A stretch of 64,000 nucleotides of DNA, from the NCBI RefSeq assembly GCF_018687635.1, contig NZ_CP061300.1:124001-188000 (forward strand). Direction: 5' to 3'. Every line of letters begins with the position of its first letter. Within the stretch, counting starts at the first letter, position 1. A program made the translations under genes and the position numbers. Positions 1-64,000 of this stretch are shown here, piece by piece. Source of the DNA: Polynucleobacter sp. MWH-Braz-FAM2G (GTDB lineage Bacteria; Pseudomonadota; Gammaproteobacteria; Burkholderiales; Burkholderiaceae). The notes under the pieces were generated by a model, which worked only from the letters and a program-made list of their open reading frames with translations, did no database searches and had not been told where the DNA came from.

Positions 1-183
1 CCGGAGCTAATAGCCAATTCTGATGAGGAATATATAGAGCTTGTAGTGCGGATAGCCAACGATGATTCATACCGTAATCAAATGAGCAAAAAAATAATTA
101 ATCAGCGCAATATTCTATATAACGATATCGAACCTATTCGTGCGCTAGAACGCTTTATTTTGGAAAAATATAGAAATATATAA
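1..183 (+). CDS. C-terminal end of an O-GlcNAc-transferase/SPINDLY-like glycosyltransferase (partial)
   Basis: The window opens inside a gene. Sixty codons in frame 1 run to TAA at 181-183. The fragment starts PELIANSDEEYIELVVRIAN and ends with the pattern 'D-x-x-P-I-R-A-L-E-R-F'. This matches the usual C-terminus of bacterial GT41 (SPINDLY/OGT-like) proteins, in which a conserved 'P.L(V/I)A..EEYV.LA..LA.D' helix is followed by 'VR.LE'. Such proteins normally carry N-terminal TPRs and transfer sugars to protein or glycan acceptors, but none of that part is in view. The TPR-glycosyltransferase at 2155 supports a glycosylation context. The family call is from a short tail only. Confidence 0.6.
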   Translation, partial: PELIANSDEEYIELVVRIANDDSYRNQMSKKIINQRNILYNDIEPIRALERFILEKYRNI

Positions 184-187
184 TTCA

Positions 188-221
188 AGCGCTTTTAAAC
201 TTTTGCTTACAAGAAAGCGCT
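188..221. terminator. Inverted repeat between convergent genes, possible terminator
   Basis: AGCGCTTT (188-195) and AAAGCGCT (214-221) form a perfect 8-bp inverted repeat with an 18-nt loop. It sits between the stop at 183 and the convergent gene ending at 245. There is no downstream T tract on either strand, so intrinsic termination is uncertain. Confidence 0.35.
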
Positions 222-244
222 CATTGAATAGGGCCCGGTTATGT

Positions 245-1063
245 CTATTCAAGCCTTAGTTTTTGAATTACTAGGTTTACTATTGATTTATATAAATTTA
301 AATACTCTACTTTTCCATTGAGGGCGTAAGCCATTTTTAATGCGTCCATTTGTATTAAGGCATTACGTTCTTTCGAAATTAAGCCATTGGAGAATGGGAG
401 TTCTAGCGGGTTATAAGCTTTTACATTCCAGTCGCTATCGGTTGCCAAAATAAGCGATGCAATTCTTTCAATTACAAAAGTTTTTATTGCTGCTGGGCTA
501 TCGTGCCCCTCGGCTATTGCATTTAAGCCTTTTGCAGTTGGGGTCTTATTGGCTTCAGCTTCTGCCCATATTAACTCGCATTTTTCTAGCCAAACTTTCC
601 AAAATCTGGGCTTGGCCACAAAAAAGTTGCAGAAAATGTTATTGCCAGAGTGCATCACTATTTCATTGATTTCAGCTGGAAAGCTTAATATTTTAAGTGC
701 GCCCTCCATTGGAATTTGTAAATTTGGATGCTGAGGAATTGCTTGAAGAATGCTGTTTTGATACCAGGCGCCTAAATCAAAAAAAGGCGAAAATGAAAAT
801 ACATCAACTTCATTTGATTGGTTATTGATAAACTTCAGACAATCTTCAGCGGACAATCCAGTTTTGTTCTTAAATTTTGGGGAAAAGAATCCATACCAAC
901 TCTCAGGATTAAGTTGATTATTTAGTAAGTAATTTCTGATGGGCCAGTACTCTCTCCAGTCTGGCCTAAGATTAGACATATTATCTAATGGAAGAAAACC
1001 CGGATCATTCGACCCTTTGGTCGGTTCACTGTAAAAAATTTGGAAAATATTTACATTTTTCAT
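245..1063 (-). CDS. Uncharacterised protein of a glycan-locus family, intact paralogue
   Basis: This 272-aa protein begins MKNVNIFQIFYSEPTKGS. The open frame extends two codons upstream to a TTG, but the ATG at 1063 aligns with the start of the neighbouring paralogue. I do not recognise a named domain. Conserved blocks shared with the adjacent copy are 'I-F-x-Q-I-F-Y', 'D-P-x-x-x-P-L-D-N', 'W-Y-G-F-x-S-P-K-F-x-x-K-T-G', 'H-P-x-L' and 'N-F-x-x-A-K-P-x-[FY]-W'. The last block loosely resembles the end of GT-A-like capsular sugar transferases (DUF4422-type), which is only a suggestion. There are no signal peptide or membrane segments, so it is probably cytosolic. Its neighbours are glycosyltransferase-like genes, so a role in surface glycan or protein glycosylation is inferred. 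Confidence 0.7.
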   Translation of the reverse strand: MKNVNIFQIFYSEPTKGSNDPGFLPLDNMSNLRPDWREYWPIRNYLLNNQLNPESWYGFFSPKFKNKTGLSAEDCLKFINNQSNEVDVFSFSPFFDLGAWYQNSILQAIPQHPNLQIPMEGALKILSFPAEINEIVMHSGNNIFCNFFVAKPRFWKVWLEKCELIWAEAEANKTPTAKGLNAIAEGHDSPAAIKTFVIERIASLILATDSDWNVKAYNPLELPFSNGLISKERNALIQMDALKMAYALNGKVEYLNLYKSIVNLVIQKLRLE

Positions 1064-1116
1064 AAGCAAAAAGTAGTGTATTTGTGCTGAATATAGTGTG
1101 GTTAAAAATTAGGCGA

Positions 1117-1946
1117 CTATATAAAGTATTTTTCTTTTGGGTGCGGCTGCTTAAATTGAATTTCATTGCGAATTTTTAAATACATATTTAAATAAGAATC
1201 ATCTTTTGTGCACACAAATTTTTCCTTAAGTAGATCGCAGGTCTGGAGCATCTTTCTAGTTCTTGGGTTGTTATCAAATAGTTGGTCGAAGATGGGGGCG
1301 GATTGACCAAAATCTAAGGCTAGTGTTTTAAAGTTGCCCTGTGATAAAACTAATGAAGCCAGTCTTTCCTGTATAAAAACCTTCATTGGCCCCAATTTAT
1401 TTCTTGAGTCAAGATAAGATGTTTCGCCGAGTTTTTTTCTTGTGAAAATTTGTAAAACTGTTCGGCAATGTGTAGCCATTTATTCCAATACTCAGGCTTT
1501 GCTATGATGAAATTTGAGAATACTGATGTAGAGGAGTAAGTTACCAGTTTTGTTAGGTCTATATTTAACGATATTTCATTAATAAATTGCTGTGAAATCT
1601 CAAGTAGACCTGGGTGGGCAAACTCGCCCTGCTCAAAAGGATTTTTAAAATATGCTAGCTGGTCCCATGCGGGAGAAAAAATTGCTACATTTGCATGCGT
1701 GGCATATCGATAAATAATATTGATTAATTCAAAAGCTGGGATGCCGGTTTTCTGTTGAAACTTGGGTGATAAAAATCCATACCAAGCATCTTCTTGCAAT
1801 TTAGTTTTCTGAAGGAAATCCATGATTGGGTAAAATTCGAACCAATCAGATGGACCATTGGTGTTGTCTAGTGGAATTAACTGAGGATCCAACGAATTTT
1901 TTGAAATGTCGTCATAAAAAATTTGATGTATAAAAATATTATTCAT
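1117..1946 (-). pseudogene. Frameshifted paralogue of the same uncharacterised glycan-locus family
   Basis: Two overlapping minus-strand frames together make a 276-aa homologue of the preceding protein. The N-terminal part starts MNNIFIHQIFYDDISKN at 1946 and runs to TGA at 1383. The C-terminal part ('FIQERLASLVL...YLNMYLKIRNEI') lies in another frame and ends at 1117. It matches 'FVIERIASLIL...YLNLYKSIVNLV' of the intact paralogue. The frames exchange at a run of seven A on the coding strand (1432-1438); eight A would restore one frame through 'Q-E-K-K-L-G-E'. The gene is therefore a recent pseudogene, a phase-variable or slippage-expressed gene, or a sequencing error. The upstream ATG choice mirrors the intact copy. 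Confidence 0.7.
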
Positions 1947-2154
1947 GATCAATTTTAGCTAGATAAAGACCTTAAAGTCTTATTTTTACCATTCATTTCT
2001 TTATAGCAATTTTTATATTGCAACAGAGGTCATTATGATCCTTAATTGGTATTTCTGATTTCATTTGGACACCATAAATAGTTGTTAAACTTAGTGTAAG
2101 TTGTATTTATCGGCATATTTTCTTTGCCTATCTTATTATTCTTGGTTAATTTTC

Positions 2155-3660
2155 ATGAACCAACTTGATCCAAATTTTTTTCAGAATGTATTGAATTGTA
2201 TTAATGATAAAGATCTCGTGCAGGCAGAGGATTTGCTGTTGTGGGCATTAAATACAAACCCTAAAGACGCTGATGTTCTCAGGCTCTTGTCGGTTGTTGC
2301 CGCTCTTAAGTTTGATTTTAGGGCTGCACTGGATTTAATTGATCAAGTGCTTGTACTAACCCCTCAAAATGGCGTGGCCTATAGCAATAAAGGAAATATT
2401 CTGAAGGAATTGGGTCAATATGAGGAGGCTTTAAAAAATTATGACATTGCAATACAACTAATGCCTGGCTATGCAGAGACCTATAACAATAAGGCGAATG
2501 CATTGCAAGACCTTCACCGCTACGAGGAGTCAATTATCTGGTATGACAAAGCTATTGCCATTAACCCTCAATATGTAGAAGCTTTTTGCAACAAGGGGAA
2601 TGCTCTTGAATGGCTTGGTCGCCACCAAGAAGCAATGAGTTATTTTGATAGGGCTACCGCACTCAATCCTCAATATGTAGATGCCTATTGGCAAAAAGGT
2701 TTAAGCCAGCTTGCAAGTGGGAACTTTGAATTGGGTTGGCAAAACTATGAAGCAAGATGGACAAAGTCTAATCCAGTTAAGTTTGAATATTTAGAAATAC
2801 CAAGACTACGGGGGACCGAAGGCATTGCTGGTAAGAAAATATTAATTTGGGCCGAGCAAGGTCTAGGCGATACCATTCAGTTTTGTAGATATATTGAGCT
2901 TTTATGCCGACTTGGAGCAAAGATAACCTTTTTAGTTCCAGATGCTCTTTTAAATATCCTGAGTCCCATTCAGAAATTTTGTGATTTGAGATCAAATTTA
3001 GTATTTCAGGTGAATGAATTTGATTTTCAATCTCCTTTGTTGTCTCTTCCCTTGCTATTTGGCACAACTTTAGATTCAGTTCCATGTGACATTCCATATT
3101 TAAACGCGGAAGAAGAAAAGAGAAAAATTTTGCAGTCCCAAATTCTGCCCTCATCAAACATTAAAGTGGGAGTGATTTGGAGTGGGGGTTTTAGGCTGCT
3201 GTATTCTGACGGGTATCTTGCGGGGTATCGTCGTAATATCGAACTTGACCTAATAGCAAAGCTCCAGGAGATTCAAGGGGTTGATTTCTATAGTCTGCAG
3301 AAGGGTGATCCAGCTGAGTCTGAATTAAAGTCACGAAAAGATGAGCTCTGGCCAGGCATTATTAATTGCTCCTATCTCATTAAAGACTTTTCAGATACCG
3401 CTGCGTTAATAGAGTGCATGGATTTAATTATTTCTGTTGATACATCTACAGCTCACCTTGCGGGGGCTTTGGGAAAGCCTGTTTGGATCTTGAATCGCTA
3501 TGATTCTTGTTGGCGATGGTTGAGAGGTAGAACGGATAGTCCTTGGTATCCCACTGCAAAAATCTATCACCAAAAACAGCCGGGTAACTGGGATGAGGTT
3601 ATAGAAAGGGTGAAGATTGATTTAAGCGAATATGCGCAGAGGAAGACTACAGCCCCTTAA
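2155..3660 (+). CDS. TPR protein with C-terminal glycosyltransferase-9-like domain
   Basis: The 501-aa product has tetratricopeptide repeats over roughly residues 5-205. The clearest 34-residue units begin near residues 73, 108, 142 and 176 and share 'N-K-G-N-A-L-x-x-L-G-x-x-x-E-A' and 'Y-D-x-A-I-x-x-x-P'. The C-terminal half resembles GT9/heptosyltransferase-fold domains, with 'IWAEQGLGDTIQFCRYI' near residue 231, 'VGVIWSGG', and late 'SVDTSTAHLAGALGKPVW'. Such fusions are common in surface-glycan and flagellar/pilus glycosylation loci; donor and acceptor are unknown. The ATG at 2155 is chosen because the frame upstream begins only at a TTG and encodes an atypical aromatic leader. Its stop overlaps the stop of the convergent transporter. 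Confidence 0.8.
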   Translation: MNQLDPNFFQNVLNCINDKDLVQAEDLLLWALNTNPKDADVLRLLSVVAALKFDFRAALDLIDQVLVLTPQNGVAYSNKGNILKELGQYEEALKNYDIAIQLMPGYAETYNNKANALQDLHRYEESIIWYDKAIAINPQYVEAFCNKGNALEWLGRHQEAMSYFDRATALNPQYVDAYWQKGLSQLASGNFELGWQNYEARWTKSNPVKFEYLEIPRLRGTEGIAGKKILIWAEQGLGDTIQFCRYIELLCRLGAKITFLVPDALLNILSPIQKFCDLRSNLVFQVNEFDFQSPLLSLPLLFGTTLDSVPCDIPYLNAEEEKRKILQSQILPSSNIKVGVIWSGGFRLLYSDGYLAGYRRNIELDLIAKLQEIQGVDFYSLQKGDPAESELKSRKDELWPGIINCSYLIKDFSDTAALIECMDLIISVDTSTAHLAGALGKPVWILNRYDSCWRWLRGRTDSPWYPTAKIYHQKQPGNWDEVIERVKIDLSEYAQRKTTAP

Positions 3661-4982
3661 ATATTGAGGTTGACCTTTTTTGTTTCTGGCAAATATATAA
3701 AAGCCGCTACAGCAGCGCATGCTAGGAAAATAGTGGGATACCAAAGGCCGGCCGTATCCGTTCCCCAATATTGGTTTATCCAGGTAACAATCAGTGGTAG
3801 TAAGCCGCCTATCCATCCAGCAGCTAGATTATGGGGTAATGTTGCAGCGCTATTACGTGATTTAGCAGGAAATAATTCCGCAAGCAATGCAGTTTGTGGC
3901 CCCACTACTAAAGCAAGTGCAAATGATAGGCAGCTAAATAACCCGCCTATTAGTAGCAGGCTAAGTAGACTTCCCTGCTGCAGAAATTGATTCCCCAATG
4001 ACTGGAAGGTGTTAAAAGCTGGAGTTGTAATTAATGATCCTAGTATGAGTCCACCGACGACAATTGGCTTCCTTCCCACCTTATCGGAGAGCCAGCCACT
4101 TAATACCGTTAGGGGTAGAAGACATATGATTGCCCAAACACTTAACCAATCCACTATCTCAGAGGGTAACTTCACAGATGTTTTCAAAAAAATTGCGGTG
4201 TATACCTGGACACAAAAAAATAAGATAGCTCCTCCAGAGGAAATGCAAAAGAAAAGCAGAAACATCCGCTTACGTATTAGCGGATCACGAAAATTATTAA
4301 TTACTGGATTGTCAGATTTTTGATTCGCCTTGCTTAACTCTAAAAACACCGGTGTTTCCTCTAATGCCATGCGAGCTTTGAATGCAATTAATAACAACAC
4401 AATAGAAATCCAAAAAGGCACGCGCCATCCCCACGTTAAGAATTCTTCTGGCGAGAGGAAGTTTCTTAGCAAAGCAATTTGCAGGGTAGAGAAGAGAATT
4501 CCCAATGGCCCCATGAGTTGCAGAAAACTGGTTTTAAACCCTCTATATTCATTGCCGGCATGCTCGGTAAGATAAACAGCGCTTCCACCGATTTCTCCAC
4601 CCGCAGAGAGTCCTTGGAGTAGGCGCAAGCTTACTAGCAAGATGGGCGCCCAAATTCCGACTTGAGCATAGGTAGGCAAAAATCCTACGCTCACAGTAGC
4701 AATACCCATTAATACGATGGTGACCATGAAAACTGGCTTTCTACCTATGCGATCGCCTAGGGACCCAAAAATTGCGGCTCCAAGGGGTCTTACAACCATC
4801 CCAACACCAAAAGTCGCTAGGCTTGCCAGAAGGGCTGTATTGGGGTCGGTGGAGGGGAAGAAAAGGGGGGCAAAAACTACTGCCAGAGTGGCAAATGTTA
4901 AGAAGTCATACCACTCTAAAAAAGTGCCAAAACAAGCCGCAATAGCAATTTTTCTATAGGAATGAGTGCTTTGGTTATTCAT
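3657..4982 (-). CDS. MFS transporter, metabolite:H+ symporter (MHS) family
   Basis: The protein has 441 aa with about 12 hydrophobic segments and belongs to the ProP/KgtP/ShiA-type MHS branch of the major facilitator superfamily. Diagnostic features are the N-terminal 'FLEWYDFLTF' (residues 21-30) in the first helix, the loop 2-3 signature 'GDRIGRKPVF' (76-85), and its internal repeat 'GWLSDKVGRKPIVV' in the second half. Family members import organic acids, osmolytes or aromatic acids with protons across the inner membrane; the substrate cannot be read here. It is divergent from the phasin gene, and the 21-bp palindrome lies between them. Its TAA shares TTAA with the stop of the convergent TPR gene. 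Confidence 0.9.
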   Translation of the reverse strand: MNNQSTHSYRKIAIAACFGTFLEWYDFLTFATLAVVFAPLFFPSTDPNTALLASLATFGVGMVVRPLGAAIFGSLGDRIGRKPVFMVTIVLMGIATVSVGFLPTYAQVGIWAPILLVSLRLLQGLSAGGEIGGSAVYLTEHAGNEYRGFKTSFLQLMGPLGILFSTLQIALLRNFLSPEEFLTWGWRVPFWISIVLLLIAFKARMALEETPVFLELSKANQKSDNPVINNFRDPLIRKRMFLLFFCISSGGAILFFCVQVYTAIFLKTSVKLPSEIVDWLSVWAIICLLPLTVLSGWLSDKVGRKPIVVGGLILGSLITTPAFNTFQSLGNQFLQQGSLLSLLLIGGLFSCLSFALALVVGPQTALLAELFPAKSRNSAATLPHNLAAGWIGGLLPLIVTWINQYWGTDTAGLWYPTIFLACAAVAAFIYLPETKKVNLNI

Positions 4983-5024
4983 TAAGTTATTGATTATATT
5001 GAATTTATTTATTAATTACCATAA

Positions 5025-5045
5025 ATTTGTTGCATAGCAACAAAT
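5025..5045. promoter_or_regulatory. Perfect 9-3-9 palindrome upstream of the phasin gene (candidate PhaR-type operator)
   Basis: ATTTGTTGC, ATA, GCAACAAAT form a perfect inverted repeat with a 3-bp centre. It lies just upstream of a plausible phasin promoter. TTGC/GCAA half-sites separated by a few bases are the kind of sequence bound by PhaR repressors of PHA granule genes, so a PhaR operator is a reasonable inference. The site could also serve the divergent transporter. No phaR gene is in the window. Confidence 0.5.
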
Positions 5046-5050
5046 AGTTC

Positions 5051-5079
5051 TTGATTTGTCATTTTCAATCAGTTACAGT
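5051..5079 (+). promoter_or_regulatory. Candidate sigma-70 promoter of the phasin gene
   Basis: TTGATT (5051-5056) and TACAGT (5074-5079) are separated by 17 bp. Each matches the consensus at four or more positions. The site lies 6 bp after the palindrome and about 100 bp before the start codon. Start-site mapping has not been done, so this is a sequence match only. Confidence 0.4.
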
Positions 5080-5177
5080 TTAATGGTGCAGTGCAATATT
5101 TAAGGTGTCTGAAGTTTCCATTTCTTGAATCGTGCACTTAATTGACTAGTTGTACCACTTAATTTCTGGAGAAATAC

Positions 5178-5762
5178 ATGAACCAAGATCAAATCACCGC
5201 TAAGTTGTCACAAATTAACAGCAAAGGCCTCGAGGCTACATTTTCTTTGAGTGAAGCAGCTTTGGAAAATGCTCAAAAATTAGCCGAGTTGAACTTTGCG
5301 GCTTCTAAGGATGCATTAGTAAATACTCAAGACAGCATTCAGCAAGTTTTGACAGCTAAGGATCCAAAGCAAGTTACTGAATTGTTTAATGCTGAAGCAT
5401 TGCAATCTGCTGGTAATCAAGCTGTTGCTTACCAAAAGAAAGTAAGCAAAGTATTGCGTGATAGCAATAAAGAATTTGTAAATGTTGTTGATGCAAGCAT
5501 TGATCAATTACAAGATGGTTTCCAAGATTGGATTAATACTGTTGCAGCAAATGCGCCTGCAGGTTCTGATGCATTCTTATCTTCATTCAAGACTGTATAC
5601 GGTAGCGCATTGCAAGGCTTTGAGCAGTTCCGTGCTGCAAGTAAAGAAGCTTTTGCAACAGCAGAAAAAAATGCTGATCAAGCAATCGAAACTGTGCAAG
5701 GTCAAATTGCTCAAGTGAAAAAAGCCGCTACTCCTGCATCACGTAGCCGTAAGTCTGCTTAA
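5178..5762 (+). CDS. phaP: Phasin family protein (polyhydroxyalkanoate granule-associated)
   Basis: The 194-aa protein is almost entirely helical and rich in Ala, Gln and Lys, with no signal peptide. It shows the phasin pattern: 'SLSEAALENAQKLAELNFAA' near residues 23-42, then 'Y-Q-K-K-V-S-K-V' and a basic Ala/Lys tail ending SRSRKSA. Phasins coat PHB granules and control their number and size. GGAG lies 8 nt upstream of the ATG. A palindrome and promoter precede it and a strong hairpin terminator follows, so it is probably monocistronic. The symbol is by family; which phasin paralogue this is cannot be told. Confidence 0.88.
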   Translation: MNQDQITAKLSQINSKGLEATFSLSEAALENAQKLAELNFAASKDALVNTQDSIQQVLTAKDPKQVTELFNAEALQSAGNQAVAYQKKVSKVLRDSNKEFVNVVDASIDQLQDGFQDWINTVAANAPAGSDAFLSSFKTVYGSALQGFEQFRAASKEAFATAEKNADQAIETVQGQIAQVKKAATPASRSRKSA

Positions 5763-5792
5763 TTAGAGTATTAGTTTAAGCACTACGTTATA

Positions 5793-5829
5793 AAAAAATC
5801 CCGCCTGGTGAGAACTAGGTGGGATTTTT
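5793..5829. terminator. Bidirectional intrinsic terminator between phasin and rmuC
   Basis: An 11-13-bp stem (AAATCCCGCCTGG / CTAGGTGGGATTT, with two G-U pairs) encloses a short loop. A run of A lies on the left and T on the right, so it can terminate both convergent genes. Confidence 0.85.
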
Positions 5830-5869
5830 GTTTGAAGAAATGAATCTAAGCTTTTAGGGTTGTACAGAT

Positions 5870-7144
5870 TTATTCAAAGTCTGAAGACGATTCAAGCAAT
5901 GGTGCTGCTAAATTTTTGCTGGGTTTTACACCAAGTTCGCGAACCCTTTCAGCTGACCGAATAAGATTGCCTTTACCAGTTTTCAATTTATTAAAAGCAT
6001 CGTGATAACTAGTCTGTGCTTGATCTAGGCGCTGACCTAACTTCTCTAAATCATCTACAAAACCTACAAACTTGTCATAAAGGTTGCCACATTGTTTTGC
6101 GATTTCTAATGCGTTGCGATTCTGATGATCTTGTCGCCATAGATGCGCAACAGTTCTTAGTGTGGCCATAAGAGTGCTTGGGCAAACTAACACAATGTTT
6201 TTGGCTAGGGCTTCTTGATAAAGATTAGGAGCAGTTTTTAATGCTAGTAAAAATGCTGGTTCAATAGGGACAAACATCAAAACAAAATCGACTGAGTTGG
6301 CGCCATATAGAGAGCTATAGTTTTTGCCTGAAAGTCCTTGAATATGTTGACGTAGCGACTGAATATGTGCTGATAGTTCTTGCTCTGCAACAACTGGATC
6401 TGTGGCTTCTGCATGTCGAGCATAAGCTGTAATAGAAACCTTACTGTCAACAATTAGACTCTTGCCCTCAGGTAATTTAATCACTACGTCAGGCTGTAAG
6501 CGAGAGCCATCGGATTGGGTGTGGCTGTCTTGAACAACATATTCTTCGCCTTTACGTAAACCAGAAGATTCAAGAATGGATTCCAGTACTAACTCGCCCC
6601 AATTTCCTTGAACCTTAGAGTCCCCTTTTAACGCTTGCGTCAGTGAGCGTGTTTCATCAGACATGCGTAAATTAAGGTTAGCTAAACGCTCAATTTCACT
6701 TTTGAGTGCGTGCCTCTCACGTGCTTCGTTCCCATAAGATGTGCTGACTTGTTCTTTGAACTCAGCAAGCTTGGTTTGTAGTGGTTTGAGTAAAGCGTCG
6801 AGGTTGGCTGTATTTTGTTCGGTAAAACGTTTAGATTTATCTTCTAGGATTTCGTTGGCTAGGTTTTTAAATTGATTTGTAAGAGCTTCTTTAGCTTCGT
6901 TTAACGATTCAATTCTTCCGAGCCCTTGTTTGCGTTCAGAGTCTAATTCAGCCTCTAACCGAATAGCATTTTGTATTGCTAGATCACGTTCATCGCGAAG
7001 ACTTTGAGTGAGGGCAATTTCCGTTTGGGTTTGCAGTTCTGCGCGAGAGAGGGCGGAGCGAAGATTGAATACATAAACTAGAAGGCCTGCACAAATTACA
7101 ACTGGCAGGCCAAAAAGTAAAAGAGAGCTTAAATCGAAAGTCAC
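5870..7144 (-). CDS. rmuC: DNA recombination protein RmuC
   Basis: The protein has 424 aa with one N-terminal membrane segment ('LLLFGLPVVICAGLLVYVF', about residues 8-26). A long charged coiled-coil (about 30-180) follows, then the RmuC nuclease-like domain: 'SKVQGNWGELVLESILE', 'LPEGKSLIVDSKVSITAY', 'FVPIEPAFLLAL', 'LVCPSTLMATLRTVAHLWRQ'. RmuC limits inversions at short inverted repeats in E. coli; its biochemical activity is inferred from the fold. The start is GTG (complement of 7142-7144) with no strong ribosome-binding site. It is convergent with the phasin gene and lies 21 bp beyond the grxD stop on the same strand, so it may be the tail of the hemA-grxD transcript. Confidence 0.92.
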   Translation of the reverse strand: MTFDLSSLLLFGLPVVICAGLLVYVFNLRSALSRAELQTQTEIALTQSLRDERDLAIQNAIRLEAELDSERKQGLGRIESLNEAKEALTNQFKNLANEILEDKSKRFTEQNTANLDALLKPLQTKLAEFKEQVSTSYGNEARERHALKSEIERLANLNLRMSDETRSLTQALKGDSKVQGNWGELVLESILESSGLRKGEEYVVQDSHTQSDGSRLQPDVVIKLPEGKSLIVDSKVSITAYARHAEATDPVVAEQELSAHIQSLRQHIQGLSGKNYSSLYGANSVDFVLMFVPIEPAFLLALKTAPNLYQEALAKNIVLVCPSTLMATLRTVAHLWRQDHQNRNALEIAKQCGNLYDKFVGFVDDLEKLGQRLDQAQTSYHDAFNKLKTGKGNLIRSAERVRELGVKPSKNLAAPLLESSSDFE

Positions 7145-7165
7145 AGAAATCAGACTGAGGATTTA

Positions 7166-7474
7166 TTAGGCTTTAATGAGCTTTTGGAGTTCACCTGACT
7201 GAAACATTTCGGTCATGATGTCGGAGCCCCCAATAAATTCACCATTGATATAGAGCTGTGGAATAGTGGGCCAATTGGCATATTCTTTGATGCCTTGACG
7301 AATTTCTGCGTCTTCTAAAACGTTAACGGTATGCAGTTTTTCTACGCCACTAGCACGCAAAATATTGACTGCGTTGCCAGAGAATCCACACTGCGGAAAT
7401 TGCGCAGTTCCCTTCATAAACAACACAACAGGGTGGCTAGTAACGATTTCTTTAATTTGAGCTTGGGTATCCAT
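7166..7474 (-). CDS. grxD: Monothiol glutaredoxin, Grx4 family
   Basis: The 102-aa protein has the CGFS active site at residues 29-32 ('[11 protein letters not shown]'). Downstream it carries the glutathione-binding patterns '[17 protein letters not shown]' and 'SDIMTEM'. Monothiol CGFS glutaredoxins bind a glutathione-ligated [2Fe-2S] cluster at the dimer interface and deliver it in the cytosol. Length is typical (E. coli GrxD 115 aa). It follows prmC, prfA and hemA, the usual arrangement in Burkholderiales, with about 90 bp of non-coding sequence before it. Confidence 0.95.
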
Positions 7475-7568
7475 AAATTCTTTCTAGTAAGGCGGTCTTT
7501 TTTAAAGACGGTTAGCAAATTGGTATGAATAGATTTTAAGACCTAATGTAGAAAAGGGTTATTCCAGT

Positions 7569-8411
7569 CTATTTTCTGCCGGAGGCCACGCGATAATGGC
7601 CAGCCAAATCCAGTCGCGCTTGGACATCGCGAAATCCCGCCATTTTTAAGAGGGTCACTACAGCATCTGATTGATCAAAGCCATGCTCAACAGCAATGAG
7701 ACCATTTGGATTGAGATATTCCATAGCCCCAGAAATAATGGTTTCTATGCAAGAAAGACCATTTCCTTGGTCGGTAAGGGCAGATCGAGGTTCAAAGCGG
7801 AGATCGCCTTGATCAAGATGTGCGTCATGGGTGGCTATATATGGGGGGTTGCTAAGGATAATGTCAAAAGATGCACCAGTCTCCAGGGGTTCATACCAGT
7901 TTCCATGAATAAATCGAACGCGAGATGCCATGTTTAATCGGTTGGCATTTATTTTGGCGATATCTAAAGCCTCCGGTGATTGATCGATGGCAGTCACTTT
8001 AGCTTGGACTGCATCATGAGCTATCGCTAGCGCAATGGCGCCAGAGCCAGTGCCTAAATCTAGAACCGTTGCCGAGTCACCAATACGGTTTATTTCAAGT
8101 AAGCCAATTTCAACTAGCAATTCAGTTTCAGGGCGTGGAATGAGAACGCCAGGAGCTACATAGAGCTCAATATTATGAAATCCTCGTTTACCAATTAGAT
8201 AGGCTATTGGCTCTCCAGCCAATCGTCTAGATTCAAGGTTTTGCCAATCCGCCATTGCTTCTGAATGTAATTGCAGATCATCCCGCGATAATAGGGCGGA
8301 GCGGGGAAGCTGATAATGTTTCTCAAGAATGTGAGCCATGAGGATTTTTGCCTCTGACGCTGCAAGCATGGATGCATTTAATAAAGAGCGCAGGCTCAGA
8401 CTTCCATCCAT
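7569..8411 (-). CDS. prmC: Peptide chain release factor N5-glutamine methyltransferase
   Basis: The 280-aa class I SAM methyltransferase methylates the Gln of the GGQ motif of release factors. SAM motif I is 'VLDLGTGSGAIALA' (residues 116-129) and the amide-binding motif is 'NPPY' (188-191), preceded by 'SFDIILS'. The N-terminal helical domain includes 'AYLIGKRGFHNIELYVAPG'. It lies 3 bp after prfA, its substrate gene, on the same strand, which implies co-expression. Confidence 0.96.
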   Translation of the reverse strand: MDGSLSLRSLLNASMLAASEAKILMAHILEKHYQLPRSALLSRDDLQLHSEAMADWQNLESRRLAGEPIAYLIGKRGFHNIELYVAPGVLIPRPETELLVEIGLLEINRIGDSATVLDLGTGSGAIALAIAHDAVQAKVTAIDQSPEALDIAKINANRLNMASRVRFIHGNWYEPLETGASFDIILSNPPYIATHDAHLDQGDLRFEPRSALTDQGNGLSCIETIISGAMEYLNPNGLIAVEHGFDQSDAVVTLLKMAGFRDVQARLDLAGHYRVASGRK

Positions 8412-8414
8412 TGT

Positions 8415-9494
8415 TTAGTTATCGCCTAGTGCTGCAAGCAACTCCGCTTGATGTTCTGATGCAAGGGCATTGCATAAATCATCTAAATCGCCATCCATCA
8501 TGGCATCAATTTTGTAAAGAGTGAGGTTGATGCGGTGATCGGTAATGCGTCCTTGTGGAAAGTTGTAGGTGCGGATACGATCACTACGATCCCCTGAGCC
8601 AATTAGAGATTTGCGAGTCTGCGCTTCTAATTGATGTTTCTCACGTTCACGGGCGTCCATGATGCGAGACACCAATACCTTCATCGCCTGTTCGCGATTG
8701 CGGTGTTGGCTGCGGTCATCTTGGCATTCAACCACTGTGCCAGTTGGTAAATGTGTAATACGTACTGCAGAGTCAGTTTTATTAATATGTTGACCGCCAG
8801 CACCAGATGCTCTGAAAGTATCGATACGCAATTCAGCGGGATTAATTTTGACTGCTTCAAGCTCGTCTGCCTCTGGCATCACAGCGACAGTACAAGCTGA
8901 AGTGTGTATGCGGCCCTGGGTTTCTGTTTGTGGGACACGCTGCACGCGATGACCGCCCGATTCAAATTTGAGACGAGAGTAGACTGCTTGACCAACTAGG
9001 CGTAATACAACCTCTTTATAACCACCCAAATCTGATTCAGCGGCGCTGACAATCTCTACTTTCCAGCCTTGGCGCTCCGCAAAGCGGGTGTACATCCTTA
9101 ACAGATCGCCTGCAAAAAGTGCGCTTTCATCACCACCAGTTCCTGCACGAATTTCTAAAAAGACATTGCGCTCATCGTTTTCATCTTTAGGAAGTAGTAG
9201 TTTTTGGAGGGTGCTTTCAAGCTCTTCCATAGTAGCTAAAGCTTGTTTTTGCTCATCATCCGCAAAATCTTTCATTTCAGGATCTTTACGCATTTCTTCT
9301 GCCGCTTGGGCATCTGCCTCGGCTTGCTTGTAAAGGCTAAATTGCTCTACTACGGTCGCAATATCAGAATGTTCGCGTGTGAGCTTCCGATAAGAATCCA
9401 TATCTTTAGTGGCTTCTTCGGAGGTTAAAAGGGAGTTGAGTTCGGCTAAGCGCGTATCTAGGTGGTCTAGCTTAGCCCGCATGCTGGGCTTCAT
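8415..9494 (-). CDS. prfA: Peptide chain release factor 1
   Basis: The 359-aa protein terminates translation at UAA and UAG. The catalytic GGQ is at residues 233-235 ('[18 protein letters not shown]'). The codon-reading PxT tripeptide of RF1 appears as PQT (188-190, in '[18 protein letters not shown]'), where E. coli has PAT; RF2 would have SPF. It abuts hemA (the ATG is immediately after the hemA stop) and is followed by prmC. Confidence 0.97.
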
Positions 9495-10811
9495 CTAATG
9501 GTCTTCTGGCTTTGAATGCGAGGCGAATAATTTAGGTAACAACTTAATCAAGGCGTCACGCTCAGCGCCATTAGAGTGTTGCAAAGCATGGAGTGAACCA
9601 TGCAAAAATTTGTTTGTTAGACCTTGAGCCATTGCGTTGAGCACTTCCTGTGGATCATCCCCACGCATAAGGCGCTTCATCGCGCGTTCTAATTCTAGTT
9701 GGCGTAAGCGTTCACCTTGCTGCTGAATATCCTGAATGAGTGGAACAGCATTGCGAGCCTGCATCCAATGCATAAAGTTATCAACGCGATCTTCGATGAT
9801 GACTTCAGCTTGACTTACAGCGGCTTGACGCAAGTTGGTACCAGTCTGAATCATGACTCCTAAGTCATCAACTGTGTATAGGTAAATATCATCTAGCCTG
9901 GAAATCTCAGGCTCAAAGTCTCTAGGTACTGCTAAGTCAATCATCACCATCGGTTTGTGGCGGCGTTGCTTTAGAGCGCTCTCAACCATGCCTAGTCCAA
10001 TAATGGGTAGGGATGAAGCAGTGCTAGAAACAATAATGTCGAATTCATGTAAACGACTTGGTAATTCAGATAACTTAAATGATTCTGCTTGCACATCTTG
10101 TGCTGAAATAGAATCTGCGAGCTCTTGGCCGCGTTCAATAGTGCGATTTGCGATCGCTACATTTTTTGGTTTACGTGCAACAAAATGCGTTGCACATAAG
10201 GTAATCATGTCGCCAGCGCCAATGAATAGAATTTTCTGATCAGAAATTTTTTCAAAGATACGCTCTGAGAGACGCACTGAAGCTGCTGCCATGGAAATAG
10301 AGTGCGCACCAATTTCGGTAGAGCCCCGAACCTCTTTAGCAACTGCAAAGGTTTTTTGGAAAAGCTGATTCAGGTATGTTCCCAAAACGCCAGCATCATT
10401 TGCGGTTCGAACGGCATCCTTCATTTGACCCAAAATTTGGGTCTCACCAATCACCATCGAATCTAATCCACAAGCAACCCTAAATGCGTGTCGTACCGCA
10501 TCCGATTGTGGCAAAGAATAAATATGTGGCTCGAGACTGCTTGGAGCTAGCTTTTGAGTTTTAGCTAACCAGTCGAAAGTAGCCTCATGAAGAACGCCTG
10601 CTGCATTTTCGTCATTAGCAGCGCAATAGACTTCAGTTCTATTGCAAGTTGACAAAATCGTTGCTTCTGGGAGCCCAGCGTGATTCGCGCCAACCAAATG
10701 TTGGCGAAGATCGTGTAACGCTTCTTGAAGAAATTCAGGGTCAAAAGCGACTTTTTCCCGAATGGCTACCGGCGCTGTGTGATGATTGATGCCAAGGGCT
10801 AACAACTTCAT
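9495..10811 (-). CDS. hemA: Glutamyl-tRNA reductase
   Basis: The 438-aa protein reduces Glu-tRNA to glutamate-1-semialdehyde, the first committed step of C5 tetrapyrrole synthesis. The N-terminus '[18 protein letters not shown]' and the catalytic Cys56 in '[11 protein letters not shown]' are present, as is '[15 protein letters not shown]'. The NADPH domain has '[17 protein letters not shown]', and a C-terminal dimerisation helix follows. It is the first gene of hemA-prfA-prmC-grxD. A short gap (43 bp) separates it from a divergent small membrane protein, so both promoters must overlap or lie within coding sequence. Confidence 0.97.
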
Positions 10812-10854
10812 AATGGGGATTATAGATTTGATAGTGGTATTAATGGGGGTATGA

Positions 10855-11109
10855 ATGGGGTTTTTGGCTTTTCTGGTGATTGGGAGTATCTCTGGGGTAT
10901 CTGCTTGGATTTTTTATCCCAGACCATCCAGAGGGGCTAGATCTGGGAAAATTTTCATCGCCCTTACGCTGGGATTTGTAGCTGCAGCTCTTAGCTCATA
11001 TTTGGGCCAATTTTTAGGGTTTTTTCAATCTGGCCAAATTCTAGAATGGGCCAGCGCTATTTTTGCGGCCTCCGCCGTAGGCGGTATTTTTGCTGCTTTA
11101 GCTAAATAA
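10855..11109 (+). CDS. Small integral membrane protein
   Basis: The 84-aa protein has three hydrophobic stretches (about residues 3-20, 32-50, 62-82) separated by a basic loop '[12 protein letters not shown]'. Glycine-rich helices such as '[17 protein letters not shown]' and '[11 protein letters not shown]' recall the short GlsB/YeaQ/YmgE (transglycosylase-associated) membrane family, a weak resemblance. No function can be assigned. It is divergent from hemA, and its 3' end overlaps the convergent ung gene by 12 bp. Confidence 0.7.
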
Positions 11110-11853
11110 ATCTGTCTGAGAGTTTTCCACCCAACGAATGGGTATCAAATTATGGCCCTCTAACCATTTGTTGGCATCAGTAAAGTGCCTACAACTACCT
11201 TTGCCTCCAGGCTGCAAAAATGGCTTATCAGTTTTGTATACGCCTAAGCCAGATGGGTGGGAGGATTGCATAACTAATTGATCAACGCCATCTTTAATTA
11301 GGGGTAGCTTTGACTGAGCATGACCGCCCCATAGCATCCAGATTAAATGGGGTTTTTGCTTGGCAAGGGCGCTAATTAAGAAGTCAATTAAGCTCTTCCA
11401 GCCCAAATTGGTGTGACTACCTGCCTCGCCTAATTTGACGCTTAAAGCAGTGTTGAGAAGTAGCACCCCTTGTTTTGCCCAGTGATGTAAATCACCATGG
11501 GGCAGTTGACCAAATCCCTCCAGAGCAAGCGCCTTGCTAATGTTCCGAAGAGAGCTAGGAAATACGCGTGAGTTAGGAGCAATATCTGCAGGTATAGAAA
11601 ATGCTAAACCTTGTGCTAAATCCGGTGAGTGATAAGGGTCTTGTCCCAAAATAATCACCTTTACTGAATTCACTGGACAGAGCTTTAGTGCTTTAAAAAA
11701 GTTATGAGGCTCAGGTCTTACTAAGTGGGGATTGGAATCTAAAACAGCTTGTAAATTTCTCGTTAATGATTGCCAGTCTGTTGACTCAAAGTAGTCGTGC
11801 AATAGTTCACGCCAATCACTTGGAATATCGTCCTTTGAAAATAGAGGCTTCAA
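11098..11853 (-). CDS. ung: Uracil-DNA glycosylase
   Basis: The 251-aa family-1 enzyme excises uracil from DNA at the start of base-excision repair. The water-activating loop is 'ILGQDPYHSPDLAQGLAFS' with the catalytic Asp72. The uracil pocket segment 'GVLLLNTALSV' is present. The minor-groove loop is 'HPSGLGVYK' (His199), where E. coli has HPSPLS, a tolerated variation of the Leu intercalation loop. The start is TTG, 6 bp after the stop of the upstream M61 gene, with only a weak GAAA preceding it. No in-frame ATG exists nearby, and the N-terminus 'KPLFSKDDIPSDW' fits the family. Confidence 0.94.
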   Translation of the reverse strand: MKPLFSKDDIPSDWRELLHDYFESTDWQSLTRNLQAVLDSNPHLVRPEPHNFFKALKLCPVNSVKVIILGQDPYHSPDLAQGLAFSIPADIAPNSRVFPSSLRNISKALALEGFGQLPHGDLHHWAKQGVLLLNTALSVKLGEAGSHTNLGWKSLIDFLISALAKQKPHLIWMLWGGHAQSKLPLIKDGVDQLVMQSSHPSGLGVYKTDKPFLQPGGKGSCRHFTDANKWLEGHNLIPIRWVENSQTDLFS

Positions 11854-11859
11854 TTTCTA

Positions 11860-13641
11860 TTAAGCTGCTTTCTTAGGTTTTAATTCATATTGTGTTGGTA
11901 CGGCAATATTTTGGAGCGATACCATGCGCTCATACTCAAGATCATCTCGAAAGAAGGTGATGCGAACATGAGTGTTTTCAGAGAGGCTGCCTAGAACTTT
12001 ATCCCAGCGTGCATTCGTGACACGCTGACCATCAATGCTAACTAGTAAGTCTCCAGCAGCTAAGCCTGCAGCTTGCGCAATGCCACCATCGAGTACATGG
12101 GTAACCTTGAGCCAACCATTGGCATCGGTATGTCGCATTCCAAGCTGCAATTTTAATTTTGCTAATGCGGTATGAGATTTTTCTTCTACGGAGATCAGCT
12201 TTGAAGCAATCCATTTTTGAAGTGGAATATCTTCAACGCCAAAAATATAGCGTGCCTTTATTTCGTTCCAGATTTTATTAAAACCATTGCCGAGCAATTC
12301 AGAAACTAAATGGTCTAGACCATCCTCGGTAAGTCCGTCAGAGTTAACGCCATGCCTTTTCCAAAGCAAGCGCATTAAGTCATCAAGGGATTGTTGATTT
12401 TTTGTGAATGCGCGGATTTGTAAATCTAGGCCCAGTGCTAGTAAGGCACCTTTCCCGTAGTAGCTGACAACCGCGTTGGGAGTGTTTTCGTCGATTTGGT
12501 AATACTTTGTCCAAGCATCAAACGAGCTGTCGGCCAGGCTCTGTTTCTGACGTCCAGGTCCGCGCAGAATGGCATTCCAATTGTCCGCAACCAAATTTAA
12601 ATATGTTTTGAGGTCAATTCGCTTGCTTCGCAATAACTGAAGGTCATCGTAGTAGCTGGTAAAGCCTTCAAATATCCAAAGCAAGCGGGTATGGTTTCGC
12701 TTGGATAGGTCATAGGGCTGGAATGCCTTTGGCTGTATGCGCTTGACTAACCATGCATGGAAATACTCATGACTACACAAGCCCAGAAATTCTCTATAAG
12801 CAGACTCTTCAAAGAGAATGTTTTCTTGGGGTATCTGATCTCGTCTACAGAGTAATGCAGTGCTATTGCGATGTTCGAGACCACCATAGCCATTCAAAAC
12901 AGCATTTACTATGAAAAGATATTCACTAAAGGGGGCCTGCTTTGTTTTTGGCTCAAAGAGGTTGATGGTGGTCGAGCAAATTGCCTGTAAGTCTTGCGAT
13001 AAGCGTTTGGCATCAATAATGTGGTTGCATCCTTGAATTGCCATGCGATGTGGTACGCCATTTGATTCCCAGTGCACCAGTTGAAATTCTCCAATAGCAA
13101 CTGGATGGTCTAGTAAATCATCATAATTTTTTGCGAGATAAAAACCAAACCCACGTTCATCAGTTTTGGCTGCTCTTAAGGTGGTCTGCACAGTCCAGTG
13201 ATCGGCAAATGCCAACTTTGGCGGAACAATAGCTAGTGAGCATGGTAAGTGCTCTTGTCCATTAACGGCCAAGCACAGACTAGTTGCATTAAAAAATGCA
13301 CGTTCTGTATCAAGATAAGCCGCACGCACCGATGAATCAAATGCATAAACGGTCGTTAGCACTTCGACTGGACCTTTGCTCGGAGGCAATTGCCAATGAT
13401 CATTATCAATGCGTTCAAGCATCAATTTTTTATGATTATCTGAAGCGGAGTAGGCTTCAATGGTCTCAATATGTTTACTGAAATCGCGAATTAAATAGCT
13501 TCCTGGTATCCAAGCTGGCATTTGTAAAATCTGACCGCTTGGATTAGGGTTTGCAATATGTAGTTTAACGCGAAAGCGATGGGCATGAAGATCCGCTGGC
13601 CAGACTGTGTATTGAATTGCAGGCAAATCAACAGTGCTCAT
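11860..13641 (-). CDS. M61 family glycyl-aminopeptidase-like metalloprotease with PDZ domain
   Basis: The 593-aa protein resembles M61 peptidases of the Sphingomonas glycyl aminopeptidase type. The order is an N-terminal beta domain (1-200), 'YGGLEHRNS' (252-260), the zinc motif HEYFH (291-295), third ligand Glu325 in 'WIFEGFTSYYDD', then a C-terminal PDZ domain ('GGIAQAAGLAAGDLLVSIDG', about 510-575). No signal peptide is visible, so it probably acts in the cytosol, where it may trim N-terminal small residues. It is followed 6 bp later by ung and preceded 5 bp away by dsbC on the same strand, forming an ubiH-type-dsbC-M61-ung operon. Confidence 0.9.
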   Translation of the reverse strand: MSTVDLPAIQYTVWPADLHAHRFRVKLHIANPNPSGQILQMPAWIPGSYLIRDFSKHIETIEAYSASDNHKKLMLERIDNDHWQLPPSKGPVEVLTTVYAFDSSVRAAYLDTERAFFNATSLCLAVNGQEHLPCSLAIVPPKLAFADHWTVQTTLRAAKTDERGFGFYLAKNYDDLLDHPVAIGEFQLVHWESNGVPHRMAIQGCNHIIDAKRLSQDLQAICSTTINLFEPKTKQAPFSEYLFIVNAVLNGYGGLEHRNSTALLCRRDQIPQENILFEESAYREFLGLCSHEYFHAWLVKRIQPKAFQPYDLSKRNHTRLLWIFEGFTSYYDDLQLLRSKRIDLKTYLNLVADNWNAILRGPGRQKQSLADSSFDAWTKYYQIDENTPNAVVSYYGKGALLALGLDLQIRAFTKNQQSLDDLMRLLWKRHGVNSDGLTEDGLDHLVSELLGNGFNKIWNEIKARYIFGVEDIPLQKWIASKLISVEEKSHTALAKLKLQLGMRHTDANGWLKVTHVLDGGIAQAAGLAAGDLLVSIDGQRVTNARWDKVLGSLSENTHVRITFFRDDLEYERMVSLQNIAVPTQYELKPKKAA

Positions 13642-13646
13642 AGTAT

Positions 13647-14363
13647 TTATTTCAGTGAATTAAATTTCTTCTCAATATCAGTGATTTGAACCGCCCCAGG
13701 AAAGCGACTGCCATCAGTAAAAAATAAAGTGGGGGTGCCAGTGATGCCATATGTTTTGGCAAACGCCAAATTTTTATCTAGAGGTGCATTGCACTCACCT
13801 TTACCACTTGGCGCAACACCATTGACCATCCAGTCAATATAGGATTTGTAAGGATCAGAGGAGCACCAAATTTGTTTAGACTTTTGTGCCGAATCAGCAG
13901 ATAAGATCGGTATTAAATAAGTGTAGATAGTGACGTTATCTAATTGTTGTAATGATTTTTCTAGGCGTTTGCAGTAACCACAGTTAGGGTCTGAAAAAAC
14001 CGCTAATTGACGACTGCCATTACCGCGAACATTCTTAATAGCATTCGCTTGGTTTAGCTCACTCCATTTAATACGGTTAAGGTCTGCCTGTCTTTGTTCG
14101 GTAATATTTTTACCGGTAGAAAGATCAATGATTTCACCTTGAATAAGATACTTTCCTGAGGCATCAGTATAAAAAATATCATTGCCCACCAATACTTCAT
14201 AAAGACCTGATACGGGTGCTGGAGAAACACTTTTTACTTTTGCATTAGTGCCTAGTTTTTTTTGGATTTCAGTTTTTACTTGTTGCTCTTGTTGAGCATG
14301 AAGTGGGCTTACGCAAATGAAAGTTGCCCCGATAAATGCAATTGCAGTTAACAATTTATTCAA
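13647..14363 (-). CDS. dsbC: DsbC-type thiol:disulfide interchange protein
   Basis: The precursor has 238 aa. I take the TTG at 14363 as start: it gives a compact signal peptide (MNKLLTAIAFIGATF..., cleavage after 'SPLHA', residue 23) and has GGAG 9 nt upstream. A longer reading from TTG 14390 is possible. The mature protein has an N-terminal dimerisation domain and a thioredoxin domain with CGYC at 128-131 ('SDPNCGYCKRLE'), plus a second Cys pair (WCSS ... GECN) as in E. coli DsbC. It isomerises disulfides in the periplasm. The start lies just before the stop of the upstream hydroxylase gene, overlapping it by 8 bp. Confidence 0.92.
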   Translation of the reverse strand: MNKLLTAIAFIGATFICVSPLHAQQEQQVKTEIQKKLGTNAKVKSVSPAPVSGLYEVLVGNDIFYTDASGKYLIQGEIIDLSTGKNITEQRQADLNRIKWSELNQANAIKNVRGNGSRQLAVFSDPNCGYCKRLEKSLQQLDNVTIYTYLIPILSADSAQKSKQIWCSSDPYKSYIDWMVNGVAPSGKGECNAPLDKNLAFAKTYGITGTPTLFFTDGSRFPGAVQITDIEKKFNSLK

Positions 14364-15630
14364 AATCAATTTCTCCCAAAGCGCGTTCAATCAAGTGCTG
14401 TTTTATAAAGTGGCTTTTATTTACAAGACCTAATCCCCAGTTACGAAGTTGGCGTTCTGTATTGCTGGTCGCAGAAAACAATTTCTTTAGTTTGTCAGTG
14501 ACCCACAAAAGTGCGCTTGTGTCTCCCTGCCGTTGACGTTCATAACGTCGCAGTAATACTAGATCATTAGGTTGGCGAAAGGGTTCTCTTTTGCTCAAAG
14601 TATTCAGCAGTACTGCTACATCTCGTAAACCCAGATTGAGGCCTTGTCCAGCTAGTGGGTGCATGACGTGTGCTGCATCTCCGATCAATGCTACTCTCGG
14701 AGAAGCTTTGGGACCGATAAAACGTTGGGCGCGAATTTTTCTTAAAGGGAAGGCAGCTGGTGTTGAGTTCAGTGTGAGTTCGCCTAACTGTTTTGGAATT
14801 GCTCCATTGGCAATAGATGTAAATTGATCTAACCATTGCGCTTGAGTTAACTTTAATAAATCTGCAGCATGCTCAGGAGAAGTAGACCAAACCATCGAAA
14901 CTTGCTTCCCTGGTAAAGGCAGCATGGCAACAATATCACCGCCTGGTAAAAACCACTGAAAGGCGGTTTCCAAATGAGGATAGGTGCAAGTCCAGTTTGC
15001 AACTACAGCGCTTTGTGAATAACTTTCTTCGGTGGTGCTAATACCAAGTTCATTGCGAATTGGAGAGTTCGCACCATCTGCTGCGATCACTAGTTTTGCA
15101 CTGAGTGTTCCACCGTTTTTTAGGTGCAGGGTGGTTTTTTCAGGATCAACATCAATCTTTTCTACGGCATCACTGATTCGTTCCAATTTATTTTGAAAAC
15201 GACAAGCCTGATCAATTGTGTGCTCAATTAGGTTGGATTCGCCAATCCAGGCTAATTGAGGTGTTCCCGCTTCAAATGCTGAAAGGTGAAGGCAGTCCTC
15301 TTTTCCACCCCTGTCACCATAGATTCGCATATCTCTGACCGTCTGCAGTCGATCATGATCTATTGCGTCCCAAATTTGTAGGTGGGCTAATAATTTTTGG
15401 GTGCTGGGAGAGAATGCATAAATTCTCTGGCCCCATTGATTGCCTTGTGGGCTGGGGATGGTTTGTCCCAAATCAGGGGCAATCTCTATTGTCTGAAAAC
15501 CTTGCTGTGCAAGACCTAGGGCGCATGCCTTGCCCACAATGCCTCCGCCGACCACAATCACGTCCGCGGTCCGGTTTTGGGGGTGTGGGGTTAAAGGTTT
15601 GGAGGGGTGTTTAGTGTGAACTTCTGACAT
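14356..15630 (-). CDS. FAD-dependent monooxygenase, UbiH/UbiF/Coq6 family
   Basis: The 424-aa aromatic-ring hydroxylase is probably for ubiquinone synthesis. The FAD Rossmann motif is 'VIVVGGGIVGKACALGLAQQ' near the N-terminus, with a second FAD motif 'VALIGDAAHVMHPLAGQGLN' about residues 310-330. 'VIAADGANSPIRNELGI' is the DG motif between them. Which ring position it hydroxylates (UbiH, UbiF, UbiI or UbiM-like) cannot be decided from motifs. ATG 15630 is preferred over an upstream TTG, since it gives the usual short leader. It is divergent from ychF with 40 bp between. Confidence 0.9.
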   Translation of the reverse strand: MSEVHTKHPSKPLTPHPQNRTADVIVVGGGIVGKACALGLAQQGFQTIEIAPDLGQTIPSPQGNQWGQRIYAFSPSTQKLLAHLQIWDAIDHDRLQTVRDMRIYGDRGGKEDCLHLSAFEAGTPQLAWIGESNLIEHTIDQACRFQNKLERISDAVEKIDVDPEKTTLHLKNGGTLSAKLVIAADGANSPIRNELGISTTEESYSQSAVVANWTCTYPHLETAFQWFLPGGDIVAMLPLPGKQVSMVWSTSPEHAADLLKLTQAQWLDQFTSIANGAIPKQLGELTLNSTPAAFPLRKIRAQRFIGPKASPRVALIGDAAHVMHPLAGQGLNLGLRDVAVLLNTLSKREPFRQPNDLVLLRRYERQRQGDTSALLWVTDKLKKLFSATSNTERQLRNWGLGLVNKSHFIKQHLIERALGEIDFE

Positions 15631-15670
15631 AACTCGATGATATCGAAACAAGCACCTTTACAATACGGGT

Positions 15671-16765
15671 ATGTCTTTGAAATGTGGCATCGTCGGCCTG
15701 CCTAATGTCGGCAAATCTACCCTTTTTAACGCGCTTACCAAAGCTGGAATCGCTGCGGAAAACTATCCTTTCTGCACGATTGAGCCCAATGTAGGTGTTG
15801 TTGAGGTCCCTGACCCACGTTTAGCCGCATTGGCTGAAATCGTGAAGCCTGAGCGCATACTGCCTGCAGCTGTCGAGTTTGTCGATATTGCGGGTTTAGT
15901 CGCTGGGGCATCAAAGGGTGAAGGCCTTGGAAACCAGTTTTTGGCGAATATTCGTGAAACGGATGCCATTACCCATGTAGTGCGGTGCTTTGAGGATCCA
16001 AACGTCATTCATGTGGCCGGAAAAATCGACCCAATTGCAGATATTGGAGTAATTGATACTGAATTGGCTTTATCTGACCTAGGAACGGTTGAGAAAACAT
16101 TGAACCGCTCTAGTAAGGCGGCTAAGTCCGGTAATGACAAAGAGGCAGCGGCCTTGGTAGCAGTGCTTACCAAGGTTCAAGCCCATTTGGATTCTGCCTT
16201 GCCAGTCCGAAGTCTGAATCTTAGTGATGATGAAAAGCTATTGATCAAGCCCTTGTGCTTAATTACCGCCAAGCCTGCAATGTATGTTGCGAACGTGAAG
16301 GAAGACGGCTTTACTGATAATCCGCACCTCGAGGCTGTCAAACGACATGCCGCAAAAGAAAATGCCCCTGTCGTAGCAGTGTGTGCTGCCATTGAGGCCG
16401 AGATAGCGGACTTAGATGATGCTGACAAAGTTGAGTTTTTGGCCGATTTGGGCATGGATGAGCCAGGCCTAGATCGCGTTATTCGGGCAGGCTATTCATT
16501 GTTGGGTTTGCAAACTTATTTCACCGCCGGCGTGAAAGAGGTTCGCGCATGGACTATTCGTGTAGGTGATACCGCACCTCAAGCAGCCGGCGTTATTCAT
16601 ACTGACTTTGAGCGTGGTTTTATTCGTGCCCAGACTATTTCTTACGATGACTTTGTAAAGTTTAGGGGTGAGGCGGGCGCTAAGGAGGCTGGCAAGATGC
16701 GTGCAGAGGGTAAGGAGTACATTGTTAAAGACGGAGATGTCTTGAATTTCTTATTTAATGTGTAA
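15671..16765 (+). CDS. ychF: Ribosome-associated Obg-family ATPase YchF/OLA1
   Basis: The 364-aa protein has '[21 protein letters not shown]' as the P-loop, '[20 protein letters not shown]' as the switch II region, and the C-terminal TGS domain ending '[19 protein letters not shown]', which is nearly invariant. YchF binds and hydrolyses ATP rather than GTP and associates with ribosomes; it is linked to oxidative-stress and translation-start control in E. coli. It is monocistronic by appearance, with a strong terminator immediately after. Confidence 0.97.
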
Positions 16766-16785
16766 GCCAACTCAGCTTGTTAATC

Positions 16786-16811
16786 AAAAAAGCCCTGAAA
16801 AGGGCTTTTTG
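16786..16811. terminator. Intrinsic terminator between ychF and the winged-helix gene
   Basis: A perfect 10-bp stem AAAAAGCCCT / AGGGCTTTTT with a GAAA loop, followed by TG-T3. A-rich and T-rich flanks make it usable from both convergent genes. Confidence 0.9.
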
Positions 16812-16837
16812 TTTATATATAACTAAATCTTTAGTGC

Positions 16838-17188
16838 TTAGGCTGTTTTGACCGCTTTTTCTAGGCACTTAGAGAGTTCTTCATAGCGTTTCAGAGCCAT
16901 CTTAGTGGGCAGTACTTCCTTTTTTCGACCGTCTACATTGGCTGCCATTTTGATGTAACCCATAGCGCTTAGATTTTTAAGGCGCCCATGTAAAGTAGCT
17001 TGCGAACCTAGCTCAGTAAGTGATATTAAATCGCCTACTAAGATAGGTTGATCGGCATGAGCGCAAGCAACAATCTTATCAAGCAAGCCTTCCTCAATAC
17101 AGTCCAGCTTTTTACCAGGATTGATTCGATCTAGTGCGTCAATTAAGTTAAGAAACTTAATATAGGGAGAATTTTGTGAAGTTGGCAT
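16838..17188 (-). CDS. Small winged-helix (MarR-like) regulator
   Basis: The 116-aa protein is predicted as one winged helix-turn-helix. A helix 'EEGLLDKIVACA' is followed by 'ILVGDLISLTELGSQATLHGRLKNLSAMGYIK', which looks like the HTH plus recognition helix. The wing is 'NVDGRKKEVLPTKMALKRYEEL'. The wing pattern 'DGR-K-x-V-x-x-T' is characteristic of MarR-type regulators, although the N- and C-terminal dimerisation helices are short. Target and ligand are unknown. It is divergent from the membrane-protein gene at 17297 with 108 bp between, a plausible place for an operator. Confidence 0.75.
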   Translation of the reverse strand: MPTSQNSPYIKFLNLIDALDRINPGKKLDCIEEGLLDKIVACAHADQPILVGDLISLTELGSQATLHGRLKNLSAMGYIKMAANVDGRKKEVLPTKMALKRYEELSKCLEKAVKTA

Positions 17189-17296
17189 ATAAATGATGGC
17201 TATCTAGTACAGGCTTTTAAGCTAGTATGAGTGTATTACTAGTACCCAGTAATAGCAATTGATGAGCGTCAATCAAAAATAAATCTATTAATTCCA

Positions 17297-17866
17297 ATGT
17301 CTAAATTATTCAATACTTCTTTGGAGTGGTTTCTAGGATGTGTTATTAGTTTTTTAGCGTACGGACTACTCTTTTATTTCAATGAGTGGCTTACAAATCA
17401 ATTAGTTTTTAGTTTGGGAGTGAACTGGATTTATCTTCCTGCAGGCTTGCGATTATTTCTGACATTGATTTTTGGATTTCCTGGGGCGCTTGGAATTGGT
17501 ATTGCTTCCTTTTTAATTAGCTATTTTGGCGCTTTCTCTCATGATTTGACGGTGTGTATAGGTATTGGGCTCATTTCTGGATTTGCGCCTTACTTGGCCA
17601 GAATTTTTGTTTTGAGCAACCTTAGTCTTGAGCCTGACTTAAGTAATCTAAATTTCCCCAAGGTTGTTGCTTGCATTTTAATTTATGCCTTGCTCTCGGC
17701 AGGTTTGCATCAATGGTGGTTCTCTACGATGGGACTAGAAAATGCTGGTGGCTTGAATCATTTTTTTGTGATGTTTATGGGTGACGTCCTAGGTGCATTA
17801 CTACTCATTTCGCTAATTAAATATTGCTTAGATCTATTAAAAAAATCTAGGAGAACAGCTCACTAA
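17297..17866 (+). CDS. Integral membrane protein, MASE1-like
   Basis: The 189-aa protein has five or six hydrophobic segments and basic ends, and no soluble domain. The stretch '[20 protein letters not shown]' (about residues 47-66) resembles the conserved 'W-x-P-x-G-[ILV]-x-L-x-[LA]-L-x-x-[FY]-G' of the MASE1 sensory membrane domain. Here no output domain (GGDEF, kinase) is attached. Function is unknown. Its 3' end overlaps the convergent trpC gene by 20 bp. Confidence 0.65.
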
Positions 17867-18650
17867 GTGCTTCACCTGGATTTGGAGCGCGCATAAAAGC
17901 TTCGCCGACTAGAAAGGCGTTAACTTGATTATTGCGCATGAGTTCTACATCGGCTCGACCTAAAATTCCTGATTCAGTTACCAAGGTCTTATTGTTTGGA
18001 ACCATTGGTAAAAGCGATAGAGTGGTTTGTAGCGTCACCTCAAAGGTTTTGAGATTGCGATTATTGATGCCAAGAAGTGGCGTTTTAAGCTCTAGTGCTT
18101 GTTCTAGCTCTGGAGCGTTGTGAACTTCAACCAGAACATCCAATCCGAGTTCATGGGCGCACGCTTCAAGTTCCTTCATCTGGTTGAGCTCTAAACACGC
18201 CACAATTAATAAGATAGCATCAGCGCCAATTGCACGCGCTTCATAGACCTGGTAAGGATCTATAGTGAAGTCTTTGCGCAATACTGGAATGTGGCAAGCA
18301 GCTCGGGCTTGTTGAAGATAATTATTGCAGCCCTGAAAGTAATCGACATCTGTTAGGACTGATAGACAAGCAGCTCCATGTTTTTCGTAGGATTGAGCTA
18401 TATCAGCGGGCACAAAGTTATCACGTAATATTCCTTTGCTAGGACTTGCCTTTTTGATTTCTGCGATAACGCCAGCCTTGCCAGCAAAAATCTTTTGCTC
18501 AATCGCACGAATAAAGCCCCTTGGCTTCAGGAGCGGGTCTAAATTATTGGCTTCCGCTTGCTCACGTTGATTAGTAAGGGATAAACGCTGAAGACAGTTG
18601 GCAACTTCTAGCTTTTTGGTTGCAACGATTTTGTCGAGGATATCGCTCAT
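17847..18650 (-). CDS. trpC: Indole-3-glycerol phosphate synthase
   Basis: The 267-aa monofunctional TIM barrel converts CdRP to indole-3-glycerol phosphate. The order is '[15 protein letters not shown]' N-terminal helix, '[13 protein letters not shown]' (catalytic Lys), '[23 protein letters not shown]', '[19 protein letters not shown]' and '[16 protein letters not shown]'. The ATG at 18650 lies 10 bp after the trpD stop; a longer in-frame reading would overlap trpD and add an atypical leader. It is last in the trp operon. trpF, trpB and trpA are not in the window. Confidence 0.96.
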
Positions 18651-18660
18651 GAAGAATGAT

Positions 18661-19686
18661 TTATTTTGATTGAGTTGCTGCAACAAATGCATCCAGCTTT
18701 TGACGAGCGGCTCCAGAATTAATGGCTGATTTAGCCAAAGAAATACCGCTGGCGATATCTGGAGCTATTCCAGCCACATAAAGCGTAGCTCCCGCGTTTA
18801 GGCAGACGATGTCACTTGGTGACCCAGATTTTCCATCAAGTACATCCAGCACAATTTTTTTAGACTCTGCGGCATTAGCCACTTTAAAACTGCTGGTTGG
18901 GGCTGGAGTTAAACCGAAATCTTTTGGATGAATTTCATATTCACGAACTATGCCGTCTTTTAGTTCGCCCACTAGGGTTGGTCCTTCTAGGGAGATCTCG
19001 TCAAGACCATCGCGACCATAGACTACTAGCGCATGTTCCATGCCTAAGGCTTGTAATACGCGAGCCTGAATGCCTACAAGATCAGCATGAAATACGCCCA
19101 TCAAAATGCGCTTAGCGTCAGCGGGATTGGTAAGAGGACCTAGGATATTAAAGATAGTACGCACACCGAGCTGTTTACGAATTGGCACCACATTTTTCAT
19201 TGCTGGATGATGATTGGGAGCGAACATAAATCCTGCTCCTATGGTGGAAATACAACGAGCCACTTGATCAGCGGATAGCGCTAGATTAACGCCTAATGCT
19301 TCTAATACATCGGCGCTACCTGATTTGCTGCTGACGCTACGGTTGCCATGTTTAGCAATCTTTGCGCCAGCACCAGCAGCAACAAACATCGCCGCTGTTG
19401 AGATGTTAAAGGTGTGCGCTCCATCTCCACCAGTACCCACTACATCAACTAAATGACTACGGTCTTCTACATGTACCGAGGTCGCAAACTCACGCATCAC
19501 TTGCGCGGCAGCTGCAATTTCCCCAACAGTTTCCTTTTTGGTGCGCAATGCCACTAACAGGCCTGCCACTAACTCCGGTGCCATTTCACCACTCATGATC
19601 AGGCGCATCATATCCGTCATCTCATCATGAAAGAGTTCGCGATGTTCAATGCAACGTTGCAGGGCTTCTTGTGGAGTGATTGGCAT
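18661..19686 (-). CDS. trpD: Anthranilate phosphoribosyltransferase
   Basis: The 341-aa enzyme joins anthranilate to PRPP. The PRPP-binding glycine loop '[16 protein letters not shown]' (about residues 82-97) and '[20 protein letters not shown]' are present. '[22 protein letters not shown]' and '[12 protein letters not shown]' complete the family pattern. It is 19 bp downstream of trpG. Confidence 0.97.
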
Positions 19687-19705
19687 AGCTCTCGTGATTA
19701 AACAG

Positions 19706-20272
19706 TTATTGATTTTGCAAAAAATTCTTTAGTAGGGCGTGTCCATGCTCAGAAAGAATTGATTCTGGATGAAATTGCACGCCCTCGACAGCAAGATCGC
19801 GATGACGTACGCCCATGATTTCTCCATCAGAAGAAGTCGCAGTAATCTCTAGCGATGAGGGTAATGAGCTTCTCTCAATCGCTAGTGAGTGGTAGCGAGT
19901 CACTTTGAATGGGTTGGGGAGGTTTCTAAATACTCCCAGTCCAGTGTGATGAATGCTGTCAGTTTTGCCATGCATGACTTTTTGGGCGCGAATCACTTTG
20001 CCGCCGAATGCCTCACCAATCGCTTGGTGTCCTAAGCAAACCCCCAGGATCGGAATTTGACCAGCATAACGTTTGATGGTTTCAACGGAAATTCCAGCCT
20101 CAGCAGGACTGCATGGGCCTGGAGAAATGCAGATGCGTGCTGGGTTGAGCTTGGCAATATCCTCCACAGCAATTTCATCATTACGAAATACTTTCACTTC
20201 CTCGCCTAGCTCAGCAAAATATTGCACGAGGTTATAAGTAAAGGAGTCATAGTTATCAATCATTAGGAGCAT
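19706..20272 (-). CDS. trpG: Anthranilate synthase component II (glutamine amidotransferase)
   Basis: The 188-aa class I amidotransferase supplies ammonia to TrpE, and possibly also to PabB. The nucleophile is in '[18 protein letters not shown]'; the His and Glu of the triad are in '[12 protein letters not shown]'. The N-terminus [19 protein letters not shown] is standard. Its first codons overlap the end of trpE by 17 bp, suggesting translational coupling for equal subunit production. Confidence 0.97.
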
Positions 20273-21761
20273 CGAGTCCTCCTTGCACTAAATCGGCAGC
20301 AGTCAAAACTGCACGTGCTTTTGCTTCCGTTTCTTTCCACTCAGCCGTTGGGTCTGAATCAGCGACTACACCAGCGCCAGCTTGAGAATGCAACATCCCA
20401 TCTCGGATAACTCCAGTACGTATAGCAATTGCTACATCCATATCTCCCGAGAAGGAGAGATAGCCTACTGCGCCACCATATACACCACGTTTCACAATTT
20501 CCATTTCATCAATGATTTCCATTGCTCGGATTTTAGGCGCCCCCGATAAAGTCCCTGCTGGAAATGTTGCGCGTAGTACATCCATATTGCTCATATTGTT
20601 TAAAAGATCACCCTCTACTGAGCTGACGATGTGTTGAACATGTGAGTACTTTTCAATGGACATCGAGTCAGTTACCTTGACCGAACCAGTTTTGGCAATT
20701 CGCCCTACATCATTACGCGCTAGATCAATTAGCATCACGTGCTCAGCGATTTCTTTGGGGTCTGCCAAAAGCTCTTTAGCTAGTCGCTCATCTTCCTCGG
20801 GGTTTGCACCGCGAGGACGTGTACCTGCGAGTGGGCGTATCGTCACAATCTTCTCGGAGGCTCTTTTTTCTTGGCGCACCAAAATTTCTGGGGATGAACC
20901 AACGATCTGCATGTCCCCAAAGTCATAGAAGTACATATAGGGCGAAGGATTGAGTGAACGCAATGCACGGTAGAGTGCTAATGGTGAATCGGTGAATGGT
21001 TTGCTAATCCGTTGCCCAATAACTACCTGCATACAATCACCAGCCAAAATATATTCTTTGGTTTTTAAAACAGCTTGCTCAAAATCTGCCGCTTTGAATT
21101 TGCGAATGAGATCAGTCTTAGTGCTTGGTAAAGATGGCGGCATTTGCGCTGGTTTCGCAAGACATTTAAGTAATTCTTTTAACCGATCTTGGGCATTCTC
21201 AAATGCATTTGGAGTAGTAGGATCTGCATAAATAATGAAGTAGATTTTTCCAGCAACGTTATCAATGACTGCCAATTGCTCAGTCAACATGAGTTGAATA
21301 TCTGGAACGCCTAATTCATCTGGAAGTTGGTGATTGGCTAAGCGAGATTCGATATATCGTACGGTGTCGTATCCAAAGTATCCTGCGAGACCACCACAAA
21401 AACGTGGCATACCAGGCTGCAATGCAACCTTAAAACGATTGAAATATTTATCTACAAAGTCGAGAGGATTGTCGGTATTAGTTTCTACAACTTTTCCATC
21501 GGTGACGACTTCATTGATTGGAGAGTGAGGAGTTCCAACCGCTCTTACAATTGTTCGAGCAGGTAATCCAATAAAGGAGAAGCGCCCAAAACGTTCCCCA
21601 CCTAAAACGGACTCCAATAGGTAAGTATTTTTCTGACCAAATGTTTGACTGAGTTTGACGTAAAGAGACAGTGGAGTTTCAAGATCCGCTAATACTTCTT
21701 TAACCAGTGGAATACGATTGAAACCCTGTTTTGCCAGAGCATTAAATTCTTCGCGCTGCAT
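20256..21761 (-). CDS. trpE: Anthranilate synthase component I
   Basis: The 501-aa enzyme converts chorismate to anthranilate. The C-terminal chorismate-binding domain is typical: '[14 protein letters not shown]', '[25 protein letters not shown]', '[19 protein letters not shown]', '[14 protein letters not shown]' and '[20 protein letters not shown]'. The N-terminal regulatory domain carries the 'L-L-E-S' element ('[20 protein letters not shown]') linked to tryptophan feedback in the family. The ATG overlaps the rpe stop as TAATG. Confidence 0.97.
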
Positions 21762-22486
21762 TACGATCTTCCTGACTTTTTTAGTTCAGTGCGCATTGCT
21801 GCAATCACTTCAGCATAGTTATCTTTTCCGTAAATTGCAGAGCCCGCAACAAAAGTATCTGCGCCTGCTTGGGCAACGGCTGCAATATTGTCAGTCTTAA
21901 TTCCGCCATCTACTTCAAGACGAATGTGTCGCCCTGTTTCAGCCTGATGAAGATCTAAGCGTTCGCGTACTTGAGTAATCTTGCTAAGGGTGCTTGGAAT
22001 AAATGATTGACCACCAAATCCTGGATTGACAGACATAAGTAATACTAGGTCTAGTAGATCCAAAGTATGGTCAAGATGATCAAGAGGTGTTGCTGGATTT
22101 AGTACTAAACCGGTTTGACAACCTTGATCTCGAATTAAATTTAATGTGCGATTAACGTGAGGGCTCGCCTCGGGATGAAAGCTAATTAAATTAGCACCCG
22201 CTTTGGCAAAGTCAGGAACGATCCGATCGACCGGCTCGATCATCAGGTGCACATCAATTACGGCAGGCTTGCCATTTTTATTTGCGTAAGGGCGAATAGC
22301 CTCACAGACCAAGGGGCCAATTGTGAGATTCGGCACATAGTGGTTATCCATCACATCAAAGTGAATCCAGTCGGCCCCAGCTTTTAAAACGTCCTGAACC
22401 TCTTTGCCTAGGCAGGCGAAGTCGGCAGACAAAATAGATGGAGCAATGACAAATTGACTGTTTGAGGATGATTTTTGACTTTCCAT
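21761..22486 (-). CDS. rpe: Ribulose-phosphate 3-epimerase
   Basis: The 241-aa TIM barrel interconverts ribulose-5-P and xylulose-5-P. Key motifs are '[14 protein letters not shown]', '[19 protein letters not shown]', 'DVHLMIEP', '[17 protein letters not shown]' and '[12 protein letters not shown]'. A ten-residue polar leader precedes the conserved start. It heads the trp operon; the phosphoglycolate phosphatase gene that often sits between rpe and trpE in relatives is absent here. Confidence 0.96.
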
Positions 22487-22535
22487 CCCTAGATTCTAGC
22501 TTGCAGTTGACCTTAGGATGGAGCAGAATTCGATC

Positions 22536-22910
22536 ATGAATCCTCACGAAATGAGCATTACGGTCAAAGCCCAGTATCTTCCAGAGCAATCTGACCCCGA
22601 TAATCGCCAATTTGCCTTCGCTTATACCGTCACCATCCGAAATACGGGGGCAGCCAGTATTCAACTGATTGCGCGCCATTGGTTCATTACTGATGGCGAT
22701 AATGATGTTCAGGAGGTGCGAGGTTTGGGGGTGGTTGGTCAGCAACCATTACTTCGCTCAGGAGAGCATTTTGAATACACCAGCTGGGCTACTTTGCCTA
22801 CCCCAGCCGGAACGATGCGTGGAGAGTATTTTTGTGTAACTGAAGATGCCCAATTCTTTCAGGCCCCAATTCCAGAGTTTGCTTTAGTGATGCCGCGTAC
22901 TTTGCATTAA
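22536..22910 (+). CDS. apaG: ApaG family protein
   Basis: The 124-aa protein folds as a fibronectin-III-like beta sandwich. 'DPDNRQFAFAYTVTIRNTG' and 'RHWFITDGDNDVQEVRGLGVVGQQPLLRSGEHFEYTS' are highly characteristic, as is 'GTMRGEYFCVTEDAQFF'. It is linked to Co2+/Mg2+ phenotypes in enterics; molecular role unclear. The ATG at 22536 places the leader (MNPHEMSITVKAQYLPEQS) as in E. coli ApaG and has GGAG 12 nt upstream. An in-frame ATG at 22518 would add six residues. It is divergent from rpe. Confidence 0.94.
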   Translation: MNPHEMSITVKAQYLPEQSDPDNRQFAFAYTVTIRNTGAASIQLIARHWFITDGDNDVQEVRGLGVVGQQPLLRSGEHFEYTSWATLPTPAGTMRGEYFCVTEDAQFFQAPIPEFALVMPRTLH

Positions 22911-22928
22911 TGTGGGGTCCCTGAAGCT

Positions 22929-23042
22929 TTATTTTTTGCCTTTTCCCGTCCAAAGAACAATAAATAATAAAAGCCCCAAAGCAACAGCGCCTTCAAATGC
23001 AAACAGTAGCATTGGGTATTCATCGAGTAAATTAGCAATCAT
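22929..23042 (-). CDS. Possible 37-aa single-pass membrane peptide
   Basis: A short frame encodes MIANLLDEYPMLLFAFEGAV followed by a leucine-rich segment and the basic tail 'WTGKGKK'. One clear transmembrane helix (about residues 11-30) with a positive C-terminus is what a real small membrane protein looks like. It fills the otherwise empty gap between apaG and mltA. Its ATG overlaps the divergent mltA ATG (shared CATGAT). No good ribosome-binding site is visible, so it could be chance. Confidence 0.4.
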   Translation of the reverse strand: MIANLLDEYPMLLFAFEGAVALGLLLFIVLWTGKGKK

Positions 23043-24171
23043 GATTTTTAAATTTAAGTTATTGCTAACTAGTGTATTCCTTATCTTGTTAGCCAGTTTA
23101 ATTGGTGGATGCTCTGTTCCTCCCACTCGTAGTGCTGGTTCTCGCTCTGGCAGTTCGGGTGCCGCTCCATCGAGCTATAGCTCTCCTATTGCAAGTTTTA
23201 GTGCTGTTTCTTGGCAGGCTTTACCAGGATGGCAAGAGGATGATATGACTCAGGCATGGCCAGCTTGGTTAAAGAGTTGCGACGCTTTGCGCAAAAAAAA
23301 TAGTGAAGTAAATTGGCGCCAAGTATGCGCTCAAGCAGGTAATGTTTCTGGTGGTGATATTCAGTCAATTCGTAAGTATTTTGAAAGTAATTTTCAGGCC
23401 TATGAAATTCGTACGAGCTCTGGAAGTGATACAGGCTTAATCACTGGTTATTACGAGCCTGTGATGAAGGGTTCGCTGACTCGAACAAGTACTTATAGTA
23501 TTCCGCTTTATGGTTACCCTAATGCGTGGCGCAAATCGAAACCTAATCCAGCTCCAAGCCGTGCTGAACTGATGAGTTCAGGTGTTTTGCAGGGTTCTGA
23601 AATCGCGTGGGTGCAGGATCCTGTGGCTGCGGCGTTTATGCAAATTCAAGGTTCGGGAAAAATTCGCCTTGAAGATGGTCGGACTATTCGTCTTGGCTTT
23701 GCGGGGACCAATGACCAACCCTTTAAATCATTTGCACAATGGCTCTTGGATCGTAAAGAAATTACCCGCAGTGAAGCGACGATGCAGGGCATATCGCAAT
23801 GGGCTAAACGTAATCCTGGCCAAGTGAATGAAATGCTTAACGCCAACCCACGTTTTGTGTTCTTTAAAGAATTGCCAGGAAATGTAGCGGCAGATTTAGG
23901 TCCCAATGGAGCCCTTGGTGTGCCATTAACTAGCGAACGCAGTATTGCAGTTGATTTACAGGCCTTGCCAATAGGGGCACCAGTATTTTTGGCAACAACT
24001 AAACCGCTAAGCAGTCAGCCTTTGCAAAAACTAGTAATGGCGCAGGACACTGGCAAAGCAATTGTTGGTGGTGTACGAGCTGATTACTATTGGGGATCGG
24101 GAGATTCTGCTGGAGAGATGGCTGGTCGCATGAAGCAGAATGGTCGAATGTGGTTGCTGCTTCCCCGCTAG
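23041..24171 (+). CDS. mltA: Membrane-bound lytic murein transglycosylase A
   Basis: The 376-aa lipoprotein precursor has 'LLLTSVFLILLASLIGGCS' as lipoprotein signal, with the lipobox Cys near residue 24 and a Ser-rich linker. The MltA domain shows 'LITGYYEPVMKGSLTRTSTYSIPLYG', 'AAFMQIQGSGKIRLEDGRTIRLGFAGTND', and the 3D domain end 'LVMAQDTGKAIVGGVRADYYWG' with the catalytic Asp. It cleaves peptidoglycan to 1,6-anhydro products at the outer membrane. The ATG at 23041 is used because it begins the lipoprotein signal. Its TAG shares CTAG with the stop of the convergent amidohydrolase. Confidence 0.95.
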   Translation: MIFKFKLLLTSVFLILLASLIGGCSVPPTRSAGSRSGSSGAAPSSYSSPIASFSAVSWQALPGWQEDDMTQAWPAWLKSCDALRKKNSEVNWRQVCAQAGNVSGGDIQSIRKYFESNFQAYEIRTSSGSDTGLITGYYEPVMKGSLTRTSTYSIPLYGYPNAWRKSKPNPAPSRAELMSSGVLQGSEIAWVQDPVAAAFMQIQGSGKIRLEDGRTIRLGFAGTNDQPFKSFAQWLLDRKEITRSEATMQGISQWAKRNPGQVNEMLNANPRFVFFKELPGNVAADLGPNGALGVPLTSERSIAVDLQALPIGAPVFLATTKPLSSQPLQKLVMAQDTGKAIVGGVRADYYWGSGDSAGEMAGRMKQNGRMWLLLPR

Positions 24172-25367
24172 TTAGTTTTTTCTAAGAAACGTTGAGCTAG
24201 TTTGACCCAATAGCTCACGCCTACTGGGATCAATGCGTCATTGAAATCATAAGAAGGGTTATGCAAATGGCATGGGCCCATACCGTGACCTACCGAGCGA
24301 TGATCACCATCACCATTGCCCAAAAACACATAGCAGCCGGGTTTCTCTAGCAACATAAATGCAAAGTCTTCCGCACCCATTGTGGGGTCGATGGATTCAT
24401 TTACATTTTGTTTGCCAACTAGTTCACTCATCACTTCAGTAGCAAATTTCACTTCTTCGGCATGATTAATGAGCGGTGGGTAATTTCTTGAGAAGGTGAT
24501 TTCGGCTTTGCAATCAAAAGCGCTTGCAACACTGTGAGCGATTTCTCGAAGGCGTTGTTCGATGAGGTCGAGTACTCCTAAAGTAAATGTGCGTACCGTT
24601 CCGCCAATAAACGCGCTATCAGGAATGACATTGCTTGTTTCGCCCGCATGAAATTGCGTGATGGATAAAACTGCGGCATCTACAGGGCGCTTATTGCGCG
24701 TGATGATGCTTTGCAATGCCAGCACTATTTGTGCTCCAGTCAATACTGGGTCTGCGCTATTGTGAGGTAATGCCGCATGCCCACCTTTGCCTGTGATGGT
24801 AACTTCAAAAGCATTGCTTGACGCCATCATTGGGCCAGGCGTCACACCAAAATGGCCCTCTGCTAAGCCGGGCCAGTTATGCAATCCAAATACAGCGTCG
24901 CATGGAAAATCTTTGAAAAGACCATCATTAATCATTTCTTTGGCGCCCGCACCACCTTCTTCGGCTGGCTGGAAAATAAAAATTACCGTACCTTTGAAAT
25001 CACGATGATTCGATAAATATTGTGCGGCACCCAATAGCATGGCGGTATGGCCATCATGGCCACAAGCATGCATCTTTCCAGGATTTTTTGAAGCATGAGC
25101 AAAGTTGTTGTGCTCTTGTAAGGGCAGTGCATCCATATCGGCGCGCAGACCAATCATCTTGCCTGGTCCTAGGTCGCCATCCAAACGACCAACCACCCCA
25201 GTTTTACCCATGCCACGATAAACAGTAATACCCCAGCTAGAAAGCGCTTCCGCAACTAAATCGGATGTGCGATTTTCTTCGAAACGCAGTTCAGGGTGCG
25301 CATGAATATTGCGTCTAATTTCCTGAATGGTTTCTGCTGAGTCAGTAATTTCAGAGAGTAAATGCAT
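24168..25367 (-). CDS. M20 family amidohydrolase (hippurate hydrolase-like)
   Basis: The 399-aa protein is an M20D peptidase/amidohydrolase. The metal sites are in 'MHACGHDGHTAMLLGAAQYL', 'IFQPAEEGGAGAKEMINDG' and the C-terminal 'PTMGAEDFAFMLLEKPGC'. The dimerisation domain has 'NAFEVTITGKGGHAALPH'. Members hydrolyse N-acyl amino acids such as hippurate, N-acetyl-cysteine or auxin conjugates; this substrate is not determinable. It is a single gene between mltA (shared stop) and bioD. Confidence 0.9.
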   Translation of the reverse strand: MHLLSEITDSAETIQEIRRNIHAHPELRFEENRTSDLVAEALSSWGITVYRGMGKTGVVGRLDGDLGPGKMIGLRADMDALPLQEHNNFAHASKNPGKMHACGHDGHTAMLLGAAQYLSNHRDFKGTVIFIFQPAEEGGAGAKEMINDGLFKDFPCDAVFGLHNWPGLAEGHFGVTPGPMMASSNAFEVTITGKGGHAALPHNSADPVLTGAQIVLALQSIITRNKRPVDAAVLSITQFHAGETSNVIPDSAFIGGTVRTFTLGVLDLIEQRLREIAHSVASAFDCKAEITFSRNYPPLINHAEEVKFATEVMSELVGKQNVNESIDPTMGAEDFAFMLLEKPGCYVFLGNGDGDHRSVGHGMGPCHLHNPSYDFNDALIPVGVSYWVKLAQRFLEKTN

Positions 25368-25424
25368 ATCTTCATCTTATCCGAAAGTCTATTAATTTGC
25401 CTCTTTTGGGGTGAGGGCTATTAA

Positions 25425-26144
25425 TTAACTCTTCGGTAGTTGAATGTGCTGTGCAGCAAAATTTAGAGCTTCAATTGAATACGGGCTATTGGGTGGCTTG
25501 CGCAGCTCTTCAGGTAGGGGCGGAACACATCCTAAAAAAGGTGCTGAGATTCTAGTTTTTAGAGTCCGAAGATTTTCTTGTAGAAATGGCATTTCTTCGG
25601 ACAGGGAATTTGCTATCCATCCCACAAACTTCAAATTACGCAACTTAATAGCTTCATAGGTTAGCAGGGCATGATTAATGCAACCTAATTTCATGCCCAC
25701 CACTAGAATGATCGGCAAATCAATTTCTTTTGCAAAACTACTCAAATCTTCATGATCATTTAAGGGAATGATTAAGCCGCCGGCACCCTCAACCACCACG
25801 CAATCTGCCTGATCTTGAATCTTTTGAAAGGCCTTTGCCATTACATCCCTTTTTAATAGCAAACCTTGTTGAATGGCAGCTAGATGAGGCGCTGCGGGTG
25901 TTTGCAACACATAGGGGCATATATTCAAGTCATCAGAATTTAGATTTGATGCCACCCTTAAAGTTTCTATATCTTCATTGAAGATTTCGCCATCTGGGTT
26001 GGTATAAGTGCCAGCCACGACCGGTTTAAAACCAAGGGTCTTAATTTCTCGCTCGCGTAATTTCAGTATTAGCGCACCAGCTACTAAAGTTTTACCAATT
26101 TCAGTGTCGGTGCCGGTTACAAAAAACCCTTTGGGCTTATTCAT
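25425..26144 (-). CDS. bioD: Dethiobiotin synthetase
   Basis: The 239-aa enzyme uses ATP and CO2 to close the ureido ring of dethiobiotin from DAPA. The P-loop is 'GFFVTGTDTEIGKTLVAGAL', where most homologues read GTDTxVGKT. 'CVVVEGAGGLIIPLND' and 'PIILVVGMKLGCINHALLT' follow. The ATG at 26144 overlaps the end of bioF by 8 bp; the frame stays open far upstream inside bioF but that part is not homologous. It is last in the bioA-bioF-bioD operon. Confidence 0.95.
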   Translation of the reverse strand: MNKPKGFFVTGTDTEIGKTLVAGALILKLREREIKTLGFKPVVAGTYTNPDGEIFNEDIETLRVASNLNSDDLNICPYVLQTPAAPHLAAIQQGLLLKRDVMAKAFQKIQDQADCVVVEGAGGLIIPLNDHEDLSSFAKEIDLPIILVVGMKLGCINHALLTYEAIKLRNLKFVGWIANSLSEEMPFLQENLRTLKTRISAPFLGCVPPLPEELRKPPNSPYSIEALNFAAQHIQLPKS

Positions 26145-27375
26145 GATCCGCCCTTTGAATGACTGTTTGCTCAATTTTTTGTAGAGTTGAAATGAGTAGG
26201 CGCAAATCTGCTTCACTGTGATTTGCTGAAAATGTAATACGTAATCTGGCGCTTCCGCTAGGTACGGTTGGTGGGCGAATGGCCGGAATCCAGTAACCTG
26301 CCTCATCTAATAATTTGGCTGCAAGTAAGGCATTGGCGTTGCTACCCAAAATTACAGGTTGAATAGCGGTGCAGGAGGGGACTTTTTCCCATTGAGAAAA
26401 ATGCATCTCTTCCTGCCATATCTTAATTAATTTATTTAAATGAGAGCGACGACTACTTCCTTCGAATCCATGAATTATTTCTAGGCTCTTTGAGAGGGTG
26501 TGTGCGATTGCGGGTGGAGTAGCTGTGCTGTAAATAAAGGGACGCCCCTTTTGTATTACCCATTCAATCAATGTTTGTTCTGCGCAAACAAAAGCACCGC
26601 TAACTCCTGCCGCTTTTCCAAGAGTGCCGATATACACAATTCGATCAGAACAAATATTTTCTTGTTCCAAAATGCCGTGACCATTTTTTCCTAATACGCC
26701 AAAACCATGTGCATCATCTATCAATAGCAATGCGTCATATTTTTGAGCAAGCCCCAATAATTTTTTAACGGGAGCTAAATCACCATCCATACTAAAGACT
26801 CCATCGGTGACAATAATCTTTAGGAGGTTTTTATCCGTTTTAAGTGTTTCATTTAATGTATCGAGTTGCGTATGGTCGAACAAGGTGACATTCGCTTTTG
26901 TTTGAGCAGTCGCCAAACGAATGCCATCAATTAAGGATGCATGATTTAACCTTGCTGAATAAATGCTAGTAGCTCCATGAGGCGCAAGTTTTACCAAAGA
27001 GGTGATAGCGGTAATATTTGCAAGATACCCTGTGCTAAAAAATAACGCGCGTGCATTTGGTATATGGTCTTTTTGAAATGTTGCCAGTTCTTTTTCTAGG
27101 GCCTCGTGTGCGACGCTGTGACCACTAATTAAATGCGAGGCACCACTACCAACCCCATATTTTTGACCGCCTTCCGCAAGTGCTGCAACCAAATCGGGAT
27201 GATTAGCCAGCCCTAGGTAGTCATTGCTACAGAATGTTTTTAGTTCTCGCCCTTCAATCGTAGCTTTTGTATCGCACGGAGATTCTGTTGCTCTTAATGT
27301 TCGTTTGAGTAATTGCGATTCAAGTTTTGCAAGTTGCTCATGCGCCAAATGCAAGGCTTTAAATGAGTTCGTCAT
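26137..27375 (-). CDS. bioF: 8-amino-7-oxononanoate synthase
   Basis: The 412-aa PLP enzyme condenses pimeloyl-ACP/CoA with L-alanine. Recognisable parts are 'FCSNDYLGLANHPDLVAAL', 'GVGSGASHLISGHSVAHEALE', 'LLIDDAHGFGVLGKNGHG' (PLP-binding Asp/His) and 'YIGTLGKAAGVSGAFV' with the PLP Lys. The C-terminal 'IRPPTVPSGSARLRITFSA' is invariant in the family. It overlaps bioA (TCATG on the plus strand) and bioD. Confidence 0.96.
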   Translation of the reverse strand: MTNSFKALHLAHEQLAKLESQLLKRTLRATESPCDTKATIEGRELKTFCSNDYLGLANHPDLVAALAEGGQKYGVGSGASHLISGHSVAHEALEKELATFQKDHIPNARALFFSTGYLANITAITSLVKLAPHGATSIYSARLNHASLIDGIRLATAQTKANVTLFDHTQLDTLNETLKTDKNLLKIIVTDGVFSMDGDLAPVKKLLGLAQKYDALLLIDDAHGFGVLGKNGHGILEQENICSDRIVYIGTLGKAAGVSGAFVCAEQTLIEWVIQKGRPFIYSTATPPAIAHTLSKSLEIIHGFEGSSRRSHLNKLIKIWQEEMHFSQWEKVPSCTAIQPVILGSNANALLAAKLLDEAGYWIPAIRPPTVPSGSARLRITFSANHSEADLRLLISTLQKIEQTVIQRADHE

Positions 27376-28718
27376 GCCAATGTTTTCTTAAGTGCGTCTT
27401 GCACTGAGGTGCCTAGTTGCAAAGTTTCGCTCGGAGACAAAATGTATGGAGGCATCACATAGATGGTGTTACCTATAGGCCTAATCAACACCCCTCCTTC
27501 TAAGCCGTTAGCAAACATTTCTCGAGAAAATGTTTTAGGATTTTTTAAGAAATCATTTTTGACATCAAATGCCAAAATCATTCCTTGCTGGCGCCAATGT
27601 TCAATTCGCAAATCACTCTTTGCCCACGCAAATGCATTGGCTAAATCATTAGAGCGCTCAATATTTTTTTCCAACACTTTGTCAGTGGCAAAAATATCTA
27701 GACAAGCGAGTGCAGCAGCGCAAGCCAATGGATTTCCAGTGTATGAATGAGAATGTAAAAATCCTTGCTGAGTTTGATCGCCATAAAAGGCTTGGTAAAT
27801 TTTGTCGGTAGTAAGACAAAGAGAAAGTGGCAGGTAGCCACCGCTTATGCCCTTAGAGAGAGTTAAGAAGTCTGGCCAAATGCCTGCGTGTTCGCATGCA
27901 AAAAATTTGCCGCTTCGACCACAGCCTACTGCAATCTCATCCGCAATTAAATGTACATCGTAACGATCGCACAGTTCCCTTACCAGTCGAAGATACTCAG
28001 GTGAATGCATCGCCATTTGTCCGGCACATTGCACTAGCGGCTCAACGATGATGGCGGCAATATTGTGGTGCTCTTTTGCAAATAACTTCTCAAGTTCTTT
28101 TGCCGCATTTTTGGCGACGCCTTCTGCGCTTTCGCCAGATTTTGCTTTACGTGCATCGGGCGAAGAGACGGTGAACACATCTTGTAATAGCAACCCATAT
28201 GCTTCACGAAAGATGGCAACATCAGTTACCGCTAATGCGCCAAGTGTCTCGCCGTGATAACCGTTCTCGAGACATACAAATTTTTTCTTTTGTGTTTGAC
28301 CATTGAGCTGCCAATAGTGATGACTCATCTTTAGTGCAATTTCAACTGCAGAGGCGCCATCAGAGGCGTAGAAGGCATGTCCTAAATGATGATGAGTTAA
28401 TGCAGAAAGTTTTTCAGATAGCTCCACAACGGGGGTATGAGTAAAGCCAGCCAACATCACATGCTCAATTTTTTCTAATTGCGCAGTGATTGCTTGATTG
28501 ATGCGTGGATTTGAATGGCCAAATAAATTTGTCCACCATGAACTAATTGCGTCAAGTAGCGCATGGCCGTTTTCGTCGTATAGCCAAGCGCCTTTCCCTT
28601 TTGAGATGGCAACTAGCGGAAAGGACTCATGCTGTTTCATTTGTGTGCAGGGGTGCCAAACGGTGGCGAGACTGCGATCGACGAGCGGAGTTTGATTTAA
28701 ATCAGAAATAACCTTCAT
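27372..28718 (-). CDS. bioA: Adenosylmethionine-8-amino-7-oxononanoate aminotransferase
   Basis: The 448-aa class III aminotransferase uses SAM as amino donor to make DAPA. Motifs are 'VWHPCTQMKQHESFPLV' at the N-terminus, 'AISSWWTNLFGHSNPRIN', 'YASDGASAVEIALKMSHHYW', 'LIADEIAVGCGRSGKFFACEHAG' and 'LTLSKGISGGYLPLSLCLTT' with the PLP Lys. It is divergent from bioB with about 90 bp between the two starts. bioC and bioH for pimeloyl synthesis are not in the window. Confidence 0.96.
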   Translation of the reverse strand: MKVISDLNQTPLVDRSLATVWHPCTQMKQHESFPLVAISKGKGAWLYDENGHALLDAISSWWTNLFGHSNPRINQAITAQLEKIEHVMLAGFTHTPVVELSEKLSALTHHHLGHAFYASDGASAVEIALKMSHHYWQLNGQTQKKKFVCLENGYHGETLGALAVTDVAIFREAYGLLLQDVFTVSSPDARKAKSGESAEGVAKNAAKELEKLFAKEHHNIAAIIVEPLVQCAGQMAMHSPEYLRLVRELCDRYDVHLIADEIAVGCGRSGKFFACEHAGIWPDFLTLSKGISGGYLPLSLCLTTDKIYQAFYGDQTQQGFLHSHSYTGNPLACAAALACLDIFATDKVLEKNIERSNDLANAFAWAKSDLRIEHWRQQGMILAFDVKNDFLKNPKTFSREMFANGLEGGVLIRPIGNTIYVMPPYILSPSETLQLGTSVQDALKKTLA

Positions 28719-28807
28719 GTTTGATATTTGAACACTAGTTTTTCCAAATTTAGGTCTGTATCTGTTATGTTTATGCCTTGAATCTACCTAATTTCTGGAA
28801 TTTGCCC

Positions 28808-29857
28808 ATGCAGGACGCTCAAACTGTTGAAAAACCCTTAACCCAATTTAAATCAAAGGCTGATTTGCACCAAGGGGCAAATGCTGAAATTGGGGCGTCT
28901 GGAGAGTGGTCAGTTGCTCAAATTGAGGCTTTATTTGCCCTGCCTTTTAACGAATTAATGTTTAGGGCCCAAGAAATCCATAAAACTTACTTTCCTGATG
29001 GTGATGTCGAATTGGCAACCCTGTTGTCCATTAAGACTGGCGGATGTCCTGAGGATTGTGGTTACTGCCCTCAAGCTGCTCGCTATGACACTGATGTCAA
29101 GGCTGAAAAACTCATGGGCCTGGAAGAGGTGTTAGAGGCCGCCAAAGCCGCAAAAGCGGCTGGATCAAACCGTTTCTGTATGGGTGCTGCTTGGCGTGAG
29201 CCAAAAGATCGTGACATTGAAAAAGTCACTGCCATGATTAAGGGTGTTAAGGCCTTAGGTCTTGAAACCTGCGCCACTCTAGGAATGCTGGAGGCTGATC
29301 AGGCTCAAGCGTTGCAAGAAGCTGGCCTAGACTTTTATAACCATAATTTAGATACGAGCGAAGACTTTTACCGTTCTGTGATTTCAACGCGAGGCTATCA
29401 AGACCGCTTGGATACTATTTCGAATGTCCGTGCTGCAGGTATGTCAGTTTGTTGCGGGGGAATAGTGGGTATGGGCGAATCTAGAGAGCAGCGGGCGGCA
29501 TTTTTGGCTCGTTTAGCTAACTTGAGTCCATATCCTGAATCAGTCCCAATTAATCACTTAGTCCCAGTGGCAGGGACGCCATTGGCTGACCAAAAGCCTC
29601 TAGATCCATTGGAGTTTGTCAGAACTATTGCGGTCGCTAGAATTACGATGCCTAAAGCCCGCGTCCGCTTATCGGCTGGTCGTCAGGAGCTTGGTAGGGC
29701 GGTTCAGGCTATGTGCTTCTTGGCTGGCGCCAATTCCATTTTTTATGGTGAGCAATTACTCACTACCGGCAATCCTGAGGCAGAGCAAGACCGTGAGCTT
29801 TTGGCTGAGCTCGGTTTAAAGACCAAACAAAGCTGTAAGGCAGAGGTTTTGGTCTAG
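28808..29857 (+). CDS. bioB: Biotin synthase
   Basis: The 349-aa radical SAM enzyme inserts sulfur into dethiobiotin. The [4Fe-4S] motif C80-x3-C84-x2-C87 is in '[20 protein letters not shown]'. '[15 protein letters not shown]', '[25 protein letters not shown]' and '[13 protein letters not shown]' are conserved, and '[18 protein letters not shown]' holds the [2Fe-2S]-ligating Arg region. ATG 28808 is preferred; the frame extends ten codons to a TTG. It is followed 10 bp later by coq7. Confidence 0.96.
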
Positions 29858-29867
29858 TTTTTTTGAA

Positions 29868-30497
29868 ATGTCTCCAATAGATCGTCTAATTCTGGAGTTT
29901 GATACTGCACTTCGATCAGTGGTCGGAGGTGCTCATGCTCAGAGACCAACCCCAGGATCTGATTTTGGGAGTAGTTTGGGGCTAGACGCAGCCGAACGTA
30001 AACATGCGGCAGGGCTGATGCGCGTAAATCACGTTGGTGAAGTCTGCGCGCAAGCGCTTTATCAGTCGCAAAAATTAGTCGCCCGAAATCCGCAAATTCA
30101 GGAGATGCTGGATCATTCCGGCCAAGAAGAGATGGACCACTTAGCTTGGTGCGAAACTCGCCTTCAAGAGCTTGGATCCCACACGAGTTATCTCAATCCA
30201 ATTTGGTATGCGGGATCCTTTGCAATCGGCTTGGCAGCTGGCTTAGCGGGTGATAAGTGGAGTTTAGGTTTTGTTGCAGAAACAGAAAAACAAGTTGAGA
30301 ATCACTTGGAAAGTCATCTCGAAAAATTGCCCAAAGAAGACCAGCGTTCACGTGCAATTGTTGATCAAATGCGTATCGATGAAATTGCTCATGGGCAGGC
30401 TGCAAAAAATGCTGGTGGCGTAAATTTGCCAGATCCAATTCAAAAAATAATGCAGGCGATGTCCAAGGTAATGACCACTACTGCTTACAAAATTTAA
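29868..30497 (+). CDS. coq7: Coq7-type demethoxyubiquinone hydroxylase
   Basis: The 209-aa di-iron carboxylate protein hydroxylates 2-polyprenyl-3-methyl-6-methoxy-1,4-benzoquinol in ubiquinone synthesis. Iron ligands fit '[18 protein letters not shown]', '[19 protein letters not shown]' and, in the second repeat, '[18 protein letters not shown]' with '[12 protein letters not shown]'. This is the bacterial Coq7 alternative to UbiF, usual in Beta- and some Gammaproteobacteria. It follows bioB closely and ends at a hairpin, so bioB-coq7 may be one transcript. Confidence 0.93.
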
Positions 30498-30741
30498 AAC
30501 TGAAATACGAGTTATTTTTTTACGCTATTTCAGATTAATTTTTTTGTTATATTTTTTCATATTACTGGTTATAAATACAGTATATTTATTGATTATTAAC
30601 TCAAATAGCTAAGATCTATTCTTAAGTATATTTTCCAAGCCATTGTTTCAAGAAGCTATTTTATTATTAGTATTTTCTGAACACATCACGCTAAGTGTCT
30701 GTAAACACTAGAGAAATTCCCCAAAAAACTCCTAAAAACAC
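30498..30741. other. AT-rich intergenic region before the division cluster
   Basis: With the promoter region it makes about 300 bp without a gene. It starts with a hairpin described separately. The rest is strongly AT-rich with T and A runs, plus one imperfect repeat near 30691-30709 (CTAAGTGT ... ACACTAG). I see no open frame with a ribosome-binding site, tRNA or other RNA motif. It may act as an upstream regulatory or UP-element region for mraZ. Confidence 0.5.
30500..30545 (+). terminator. Hairpin with T tract after coq7
   Basis: CTGAAATA (30500-30507) and TATTTCAG (30526-30533) pair perfectly over 8 bp with an 18-nt loop, followed by ATTAA and a run of T (to 30545). The stem is AT-rich, so termination may be inefficient. 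Confidence 0.5.
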
Positions 30742-30770
30742 TTGACCCTCTTATTGCGATCCTCTAAAGT
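30742..30770 (+). promoter_or_regulatory. Candidate mraZ (dcw cluster) promoter
   Basis: TTGACC (30742-30747) and TAAAGT (30765-30770) with a 17-bp spacer give a good sigma-70 match 28 bp before the mraZ ATG. This predicts a very short leader, and the MraZ boxes would cover the -10 and start site, as for the E. coli Pmra promoter. Other promoters inside the cluster are likely but not resolved here. Confidence 0.6.
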
Positions 30771-30794
30771 GGGAGGAAGTGTGAAAAAGTGGGG
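30769..30794 (+). promoter_or_regulatory. MraZ operator: three direct repeats at 10-bp spacing
   Basis: GTGGGA (30769), GTGTGA (30779) and GTGGGG (30789) begin exactly 10 bp apart, ending 3 bp before the mraZ ATG. MraZ of E. coli and others binds tandem TGGG-type boxes with 10-bp period in its own leader and represses the cluster. The last box also contains the purine-rich sequence that would serve as ribosome-binding site, so repressor binding could block initiation of transcription here. Confidence 0.75.
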
Positions 30795-30797
30795 TAA

Positions 30798-31229
30798 ATG
30801 GTGTTTCAAGGCGCGTCAGCTCTTAATTTAGATGCAAAAGGTCGTATGTCGGTACCGGCCAAGCATCGTGACGCCTTGTTGGTTCAAGGCGAGGGTCGAA
30901 TTACGCTTACTAAACACCCTGATGGATGCTTATTGCTCTTCCCTCGGCCTGAGTGGGAGACCTTTCGAGCTAGGGTTGCTCAACTTCCCATGGATGCCCA
31001 TTGGTGGCGCAGAATTTTTCTAGGCAACGCAGCCGAAATTGATCTTGATAGCGCTGGTCGAATATTAGTCAGCCCTGAATTACGCGCAGCTGCAGGAATT
31101 GAAAAAGAAGTGATTTTGCTTGGGATGGGCAGTCACTTGGAGTTGTGGGATGCAGCAACCTATGCAGCAAAAGAGCAGGCTGCCATTGCGCAAGGCATGC
31201 CTGAAGCACTCAAGCAATTTAATTTTTGA
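30798..31229 (+). CDS. mraZ: Transcriptional regulator MraZ
   Basis: The 143-aa protein has two AbrB-like (SpoVT/AbrB) swapped-hairpin domains. The first holds '[20 protein letters not shown]', the second '[24 protein letters not shown]', each with the DxxGR pattern. MraZ assembles as a ring and binds repeats at its own promoter, which are visible directly upstream. It is first in the cluster and 12 bp before rsmH. Confidence 0.96.
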
Positions 31230-31241
31230 TGACGGGGTGCC

Positions 31242-32192
31242 ATGAACATAACTCATCGCCCAGTGTTGCTGGCCGAGGCGGTGACAGCGCTAATTGGCGG
31301 TCCGCTGATTCAAAATCAAAACGAAGTAAGCAAAATTTTGATGATCGATGGAACCTTTGGGCGCGGTGGTCATACGCAAGCATTACTCAAAGAGTTGAAT
31401 TCTTCTGCAAGAGTGATTTCCTTCGACAAAGATTTAGATGCGATTGCAGTAGCCAAGAACATCCACGATCCCAGGTTGAAAATTGTGCACGACAGTTTTG
31501 CGCAGATGGATCAATACGCAGAGGCGGAGTCAGTCGATGGCATTTTGTTGGACTTAGGTATCAGTTCACCTCAGGTGGACGAGGCACATCGCGGTTTTTC
31601 ATTTCGTCGCGAAGGTCCGCTCGATATGCGCATGAATACCGATCATGGCTTGACTGCAGCAGAGTGGTTAGAGAAGGCGTCACTGGAGGACATCACCCAA
31701 GTGATTAAGACTTACGGAGAGGAGCGTTACGCATTTCAGATCGCAAGAGCTATCGTTGCCAAGCGAGAGGAAGGCTTATCTCCAAAAACAACCACGCAGT
31801 TAGCAAATTTAGTTGCTAGCGTAGTGCGTACGCGTGAAGCTGGTCAAGACCCTGCTACCAGAACTTTTCAGGCATTACGTATTTTTATTAATCGCGAGTT
31901 GGAAGACTTAGAACTTGGATTAAAGGCTGCTTTGCGATTATTAAAGCCAGGCGCAAGACTGGCAGTAATTAGTTTTCATTCTTTAGAAGATCGCATAGTG
32001 AAGCAATTCATGCAGGCACATGCAAAAGTAGCGATACCTCGTGGCTTACCTGTGCGAGAAAAAGATTTACCGCAAAGTGCGCTTGCGATTATTGGCCGTA
32101 TTAAGCCAAGCGATATCGAAATTTCTGAAAATCCACGTGCTCGCTCAGCAATTATGCGTGTAGCTGAAAAGCGTATCGGAGTCGCTGCATGA
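31242..32192 (+). CDS. rsmH: 16S rRNA (cytosine(1402)-N4)-methyltransferase
   Basis: The 316-aa SAM enzyme methylates N4 of C1402 in the ribosomal P site. Motifs are '[12 protein letters not shown]', '[16 protein letters not shown]', '[20 protein letters not shown]', '[19 protein letters not shown]' and the C-terminal '[18 protein letters not shown]'. In the family it can compete with MraZ effects on the cluster. Its end overlaps ftsL by 4 bp (ATGA). Confidence 0.97.
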
Positions 32193-32455
32193 ATCGAGCC
32201 ACTTTCACTTTGCTTGCCTTGCTGTTGATTTGCGCCTTGTCCTTGGTAGCCGCTCAGCAGCGTGCACGTAAGCTATTTATTCTTCAAGAACGTGCGCAGA
32301 TTGAAGAGCGACGATTAAATCAAGATTGGTTGCGCTTGGAATACGAGCAACGCAATCTTTCAAAGTCTGCAAGGATTCGCGAAGTTGCTCGCAATCAATT
32401 GCATATGTCTCCCATAACTCCTGAACGTACTTTGTATCTGAAGGAGGCTAAATGA
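32189..32455 (+). CDS. ftsL: Cell division protein FtsL
   Basis: The 88-aa bitopic membrane protein has a TM helix at about residues 4-20 ('[20 protein letters not shown]'). A periplasmic heptad-rich coiled-coil follows (about 25-60), then '[20 protein letters not shown]', the usual C-terminal pattern of FtsL. It forms FtsQLB with FtsQ and FtsB to activate FtsWI; ftsB is elsewhere. It overlaps both neighbours by 4 bp. Confidence 0.93.
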
Positions 32456-34224
32456 GGCCGGTCGGATTTTCTACTACGCCCAATTTAGTCTTGCGCCTGC
32501 CAATGTGGCGGTCGCGTTTAATGCTATTCCTTTTATTCTTCGTTTTCATGATGCTTTTGCTACGCGCATTTTGGATTCAAGGGCCAGGCAATGCATTTTA
32601 TGAGGCAAAAGGGGTGCGTGGTACTCAGCGCGAATTAGAGTTGCCTGCTAGCCGCGGAAAAATTTTGGACCGCAATGGCCAAGTCATTGCTACAAGTCTC
32701 GAGGCGAAATCGGTTATCGCTTATAACGACACAGTACCCGATGATTTGGCTGCTGAAAAAGTGCAGAAGCTAGCTAGTCTATTGCAAATCAGTGAAGCAG
32801 AGTTACGTAAAAAACTTAAAGAAGAGCGCAAGCAAATCTTTTTAAAACGTCAAGTAGACCCAGCTGTCGCTCAACAGATCAAGCAGTTAGAGATCCCGGG
32901 CATAGGTTTAAACAATGAATATCGTCGCTTTTACCCTGAAGGTGAAGCGATGGCTCATGTAGTTGGCTTTACAAATGTGAACGATAAAGGTCAGGAAGGC
33001 ATGGAGCTTTCCCGTGAGAATGAGCTCGCAGGACATCCTGGGCAAAGGCGTGTAGTGGTTGATCGCTTGGGCCGTGTTGTTGAGGATGTTGCAATCTTGC
33101 AGTTGCCGCAAAATGGTAAAGATCTCAATCTCTCTATAGATAGCAAGATTCAGTTCTTGGCATACAACGCCGTAAAAGATGCGGTTGAAAAGCATCATGC
33201 TAAGGCTGGTGGTGCAGTTGTGCTCGATACACAAACGGGTGAGATTTTGGCTTTAGCAAATTATCCAAGCTACAACCCAAATGATCGACGGTTTTTGACG
33301 GGCGAACAACTTCGCAATCGCGTTTTAACAGATACCTTTGAGCCTGGCTCCACGATGAAGCCTTTGACAATTGCGATTGCGCTTGAAAAAGGATCTGTCA
33401 AACCAGAAACTAATATGGTGATCGGCGCGCAATATCTAGTTGGTCCGAAGCCAATTACCGATACACATCCATACGGAAACTTAACTGTTGCGCAAATTAT
33501 TCAAAAGTCTAGCAATATTGGTACTGCAAAGATTGCAATGAATAATCTTTCTCCTGAAGAAATGTGGGATTTTTATACTGCAGTTGGTTTAGGTCAGGCT
33601 CCTAAGATTGGTTTCCCTGGTGCCGTTGCAGGAACAGTGCACCCATATAAAAAATGGATGCCTACCGACCAAGCGCGTATTGCTTTTGGATACGGAATCT
33701 CTGCATCGCTATTTCAAGTGGCACGTGCTTATACAGTCTTTGCTCGCGACGGAGAGTTAGTTCCTTTAACTATTGAGCGTAGCCCAGAATTTAAGCAGGG
33801 CACAAGGGTGCTCTCTCCAAAAACAGCGATTGAGATGCGCAATATGATGGAGGCTGTGACTGAGCCAGGTGGAACTGCAATTAAAGCTCAGGCTGAAGGT
33901 TTCCGTGTGGGTGGTAAGACGGGAACGGCACATAAGTTGGTTGGCAAAGGATATGGCAATAAATACCGTGCTTACTTTGCTGGTTTAGCGCCAATAAGCG
34001 CTCCACGAATTGTTGTGGCAGTAATGATTGATGAGCCTACTGGCGGAAGTCATTACGGTGGTGATGTTGCGGCTCCAGTATTCTCCACAATTGTGAGCGA
34101 AACATTGCATACCCTAAATGTTTTGCCTGATAGCAAAGTAAAGCAAATGGTTTTGCAAGATAAGAATCCAGAAGAGATTCATGTTGCTAATGCTCAAGCT
34201 CAACATGTGGTTTTGAAACGATGA
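32452..34224 (+). CDS. ftsI: Septal peptidoglycan transpeptidase FtsI (PBP3)
   Basis: The 590-aa bitopic protein has a TM at about 21-41, then a pedestal ('ASRGKILDRNGQVIATSLEA') and a class B penicillin-binding domain. The catalytic SxxK is Ser300-Thr-Met-Lys303 in 'TFEPGSTMKPLTIA'; SxN is in 'IIQKSSNIGTAKIA' and KTG in 'FRVGGKTGTAHKLVG'. It crosslinks septal glycan strands made by FtsW, encoded further along the same operon. Confidence 0.97.
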   Translation: MRPVGFSTTPNLVLRLPMWRSRLMLFLLFFVFMMLLLRAFWIQGPGNAFYEAKGVRGTQRELELPASRGKILDRNGQVIATSLEAKSVIAYNDTVPDDLAAEKVQKLASLLQISEAELRKKLKEERKQIFLKRQVDPAVAQQIKQLEIPGIGLNNEYRRFYPEGEAMAHVVGFTNVNDKGQEGMELSRENELAGHPGQRRVVVDRLGRVVEDVAILQLPQNGKDLNLSIDSKIQFLAYNAVKDAVEKHHAKAGGAVVLDTQTGEILALANYPSYNPNDRRFLTGEQLRNRVLTDTFEPGSTMKPLTIAIALEKGSVKPETNMVIGAQYLVGPKPITDTHPYGNLTVAQIIQKSSNIGTAKIAMNNLSPEEMWDFYTAVGLGQAPKIGFPGAVAGTVHPYKKWMPTDQARIAFGYGISASLFQVARAYTVFARDGELVPLTIERSPEFKQGTRVLSPKTAIEMRNMMEAVTEPGGTAIKAQAEGFRVGGKTGTAHKLVGKGYGNKYRAYFAGLAPISAPRIVVAVMIDEPTGGSHYGGDVAAPVFSTIVSETLHTLNVLPDSKVKQMVLQDKNPEEIHVANAQAQHVVLKR

Positions 34225-35771
34225 GGGTGGCCTTGAAAATAGACACCAATCATTTGATTGAACATCTGCATACCTTAGCTAATTCTTCCGCTAAAGTAAG
34301 TGCGGATAGTCGCCAGATTAAAGCTGGAGATATCTTTTTTGCCTATCCAGTTGGTCATGGCAATGCATTGCGCGATGGCCGTCAATTTATTGATGCTGCT
34401 TTAGCAAATGGGGCCGCTGCAGTTGTGTTTGATTCTGCTGAAATGAGCAGTCAAATTGAAGATCATCCACAGTGCTTTGCAGTAGAGAATCTTGCAGCAA
34501 AGGCGGGCGAATTGTGTGCTCAATGGTATGGTCACCCTAGCAAAGAATTAAACATTATTGGTGTCACTGGTACCAACGGAAAAACTAGTATTACTCAGTG
34601 GCTTGCTCAAGCATTGGATGCTAGTAATCATCGCACTGCGGTTTTGGGTACTCTAGGTACTGGCTTTCCCGGTGCTTTGGTGCAGACGGGCTATACAACC
34701 CCAGACGCTCCTAAACTGCAGACTCAATTGGCAGAATTGCGTAGTGCTGGAGCAAAACAAGTGGTGATGGAAGTATCTTCACACGCACTACATCAAGAGC
34801 GAATCGCTGGAACAGATATTCATTGCGCAGTATTTACCAATTTGACTCAAGATCATTTGGATTACCACGGCAGTATGGCTGATTATGCCGAGGCAAAAGC
34901 CAAGTTATTTCAACATGCTGGTCTTGAGCATGCCGTGATCAATTTGGATGATGCCTTTGGCCGTGAATTAGCTATGAATTTATTGGCGAGAGAAGATTTG
35001 AAGGTCTGGGCATATGCATTATCACGATCGGCATTTCAAGGATTTGAAAAATTTGGTGATCGTTTACAAAGAATTTATGCAAACAACACCGTACTGAGCA
35101 GTGCGGGTTACAAATCAAGTTTTGTTTTAGATGGAGTGTTAAGTTCGGAATTACACATTCCATTATTGGGTGAATTTAATTTAAGTAATGCGCTTGCAGT
35201 GTGGACTGTTTTGCTCTCACAAGGCATGAGCTGTGATTCAGCTACGCAAAAAGTAAGCCAATTAAACCCAGTAGTTGGTCGCATGGAGTTGATTCGACTT
35301 GGCAGGCATCACAAGGCTGATGGATTATTGGCGGTTGTCGATTATGCACATACGCCAGATGCTCTCGAGAAGACTTTGCAAGCATTGCATCCGATCGCTG
35401 AACAACGTGGTGGAAAGATTTGGTGTGTGTTTGGTTGTGGTGGTGATCGTGATGTGGGCAAACGCCCTTTGATGGGCGCTGTTGCCGAGCGCAATGCCGA
35501 TAACATTCTCATTACTAGTGACAATCCCCGTTCAGAAGATCCGCAAGTCATCATGCAAATGATTCGTAGTGGTATGAATACGGATTTGGCAAATGTTCAA
35601 ATGATTGCCGATCGAGCTGCTGCAATTATGGCCGCTATTCGTCATGCAGATTCTCGTGACATTGTTTTGGTTGCCGGCAAAGGCCATGAGACTACTCAAG
35701 AGATTAATGGCAAGAAATTTGATTTTTCTGATCAAGAACATATTCGATTGGCAGCAGGAGGAAGTGTCTGA
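34221..35771 (+). CDS. murE: UDP-MurNAc-L-Ala-D-Glu:meso-diaminopimelate ligase
   Basis: The 516-aa cytosolic Mur ligase has the P-loop 'IGVTGTNGKTSITQWL' (about residues 112-127). The conserved 'YTTPDAPKLQTQLAELRSAG' and 'DHLDYHGSMADYAEAKAKLF' follow. 'TSDNPRSEDP' contains the DNPR signature that recognises meso-diaminopimelate rather than lysine, so the wall has DAP. The start overlaps ftsI by 4 bp and the stop overlaps murF as TGATG. Confidence 0.97.
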   Translation: MRVALKIDTNHLIEHLHTLANSSAKVSADSRQIKAGDIFFAYPVGHGNALRDGRQFIDAALANGAAAVVFDSAEMSSQIEDHPQCFAVENLAAKAGELCAQWYGHPSKELNIIGVTGTNGKTSITQWLAQALDASNHRTAVLGTLGTGFPGALVQTGYTTPDAPKLQTQLAELRSAGAKQVVMEVSSHALHQERIAGTDIHCAVFTNLTQDHLDYHGSMADYAEAKAKLFQHAGLEHAVINLDDAFGRELAMNLLAREDLKVWAYALSRSAFQGFEKFGDRLQRIYANNTVLSSAGYKSSFVLDGVLSSELHIPLLGEFNLSNALAVWTVLLSQGMSCDSATQKVSQLNPVVGRMELIRLGRHHKADGLLAVVDYAHTPDALEKTLQALHPIAEQRGGKIWCVFGCGGDRDVGKRPLMGAVAERNADNILITSDNPRSEDPQVIMQMIRSGMNTDLANVQMIADRAAAIMAAIRHADSRDIVLVAGKGHETTQEINGKKFDFSDQEHIRLAAGGSV

Positions 35772-37222
35772 TGTCTATCATGACAACTCTTGCTCAAGCA
35801 CAGGCTATGTTGCCAAGAAGCATATTAATTAACACCACAGCAGAGTCTGCTCAGAAGCTATCTATTTCTCGAGTTGGCACAGACAGTCGTCAAATTGATT
35901 GTGATGAATTATTTGTGGCACTTGTAGGCGAGCGTTTTGATGCGCATGATTTTTTATCCGATGTAGCTAAAGCAGGCGCTCGAGCTGCTCTCATTAGTAA
36001 TGCAGATAAATGCCCTGCGGACTTACCGGCAATTTGTGTTTCAGATACACGTATAGGATTAGGCGAATTAGCAAAAGCTTGGCGAGCAAGCCATCCAATT
36101 CCTCTAGCTTTGGTTACTGGTAGCAATGGTAAGACTACAGTTAAAGAAATGATTGCCTCTATTTTCAAGGCAGCAGTCGGAGAAGATCATGCTTTGGTAA
36201 CTAAAGGTAATCTGAATAACGACATTGGCTTGCCTTTAACGCTATTGAAATTACGCTCTTCTGACCGGCTTGCTGTGATTGAGCTTGGTATGAATCATCC
36301 TGGCGAAACAGCTCAATTAGCTGCAATTGCACAAGCCAACATTGTTTTGATTAATAATGCCCAACGCGAACATCAGGAGTTTATGGCAACAGTGGAAGCC
36401 GTCGCCGAAGAACACTCTGATGCCATTCGTGCTTTACCAAAGGATGGAATTGCTGTATTTCCTGCCGACTCTGAATTTGTAAGTGTTTGGCATAAGGCGG
36501 CAGCTGGTCGAAAAGTAATTGATTTTGTATTAGCGTCTGGGCAAAACAAAATTTCAGCTGCTGTCACTGGAAATTTATTGAGCAATGGTCTTGTGCAAAT
36601 TCAAACTGAACTAGGCGTTATCGAGGTTCAGCTAAACACTTTGGGTAGCCATAATGTGCGCAATGCTCTGGCTGCTAGTGCAGTTGGTATTGCAGCCGGT
36701 CTTGGTCTTGACAAGATTAAGTTGGGACTCGAGTCATTCTTACCAGTCAATGGGCGAATGCAAGCAAAGGCGATTGATTCGAATCACACCCTCATAGATG
36801 ATAGTTACAACGCTAATCCAGATTCAGTAAGAGCTGCTATCGATGCTTTAAAGCAATCAGGTAATTTATCCTGGTTGATTCTGGGTGATATGGGTGAAGT
36901 TGGCAATCAAGGGCCAGAGTTTCATCGAGAAGTTGGTGCTTACGCTGCCGAACAGGGGGTTTCCAGATTATTTGTCTTGGGAGATCAGTCCCAGTTTGCA
37001 CTTCAGGGATTTGAAGGCGTGCATAAGAATGGTGGAACAACTACATCTACTGCAAAACATTTTGTAGATATGGATAGTTTGATAGCGCAACTGAGGGATG
37101 CGCTCCATGCTCAGGCTACTGGTAGCAATCAACACTTAAATATTTTGGTAAAAGGTTCACGGTTTATGCGGATGGAGCGTGTAGTTCAAGCCTTGTTAGA
37201 GGAGGCTAAAACATGCTCTTAA
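35771..37222 (+). CDS. murF: UDP-MurNAc-tripeptide:D-Ala-D-Ala ligase
   Basis: The 483-aa Mur ligase adds D-Ala-D-Ala. The P-loop is '[20 protein letters not shown]'; '[17 protein letters not shown]', '[20 protein letters not shown]' and '[20 protein letters not shown]' are typical MurF blocks. It overlaps murE by one base and mraY by 10 bp. Confidence 0.97.
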
Positions 37223-38382
37223 TGTTGGCGCAATGGTTGCAAGATGACTTTGGATTTTTCCGAGTGTTCAACTACATCACCTTTAGAGCGGTGATGGCAA
37301 CGGTTACTGCTTTATTAATTGGTTTGGCAGCTGGACCTTGGGTAATTCGAAAATTAGCTGCTTTGAAGATTGGTCAGGCTGTTAGAACTGATGGACCTCA
37401 AACTCATTTAGTGAAGTCTGGTACTCCAACGATGGGTGGTGTATTGATTTTGCTTGGCATATTTATTTCCTGCATGCTATGGGCTGATCTAAGTAATCGA
37501 TTTATATGGATTGTGATGATCGTTACATTTGGTTTTGGTTTAGTTGGGTGGGTGGATGACTATCGCAAAGTGGTCTACAAAGACCCTAAGGGTATGGCCT
37601 CAAGAGAAAAGTTCTTTTGGCAAACCATCATTGGTCTTTTCGCAGCAATCTATCTAGCCTTCTCTGTTTCAGAGGTGAATAACTTCAAGGTACTGCAGTT
37701 ATTTTATGAATGGCTAAGAAGTGGATTTGCATTGGATCTCCCAGCTAAAACTAATTTACTGTTGCCATTCATAAAAGAAGTTAGTTACCCATTGGGTGTA
37801 ATGGGCTTCATCATTTTGAGTTACTTAGTGATTGTTGGTAGCAGCAACGCTGTCAACTTAACAGATGGTCTAGACGGTTTAGTCATCATGCCGGTGATTT
37901 TGGTAGGTGCAGCCCTAGGCGCATTTGCTTATGTAATGGGTAATGCAATTTATGCAAAGTACTTACTTTTCCCTTACATTCCTGGCGCTGGCGAGCTAAT
38001 GATTTTTTGTGGGGCGATGGGGGGTGCTGGATTGGCATTCCTTTGGTACAACACACATCCTGCGCAAGTATTCATGGGCGATGTTGGTGCGCTTGCATTG
38101 GGTGGCGCACTTGGAACAATTGCTGTGATTGTTCGTCAAGAAATAGTTTTGTTTGTGATGGGCGGTATTTTTGTTGCGGAAACTGTTTCAGTGATGTTGC
38201 AAGTATTTTGGTTTAAGTTCACTAAGAAACATTTTGGTGAAGGTCGTCGGATATTCCGGATGGCGCCATTACATCATCATTTTGAATTAGGTGGTTGGAA
38301 AGAGACTCAAGTAGTGGTGCGTTTCTGGATTATCACCATCCTTCTTGTCTTAATTGGCTTATCTAGTTTGAAGTTACGGTGA
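37213..38382 (+). CDS. mraY: Phospho-MurNAc-pentapeptide translocase
   Basis: The 389-aa ten-helix membrane enzyme transfers phospho-MurNAc-pentapeptide to undecaprenyl phosphate, giving lipid I. Catalytic patterns include '[14 protein letters not shown]', '[16 protein letters not shown]', '[17 protein letters not shown]', '[17 protein letters not shown]' and '[20 protein letters not shown]'. The length exceeds E. coli MraY (360 aa) because of a slightly longer loop near residues 155-190. Confidence 0.97.
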
Positions 38383-38395
38383 TCCAAAAGTAATT

Positions 38396-40018
38396 ATGTT
38401 GATTTTAGAAAACGCCTTTGCAAATTCAGCTTTCATGAGTAATGAAGGTTACCAAGCGCCAAACCGATTCCTTATTTTGGGATTGGGGGAATCTGGCATA
38501 GCTATGGCTAAGTGGTGCTTGAGAAACGGCGCCGAGGTGCGTTTAGCAGATACGCGTGACCAAACTGCAATGACCGAACGTCAAAATGCATGGCTAGAAG
38601 AACTTCGTATTGCGGGTCTAAAGGATATTTGTTTTGGACCTTTAGATGACGACTTGCTCAAAGATATCGATGTGATAGGTATCAGCCCGGGCTTGTCTCC
38701 GCTTCAAGAGCCAATCAAAACTTTCTTGGTCAAGGCTGAGAATGTTGAAATTGATGTATGGAGTGAGATTGAATTTTTCGCACGTGCAATTTCAGCATTA
38801 AGTCGTATGGCTGAAGTTCAACAATCGACTTATAAAACTTCAGTATTAGCAGTTACTGGAACCAATGGCAAAACCACCACCACTGCATTAACTGGACAAT
38901 TATGTGAGCGCGCTGGTAAGAAAGTCGCGGTGGCAGGAAACATTAGTCCTGCAGCTCTAGAGAAACTGATGAGCTGCTTGGATTTGGCTGATCAAATTGA
39001 AGATATGCCTGATATTTGGGTATTGGAGTTATCTAGCTTTCAATTAGTCTATACCTATACATTTAACGCTACAGCCGCAACAGTATTGAATATCACTCAA
39101 GATCACTTAGATTGGCACGGTGATCTTCAGGCATACGCACAGGCAAAGTCAAGAATATTTGGCGCTGATACAGTTTGCATTCTGAATCGCGATGATTCTT
39201 TAGTGATGAGTTTGCTTCCTGAAGAACAAAAATCAGAAAAGACTATTGTGACCTTTGGCTCCAATCGTCCTGATGAGCAGGGTGCCTTTGGTATTGAGCA
39301 TGACTTACGTGCTGGCGGAATTGATTGGTTGGTATGGGCGGAAGTGGACGAAGATGTAGAGCCAAAACCTAAACGTCGTCGTAAGTCTGCGGTTGTAGAG
39401 GATGATGAGCCACTACGTCTTAAGCGCTTGATTCCTGCAGACGCTTTAAGAATCCGTGGACGACACAATGCATTAAATGCGTTGGCTGCACTGGCTTTAG
39501 CACGTGCCGCTCATTTGCCCATGAATGTTTTATTGCATGGTCTGCGTGACTACCATGGTGAGCCACATCGTGTACAGAGTATTGCGGTCGTTAAAGATGT
39601 TGAATATGTTGACGATAGCAAAGGAACTAATGTTGGTGCAACTGTCGCAGCCTTGAATGGTCTCGGTAGTAATGAGTCTGGAAAGCGCATTTGGTTAATA
39701 GCTGGCGGCGAAGGTAAAGGCCAAGACTTCAGTCCATTACGTGAGCCAGCATTACGTTTTGTAAAAGGCGCATTTTTAATCGGTAAAGATGGTGCCGCTA
39801 TTGGTGAGGCTTTGGGTTCCGAGATTCCAAGCACTAATTGTGGAGATTTGGTTTCTGCAGTTCAAGCGGCTGCAGCTAAAGCAATTTCCGGTGATTTAGT
39901 TCTACTATCTCCGGCATGTGCGAGTCTAGATCAATTCCGTGACTATGTTGAAAGAGCTCAGGTTTTTGCTGCAGAGGTAGAGGAGCTTGGAATGCGCTTT
40001 GAGGGTGTTCAGGTATGA
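38396..40018 (+). CDS. murD: UDP-MurNAc-L-alanine:D-glutamate ligase, with inserted charged loop
   Basis: The protein has 540 aa, about 100 longer than E. coli MurD (438 aa). The UDP-binding domain has 'LILGLGESGIAMAKW' (26-40), the P-loop is 'LAVTGTNGKTTTTALTGQLC' (151-170), then 'LELSSFQL' and 'NITQDHLDWHGD'. Between the central and C-terminal domains, about residues 315-345, lies a strongly charged stretch with 'KPKRRRK' followed by an acidic 'VVEDDE' segment. The C-terminal 'YVDDSKGTNVGATVAAL' is normal. ATG 38396 begins the frame; an ATG 13 codons later (38435) would give a more usual leader. Confidence 0.95.
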   Translation: MLILENAFANSAFMSNEGYQAPNRFLILGLGESGIAMAKWCLRNGAEVRLADTRDQTAMTERQNAWLEELRIAGLKDICFGPLDDDLLKDIDVIGISPGLSPLQEPIKTFLVKAENVEIDVWSEIEFFARAISALSRMAEVQQSTYKTSVLAVTGTNGKTTTTALTGQLCERAGKKVAVAGNISPAALEKLMSCLDLADQIEDMPDIWVLELSSFQLVYTYTFNATAATVLNITQDHLDWHGDLQAYAQAKSRIFGADTVCILNRDDSLVMSLLPEEQKSEKTIVTFGSNRPDEQGAFGIEHDLRAGGIDWLVWAEVDEDVEPKPKRRRKSAVVEDDEPLRLKRLIPADALRIRGRHNALNALAALALARAAHLPMNVLLHGLRDYHGEPHRVQSIAVVKDVEYVDDSKGTNVGATVAALNGLGSNESGKRIWLIAGGEGKGQDFSPLREPALRFVKGAFLIGKDGAAIGEALGSEIPSTNCGDLVSAVQAAAAKAISGDLVLLSPACASLDQFRDYVERAQVFAAEVEELGMRFEGVQV

Positions 40019-41286
40019 ATATAAAAGAAAAATTATTTCCTGAGAATCGCCTTGGCTTAAATCGCTTTTGGAATTTTTCTAGAGGTGGAATTGATAACTT
40101 CCGCACTGGCTTGCGTGATGCAGCTTCGGGTGTTGAGCGGACCCGTTCTCGTATGATGGATTATGACCAGTTACTAGTGTGGGCAGTTTTATCGCTGATG
40201 TTAATCGGTCTAGTGATGGTGTACTCCGCATCCATTACTTTGGCTGACGGGCCAAAGTATGCTAACTACAGCAGTAATTTCTTCTTAATCCGCCACATGA
40301 TTTCGTTGGTGATTGCGATTGGAGTCGGAGTTTGGGTATTCAATATTCCCACGAAGGTCTGGGATCGTTATTCCCCAATCATTTTTGGTATTACGGTTTT
40401 ATTGTTAATTGTTGTTTTGATTCCAGGTTTAGGTAAGGGTGTCAATGGCGCTAAACGTTGGATTCCTTTGGGGTTAATGAATTTTCAGCCATCTGAGTTG
40501 ATGAAATTTGCAGCAGTCATATTTGCAGCCAGCTATACAGTTCAGCGCCAAGAATATTTGCATTCGTTTGTTAAGGGCATGTTGCCTATGGGCATTGCCG
40601 TTGCTCTAGTTGGAGGTCTCCTAATGGCTGAGCCAGATATGGGCGCCTTCGTAGTAGTTGCATTAATTGCTTTTGGAATTCTCTTTTTGGGCGGTATCAA
40701 CGCAAAATTATTTGGTGGCCTAATTGCTGTTGGTTTATTAAGTGGTGCAACCATGATTGCGCTCTCTCCATTTCGTCGCGGACGTATGTTGGCATTTATG
40801 GATCCTTGGCAAGTGGATAACGCTGCTAATAAAGGCTATCAGTTAACCCATTCACTCATGGCATTTGGGCGAGGTGAATGGTTTGGTACTGGACTTGGCG
40901 GTAGTGTTGAGAAACTGCACTACTTACCAGAGGCGCACACCGATTTCATCATGGCCGTAATTGGTGAAGAGCTTGGATTTGTTGGTGTGGTAGTCATGAT
41001 CTTTTTGTTTTATTGGATAGTTCGTCGTGCATTCTTGATTGGTCGCACTGCTTTGCAATTGGATCGTAGTTTCGCTGGCTTAGCTGCCAAAGGAGTGGCG
41101 ATTTGGATAGGTTGGCAGGCTTTTATCAACATGGGCGTGAATCTTGGGCTGCTTCCAACTAAAGGTTTGACTTTGCCATTGGTAAGCTATGGCGGCTCAG
41201 GAATCCTAATGAATGCAGTAGCTATAGCTATGTTACTTCGTGTGGATTATGAGAATCGCATCTTGATGCGCGGAGGGAAGCTTTGA
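40015..41286 (+). CDS. ftsW: Septal peptidoglycan glycosyltransferase FtsW (SEDS family)
   Basis: The 423-aa SEDS protein has a cytoplasmic N-terminal leader of about 50 residues, then ten membrane helices. Motifs are 'VMVYSASITLADG', 'NGAKRWIPLGLMNFQPSELMKFA', 'LMAEPDMGAFVVVALIAFGILFLGG' (catalytic Asp region), 'GRGEWFGTGLGGSVEKLHYLPEAHTDFI' and 'GLTLPLVSYGGSGILMNAVA'. It polymerises lipid II at the septum together with FtsI. Its TGA overlaps the TTG start of murG. Confidence 0.96.
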   Translation: MNIKEKLFPENRLGLNRFWNFSRGGIDNFRTGLRDAASGVERTRSRMMDYDQLLVWAVLSLMLIGLVMVYSASITLADGPKYANYSSNFFLIRHMISLVIAIGVGVWVFNIPTKVWDRYSPIIFGITVLLLIVVLIPGLGKGVNGAKRWIPLGLMNFQPSELMKFAAVIFAASYTVQRQEYLHSFVKGMLPMGIAVALVGGLLMAEPDMGAFVVVALIAFGILFLGGINAKLFGGLIAVGLLSGATMIALSPFRRGRMLAFMDPWQVDNAANKGYQLTHSLMAFGRGEWFGTGLGGSVEKLHYLPEAHTDFIMAVIGEELGFVGVVVMIFLFYWIVRRAFLIGRTALQLDRSFAGLAAKGVAIWIGWQAFINMGVNLGLLPTKGLTLPLVSYGGSGILMNAVAIAMLLRVDYENRILMRGGKL

Positions 41287-42356
41287 CTAAACCCTCAATT
41301 CTAGTAATGGCTGGTGGTACTGGCGGGCATATTTTCCCAGGACTGGCTGTCGCTGAATATTTGCGGATTTGTGGCTGGAACGTTTCTTGGTTAGGAAATC
41401 AAACTGGCATGGAGTATCGCTTGGTGAAGTCTTGCGATTTTCCATTTGAGGCAGTTGAGTTTGGCGGCTTACGCGGTAAAGGTTTAATGACAAAGTTGAT
41501 GTTACCCATCAATCTCATGCGTGCTTGCTTCCAAAGCTGGAAGATCATGCGTCGATTAAAGCCGAATGTAGTACTCGGAATGGGTGGATATATCACCTTC
41601 CCAGGCGGTTTGGTCACAAAACTTTTGAAACGCCCATTAGTCTTGCATGAGGCTAATTCAATTGCTGGTAGTGCTAATTTAGCGCTGAGCAAAATCGCCA
41701 TGCGTACTTTGACTGGATTCCCAGACACGATGGCAAATGCAGAATGGGTTGGCAATCCCATTCGTGAAGAATTTGATCATATGATGGCGCCTGCAGTTAG
41801 ATACGAACAGCGTCAAGGGCCTTTATCTATTTTGGTAGTCGGTGGTAGCTTAGGGGCTGCGGCTCTTAATGAAAATATTCCTGCTGCCTTGGCCCTCATT
41901 CCAGAAGAGTCACGTCCTAAAGTCATTCATCAGGCTGGCGATAAGCATTTAGTAGATCTTCAAAAACGCTATGCAGATTTAGGTGTGACTGCAGATATTC
42001 GTCCTTTTATTGATGATATGCCAGCAGCATACTCACAAGCGGATTTGGTGATTTGTCGCTCAGGAGCTATGACAGTTTCTGAGATTGCGGCTTGTGGGGT
42101 CGCGTCTTGTTTGATTCCATTCCCCTTTGCAATTGATGATCATCAAACTGCTAATGCAGAGTTTTTATCAAATGCGGATGCAGCAATTTTATTGCCGCAA
42201 CAATTTCTGAATCCACAGGATTTAGCTTTAATGATCCAAAATTTAAATCGTTCAGCGCTGAAAGAGATGGCACTACGCGCACATTCATTGTCTAAGCCGC
42301 ATGCTACGCAACGCGTGGCCGAAGTATGTGCAGACTGCGCGGGGGTGGGTATATGA
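41283..42356 (+). CDS. murG: UDP-GlcNAc:lipid I N-acetylglucosaminyltransferase
   Basis: The 357-aa GT28 enzyme makes lipid II at the inner membrane. '[20 protein letters not shown]' (GGTGGH at 11-16), '[12 protein letters not shown]', '[19 protein letters not shown]', '[16 protein letters not shown]' and '[17 protein letters not shown]' are all family blocks. The start is TTG overlapping the ftsW TGA (TTGA) and has a strong GGAGGG 5 nt upstream; no ATG lies before the active-site glycine loop, so the rare start is well supported. Confidence 0.97.
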
Positions 42357-43789
42357 AGCATATAGTTCAGCAAATTCATTTTGTCGGTATCGGTGGTGCT
42401 GGTATGAGCGGTATTGCTGAGGTGCTTTTGAATTTGGGATATCAAGTCTCAGGCTCTGACCTTGCTGAAGGTGCAGTTACTAAGCGATTGAAAGATTTGG
42501 GGGCTGTAATTCATATTGGGCACGACCCTAAAAATATTGGCACTGCTGAAGCGGTGGTGATCTCCACCGCAGTCGCCGGAAATAACCCAGAAGTTTTAGC
42601 TGCACGCGCCGCAAAGGTTCCTGTGATCCAGCGTGCCGTGATGTTGGGTGAATTAATGCGCTTGAAGCAGGGCATTGCGATTGCAGGAACACATGGCAAA
42701 ACAACCACTACCAGCTTGGTCGCATCAGTGTTGGCGGAAGGTGGCCTTGATCCAACTTTTGTAATTGGTGGAAAACTAAATTCTGCAGGTGCTAATGCAC
42801 GCTTAGGGCGTGGTGATTTTATTGTGGTTGAGGCAGATGAATCTGATGCTTCATTCTTGCAATTGTTTCCAGCAATGGAGGTTGTTACCAACATTGATGC
42901 TGATCATATGGAAACTTACCAGCATGATATGGCGCGCTTGAAACAAGCATTTGTCCAGTTTATTCAACGCATGCCATTTTATGGTGTGGCGGTACTTTGT
43001 ATTGATGATGCAAATGTACGGGACATCATTCCATTTGTATCTCAACCAGTTCTTCGTTACGGGCTATCGGAAGATGCGGATATTCGTGCGAGTAATATTC
43101 GCGCTGATGGTGCTCAAATGCACTTTACCGTAGACCGTCGTACGGTTCGAAGACATGGCAATAAACCGGGACCACTCAACATTACCCTGAATTTGCCTGG
43201 CTTACATAACGTTCGCAATGCACTGGCTGCTATTGGAATAGCTACTGAATTAGGCGTCGGAGATGAGGCCATTACTAAAGCGCTCTCGGAATTTGGGGGA
43301 GTTGGCCGTCGCTTTCAGCGACATGGAGAAATTGGATTAGCAAAGGGTGGCAGATTCACATTGATTGATGACTATGGGCATCATCCTGTAGAGATGGCAG
43401 CCACTTTAGCTGCTGCAAGAGGGGCATATCCAGGCCGTCGCTTGGTATTGGCATTCCAGCCGCATCGCTTCACAAGAACTCGCGATTGCTTTGGTGATTT
43501 TGTTCAAGTCCTAAAAAGTTTTGATGCATTAGTGTTGACTGATGTGTACCCAGCGGGCGAGGCAAAGATACCAGGAGCAGATGGAAAAAGTTTGATGAAG
43601 GCCGCTATTGCTGAAGATAAAAGTTCTAAATCATTATTAAATTCAGACGCGGTTGCCTATGCTGCAAATGTCGCTGAGATGCCAGAAAAACTAAGTCAAG
43701 TTTTAAAAGATGGGGATGTATTAATTACGATGGGTGCAGGATCAATTTCTGCCTTGCCGCATATGTTGGTGGAGGCAAAGTATGTCTAA
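42353..43789 (+). CDS. murC: UDP-MurNAc:L-alanine ligase
   Basis: The 478-aa Mur ligase begins the cytosolic peptide stem. '[20 protein letters not shown]' (UDP domain), '[20 protein letters not shown]' (P-loop), '[16 protein letters not shown]', '[13 protein letters not shown]' and '[20 protein letters not shown]' are diagnostic. The ATG overlaps the murG stop as ATGA; the frame extends nine codons upstream inside murG but without family similarity. Confidence 0.97.
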
Positions 43790-44795
43790 GGTGAGTGCTA
43801 ATTTGAGCTCTTGGGGCGAACGTGTTCAGGCCAGTTTGGCTGGCTTGGATGTAAAGTCATTGGGTCGCGTAGGTGTATTGCTTGGCGGCAAGTCTGGTGA
43901 GCGAGAAATCTCACTGATGTCAGGCAATGGTGTTTTAGATGCATTACGGTCAAAAGGTGTTGATGCTTATGCCTTCGATACGGGTATGCGTTGCCCCACA
44001 GAATTGGCGAAAGAAAAATTTGACCGAATTTTCATTTCTCTGCATGGCCGCTTTGGGGAAGATGGAACGATTCAAGGTTTATTAGAGTTGTTAGGATTAC
44101 CTTACACAGGTAGTGGTGTTTTGGCTTCTGCTTTAGCTATCGACAAGATTGCAACAAAACAAATATGGATTAGCAATGGGCTGTCTACTCCTGATTATGT
44201 GGAATTAACAGCATCAAGTGATTGGAATGCAGTTGTTCAGCATTTAGGTTTGCCGCTAATTGTGAAGCCTGCGCACGAAGGCTCCTCTTTGGGTTTAACT
44301 AAAGTGAAATCCGCTGAAGAATTGCCAGCCGCCTACAAACTTGCTGCTGGATTGGATAAAAAGGTTGTTGCAGAAACCTGCATTATTGGCGATGAGTTGA
44401 CTTGCCCATTGGTGGGATATGGCAGTACGGCTGAAGCTTTGCCAGTGATCAAAATTATCCCCCCGCAGGCTAATTATGATTTTCACAATAAATATTTCTC
44501 TGATGAAACTCAGTATTTATGTCCAACTGGTCTTTCTCCAGAAGTCAATTCCACTGTTCAGGAATTAGCTTTGGCAGCATACAGAGCATTAGGTTGTCGT
44601 ACATGGGGTCGTGCGGATGTGATGTTGGATCAAAAAACCGGCAAACCCTATCTACTGGAAATGAATACTTCACCAGGAATGACTTCGCACTCTTTGGTGC
44701 CAATGGCTGCCAAAGCTGCTGGCATTGAATACGCTGATTTAGTGCTTTGGCTATTGAGTCAGACATTGAAGCAAGGGGAGAGTGCTCCTGCATGA
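43782..44795 (+). CDS. ddl: D-alanine:D-alanine ligase
   Basis: The 337-aa ATP-grasp enzyme makes D-Ala-D-Ala for MurF. '[20 protein letters not shown]', '[21 protein letters not shown]', '[16 protein letters not shown]' and '[21 protein letters not shown]' are present. A leader of about 25 residues precedes the conserved core. ATG 43782 overlaps the murC end by 8 bp and is preferred to an internal upstream reading in murC. Confidence 0.96.
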
Positions 44796-45649
44796 GTAAC
44801 TTCATGGACCGATTTGGTGAAATTTTCTCTATGTTGATGGCTCCACTTTGGAATCACTCTGATCGCATGGAAAAGCTGAGTCGCCTATTGATGCGTTGCT
44901 TTACGGTGATGTTGGTTGTTGGCGTTTTATTTTGGTTAAGTCAGCGCCCTGTTTTCGCTTTGAAACAAATTCAAATTGAGCCAGTTGCTGGACAAACTCT
45001 GAAACATATTAATAAGCCTATCGTTAAGCAACAGGTATTAGAAACGGTACAGGGTAATTTCTTCAGCGTTCGCTTGGAAGATGTGAAACGTGGTTTTGAA
45101 AGTATGCCCTGGGTCCGACATGCTAATGTGCGTAGGGTTTGGCCAAATGGATTGATAGTGAGTATCGAGGAGCAAAAGCCTTTCGGTACCTGGGGTGGAT
45201 CAGAAAGTCATACCCTCATGAATACACATGGCGAGTTATTTGCTGGACGTGTTTCCGAGGTGAGTGAGGATATACGTTTGATCGATTTCTATGGCCCCGC
45301 AGATGCAGGCAAAGAAGTATTGAGTCTTTATGAAAGAGCCAACAATTGGTTTAAGCCATGGGGAGCAGAGGTAACTAGTCTTGCTCTCACTGAGCGCTAT
45401 GCATGGCATGTAAAGCTCTCTAATGGAATGAAGATTGAGTTCGGTCGCGATGAAGAAAGCTCTGATAAAAATTTAACCGAGGAACGTGTCGCACGCTTAT
45501 TTAAGTATTGGCCCCAAGTACAGGAAAAGTGGGCAAACCGAATTGATGCGGTCGATTTACGTTATGCAAATGGTTTTGCTGTTCATCTTGCTTCTGCAAG
45601 CTTGAAAAAGAATGAAGTAGACGGGAAAAAAAGTGAGTTGAAGCAATGA
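44792..45649 (+). CDS. ftsQ: Cell division protein FtsQ
   Basis: The 285-aa bitopic protein has a cytoplasmic tail of about 35 residues and a TM about 37-55 ('[20 protein letters not shown]'). The periplasmic POTRA domain ('[20 protein letters not shown]', '[45 protein letters not shown]' in segments) comes next, then a beta domain with '[20 protein letters not shown]'. It recruits FtsL/FtsB to the divisome. The start overlaps the ddl stop as ATGA, and the end overlaps ftsA likewise. Confidence 0.94.
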
Positions 45650-46875
45650 GTAAAGACAATCGAGATATTTTGGTTGGTTTAGATATTGGAACATCCAAGG
45701 TGGTTGCCTTGGTTGCTGAATTAGCCCCTGATGGTCAATTCAATGTAGTTGGTGTTGGCCAAACAGCATCTAAAGGACTTAAAAAGGGCGTTGTAGTCAA
45801 TATTGAAGCTACTGTTCAGTCGATTCAGAAAGCGCTTGAAGAGGCTGAAGTGATGGCTGACCGTCAGATCGTCCAAGTCTTTACTGGCATTGCAGGTAAT
45901 CATATCGTTAGTTTTAACTCTAGCGGCATGGTTGCAATACGCGATAAAGAGGTTAGCTCAGGAGATGTTGAGCGAGTGCTAGAAACGGCAAAAGCAATCA
46001 ACATTCCAACGGATCAGCAGATCCTACACATTCTTGTTCAAGAATTCATCATTGATGGTCAAGAAGATGTGCGTGAGCCAATTGGTATGAGCGGTTTGCG
46101 TTTGGAGGTAAAGGTTCACATTGTTACTGGAGCTGTGAGCGCCGCACAAAATATTGTGAAGTGTGTACGCCGTTGTGGTCTTGAAGTGAATGATCTTATT
46201 TTGCAGCCTCTAGCTTCAAGTCTGGCAGTGTTAACTGAAGATGAGAAAGAGCTAGGTGTTGTTTTGGTCGATATTGGTGGTGGTACGACGGATATCGCAA
46301 TTTATTGTCAGGGCTCTATTCGCCATACTGCTGTTATTCCTATTGCGGGCGATCAAATTACAAATGACATTGCAATGGCATTACGTACACCAACGATTGA
46401 TGCTGAAGATTTGAAGATTGCATACGGTATCGCGCGTCAAGAGATGGCTGATCCAACTGCAATGATTGATGTGCCTGGTGTGGGTGATCGTGAGCCGCGC
46501 CCAATGTCTAAGCAAGCCCTTGCAGCGGTTATTGAACCACGAGTTGAAGAATTATTTACTCTCGTAAGAGGTGTGGTTCGAGACTCCGGCTATGAAGATA
46601 TGGTTTCTTCCGGAATTGTGCTGACTGGAGGGACTGCATTAATGCCAGGCATGGTGGAGTTGGCAGAGCAAGTCTTCTTAAGGCCGGCTCGCATTGGTAC
46701 GCCTGAGTACCGCGGACATTTACATGAGGTTTTGCGTAGTCCTAGATATGCCACCAGCATTGGTTTGCTGATGGAAGGTCAAGCTCAATTATTGCGTGGT
46801 CGTCGTGTATCCCAATCGGGAGCGCTGCAGGGAGTGATCTCGCGTATGAAAGAATGGTTTACTGGAAATTTTTAA
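45646..46875 (+). CDS. ftsA: Cell division protein FtsA
   Basis: The 409-aa actin-fold ATPase anchors FtsZ to the membrane. 'ILVGLDIGTSKVVALVAEL' (phosphate 1), the 1C domain, 'VVLVDIGGGTTDIAIYCQGS' (phosphate 2) and 'SSGIVLTGGTALMPGMVELA' (adenosine) appear in order. The C-terminus 'GVISRMKEWFTGNF' is the expected amphipathic membrane-targeting helix. It precedes ftsZ by 48 bp. Confidence 0.97.
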   Translation: MSKDNRDILVGLDIGTSKVVALVAELAPDGQFNVVGVGQTASKGLKKGVVVNIEATVQSIQKALEEAEVMADRQIVQVFTGIAGNHIVSFNSSGMVAIRDKEVSSGDVERVLETAKAINIPTDQQILHILVQEFIIDGQEDVREPIGMSGLRLEVKVHIVTGAVSAAQNIVKCVRRCGLEVNDLILQPLASSLAVLTEDEKELGVVLVDIGGGTTDIAIYCQGSIRHTAVIPIAGDQITNDIAMALRTPTIDAEDLKIAYGIARQEMADPTAMIDVPGVGDREPRPMSKQALAAVIEPRVEELFTLVRGVVRDSGYEDMVSSGIVLTGGTALMPGMVELAEQVFLRPARIGTPEYRGHLHEVLRSPRYATSIGLLMEGQAQLLRGRRVSQSGALQGVISRMKEWFTGNF

Positions 46876-46923
46876 GTTTTTTCGTCGTCGTCAATGTAGT
46901 TTGTTTTTTACCTAGGAGGGTAT

Positions 46924-48264
46924 ATGGAATTTGAAATGTTAGATCAAGAAACAGCTGGCAAGACCATTATTAAAGTGGTTGGAGTCGGTGGTGCTGGCGG
47001 CAATGCTGTGCAGCATATGATCCGTCGCGGAGTGAGCGGAGTAGAGTTCATTTGCATGAACACCGATGCGGGCGCTTTACAGCGTTCTGAAGCATCTGTG
47101 AATTTGCAATTGGGCTCTAGCGGATTAGGCGCTGGTGCTAAACCTGAAATTGGAGCGGCTTCAGCTGAAGAGGCGCGTGCTCGCATTGCGGATACATTGC
47201 AAGGCGCGCATATGGTGTTCATTACTGCGGGTATGGGTGGCGGCACTGGAACGGGTGCGGCTCCAATTGTGGCTCAAGTAGCCAAAGAAATGGGCATTCT
47301 CACTGTTGGAGTAATTAGTAAGCCATTTGATTTTGAAGGTGTAAAACGTCTAAAGGTTGCAGAGAACGGTGCTGCCGAACTTGAGTCTTATGTAGATTCA
47401 CTGATTGTTGTTCTCAATGAAAAACTTTTCGAAGTAATGGGTGAAGATGCTGAGTTTGACAAAGCATTTGCTTGTGCTGATGACGTATTGCATAACGCTG
47501 TGTCTGGTATTGCAGAAATTATTAATGTTCAAGGTTTGATTAACGTTGACTTTGAAGACGTTAAGACAGTCATGGGCGAGCAAGGCAAGGCAATGATGGG
47601 AACAGCAACTGTTTCCGGTATGGATCGTGCACGTTTAGCTGCTGAAGCTGCAGTTGCATCACCTCTGCTTGAAGGTGTCGATCTATCTGGTGCGCGTGGC
47701 GTATTGGTAAACATTACTGCTAGCCGTTCATTGAAGTTATCTGAAACTCGTGAAGTAATGGCTGCTATTCGTGGATATGCTGCAGATGATGCAACCGTGA
47801 TCTTCGGTACTGTGTATGACGAGAGCTTAGGCGATGCCTTGCGCGTAACTGTAGTTGCTACTGGTTTGAATAATCCTCAAGCCCGAAAAAATAATCAGCC
47901 TGAAGTTGTCTGGAGGCAAGCTACTGGTACGCATGATGCAATCCCAACTATGGCAGATTTAAATAGCTTCGCTCCTGCTAGCGCATCAGCAGTTATGAGT
48001 AAGGTGAACGTTGATTCTGCCTTAGGTACAAGTGCAGGTATGGCGTTAACCGGTTCTGGTGCTGCACCTGTTGCTCCAAGTACATCAGCAAGTAGCGGGG
48101 TTGATTACAGTCAATATGATTTGCCACGGGTGTTTCGTAGCTCTCGTGAGGCGAGTCCTGCGCCTACATTAGGCGCTGATAGCTCGCCTCAGGCTAAATC
48201 CATGTTGGATAAAGGGGCTGATTACTATGAAATCCCAGCCTTTTTGCGTAAACAAGCAGATTAA
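46924..48264 (+). CDS. ftsZ: Cell division GTPase FtsZ
   Basis: The 446-aa tubulin homologue has '[18 protein letters not shown]' near the start and the GTP signature GGGTGTG at residues 105-111. T7-loop '[13 protein letters not shown]' and '[19 protein letters not shown]' follow. A variable Ala/Ser-rich linker spans about 320-430, and the conserved C-terminal peptide '[12 protein letters not shown]' (435-446) binds FtsA/ZapD-type partners; zapD is also in this window. A strong GGAGG (TAGGAGGGTAT) precedes the ATG. Confidence 0.98.
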
Positions 48265-48295
48265 TTAACTGCTTAATACAATAGGTAATTGCAAA

Positions 48296-48346
48296 ATGCC
48301 AGCGCGGCGCCCCTCCGGACGACGAATCCCGCGCTTGCGTTGGCAT
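48296..48346. repeat. GC-rich imperfect hairpin between ftsZ and the peroxiredoxin gene
   Basis: ATGCCA (48296-48301) pairs with TGGCAT (48341-48346) and GCGCGG (48302-48307) with CCGCGC (48329-48334). A 6-nt bulge (TTGCGT) lies on the right arm and the 21-nt loop is GC-rich, with an inner GGA...TCC. No T tract follows, so it is not a classic terminator. It contrasts sharply with its AT-rich flanks and could be a processing or attenuation structure, a small RNA element or a dispersed repeat. Confidence 0.6.
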
Positions 48347-48376
48347 GCTTACTAACAATTATTTATTGGAGATGTC

Positions 48377-48877
48377 ATGATTGCTGTTGGACAAAAATTA
48401 CCGAACGCCACTCTTTACGAATTTTTTGATGAAGAAAGTGAAGGTTGCTCTTTGGGGCCAAATGCTTTTGAAGTGGAGAAATTGGCAGCAGGAAAAAAGA
48501 TTGTAATTTTCGCTCTACCTGGCGCATTTACACCAACCTGCTCTGCAAAGCATGTGCCTAGTTATGTTGAGCACTACGATGCTATTAAGGCTAAGGGTGT
48601 TGATGAGATTTGGTGTGTTTCAGTGAATGACCCATTCGTAATGGGTGCATGGGGGCGCGATCAAAAAGTAGGTAAAAAGATACGCATGTTGGGTGATGGT
48701 AGTTGTGAATTCACCAAAAAACTTGGCTTGGAGTTGGACTTAGTTGCCCGTGGTCTCGGCGTTCGCTCTGATCGTTATGCAATGATTGTTGAAGACGGTG
48801 TAGTGAAATCTTTGGATCGTGAAGCACCTGGCAAGTATGAAGTAAGTGATGCTGCTTCTGTCCTCAAAAAACTATAA
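48377..48877 (+). CDS. Peroxiredoxin, Prx5 type
   Basis: The 166-aa thioredoxin-fold peroxidase reduces hydrogen and alkyl peroxides. The peroxidatic Cys is in 'ALPGAFTPTCSAKHVPSYVE' (PxxxTxxC), and the conserved Arg is in 'GLGVRSDRYAMIVEDGVV'. 'VNDPFVMGAWGRDQ' is typical of the Prx5 subfamily, as is the short C-terminus. A second Cys for an atypical two-Cys mechanism is not obvious. It is placed between ftsZ and lpxC, an arrangement also found in other Burkholderiales as far as I recall. GGAG lies 9 nt before the ATG. Confidence 0.93.
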   Translation: MIAVGQKLPNATLYEFFDEESEGCSLGPNAFEVEKLAAGKKIVIFALPGAFTPTCSAKHVPSYVEHYDAIKAKGVDEIWCVSVNDPFVMGAWGRDQKVGKKIRMLGDGSCEFTKKLGLELDLVARGLGVRSDRYAMIVEDGVVKSLDREAPGKYEVSDAASVLKKL

Positions 48878-48923
48878 TTTGCATCGGTTAGTCTATTAAG
48901 CCCCTGAATTTAGAGATGTCATT

Positions 48924-49838
48924 ATGATGAAGCAAAGAACCATTGCCACCCCCGTTAAAACTGTGGGAATTGGTTTGCATTCTGGTCGTAAAGTGACGAT
49001 TTCTATTAAGCCAGCACCTATTAATTCAGGGGTGCAGTTTGTTCGAGTCGATACACCAGACCAGGCGGTCGTTCCCGCAACTGCTTTAGCAGTATGCGAC
49101 ACAAGATTGGCCTCTGTAATTCAAAAGGATGGTGTTCGTGTCTCTACAGTAGAACATTTACTATCCGCATGTGCGGGTCTTGGCCTAGATAATTTATTGA
49201 TTGAGCTTGATGGCGAAGAGGTTCCCATCATGGATGGTAGTGCCGCTTCATTTCTATTTCTAATTGAATCTGCTGGTATTGCCGAGCAAGAGGCGCCACG
49301 ACAGTTTTTGGTTATGAAAAAACCAGTAGAGGTACGCGAGGGCGATAAGCTTGCGCGACTAGAGCCGTTCTTTGGATTTAAGTTGGATTTCACAATCGAC
49401 TTTAAACATCCTGCCGTAGATAAAACTGGCCAACGTTTTATCGTCGACTTTGCTGAACACGCTTATCGTAGTGAGATTGGTCGTGCGCGTACTTTTGGAT
49501 TTGCTCATGAGGTCGAAGCATTACGTGAGATGGGTTTGGCACGCGGCGGCAGTTTAGATAATGCGATTGTTTTAGATGAACACCGAATTTTGAATAACGA
49601 AGAGCTTCGTTATGAAGATGAATTTGTAAGACACAAAATCTTAGATGCTATTGGCGATCTTTATCTCATTGGACATCCTATTGTGGGTGCCTATGTTGCT
49701 GAGAAATCTGGTCATGCTCTCAATAATGCACTTTTACGTAAGCTTTTGGAGGACCCAAGTGCTTATGAAATCTGTTCTTTTGCTGAAAACAAAGCCCCAG
49801 CAGCGTATTCTCAAGAGAGCCAACCCCTCTTTTTTTAA
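48924..49838 (+). CDS. lpxC: UDP-3-O-acyl-N-acetylglucosamine deacetylase
   Basis: The 304-aa zinc enzyme commits UDP-acyl-GlcNAc to lipid A synthesis. '[21 protein letters not shown]', '[22 protein letters not shown]' (zinc His), '[15 protein letters not shown]', '[23 protein letters not shown]' and '[17 protein letters not shown]' (zinc ligands and catalytic His region) are diagnostic. Two ATGs stand in tandem (48924 and 48927); either is possible. Confidence 0.97.
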
Positions 49839-49847
49839 GGGTTTTTT
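49822..49847. terminator. Short hairpin overlapping the lpxC stop, possible bidirectional terminator
   Basis: AACCC (from about 49822) and GGGTT with a T-rich 12-nt loop that contains the lpxC TAA, followed by T4-6. On the other strand an A/T-rich end also faces dciA. The stem is only 5-6 bp. Confidence 0.5.
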
Positions 49848-49849
49848 AA

Positions 49850-50350
49850 TTACCTGGGTTTATTTTTAAGTAGTTTCTCAATGGAGGAACGAAGGCTCGA
49901 ACCTGGTTCTAATTTTTCTAAAAGAGCTTCCCAAGATTTTCTGGCTGCTTCGTTGAGTCCTTTTGGCTTGTCAAGCTGAGGGTCTAAACGAGGTTTTACT
50001 TCCCATGGGGGCGGAGCGGGCTTTACTTTTACCTTAATTGCCCTACAAGGTATGCCTAATTTAGCTAACTCATTGATTAAGCTAGGTAAAATTTGCTGTA
50101 AGCGGGTAGCAATACTAGCGCTACTTACTAATAGAAATAGCTCATTTTGGGAGTCAGAGCGCCATCCAGCCTCAATTTTAGGGGTTAGGTGACCTAAATC
50201 AAGTTTGTTAAGAGCGGCGCCAATACTTACCTTGAGTTTGACCAGATCTTCTGTTTTAGCTAAAACTTTCCCAAGACCATTGGATTCACGTAGGTAATCC
50301 ATCCAGTCGTGTGCGGTGTGCTTACGGGATGGTTTGGGGGCAAAGTTCAT
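49850..50350 (-). CDS. dciA: DciA/DUF721 family replicative-helicase loader
   Basis: The 166-aa basic protein belongs to the DUF721 family. 'LAKTEDLVKLKVSIGAALN', 'GHLTPKIEAGWRSDSQNELFLLVSSASIATRLQQILPSLINEL' (in segments) form the KH-like domain, and a basic Pro-rich C-terminal tail ('KVKVKPAPPPWEVKPRLD') follows. DciA proteins help load DnaB helicase in bacteria lacking DnaC/DnaI. ATG 50350 is chosen over an upstream reading that adds a poor leader. It sits divergent to secA and convergent with lpxC, a common place in Betaproteobacteria. Confidence 0.8.
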   Translation of the reverse strand: MNFAPKPSRKHTAHDWMDYLRESNGLGKVLAKTEDLVKLKVSIGAALNKLDLGHLTPKIEAGWRSDSQNELFLLVSSASIATRLQQILPSLINELAKLGIPCRAIKVKVKPAPPPWEVKPRLDPQLDKPKGLNEAARKSWEALLEKLEPGSSLRSSIEKLLKNKPR

Positions 50351-50404
50351 AAAAATAGGGGTTACGGGTGATAAACTCAAGGACTTAATTTTCTTCAATA
50401 TCCC

Positions 50405-53170
50405 ATGGTAATCGGTCTTCTTAAAACCCTGGTCGGCAGTCGTAACGACCGCCTCTTAAAACAGTATCGCAAAGTTGTTGCCAAGGTTGGCGCTTTTGAG
50501 CCAAGCCTGCAATCTTTGGATGATGCTGCGCTTGCTGCAAAAACTGCGGAATTCAAATCTCGTCTATCAGCTGGAGAGTCAATTGATGATATCGCTGCTG
50601 AAGCTTTCGCAGTTGTTCGCGAGGCAAGTGTACGCGTGATGAAAATGCGTCATTTTGACGCCCAGATTTTGGGTGGTTTGGCCTTGCACCAGGGAAAAAT
50701 TGCGGAGATGGGCACTGGTGAAGGTAAAACCTTAACCGCTACTCTTCCTGTTTACTTAAATGCGCTCACTGGTAAAGGTGTGCATGTTGTAACGGTCAAT
50801 GATTATTTGGCACAACGTGACGCTGAGTGGATGTCCAAGCTTTATAACTTTTTGGGTATGAAGGTGGGTGTGAATTTATCCCAAATGGATCACACCGCTA
50901 AACAAGAAGCTTACGCTGCTGATATCACTTACGGCACCAATAATGAGTTTGGTTTTGATTACTTGCGCGACAACATGGTTCAGGATCTGAATCAACGTGT
51001 GCAGCGCGGATTAGCCTACGCGATTGTTGACGAAGTTGACTCCATTCTGATTGATGAGGCTCGCACCCCATTAATCATTTCTGGTCAAGCAGAAGATCAC
51101 ACAGATCTCTACATCAAAATAAATGCATTGCCATCTCATTTAGAGCGTCAAATTGGTGAAGAGAAGGCGGATGGTACTGGTGTTGAAAAGCCAGGTGATT
51201 ACTGGGTAGACGAAAAGTCTCAGCAGGTATATCTGACAGAGCAAGGACATGACAAGGCCGAAGCGGTATTGGTTCAGCTCGGAGCTTTGAATGATGGCGA
51301 TTCTTTATATGCGCCTCAAAATATTACTTTGATGCACCACGTGTACGCAGCATTACGCGCACATTCTCTATATCACCGCGATCAACATTATGTTGTTCAA
51401 AATGGTGAAGTAATCATTGTGGATGAATTCACAGGTCGTTTAATGCAAGGTCGCCGTTGGTCGGATGGATTGCATCAAGCGGTCGAAGCAAAAGAGGGCG
51501 TGCAGATTCAGAATGAGAATCAAACATTAGCGACGATTACTTTCCAAAATTATTTCCGCATGTATGGAAAGTTGGCTGGTATGACAGGTACGGCTGATAC
51601 AGAAGCATATGAATTCAAGGAAATTTATAACCTTGAGACGGTAGTGATACCTCCCAACCGAATCAGTCAACGAAAAGATAGACAAGACCAAATATACAAG
51701 TCTTCTCGTGAGCGTTATGACGCTGTCATTAAAGATATCGAAGATTGTTATGAGCGTGGTCAACCAGTTTTGGTGGGCACTACATCAATTGAAAATTCTG
51801 AGTTGATCGCAAAGTTACTTGATCAGCGCAAGTTGCCGCATCAAGTATTGAATGCGAAACAACACGCCCGTGAAGCAGAAATTATTGCTCAGGCTGGACG
51901 CCCAAAAATGATTACGATTGCGACCAATATGGCAGGTCGCGGTACTGATATTGTTTTGGGTGGTAATGTGGGTAAGCAATCTTCCTTAATTGAGGCGGAT
52001 GACTCGCTGACTGATGCAGATAAAGCGCTCAAGATTAAGCAGTTGCAGGATGAATGGCAAAGTATTCATGACCAAGTTCTTGCAGCAGGTGGTTTGCATA
52101 TTATTGGTACTGAGCGTCATGAGAGCCGTCGTATTGATAATCAATTACGAGGTCGTTCAGGTCGCCAAGGCGATCCGGGCTCCTCTCGTTTTTATCTTTC
52201 TCTTGATGATTCACTGCTGCGGATTTTTGCGGGCGACCGTTTGCGAGCTGTTATGGATCGCCTCAAGATGCCTGATGGAGAGCCTATTGAGGCGGGAATG
52301 GTTACTCGCTCTATTGAATCTGCTCAGCGCAAAGTGGAAGGTCGTAACTTCGACATTCGTAAGCAACTGCTTGAATATGACAACGTTGCAAATGATCAAC
52401 GTAAAGAAACATATCGTCTCAGAAATGAAGTGCTTGAGAGTGGCGACATAGGCGACTTAATTGCTAATTTACGAGAAGATGTTTTGCGCTCGCTATGTTC
52501 AGTTTACGTACCCCATGAATCCATGGAAGAGCAATGGGATCTCACAGGATTAGAGAATGTTTTATCCAATGAATGGGGTCTAGTAATTGATCTGAAGAAT
52601 TGGGTAGAGGGCGCTGAGACCGTCGATGAAGCGGAGATCGTTGATCGAGTATTGCAGGCGGCTAAAGATGCTTACGATGCGAAGGTTGAACTTTCTGGCC
52701 GTGAATCTTTTGCTGGTTTCGAGCGCTCAGTCCTTTTGTATAGCTTAGATAGTCACTGGCGTGAACACTTGGCCGCTTTGGATCATTTGCGTCAGGGCAT
52801 TCATTTGCGTGGTTATGCTCAGAAGGATCCAAAGCAAGAATACCGTCGTGAAGCATTTGAGCTGTATGGTGAATTGCTGAACGTTATCAAGAATGATGTT
52901 GTGAAAAGCATCATGACAGTGCAGATTAGAAGCGCCAATGAATTGGATCAAGCTTCTGAATCAATGAATGATGACTTGGCTAAGTTATCCGATGTTCAAT
53001 ATCAGCATGCGGATCCAGAGAGAGAAGTTGCTGGTTCAACTGGTGATCGTGGTGCTGCCATCGATATTCAGCCAGCTCCGCAGCGTACTGGTCCAAAAAT
53101 TGGTCGCAATGATCCTTGTCCCTGCGGTAGTGGGAAGAAGTACAAGAATTGTTGCGGTGCATTAGCTTAG
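50405..53170 (+). CDS. secA: Preprotein translocase ATPase SecA
   Basis: The 921-aa motor of the Sec pathway has NBD1 with '[20 protein letters not shown]' and '[20 protein letters not shown]'. The preprotein crosslinking region follows, then NBD2 '[18 protein letters not shown]' with '[30 protein letters not shown]' (in segments), the helical scaffold, and a C-terminal zinc-binding tail '[16 protein letters not shown]', which binds SecB. Length is close to E. coli (901 aa). A strong terminator follows. Confidence 0.98.
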
Positions 53171-53195
53171 GCAAAAAATCGCAAAACATTCTTTT

Positions 53196-53222
53196 ATGGG
53201 GGTCTCTACCCCCATTTCTTTT
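53196..53222 (+). terminator. Intrinsic terminator after secA
   Basis: ATGGGGGT, CTCT loop, ACCCCCAT form a perfect 8-bp GC-rich stem followed by TTCTTTT. It separates secA from the aldehyde-oxidoreductase operon, so the latter needs its own promoter in 53223-53334. Confidence 0.9.
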
Positions 53223-53252
53223 GGGTGCGAGTTAAAGTAATTCAGGGCTTTC

Positions 53253-53266
53253 CCTAGCTATCTAGG
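53253..53266. promoter_or_regulatory. Small palindrome upstream of the AOR operon
   Basis: CCTAG, CTAT, CTAGG is a perfect 5-bp inverted repeat 69 bp before the ferredoxin ATG. It is a candidate operator half-site pair, but short enough to be chance. Confidence 0.25.
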
Positions 53267-53297
53267 AGCGTCAATATAGATGATTATGTGCGCTTAT

Positions 53298-53313
53298 ATG
53301 CAAAAAATTGCAT
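53298..53313. promoter_or_regulatory. ATGCAA-N4-TTGCAT palindrome just upstream of the AOR operon
   Basis: ATGCAA, AAAA, TTGCAT is a perfect 6-bp inverted repeat ending 21 bp before the first ATG. Position and symmetry suit a repressor or activator site near the transcription start. No known regulator is matched and no regulator gene is adjacent. Confidence 0.4.
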
Positions 53314-53334
53314 TTATGAGCAAAAGGAATCGTC

Positions 53335-53811
53335 ATGCAAAAGTCCCTGCACATCAACGCAGATAAATGCACTGGCTGTCTTCAGTGTGAAATGGCCTGT
53401 AGTTACGAGCACTATGGCGTTTTCAACAACTCTAAGTCTCGAATTAAGGTTTTTGAATTTCATAAAACCGGCAAAAAAGTTCCTTATACCTGTACTCAGT
53501 GTGCTGAAGCATGGTGTCTACAAGCTTGTCCTGTAGATGCAATCCGCGTGGATTTAGTGACAGGCGCCAAGGTTGTTTCTGACGATACCTGTGTTGGATG
53601 CAAGGTTTGTACCATTTCCTGTCCTTTTGGCACCATCAATTATGTTCAGGAGACTGGCAAAGTACAGAAGTGTGATTTGTGTGGCGGAGATCCTGCTTGT
53701 GCGACCGCATGTCCAACTCAAGCGATTACCTATATAGATGCAAATTGGACTGGTTTAGACAAGATGCGTGAATGGGCCGATAAGCTCGGCAATCAAGATA
53801 GCGCTAACTAG
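53335..53811 (+). CDS. aorA: Four-cluster ferredoxin subunit of aldehyde:ferredoxin oxidoreductase (AorA-like)
   Basis: The 158-aa protein has four cysteine groups suited to four [4Fe-4S] clusters: 'CTGCLQCEMAC', 'CTQCAEAWCLQACP', 'CVGCKVCTISCP' and 'CDLCGGDPACATACP'. This is the layout of HycB/CooF-like electron-transfer subunits and of the small subunit of the Aromatoleum-type AorABC enzyme, where it links the tungsten subunit to the FAD subunit. AGGA lies 8 nt upstream of the ATG. It is 19 bp ahead of the catalytic gene, so co-transcribed. The symbol is by analogy. Confidence 0.82.
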   Translation: MQKSLHINADKCTGCLQCEMACSYEHYGVFNNSKSRIKVFEFHKTGKKVPYTCTQCAEAWCLQACPVDAIRVDLVTGAKVVSDDTCVGCKVCTISCPFGTINYVQETGKVQKCDLCGGDPACATACPTQAITYIDANWTGLDKMREWADKLGNQDSAN

Positions 53812-53830
53812 AAAGCATAGGAAAAATATC

Positions 53831-55678
53831 ATGTCATGGGCTGGAAAACTTCTCCGCGTTAACTTAAGCAAGGGCACTTGCCAATCTGAACCTCTGAATA
53901 TGAAGTGGGCCAAAGAATATCTTGGTTCACGTGGCTTAGCCTCTAAATATTTAGTTGAAGAGATCGATCCAAAAGTGGATCCACTTTCTCCGGAAAATAA
54001 AATTATTTGGGCAACAGGTCCCCTAACTGGAACTACCGCCTCTACAGGGGGGAGGTATACCGTAGTCACCAAGGGTCCTTTAACTGGAGCCATTGCTTGC
54101 TCTAACTCTGGCGGTTACTGGGGGGCAGAGTTAAAGATGGCCGGATGGGATATGGTGATATTTGAGGGTAAGTCACCTAAGCCAGTCTATCTTTATATTG
54201 AGAACGATAAAGCAGAATTAATTGATGCCTCTGATTTATGGGGAAGATCAGTTTGGGAAACTGAACCTACAATCAAAATTAAGCATCAAGATCCACAGAT
54301 TCGAGTTTCTTGTATTGGGCGTGCTGGAGAAAATCAAGTTCTTTATGCGGCGATTGTGAATGATTTGCATCGAGCTGCTGGAAGATCTGGAGTTGGTGCG
54401 GTCATGGGTAGCAAGAATTTAAAGGCCATAGCAGTACGCGGCACTAAAGGTGTTGGTAATCTAAAAAATCCTAAAGCGTTTATGGAGTCTGTAGCTGCGG
54501 GTAAGGCAGTTTTGGCCGGTCATGCTGTTACTGGTCAAGGACTCCCCACCTATGGCACACAGGTATTAATGAATGTCATTAATGAGGTGGGTGCGCTTCC
54601 AACTCGTAACCATCAAGATGTGCAATTTGAAGGCGCTAAGGACATTTCCGCTGAGGCGATGGCGGAACCACGTGCAAGTGATGGCAAAACTCATTTAGTC
54701 ACAAATCAAGCTTGTTTTGCATGCACCATTGCCTGCGGCAGGATTTCTAAAATTGATGACACTCACTTCTCTATTGAGAATAAACCTCAGCATATGCATG
54801 CTTCTGGTGGTCTTGAGTATGAGGCTGCTTGGGCTCTTGGAGCAGCGAATGGCGTAAATGATCTAGAGGCTTTGCAATACGCAAACCAGTTATGCAATGA
54901 ACAAGGTTTAGATCCTATTTCATTTGGCGCTACTGTTGGTGCTGTGATGGAGTTGTATGAAATGGGTGTGTTGACTAAGGAACAAATTGGGATTGAAGCT
55001 CCATTTGGATCAGCTAAAGCGCTTTGTTATTTGGCTGAAATCACAACAGAAGGGACCGGCTTTGGAAAAGAGATAGGTCTTGGCTCTGCGCGTCTCACTA
55101 AAAAGTATGGATATCCAGATCTTTCAATGAGTGTTAAAGGGCAGGAATTTCCAGCTTACGATGGACGAGTAATTCAGGGTATTGGTTTGGCTTATGCCAC
55201 ATCAAATCGAGGTGCTTGTCATCTGCGTGGATACACTATCGCATCCGAAGTGTTGGGTATTCCAGTTAAAACTGAGCCAACCGAGACAGAGGGTAAGCCA
55301 GGATTGGTGAAGGCATTTCAGGACGCTACTGCTGCTTTTGATTCAGCTGGAATTTGTATCTTTACAAGTTTCGCTTGGACATTGGCTGATGTGGCTCCAC
55401 AGTTGCAGGCTGCCTGCGGTGATGAGTTTACGGTAGAGAATCTAACCACTATTGGTGAGCGCATTTGGAATATGGAGCGAGACTTTAATAATCGCGCTGG
55501 CTTTACAAACAAAGACGACAAATTGCCTAAGCGCTTAATGGAAGAGGCTGCTAAGACTGGCCCAGGTAAAGGTACGGTTAGTGGTTTAGAAAAGATGCTG
55601 CCTGAGTATTACCAAGTTCGTGGATGGGATGCGGAAGGTCGTCCAAGTGCGGAAACATTGAAGCGCTTGGGTCTTTGA
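53831..55678 (+). CDS. aorB: Tungsten/molybdenum aldehyde:ferredoxin oxidoreductase, catalytic subunit (AorB-like)
   Basis: The 615-aa protein spans the whole AOR family. The N-terminal domain has 'LGSRGLASKYLVEEIDP', 'TGPLTGTTASTGGRYTVVTK' and 'ACSNSGGYWGAELKMAGWD'. 'SCIGRAGENQVLYAAIVND' and 'AAGRSGVGAVMGSKNLKAIAV' bind the bis-pterin cofactor. The [4Fe-4S] ligands are Cys295, Cys298, Cys302 ('CFACTIAC') and Cys509 in 'DSAGICIF', as in Pyrococcus AOR. It oxidises aldehydes to acids, or the reverse, at a W/Mo-bispterin site in the cytosol. ATG 53831 is chosen because the family N-terminus 'SWAGKLLRVNLSKG' begins there. W versus Mo cannot be read from sequence. Confidence 0.9.
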   Translation: MSWAGKLLRVNLSKGTCQSEPLNMKWAKEYLGSRGLASKYLVEEIDPKVDPLSPENKIIWATGPLTGTTASTGGRYTVVTKGPLTGAIACSNSGGYWGAELKMAGWDMVIFEGKSPKPVYLYIENDKAELIDASDLWGRSVWETEPTIKIKHQDPQIRVSCIGRAGENQVLYAAIVNDLHRAAGRSGVGAVMGSKNLKAIAVRGTKGVGNLKNPKAFMESVAAGKAVLAGHAVTGQGLPTYGTQVLMNVINEVGALPTRNHQDVQFEGAKDISAEAMAEPRASDGKTHLVTNQACFACTIACGRISKIDDTHFSIENKPQHMHASGGLEYEAAWALGAANGVNDLEALQYANQLCNEQGLDPISFGATVGAVMELYEMGVLTKEQIGIEAPFGSAKALCYLAEITTEGTGFGKEIGLGSARLTKKYGYPDLSMSVKGQEFPAYDGRVIQGIGLAYATSNRGACHLRGYTIASEVLGIPVKTEPTETEGKPGLVKAFQDATAAFDSAGICIFTSFAWTLADVAPQLQAACGDEFTVENLTTIGERIWNMERDFNNRAGFTNKDDKLPKRLMEEAAKTGPGKGTVSGLEKMLPEYYQVRGWDAEGRPSAETLKRLGL

Positions 55679-55688
55679 GTCGACAGTC

Positions 55689-56945
55689 ATGAAGCACGTC
55701 ATCTTGGGTAATGGCCCAGCAGGAGTTATTGCCGCAGAAATTATTCGTAAGCGAGCTCCTGGTGATCAAATTGTGATGATAGGATCTGAGGATGTTCCCC
55801 CGTATTCTCGAATGGCCATTCCTTATTTGCTCATGGGCATTATTGAAGAATCAGGCACCTATTTACGTAAGGATCCTGAACACTTTCAAAAACTGAAGAT
55901 TGAGCAGATTCATGGCAAAGCCCGTTCTGTTGATCCCAAAGCAAAGAAGTTGGATCTAGAGGATGGTCAGTCTATTTCTTTTGATAAGTTGCTAATTGCA
56001 ACTGGTTCTATCCCTGTTCAGCCACCAATTCCTGGTATTGATTTACCTGGTGTGCATTCCTGTTGGACTATGGAGGATGCACGCGCAATCAGGAAATTGG
56101 CCAAACCAGGCTCACGCGTTTTACAGATGGGCGCAGGTTTCATTGGTTGCATCATTCTGGAGGCGCTTGCTAGTAGAGGGGTTGATCTGACAGTTGTAGA
56201 AATGGGCGATCGGATGGTGCCACGCATGATGACAACTGTTGCGGGCGGCATGATAAAAAAATGGGTTGAAGCAAAAGGCGTTCAAGTACACACCAATACC
56301 AAAGTAGAAGCCATTACTACAACTAATTCTGGTCTGATGGTAATGCTTTCCAATGGAAAATCACTTGAGGTTGACTTAGTCATTTCTGCGACCGGGGTGC
56401 GACCTAACGTTGCTTATTTAAAATCATCTGGTATTGAAATCCAAACCGGAATTTTGGTAAATGAGATGATGCAAACCTCTCATCAGGATATTTATGCCGC
56501 GGGGGACGTGGCTGAAGGGATTGATTTTTCTACTGGTGAGCGAATAGTAAACGCAATCCAACCCAATGCTGCTGAGCAGGCCAGAATTGCTGCGATTGCA
56601 ATGACCGGCGGGGATTGCGAAAGTCTGGGCGCACTGCAGATTAATGTTTTGGATACTTTAGGACTTATCTCATCTTCATTTGGACTATGGTCTGGCGCTA
56701 AAGGCGGTGATCACGTTGAGTTGGTAGATTTGCAGCAGTACAAATATCTTCGTTTAGAGTTTTTAGGAGATGTTTTGATTGGTGCTACTTGCGTTGGGAC
56801 TACAGACCATATAGGTGTGCTTAGGGGCTTGATTCAGGGAAAGATTGCCTTGGGCGGATGGAAAGAAACCTTAATGGGTGATCCGACCAAGGTCATGGAT
56901 GCCTATCTAGATGCAGGGCAAGCGCAGTCAAGCTGGTTCAATTAA
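55689..56945 (+). CDS. aorC: FAD/NAD(P)-dependent oxidoreductase subunit of the AOR complex (AorC-like)
   Basis: The 418-aa pyridine-nucleotide-disulfide-type reductase has FAD motif 'VILGNGPAGVIAAEIIRKRA' at the N-terminus. 'DKLLIATGSIP', the NAD(P) motif 'RVLQMGAGFIGCIILEALAS', and 'DIYAAGDVAEGIDF' follow. It lacks a redox-active CxxxxC pair, as in NADH:ferredoxin/rubredoxin reductases and assimilatory nitrite reductase N-domains. In the Aromatoleum enzyme the equivalent FAD subunit passes electrons to NAD+. It is 10 bp after the catalytic gene. Confidence 0.85.
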   Translation: MKHVILGNGPAGVIAAEIIRKRAPGDQIVMIGSEDVPPYSRMAIPYLLMGIIEESGTYLRKDPEHFQKLKIEQIHGKARSVDPKAKKLDLEDGQSISFDKLLIATGSIPVQPPIPGIDLPGVHSCWTMEDARAIRKLAKPGSRVLQMGAGFIGCIILEALASRGVDLTVVEMGDRMVPRMMTTVAGGMIKKWVEAKGVQVHTNTKVEAITTTNSGLMVMLSNGKSLEVDLVISATGVRPNVAYLKSSGIEIQTGILVNEMMQTSHQDIYAAGDVAEGIDFSTGERIVNAIQPNAAEQARIAAIAMTGGDCESLGALQINVLDTLGLISSSFGLWSGAKGGDHVELVDLQQYKYLRLEFLGDVLIGATCVGTTDHIGVLRGLIQGKIALGGWKETLMGDPTKVMDAYLDAGQAQSSWFN

Positions 56946-56954
56946 GCTCTAGGG

Positions 56955-57209
56955 ATGAAAATTACCCTCAAATTGTTTGCCAGTTTGGCAAGTTATTTAC
57001 CGCCCAACAAAAAAAACGGCATTGAAGCGGATATTGATGTTGCTGATACTTGTACTATAGGCGACATAATTTTGCTATATAAGATTCCCAGCAAATCAGC
57101 TCATTTAGTGATGGTAAATGGGGTTTACATTAAACCCGCCGAGCGTGACCAATATATTCTCAAGCCTAACGATGCCTTAGCTATTTGCCCTCCAGTAGCC
57201 GGTGGGTAG
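56955..57209 (+). CDS. MoaD/ThiS-family sulfur carrier
   Basis: The 84-aa beta-grasp protein starts KITLKLFASLASYLP and ends 'LAICPPVAGG'. The terminal GG is the site that is adenylated and thiocarboxylated in MoaD and ThiS, so the tail is consistent with a functional sulfur donor. Sitting directly behind the AOR subunits, it probably serves pterin-dithiolene sulfur insertion for this W/Mo enzyme, in addition to a housekeeping MoaD elsewhere. That second copy is an assumption. It is 9 bp after the FAD subunit gene. Confidence 0.85.
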   Translation: MKITLKLFASLASYLPPNKKNGIEADIDVADTCTIGDIILLYKIPSKSAHLVMVNGVYIKPAERDQYILKPNDALAICPPVAGG

Positions 57210-57227
57210 TGCTTTCTGATTTAGCGA

Positions 57228-57524
57228 ATGTTGCAATTTGAAAGAAAGATGGGTTGCACCACTGCAGACTTGTTGCGGTGGTTACCCGAAGCGCTAGGCG
57301 AGCTTTACCCGCATACCAGTCTTTTTGTTGATGGCCAATTGTTAAGAGATGTGCATAACCCGCGCTTGCAAATTTTTGGGTCAAGCCAGCCTAAACGCAA
57401 AATCGCGCTTCTAGAGATCCCAGTGCTTGAAGTGAATTTGCGGTTTTCTGAAGACTGGACCGAAAGCGACTGTCAGTCTGTCCTAAATCGATTTGATCTT
57501 TATACTCGCAGGGGTGGAGGCTAG
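57228..57524 (+). CDS. Small protein of unknown function at the end of the AOR operon
   Basis: The 98-aa protein, starting [20 protein letters not shown], has no domain that I recognise. Features are a hydrophobic-polar N-terminal helix, '[31 protein letters not shown]' (read as two beta strands), and an unusual C-terminus RRGGG. It starts 18 bp after the MoaD-like gene and ends 41 bp before argJ. Its position suggests maturation or cofactor delivery to the aldehyde oxidoreductase, perhaps as a chaperone or partner of the carrier; this is inference from context only. The three terminal glycines are intriguing but no beta-grasp fold is evident. Confidence 0.72.
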
Positions 57525-57565
57525 TCCTCAAAACCATTATTGATTTCAATTTACAGAGTACTTTT

Positions 57566-58801
57566 ATGGCCGTTAATTTACCTCTCCCCAAAAAATCTGA
57601 ACTCAAGCCTGTAAAAGGTTTTGAGATGGGTATCGCCGAAGCTGGAATTAAGAAAGCTAATCGTAAAGATTTATTGGTGATGACGTTATCTCCAGGCTCC
57701 CAGGTGGCCGGTGTTTTTACCTTAAATCGTTTCTGCGCTGCTCCAGTACAAGTTTGTCGCGAGCATTTGGCGCAAGAGGGTCGTAATGGTGAGATTCGAG
57801 CCCTGGTGGTGAATACCGGTAATGCCAACGCTGGTACAGGCGAGTCAGGTATGAAGCATGCCTTAGAAACCTGTGCAGCTTTGGCAAAAGACCTCAAGAT
57901 TAATCCAGAGCAAATTCTGCCGTTTTCAACTGGGGTCATTCTCGAGCCACTTCCGATTGAAAAAATTGTTGCCGCTCTACCAAAAGCAGTAGCTAATCTA
58001 GGTGAAGATAATTGGCTTGATGCAGCTGAGGCCATCATGACTACAGATACTCAGCCTAAAGCTACTTCAACAACGGTGCAGTTGCCTAGTGGTCCGGTAA
58101 CTATCACTGGTATTTGTAAGGGCGCCGGCATGATTCATCCAAATATGGCAACCATGCTCGGCTTTATTGCTACTGATGCTGGATTTGCGCCTGGACTTTT
58201 GAGAAACCTGACACGTGAGATAGCCGATCTTTCATTTAATGCCATCACGATTGATGGTGATACCTCAACCAATGATTCATTTATCGTTATGGCTACTGGC
58301 CAGTCTGCGGTTCAGATTCAATCGGTCAATGATCCCAGCTATGAAGTTCTGCGTGATGCATTAATTGCTCTGGCTAAAAAGCTAGCTCAAATGATTGTTC
58401 GCGATGGAGAGGGGGCGACTAAATTAATGACGATTGAGGTTGTGGGTGGAAAAACTCCTGAAGAGTGCCGCTTAGTTGCCAAAGCAGTGGCGCACTCACC
58501 TCTAGTAAAAACAGCTTTTTTTGCCAGTGACCCAAATCTAGGACGAATCCTAGCGGCCATTGGCTATGCAGGCATTGCAGATTTGGATGTAAGTCATGTC
58601 CAAATGTGGCTGGGTGATGTTTGGGTTGCCAAAGATGGCGGTCGTAATCCAGATTATCAAGAAGCGGACGGCCAGCGCGTGATGCAGGCCTCAGAAATCA
58701 CCATCAAAATTGACTTGGGCCGCGGTACTGCAACGCAAACCCTATGGACATGTGATTTATCTCATGATTACGTATCTATTAATGCAGACTACCGTTCATA
58801 A
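57566..58801 (+). CDS. argJ: Bifunctional glutamate N-acetyltransferase / amino-acid acetyltransferase
   Basis: The 411-aa protein is made as a precursor that self-cleaves between alpha and beta chains before the nucleophilic Thr196 in '[16 protein letters not shown]'. '[18 protein letters not shown]', '[13 protein letters not shown]' and '[18 protein letters not shown]' are further ArgJ blocks. It recycles the acetyl group from N-acetylornithine to glutamate in arginine synthesis, and bifunctional forms can also use acetyl-CoA. The C-terminus '[11 protein letters not shown]' is conserved. Confidence 0.96.
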
Positions 58802-58815
58802 AAGGCAGATCAAAT

Positions 58816-59673
58816 ATGAATGAAAAATTAGACCGCCTTTTAGATCATCTAGATACTTTTTTGCCTAAACCATTAACTGAAGAGCAGTGGAAATCTTCAA
58901 CTGCTTATAGATGGCGCCGGCGAGATAGTATTTTTGGCAGTATTGGATTTTTACAGCCTGTGAAGCATGTAGCTGATATCACCTTTGAAGATTTGCAGAA
59001 TATTGATCGTCAGCGCGATGCGATCCGTGATAACACCAAAAATTTTATTCAAAAAAAACCAGCTAATAATATTTTGCTTACTGGGGCACGAGGAACTGGA
59101 AAGTCTTCTTTAATTAAGGCCAGCTTGCATGAGTTTGCCAGCCAAGGATTGCGTCTGGTTGAGGTAGAAAAAGAGCATTTAGCAGACTTGGCTGACATTA
59201 CGGACCTTTTGGCAGACCGACCTGAGCGTTTCATCATTTTTTGCGATGACCTATCCTTTGAAGATGGTGAATCTGGATACAAAGCCATGAAATCAGCTCT
59301 AGATGGCTCTGTTTCAGCACAAGTTGACAATATTTTGATCTATGCCACTTCCAATCGTCGTCACTTGTTGCCGGAGTATATGAAAGATAATGAGTCATAT
59401 ATTCATAACGACGATGGCGAAATTCACCCTGGTGAAGTAGTAGAAGAAAAAATCTCTTTGTCTGAGCGTTTTGGTCTTTGGTTGTCTTTTTACCCGCCAA
59501 AGCAGGACGAGTACTTAGCAATTGTGGCGCATTGGTTACAACATTTTGGTTTAAGTTCTGCGCAGATTGAAGCGGCTCGGGCGGAAGCATTGGTTTGGGC
59601 TCTCGAGCGTGGTTCGCGTTCTGGTCGTGTCGCTTGGCAATTTGCTAAACATTGGGCCGGCTTACAAGCTTAA
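58816..59673 (+). CDS. DUF815 family AAA-type ATPase
   Basis: The 285-aa protein has Walker A 'ILLTGARGTGKSSLIKASLH' (GARGTGKS at 90-97), Walker B 'FIIFCDDLSFE' and sensor 'ILIYATSNRRHLLPEYM', with a C-terminal helical lid. DUF815 proteins are widespread and unassigned. It starts 14 bp after argJ and is followed 14 bp later by the NUDIX gene, an order I recall from other Betaproteobacteria. Confidence 0.88.
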   Translation: MNEKLDRLLDHLDTFLPKPLTEEQWKSSTAYRWRRRDSIFGSIGFLQPVKHVADITFEDLQNIDRQRDAIRDNTKNFIQKKPANNILLTGARGTGKSSLIKASLHEFASQGLRLVEVEKEHLADLADITDLLADRPERFIIFCDDLSFEDGESGYKAMKSALDGSVSAQVDNILIYATSNRRHLLPEYMKDNESYIHNDDGEIHPGEVVEEKISLSERFGLWLSFYPPKQDEYLAIVAHWLQHFGLSSAQIEAARAEALVWALERGSRSGRVAWQFAKHWAGLQA

Positions 59674-59687
59674 AGTGAATAAGCTCG

Positions 59688-60104
59688 ATGAATGAAAATC
59701 AACGCCCTATTACTGAAGTGGCGGCAGGAATCTTGCTCGATGACAAAGGTCGTTATCTTTTGGGTCAGAGACCGGCAGGCAAACCCTATGCGGGTTACTG
59801 GGAGGTGCCTGGTGGAAAAATCGAAAAGGGAGAAACTGTTCTCGATGCACTCAAACGTGAACTCCAGGAAGAGCTTGGCATTGAAATTCAATCAAATGAA
59901 GAATTGACTGTTTTAGAGCATGATTACCCGCATGCCTATGTTCGTTTGCATGTCAGCATTATTCGCGAATGGAATGGTACTCCAAAGGGCTGTGAGAATC
60001 AGGCGTTATCTTGGGAATTACTTACAGCAGATAAGCCTAGTGTTGAACCTTTATTGCCGGCCGCTTGGCCAATGTTGGAAAGGCTTAAAGACCTTTTAAC
60101 TTAG
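59688..60104 (+). CDS. NUDIX hydrolase, MutT-like
   Basis: The 138-aa protein carries a full Nudix box: GG at about 42, then 'GETVLDALKRELQEELGIE' (G-x5-E-x7-REUXEEXGU). 'AAGILLDDKGRYLLGQRPAG' and 'YAGYWEVPGGKIEKGE' are typical of MutT-type 8-oxo-dGTP diphosphatases. Anti-mutator activity is the likely role. In many relatives the homologue has a fused thiamine-phosphate-synthase-like domain, absent here. An alternative ATG at 59692 is out of frame. Its stop overlaps that of convergent zapD. Confidence 0.9.
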   Translation: MNENQRPITEVAAGILLDDKGRYLLGQRPAGKPYAGYWEVPGGKIEKGETVLDALKRELQEELGIEIQSNEELTVLEHDYPHAYVRLHVSIIREWNGTPKGCENQALSWELLTADKPSVEPLLPAAWPMLERLKDLLT

Positions 60105-60853
60105 AGCTGACAAAGCGTTAGCTTAAAAGGAATATCTGCATTTACCAGTTGCGCCTTTTTATCTCGATCAGACTTAAGGAAGCGCACTGAGAGTAAATAC
60201 TTATTTGCGCTAATTTCTGAAAATAAGGTGTCATCATCAATAGCAATGCGCATTAATTGATATACCTTACCTGAAGGTGCCTGCTGAAAAGACCCATTGT
60301 GAGCAATGACATCTTTGGCTTCGCCTGATTGACGCAATAGGCGCAAAAATAATTGGCATGCTTCATGCCATGGCAATAGGGGGCTTATATATTTTTCAAG
60401 CAACTCACGACGTTCACTTGTCGGGCTATTTTTCCAAGCGTGATAGCTAGGCAAATCGATTGGGCTTGTACCCCCAGGAATATTTAACCTAGTGCGAATG
60501 GCATTTAACCATTCACTTTCTGTAATGACGGAGTTAGGTCTGCCAGCGGATTGGTTAATACTGCTTGCAACATTGTCAATTTCAGTAAGTGTTTGCGTAA
60601 GCGCTTCTTGATCTACTTTCTGAGAAGACTTTAATCCATTGAGCGAATATTTTTGACGTTCAAATTCCTTAAGGAGTAAGGACTTAATATCGCCTCGGGC
60701 TCCAATATCCCCAAGATCAAACAAAATAGAGATCGCATTGTGATGTAACTCGGGATCGTCTGAACGGATAAAGTGATTAAAACGGGCGAACAAATACTCC
60801 AGCCGAAGCATGCTTCGAACTAATTCATTGAAGGGGTATTCGTAGACAATCAC
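60101..60853 (-). CDS. zapD: Cell division protein ZapD
   Basis: The 250-aa protein bundles FtsZ filaments through the FtsZ C-terminal peptide. 'YEYPFNELVRSMLRLEYLFARF', 'DLGDIGARGDIKSLLLKEFERQK', 'LPSYHAWKNSPTSERRELLEKYISPLLPWHEACQL' (in segments) are family patterns. Start is GTG (complement of 60851-60853), 11 bp after the coaE stop; no closer ATG exists. The yacG zinc-protein gene that often follows it in relatives is absent; zapD abuts the NUDIX gene. Confidence 0.93.
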   Translation of the reverse strand: MIVYEYPFNELVRSMLRLEYLFARFNHFIRSDDPELHHNAISILFDLGDIGARGDIKSLLLKEFERQKYSLNGLKSSQKVDQEALTQTLTEIDNVASSINQSAGRPNSVITESEWLNAIRTRLNIPGGTSPIDLPSYHAWKNSPTSERRELLEKYISPLLPWHEACQLFLRLLRQSGEAKDVIAHNGSFQQAPSGKVYQLMRIAIDDDTLFSEISANKYLLSVRFLKSDRDKKAQLVNADIPFKLTLCQL

Positions 60854-60864
60854 AAGCCCATATT

Positions 60865-61551
60865 CTATGACGAACTGAGCCGATCTTCCTGAATCTGTAA
60901 GATTTTTTGATGCAACTTGGCCACTTCTGTCTTTAAGTTCTCCAGCGAGCTTTGGTTTTCAATGACCATATCTGCCTTTGCTAGACGTTCTAGTCTGCTA
61001 CTTTGGGCCTTAAGAATTTTTTCGACCTCATTTCGAGACAAATTGCTGCGCTGCATCACTCTTTCAATCTGCATTTCTTCTGAGCAGTCAACCACTACTA
61101 AGTAGTCAAGTAATGGCTGCCAATTGCCGGACTCGAGCAATAAAGGAACCACAAAAACAATGTATGGAGCATCTGATGCGAGCAAGCGTTTGGCTTGGAG
61201 AATGGTTTCCTCGCGTATCAGTGGATGCGTAATATTCTCTAGGGCTTTTCGGGCTTCTGGATCTGAAAATACGAGGGAACGCATTTTGTCCCTCATGAGC
61301 GCTCCCTCAGAATTGACAAAGTCAGGGCCAAACTGCTTTTGTATTAATGGAATGGCTGCACCATTCGGGGCTGTAATTTGATGGGCTATTAGATCGGTAT
61401 CTACTACGCCAGCCCCCAATTTTGAAAGTTCTGCGCTCACCGCACTTTTCCCAGAACCTATTCCACCAGTGAGACCGACAAAGGGTATTGACCCCTTTAA
61501 CAGGGCTAAGCCATCTTTTGAAAGGGAAGGGGTTGAGCGGTCAATTGCCAT
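60865..61551 (-). CDS. coaE: Dephospho-CoA kinase
   Basis: The 228-aa P-loop kinase carries out the last step of CoA synthesis. The motif 'FVGLTGGIGSGKSAVSAELS' has P-loop Gly29-Ser36. 'VVDTDLIAHQIT' and 'VVPLLLESGNWQPLLDYLVVVDC' are conserved. An N-terminal leader of about 23 residues precedes the usual beginning; the ATG at 61551 is the only ATG at that end. It is followed closely by zapD. Confidence 0.95.
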   Translation of the reverse strand: MAIDRSTPSLSKDGLALLKGSIPFVGLTGGIGSGKSAVSAELSKLGAGVVDTDLIAHQITAPNGAAIPLIQKQFGPDFVNSEGALMRDKMRSLVFSDPEARKALENITHPLIREETILQAKRLLASDAPYIVFVVPLLLESGNWQPLLDYLVVVDCSEEMQIERVMQRSNLSRNEVEKILKAQSSRLERLAKADMVIENQSSLENLKTEVAKLHQKILQIQEDRLSSS

Positions 61552-61597
61552 AACAATTGAATGATGCCAGCAAACTCACCAAAATAGACGTGACTCA

Positions 61598-62644
61598 TCA
61601 AACAATCTGCCCTAAGTTAAAAATGGGTAGGTACAGGATGATGACTAAGCCACCAATAATCAGCCCAACAATAATGATTAATAAAGGCTCTAAGCTTTGG
61701 CTTAAGGTATTTAGCCTACTGCTTAATTGGGATCCTAGAACCATTGAGCGTCTTTGAAGCATGTCCGCAAGTGCGCCGCTTTCTGAGGCAATTTTTAGCA
61801 GTTGTAAGGTTTCCAAGTCAAATAAAAGATGCCTGGGATCTGCTTTAACTATCGAATCACCCAGAGGCCAGCCGCGAGTTAAATGTTTGAATATTTCAGC
61901 GGTGTAGTCATGGCTGAGCCAATGATTTGATGATTGGGCTGTGACCCTCAAGGCGTCTAGTAGAGGCAATCCAGAACTAAGTAGGTGGCCCAATGTCCTA
62001 CACCAATATGTCAGCGTTGCTAGCCTGAGGAGTTGGCCAATGAGAGGAAGGCAAAAACTGGCTCGATCACAATACTTTTGCAGTCGAGGAAGTTTTACCC
62101 ATGCAAAGCCAAAAAGAGTCATCGAGATAAATAAAATAAAAATGATTTCAATACAGAATTCTTCTAGCCAGGAAGATGCTTCAATCAGGGCTTTTGTGGG
62201 CCCAGGTAACTCGGCTTGAAATTGGTCGAAAACTTCCTTAAAGACAGGTACGACCCAAATCATCATGACAATTACCAAAAGACATGAGCTTGCCAGCGTG
62301 ATGAGGGGATAACTCATAGACTGCTGAATTTTTCGGCGTAACTCAATTTGAGCTTCGAGCTGTTGGCAGATTGTTTTAAGTGCTAAGCAAAAGTCACCAG
62401 TTCGTTCGCTCACTTTAATTAGGTTGATGAACTCAATAGAGAATTGATTATTTTGGTTACGTAGGCACTGTGAAAAACTTTCTCCTTTTTTGAGTTGGGC
62501 GTGAATGCTGCTTAAGCAAGGTAGCCAACTTTTTGGTGCGGTCGAATATATGAGCTCTATTGCATTTAGAAGGGGTAGGCCAGCATCTAGAAGAGTTAAG
62601 AGTTGTTCGGCAAAGCGAAGTTGATCATGCTTTTTTAATGCCAT
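61598..62644 (-). CDS. pilC: Type IV pilus/type II secretion inner-membrane protein PilC/GspF
   Basis: The 348-aa protein has two T2SF cytoplasmic helical domains and about three membrane helices. 'FAEQLLTLLDAGLPLLNAIELIY' and, in the repeat, 'WCRTLGHLLSSGLPLLDALRV' are the paired signature. 'YPLITLASSCLLVIVMMIWVVPVF' and the C-terminal 'PLLIIIVGLIIGGLVIILYLPIFNLGQIV' are membrane parts. It is shorter than PilC of Pseudomonas (about 400 aa). It overlaps pilB by 10 bp. Confidence 0.93.
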   Translation of the reverse strand: MALKKHDQLRFAEQLLTLLDAGLPLLNAIELIYSTAPKSWLPCLSSIHAQLKKGESFSQCLRNQNNQFSIEFINLIKVSERTGDFCLALKTICQQLEAQIELRRKIQQSMSYPLITLASSCLLVIVMMIWVVPVFKEVFDQFQAELPGPTKALIEASSWLEEFCIEIIFILFISMTLFGFAWVKLPRLQKYCDRASFCLPLIGQLLRLATLTYWCRTLGHLLSSGLPLLDALRVTAQSSNHWLSHDYTAEIFKHLTRGWPLGDSIVKADPRHLLFDLETLQLLKIASESGALADMLQRRSMVLGSQLSSRLNTLSQSLEPLLIIIVGLIIGGLVIILYLPIFNLGQIV

Positions 62645-63714
62645 GAGCTGATTTCTGAGGCTAATGACGCTGAATTAATGAGGCCTGATTGAATATGTTC
62701 TAAGCCAGCTTCATGCATCGAGAGATATGGGATGGTGAAATCAGAAAGATGGGACTGGCCTAATACTTCATGAATTCCAATGCGTCCAAAATAACCGCTC
62801 CCTTTGCAGAAAGAACACTTATCCCTCATGTCTGCATTTAGCTCAAAGCACTTATGGCAAATCTTGCGAACTAAACGTTGCGAGCTCACAATTAGTAAAC
62901 AGGATTCAATAGCCTCCTGATCAACCCCAAGATTTTTAAGTCTGGTAATTGCCCCCCGAGCATTGCGGGTATGTAGTGTGCTTAAAACTAGATGTCCAGT
63001 TTGCGCTGCTTGTATCGCAAGCTGGGCGGTTGCTCCATCGCGAATTTCGCCAATCATAATGACATCAGGGTCTTGTCTAAGGAGGGCGCGAATGATGATT
63101 GGGAAATCTAAGCCCGCACGTGGGTGATATGCCACTTGATTAACTCCAGCTAATCGAATCTCTATCGGATCTTCTATTGAGCAAAGATTGCGATGCTGTT
63201 GGTTTAGATGACGTAAGCAACTATACAAGGTACGCGTTTTGCCGCTTCCTGTTGGTCCAGTGACCAAAATGAGTCCATTTGATTGGGATAATCCTTTTTG
63301 GAATATTTCCAGCTGACATGACAAAAGACCGATTTCTTCTAAATTAAGATCATCAACACAATTGGGCAGTATTCGAATGACTGCCTTTTCGCCATATAGT
63401 GTGGGCAAAATCGATACGCGGCAATCGATGTTGGGTTTGGCGAAATCGTGACCGATACTTAGTCGCCCATCTTGTGGAAGGCGCTTTTCAGCTATGTCTA
63501 GACGTGCCAGAACTTTGATGCGTGTAATTAGACGGTCATGCAATTCAATCGGACAATATGACTGTATTTGCAGGAGGCCATCAACGCGTATGCGTATAAG
63601 GGTGGCCTCGGTGCCTGCCTCAATATGAATGTCACTCGCTCTAGCATGAAGAGCACGAGTGGCAATTTCATACCAAGTTCGAATGATTAGTGAGTCATCT
63701 TGAGCAATGCTCAA
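62635..63714 (-). CDS. pilB: PilB/GspE-type secretion ATPase, short form
   Basis: The 359-aa protein holds the ATPase core but not the roughly 200-residue N-terminal domain of full PilB/GspE. Walker A is 'LVTGPTGSGKTRTLYSC' (G153-T160). The Asp box 'CSIEDPIEIRLAGVNQV', Walker B 'DPDVIMIGEIRD', the His box 'TGHLVLSTLHTRNA' and a CxxC...CxxC zinc site ('CHKCFEL...CSFCKGSG') follow. Start is TTG overlapping the upstream TGA (TTGA), with no good ribosome-binding site, so translational coupling is likely. It powers pilus assembly or secretion with pilC. Confidence 0.9.
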   Translation of the reverse strand: MSIAQDDSLIIRTWYEIATRALHARASDIHIEAGTEATLIRIRVDGLLQIQSYCPIELHDRLITRIKVLARLDIAEKRLPQDGRLSIGHDFAKPNIDCRVSILPTLYGEKAVIRILPNCVDDLNLEEIGLLSCQLEIFQKGLSQSNGLILVTGPTGSGKTRTLYSCLRHLNQQHRNLCSIEDPIEIRLAGVNQVAYHPRAGLDFPIIIRALLRQDPDVIMIGEIRDGATAQLAIQAAQTGHLVLSTLHTRNARGAITRLKNLGVDQEAIESCLLIVSSQRLVRKICHKCFELNADMRDKCSFCKGSGYFGRIGIHEVLGQSHLSDFTIPYLSMHEAGLEHIQSGLINSASLASEISSWH

Positions 63715-64000
63715 TCTTGATCTTGGGTCAAGGTGGTTGGTCGATAGAGTTTTACTGTTTTTACGCCATACTCATCAAATTGGACGATTTCCATGACAAT
63801 GCCAGCAATACGAATGCTGACGTCGTGGTCAGGTATTGCTTCAAGCTTTTCTAGAATAAGGCCGTTTAAAGTGCGTGGCCCATCTAATGGAAGGTTAAGA
63901 TTGAGAAGTCGATTGAGATCTCGCAAAGATGCTCCACCAGATGCTATATAGGTTCCGTCATTTAGCCAGCGTGGATTAGTTGATAAGTTTGAGAAAGAGG
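63711..64000 (-). CDS. HlyC/CorC (CNNM-type) transporter, C-terminal end (partial)
   Basis: The frame stays open to the window edge, so this is the end of a longer gene. The 96 visible codons include 'LNDGTYIASGGASLRDLNRL', 'LPLDGPRTLNGLILEKLEAIP' and 'IRIAGIVMEIVQFDEYGVKT', which is the CorC_HlyC transporter-associated domain. Full proteins have an N-terminal DUF21 membrane domain and two CBS domains and act in divalent cation (Mg2+/Co2+) handling. Stop overlaps the start of pilB. Confidence 0.85.
   Translation of the reverse strand, partial: SFSNLSTNPRWLNDGTYIASGGASLRDLNRLLNLNLPLDGPRTLNGLILEKLEAIPDHDVSIRIAGIVMEIVQFDEYGVKTVKLYRPTTLTQDQD

Follow-up and report, generated by a model that had tools for sequence, protein, structure and literature searches.

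A tungsten-type aldehyde oxidoreductase operon at a probable swap site between secA and argJ in Polynucleobacter

Tungsten-type oxidoreductases of class III are NAD-linked and consist of WorL, WorS and WorN in the scheme of PMC13328260. The described system nearest to the locus reported here is AorABC(DE) of Aromatoleum aromaticum (PDB 8c0z). The closest characterised enzyme contains tungsten and no molybdenum, and it oxidises aldehydes (PMC6365974). The same source calls aorD and aorE putative maturation factors, 'resembling' MoaD. Recombinant activity was 4.5 U/mg with aorABC, 16 U/mg with aorABCDE and 85 U/mg with aorABCDE plus tungstate (PMC9295118). Tungsten content was lower for aorABCDE without added tungstate (0.39 versus 1.06; PMC9295118), which a simple reading does not accommodate. 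MoaD genes adjoining AOR genes were proposed in 2006 to serve the tungsten cofactor, with Tth among the lineages that have them; neither AorE nor a swap site appears in the portion of that description used here (PMC1779556). PMC11323500 supports ubiquitin-like carriers acting in tungsten cofactor synthesis; PMC1949818 yielded nothing relevant.

A second kind of described system concerns the location. Replacement islands of P. asymbioticus carry alternative DNA at one site and have recombination hotspots in their flanks (PMC5644125). The islands named there are cell-surface and giant-gene islands, and the paper also speaks of mutS/mutL loss in this group. Here we describe an operon from Polynucleobacter sp. 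MWH-Braz-FAM2G that touches both kinds. It is probably a NAD-linked aldehyde oxidoreductase with AorDE helpers, and one allele of an aldehyde-oxidation swap site whose contents are exchanged in place.

Operon anatomy and enzyme identity

The operon lies in a window of 64,000 nucleotides, the whole stretch of DNA that was analysed. It fills most of the interval between secA, which ends at 53170, and argJ, which starts at 57566. We call this interval (53171–57565) the slot. A terminator-like hairpin, found as a stem in the sequence, lies 3' of secA on the plus strand (53196–53215). Five genes follow on the plus strand: aorA (53335–53811, 158 aa), aorB (53831–55678, 615 aa), aorC (55689–56945, 418 aa), aorD (56955–57209, 84 aa) and aorE (57228–57524, 98 aa). 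They are separated by 19, 10, 9 and 18 bases. Homology places the aorB start at the ATG at 53831; the program-called GTG at 53768 is too early. A sequence-only reading of the window had already proposed this layout, with five co-directional frames, short gaps, a terminator ahead of them and secA and argJ on either side, and every element of it was found.

The first three products correspond to the three chain types of Aromatoleum AorABC. AorA, the four-[4Fe-4S] small subunit, scores 274 bits to 8c0z_C and aligns through its C-terminal region with Aromatoleum AorA. AorB, the W/Mo-bis-pterin catalytic subunit, scores 1049 bits to 8c0z_A; the next PDB chains are far below (9mqx_D, 702 bits; 1aor_A, which we take to be Pyrococcus AOR, 596 bits). 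AorC, the FAD/NAD(H) subunit, scores 531 bits to 8c0z_E. In a profile search AorB matched AFOR_N with 275 bits and AFOR_C with 452.6 bits, which excludes a chance match. The numbering agrees with AorAa too: PMC10413684 names four cluster cysteines there, and AorB has them at the identical positions 295, 298, 302 and 509. AorA has 16 cysteines in four groups of four, and AorC retains R41, M42 and R179. The earlier reading had expected this three-subunit design, with four ferredoxin motifs, a CxxCxxxC plus a late Cys509 and an FAD subunit. Loss of the cofactor residues from the catalytic subunit would have spoken against it, and the cluster cysteines are present.

Because the chain matches, the cluster cysteines and the AorC residues are all kept, we assign 53335–57524 by sequence as an aorABCDE operon of class III, an already known kind. 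It holds a WorL with AFOR_N, AFOR_C and the four cluster cysteines, together with WorS-type [4Fe-4S] motifs and a WorN-type FAD subunit. The five-gene content, the cluster cysteines and the MoaD-like AorD are as in Aromatoleum; the Polynucleobacter host and the secA-argJ slot differ. By this likeness, AorABC would be a NAD-linked bis-pterin enzyme, probably a tungsten one. AorB would convert aldehyde to acid. The electrons would be relayed through the four [4Fe-4S] clusters of AorA to AorC, which would deliver them to NAD+ through FAD.

It is unlikely that the enzyme instead uses molybdenum or acts mainly as an acid reductase. The genome does encode MoaE and has six PF00384 molybdopterin matches, but the tungsten content and aldehyde oxidation of the closest characterised enzyme argue for the assignment given above. 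A separate idea, that the molybdenum cofactor pathway is retained only for AOR, was ruled out: MoaE occurs in 180/186 genomes of the genus and PF00384 in 186/186. Two loci are worth recording beside these counts. Genome G031 carries a damaged aor copy together with two matches to MoaE and nine to PF00384, a pattern that would suit decaying Mo/W enzymes. On a plasmid of Azospirillum thermophilum (L181), AOR and a MoaD-like gene, with no annotated aorE-like gene, are followed by complex-I-like subunit genes, an order hinting at membrane-coupled electron transfer.

The AorD and AorE helpers

AorD has the marks of a MoaD/ThiS sulfur carrier, a ThiS-family match (PF02597, 32.5 bits; cut-off 22.5) and a C-terminal GG in the tail PPVAGG, in line with the earlier reading of a MoaD-like protein belonging to the operon. 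The C-terminus PP[IV]AGG occurs in 97 of 99 extracted copies, a set in which a few genomes were entered twice; the other two are cut by locus ends. AorD would supply sulfur for the pterin dithiolene.

The 98-aa frame downstream had been noted in that reading, and it is present; its identity as AorE, a second conserved helper, had been missed. The window copy ends RRGGG, and an RGGG tail is invariant in 71/71 extracted copies. AorE was found in 25 of 300 genomes of the order, all of them among the 30 with an AorB match, and by coordinates aorE lies at most 5 kb from aorB in 20 of the 25. In three genomes (L139, L141 and L147) aorE is instead divergent and lies 5' of aorA, which shows that its position within the operon varies.

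No Pfam or NCBIfam model matched AorE in the profile search. For PF09189 (DUF1952), the 22-bit cut-off was not reached: the window AorE has 0 families and the host genome gave no match. Among 68 AorE members one matched PF09189, at E 0.012. The predicted model has a mean pLDDT of 90.9 and the order E-H-E-E-E-E-H. On weak scores it resembles the second, non-MoaD domain of a Thermus 'MoaD related protein', 1v8c. That protein has a MoaD domain ending PPVAGG and then a second domain ending RGGG. To judge from these features, 1v8c (ThiS plus DUF1952) looks like a natural AorD-AorE fusion with an RGGG tail; it is one fused protein, whereas Polynucleobacter has two genes, and the relation of the second domains stands on those weak scores. 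MoaX, a fusion of MoaD and MoaE, likewise joins MoaD to a partner domain, but its partner is MoaE and not DUF1952. The listed fold matches of AorE did not include MoaE, an absence that excludes nothing. A search for DUF1952 on plasmids gave no match. Among the best 120 of 7288 matches in a fusion search, three candidate AorD-AorE fusions (P0032, P0033 and P0086) look frameshifted or chimeric, with the MoaD end or the second half scrambled, and were not counted.

Could AorE simply be a second beta-grasp paralogue of MoaD? The published phrase 'resembling' MoaD (PMC6365974) and the GG-type tail would suit such an origin. Yet ThiS/MoaD is absent from the 10 families matched by the 68 members at E values up to 1, and both the strand and helix order of the model and its match to the non-MoaD domain of 1v8c argue for a different fold, which makes a MoaD paralogue most improbable. 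AorE, with a predicted DUF1952-like fold and a flexible RGGG tail, may cooperate with AorD in the synthesis or insertion of the cofactor. Previously unexplained, AorE gains a likely structural relative in 1v8c and a testable feature in its tail.

Contents of the secA-argJ slot

We located ArgJ in 183 of 186 genomes of the genus and fetched 140 intervals, 4 of them replacing ones that were too short; with the window, 137 genomes were classified. The slot is empty in 64, with secA and argJ 5–172 bp apart, and it holds an IorAB-type cassette in 38, AOR in 27 and ExaC in 8. No other cargo and no double cargo was seen in the 137 classified slots, and all 73 occupied ones carry one of the three systems. 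Two AOR slots (G158 and G118) were covered from aorC to argJ, and in G109 a strict script stopped short of the end of secA, which another reading reached. The tally includes decayed copies within the slot: AOR in G031, G034 and G051; IorB fragmented in G033 and G037 and interrupted by a stop in G032; and G035, with a stop in ExaC and split matches to the regulator and DUF779. Among the 49 unclassified genomes are several whose AOR lies at another site or at the end of a contig.

AorB matches occur in 43/186 genomes (31/144 good ones), and the slot survey contributes two more, G158 and G118, which are truncated at contig ends. These counts, with the 64 empty slots, bear out the earlier view of an accessory module set into a conserved gene pair. 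Presence of the operon between secA and argJ in all relatives would have spoken against that view, and it does not hold within the genus. The proximity of secA and argJ, which that view ascribed to many Burkholderiales, is seen here for Polynucleobacter, the genus to which these counts apply. In 11 of 80 named AOR loci, some of which end too early to show their neighbours, SecA and ArgJ flank AOR, and all 11 have AorB of at least 90% identity. Different DNA at one site between conserved flanks in related genomes is the pattern of a replacement island. What the sequence-only reading missed is that the insertion site is a swap site common to AOR and two unrelated enzymes. No title or abstract opening names the slot in the literature searched, which mostly excluded subscription journals, and the words 'aldehyde', 'argJ' and 'secA' occur 0 times in the portion of PMC5644125 at hand.

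The IorAB allele consists of a [2Fe-2S] subunit and a 707-aa MoCoBD protein, and it reached no NCBIfam cut-off. The best PDB match of IorB is 8gy3_C, the large subunit of an aldehyde dehydrogenase (E 2.5e-83), followed by aldehyde oxidase (1.6e-25) and PaoC (about 2e-22). It is thus a putative molybdenum enzyme of the IorAB/aldehyde dehydrogenase type, to which an aldehyde role is given by resemblance only. The ExaC allele encodes ExaC (acetaldehyde dehydrogenase; 955.7 against an NCBIfam cut-off of 900), DUF779 and, on the other strand, a GAF/Fis-type regulator.

Enzymes of the XO family and ALDHs are common. The slot could be an insertion-tolerant gap in which the aldehyde oxidation shared by the cargoes is a coincidence and AOR is an ordinary accessory operon. 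The cargo families amount to just three independent draws, the aldehyde substrate of IorAB is putative, and ExaC also occurs elsewhere in the genome: at 87% identity or more it is found in 18 genomes, 8 times in the slot. The 73 of 73 occupied slots without any other cargo weigh against coincidence. So does the distribution of slot-type IorB (at least 79% identity), which occurs in 39 genomes, in the slot in 38 and at an ambiguous position in G151, and in 0 of the 43 AOR genomes, where about 9 would be expected if genomes were independent, which related ones are not. AOR and ExaC occur together once (G119), as do IorB and ExaC (G110). On balance we regard coincidence as rather unlikely and favour a site shared by aldehyde-oxidising systems, at which an AOR, an IorAB-type Mo enzyme, ExaC with DUF779 and its regulator, or nothing would be found.

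Exchange, junctions and candidate operators

On a tree of the flanks (133 genomes; 4 without secA were dropped), slot state changes 31 times, against 59 when states are shuffled, so inheritance is also present. On an unlinked quick tree of three genes beside moaE, built from 60 of the 137 genomes picked with mixed states in mind, there are 29 changes against 31.3 shuffled, a value reached in 40 of 200 shuffles. Starred pairs on this tree differ in cargo: AOR in G185 and ExaC in G113, AOR in G014 and an empty slot in G017, and AOR with IorAB in G077/G080 and in G102/G103. Within a starred clade of seven genomes on that tree, AOR is carried by G092, G093, G094 and G185. Their joint grouping by AorB, a group chosen once the AorB identities had been seen, is rejected by the AU test (p 1.7e-48). 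AorB ancestry thus conflicts with host ancestry. Since sister cargoes differ and the AorB and host trees conflict, we take the operon to be an accessory one that is swapped in situ.

The opposite history, an operon ancestral at secA-argJ and lost many times, with the conflicts due to tree error, is very unlikely. It would draw on the three decayed AOR copies in the slot, on the partial inheritance seen on the flank tree, and on the AorB tree, where 23 slot AorBs stand apart as one clade from three non-slot rows (two identical, with long branches flagged). Against it, the AU test rejects co-inheritance, outer-clade G016, G025 and G117 have AOR elsewhere and a slot of 14 bp, and the other alleles replace the operon and do not merely delete it.

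The exchange we favour runs probably by recombination in secA and argJ, most likely homologous, so that alleles would move between species and one aldehyde-oxidising system would replace another in place. By analogy, the flank hotspots and mutS/mutL loss of PMC5644125 would offer a ready route. The likeness extends to alternative DNA at one site and to flank recombination; unlike the islands named there, the slot holds small metabolic cassettes encoding three unrelated oxidoreductases. The slot ORFs that were read, those of the window, L204, L257 and L263, include no integrase. Scans of the window's slot and of 12 further loci revealed no tRNA gene.

The junctions were compared by eye in 21 alleles. 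Every one of them begins at the stop codon of secA, in most cases with a hairpin of its own. The AOR allele runs to the argJ start, whereas the other types have about 25 bp in common before argJ. A TACAAT box precedes argJ in 38/38 IorAB, 6/6 ExaC and 48/64 empty alleles (48 of the 49 that are at least 55 bp long), and in 0/25 AOR alleles (57525–57565 in the window; L183–L202). Since the box is absent there, argJ in AOR alleles is probably expressed from another promoter or by read-through.

An inverted repeat, AGGG-N4-CCCT (53244–53255, −91 of aorA), is a possible operator. It precedes aorA in 20/22 slot copies and 21/67 elsewhere, against shuffle averages of 0.1 and 0.2, respectively; rows with the same cargo are relatives, so the shuffles overstate the case. 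A looser form precedes 8/8 exaC. Before iorA the full repeat occurs in 0/38 alleles and the looser form in 1/38, at chance (shuffles 0.6); the right half, CCCTA, lies in the left 230 bp of 36/38 IorAB alleles, a count taken without a chance control. The repeat occurs before argJ in 0/64 empty slots, used as a control. As a genome-wide regulon it was rejected for want of enrichment (G000, 10 versus 10 in the reversed control; G063, 7 versus 11). A palindrome 5' of aorA, ATGCAA-N4-TTGCAT (53298–53313), is present in 20 of the 24 slot AOR alleles with readable sequence at this position, one further allele having N's. Elsewhere in the window's genome, a perfect ACTAGGGTTTACCCTAGT palindrome precedes a NuoE/NuoF-fusion gene, a diaphorase of the formate-dehydrogenase or hydrogenase type. 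A near copy of it precedes the same gene in G063, one kind of site in G000 and G063 that resembles the box before aorA; the stretches concerned are L392 1340–1760 and L387 1300–1620.

A tentative and somewhat doubtful extension would make this a functional aldehyde slot. Three unrelated folds (tungsten, molybdenum and no metal) would be swapped under a related operator, AGGG-N4-CCCT at aorA, a variant at exaC and the right half at iorA, and which allele is present may depend on the supply of metal or the kind of aldehyde. AorE would be a protein outside the beta-grasp fold whose ubiquitin-like RGGG tail partners AorD.

Replacement islands and non-orthologous displacement are known kinds; what is new is in-place replacement among three unrelated oxidoreductases. 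Non-orthologous displacement, in which one function passes from one enzyme to an unrelated one, is generally regarded as a completed event between distant lineages. In Polynucleobacter it appears to recur at a single address, and among close relatives. Several of these relatives have single-contig genomes, and the question of which enzyme prevails, and for what reason, is open to testing against the supply of tungsten, molybdenum and aldehydes.
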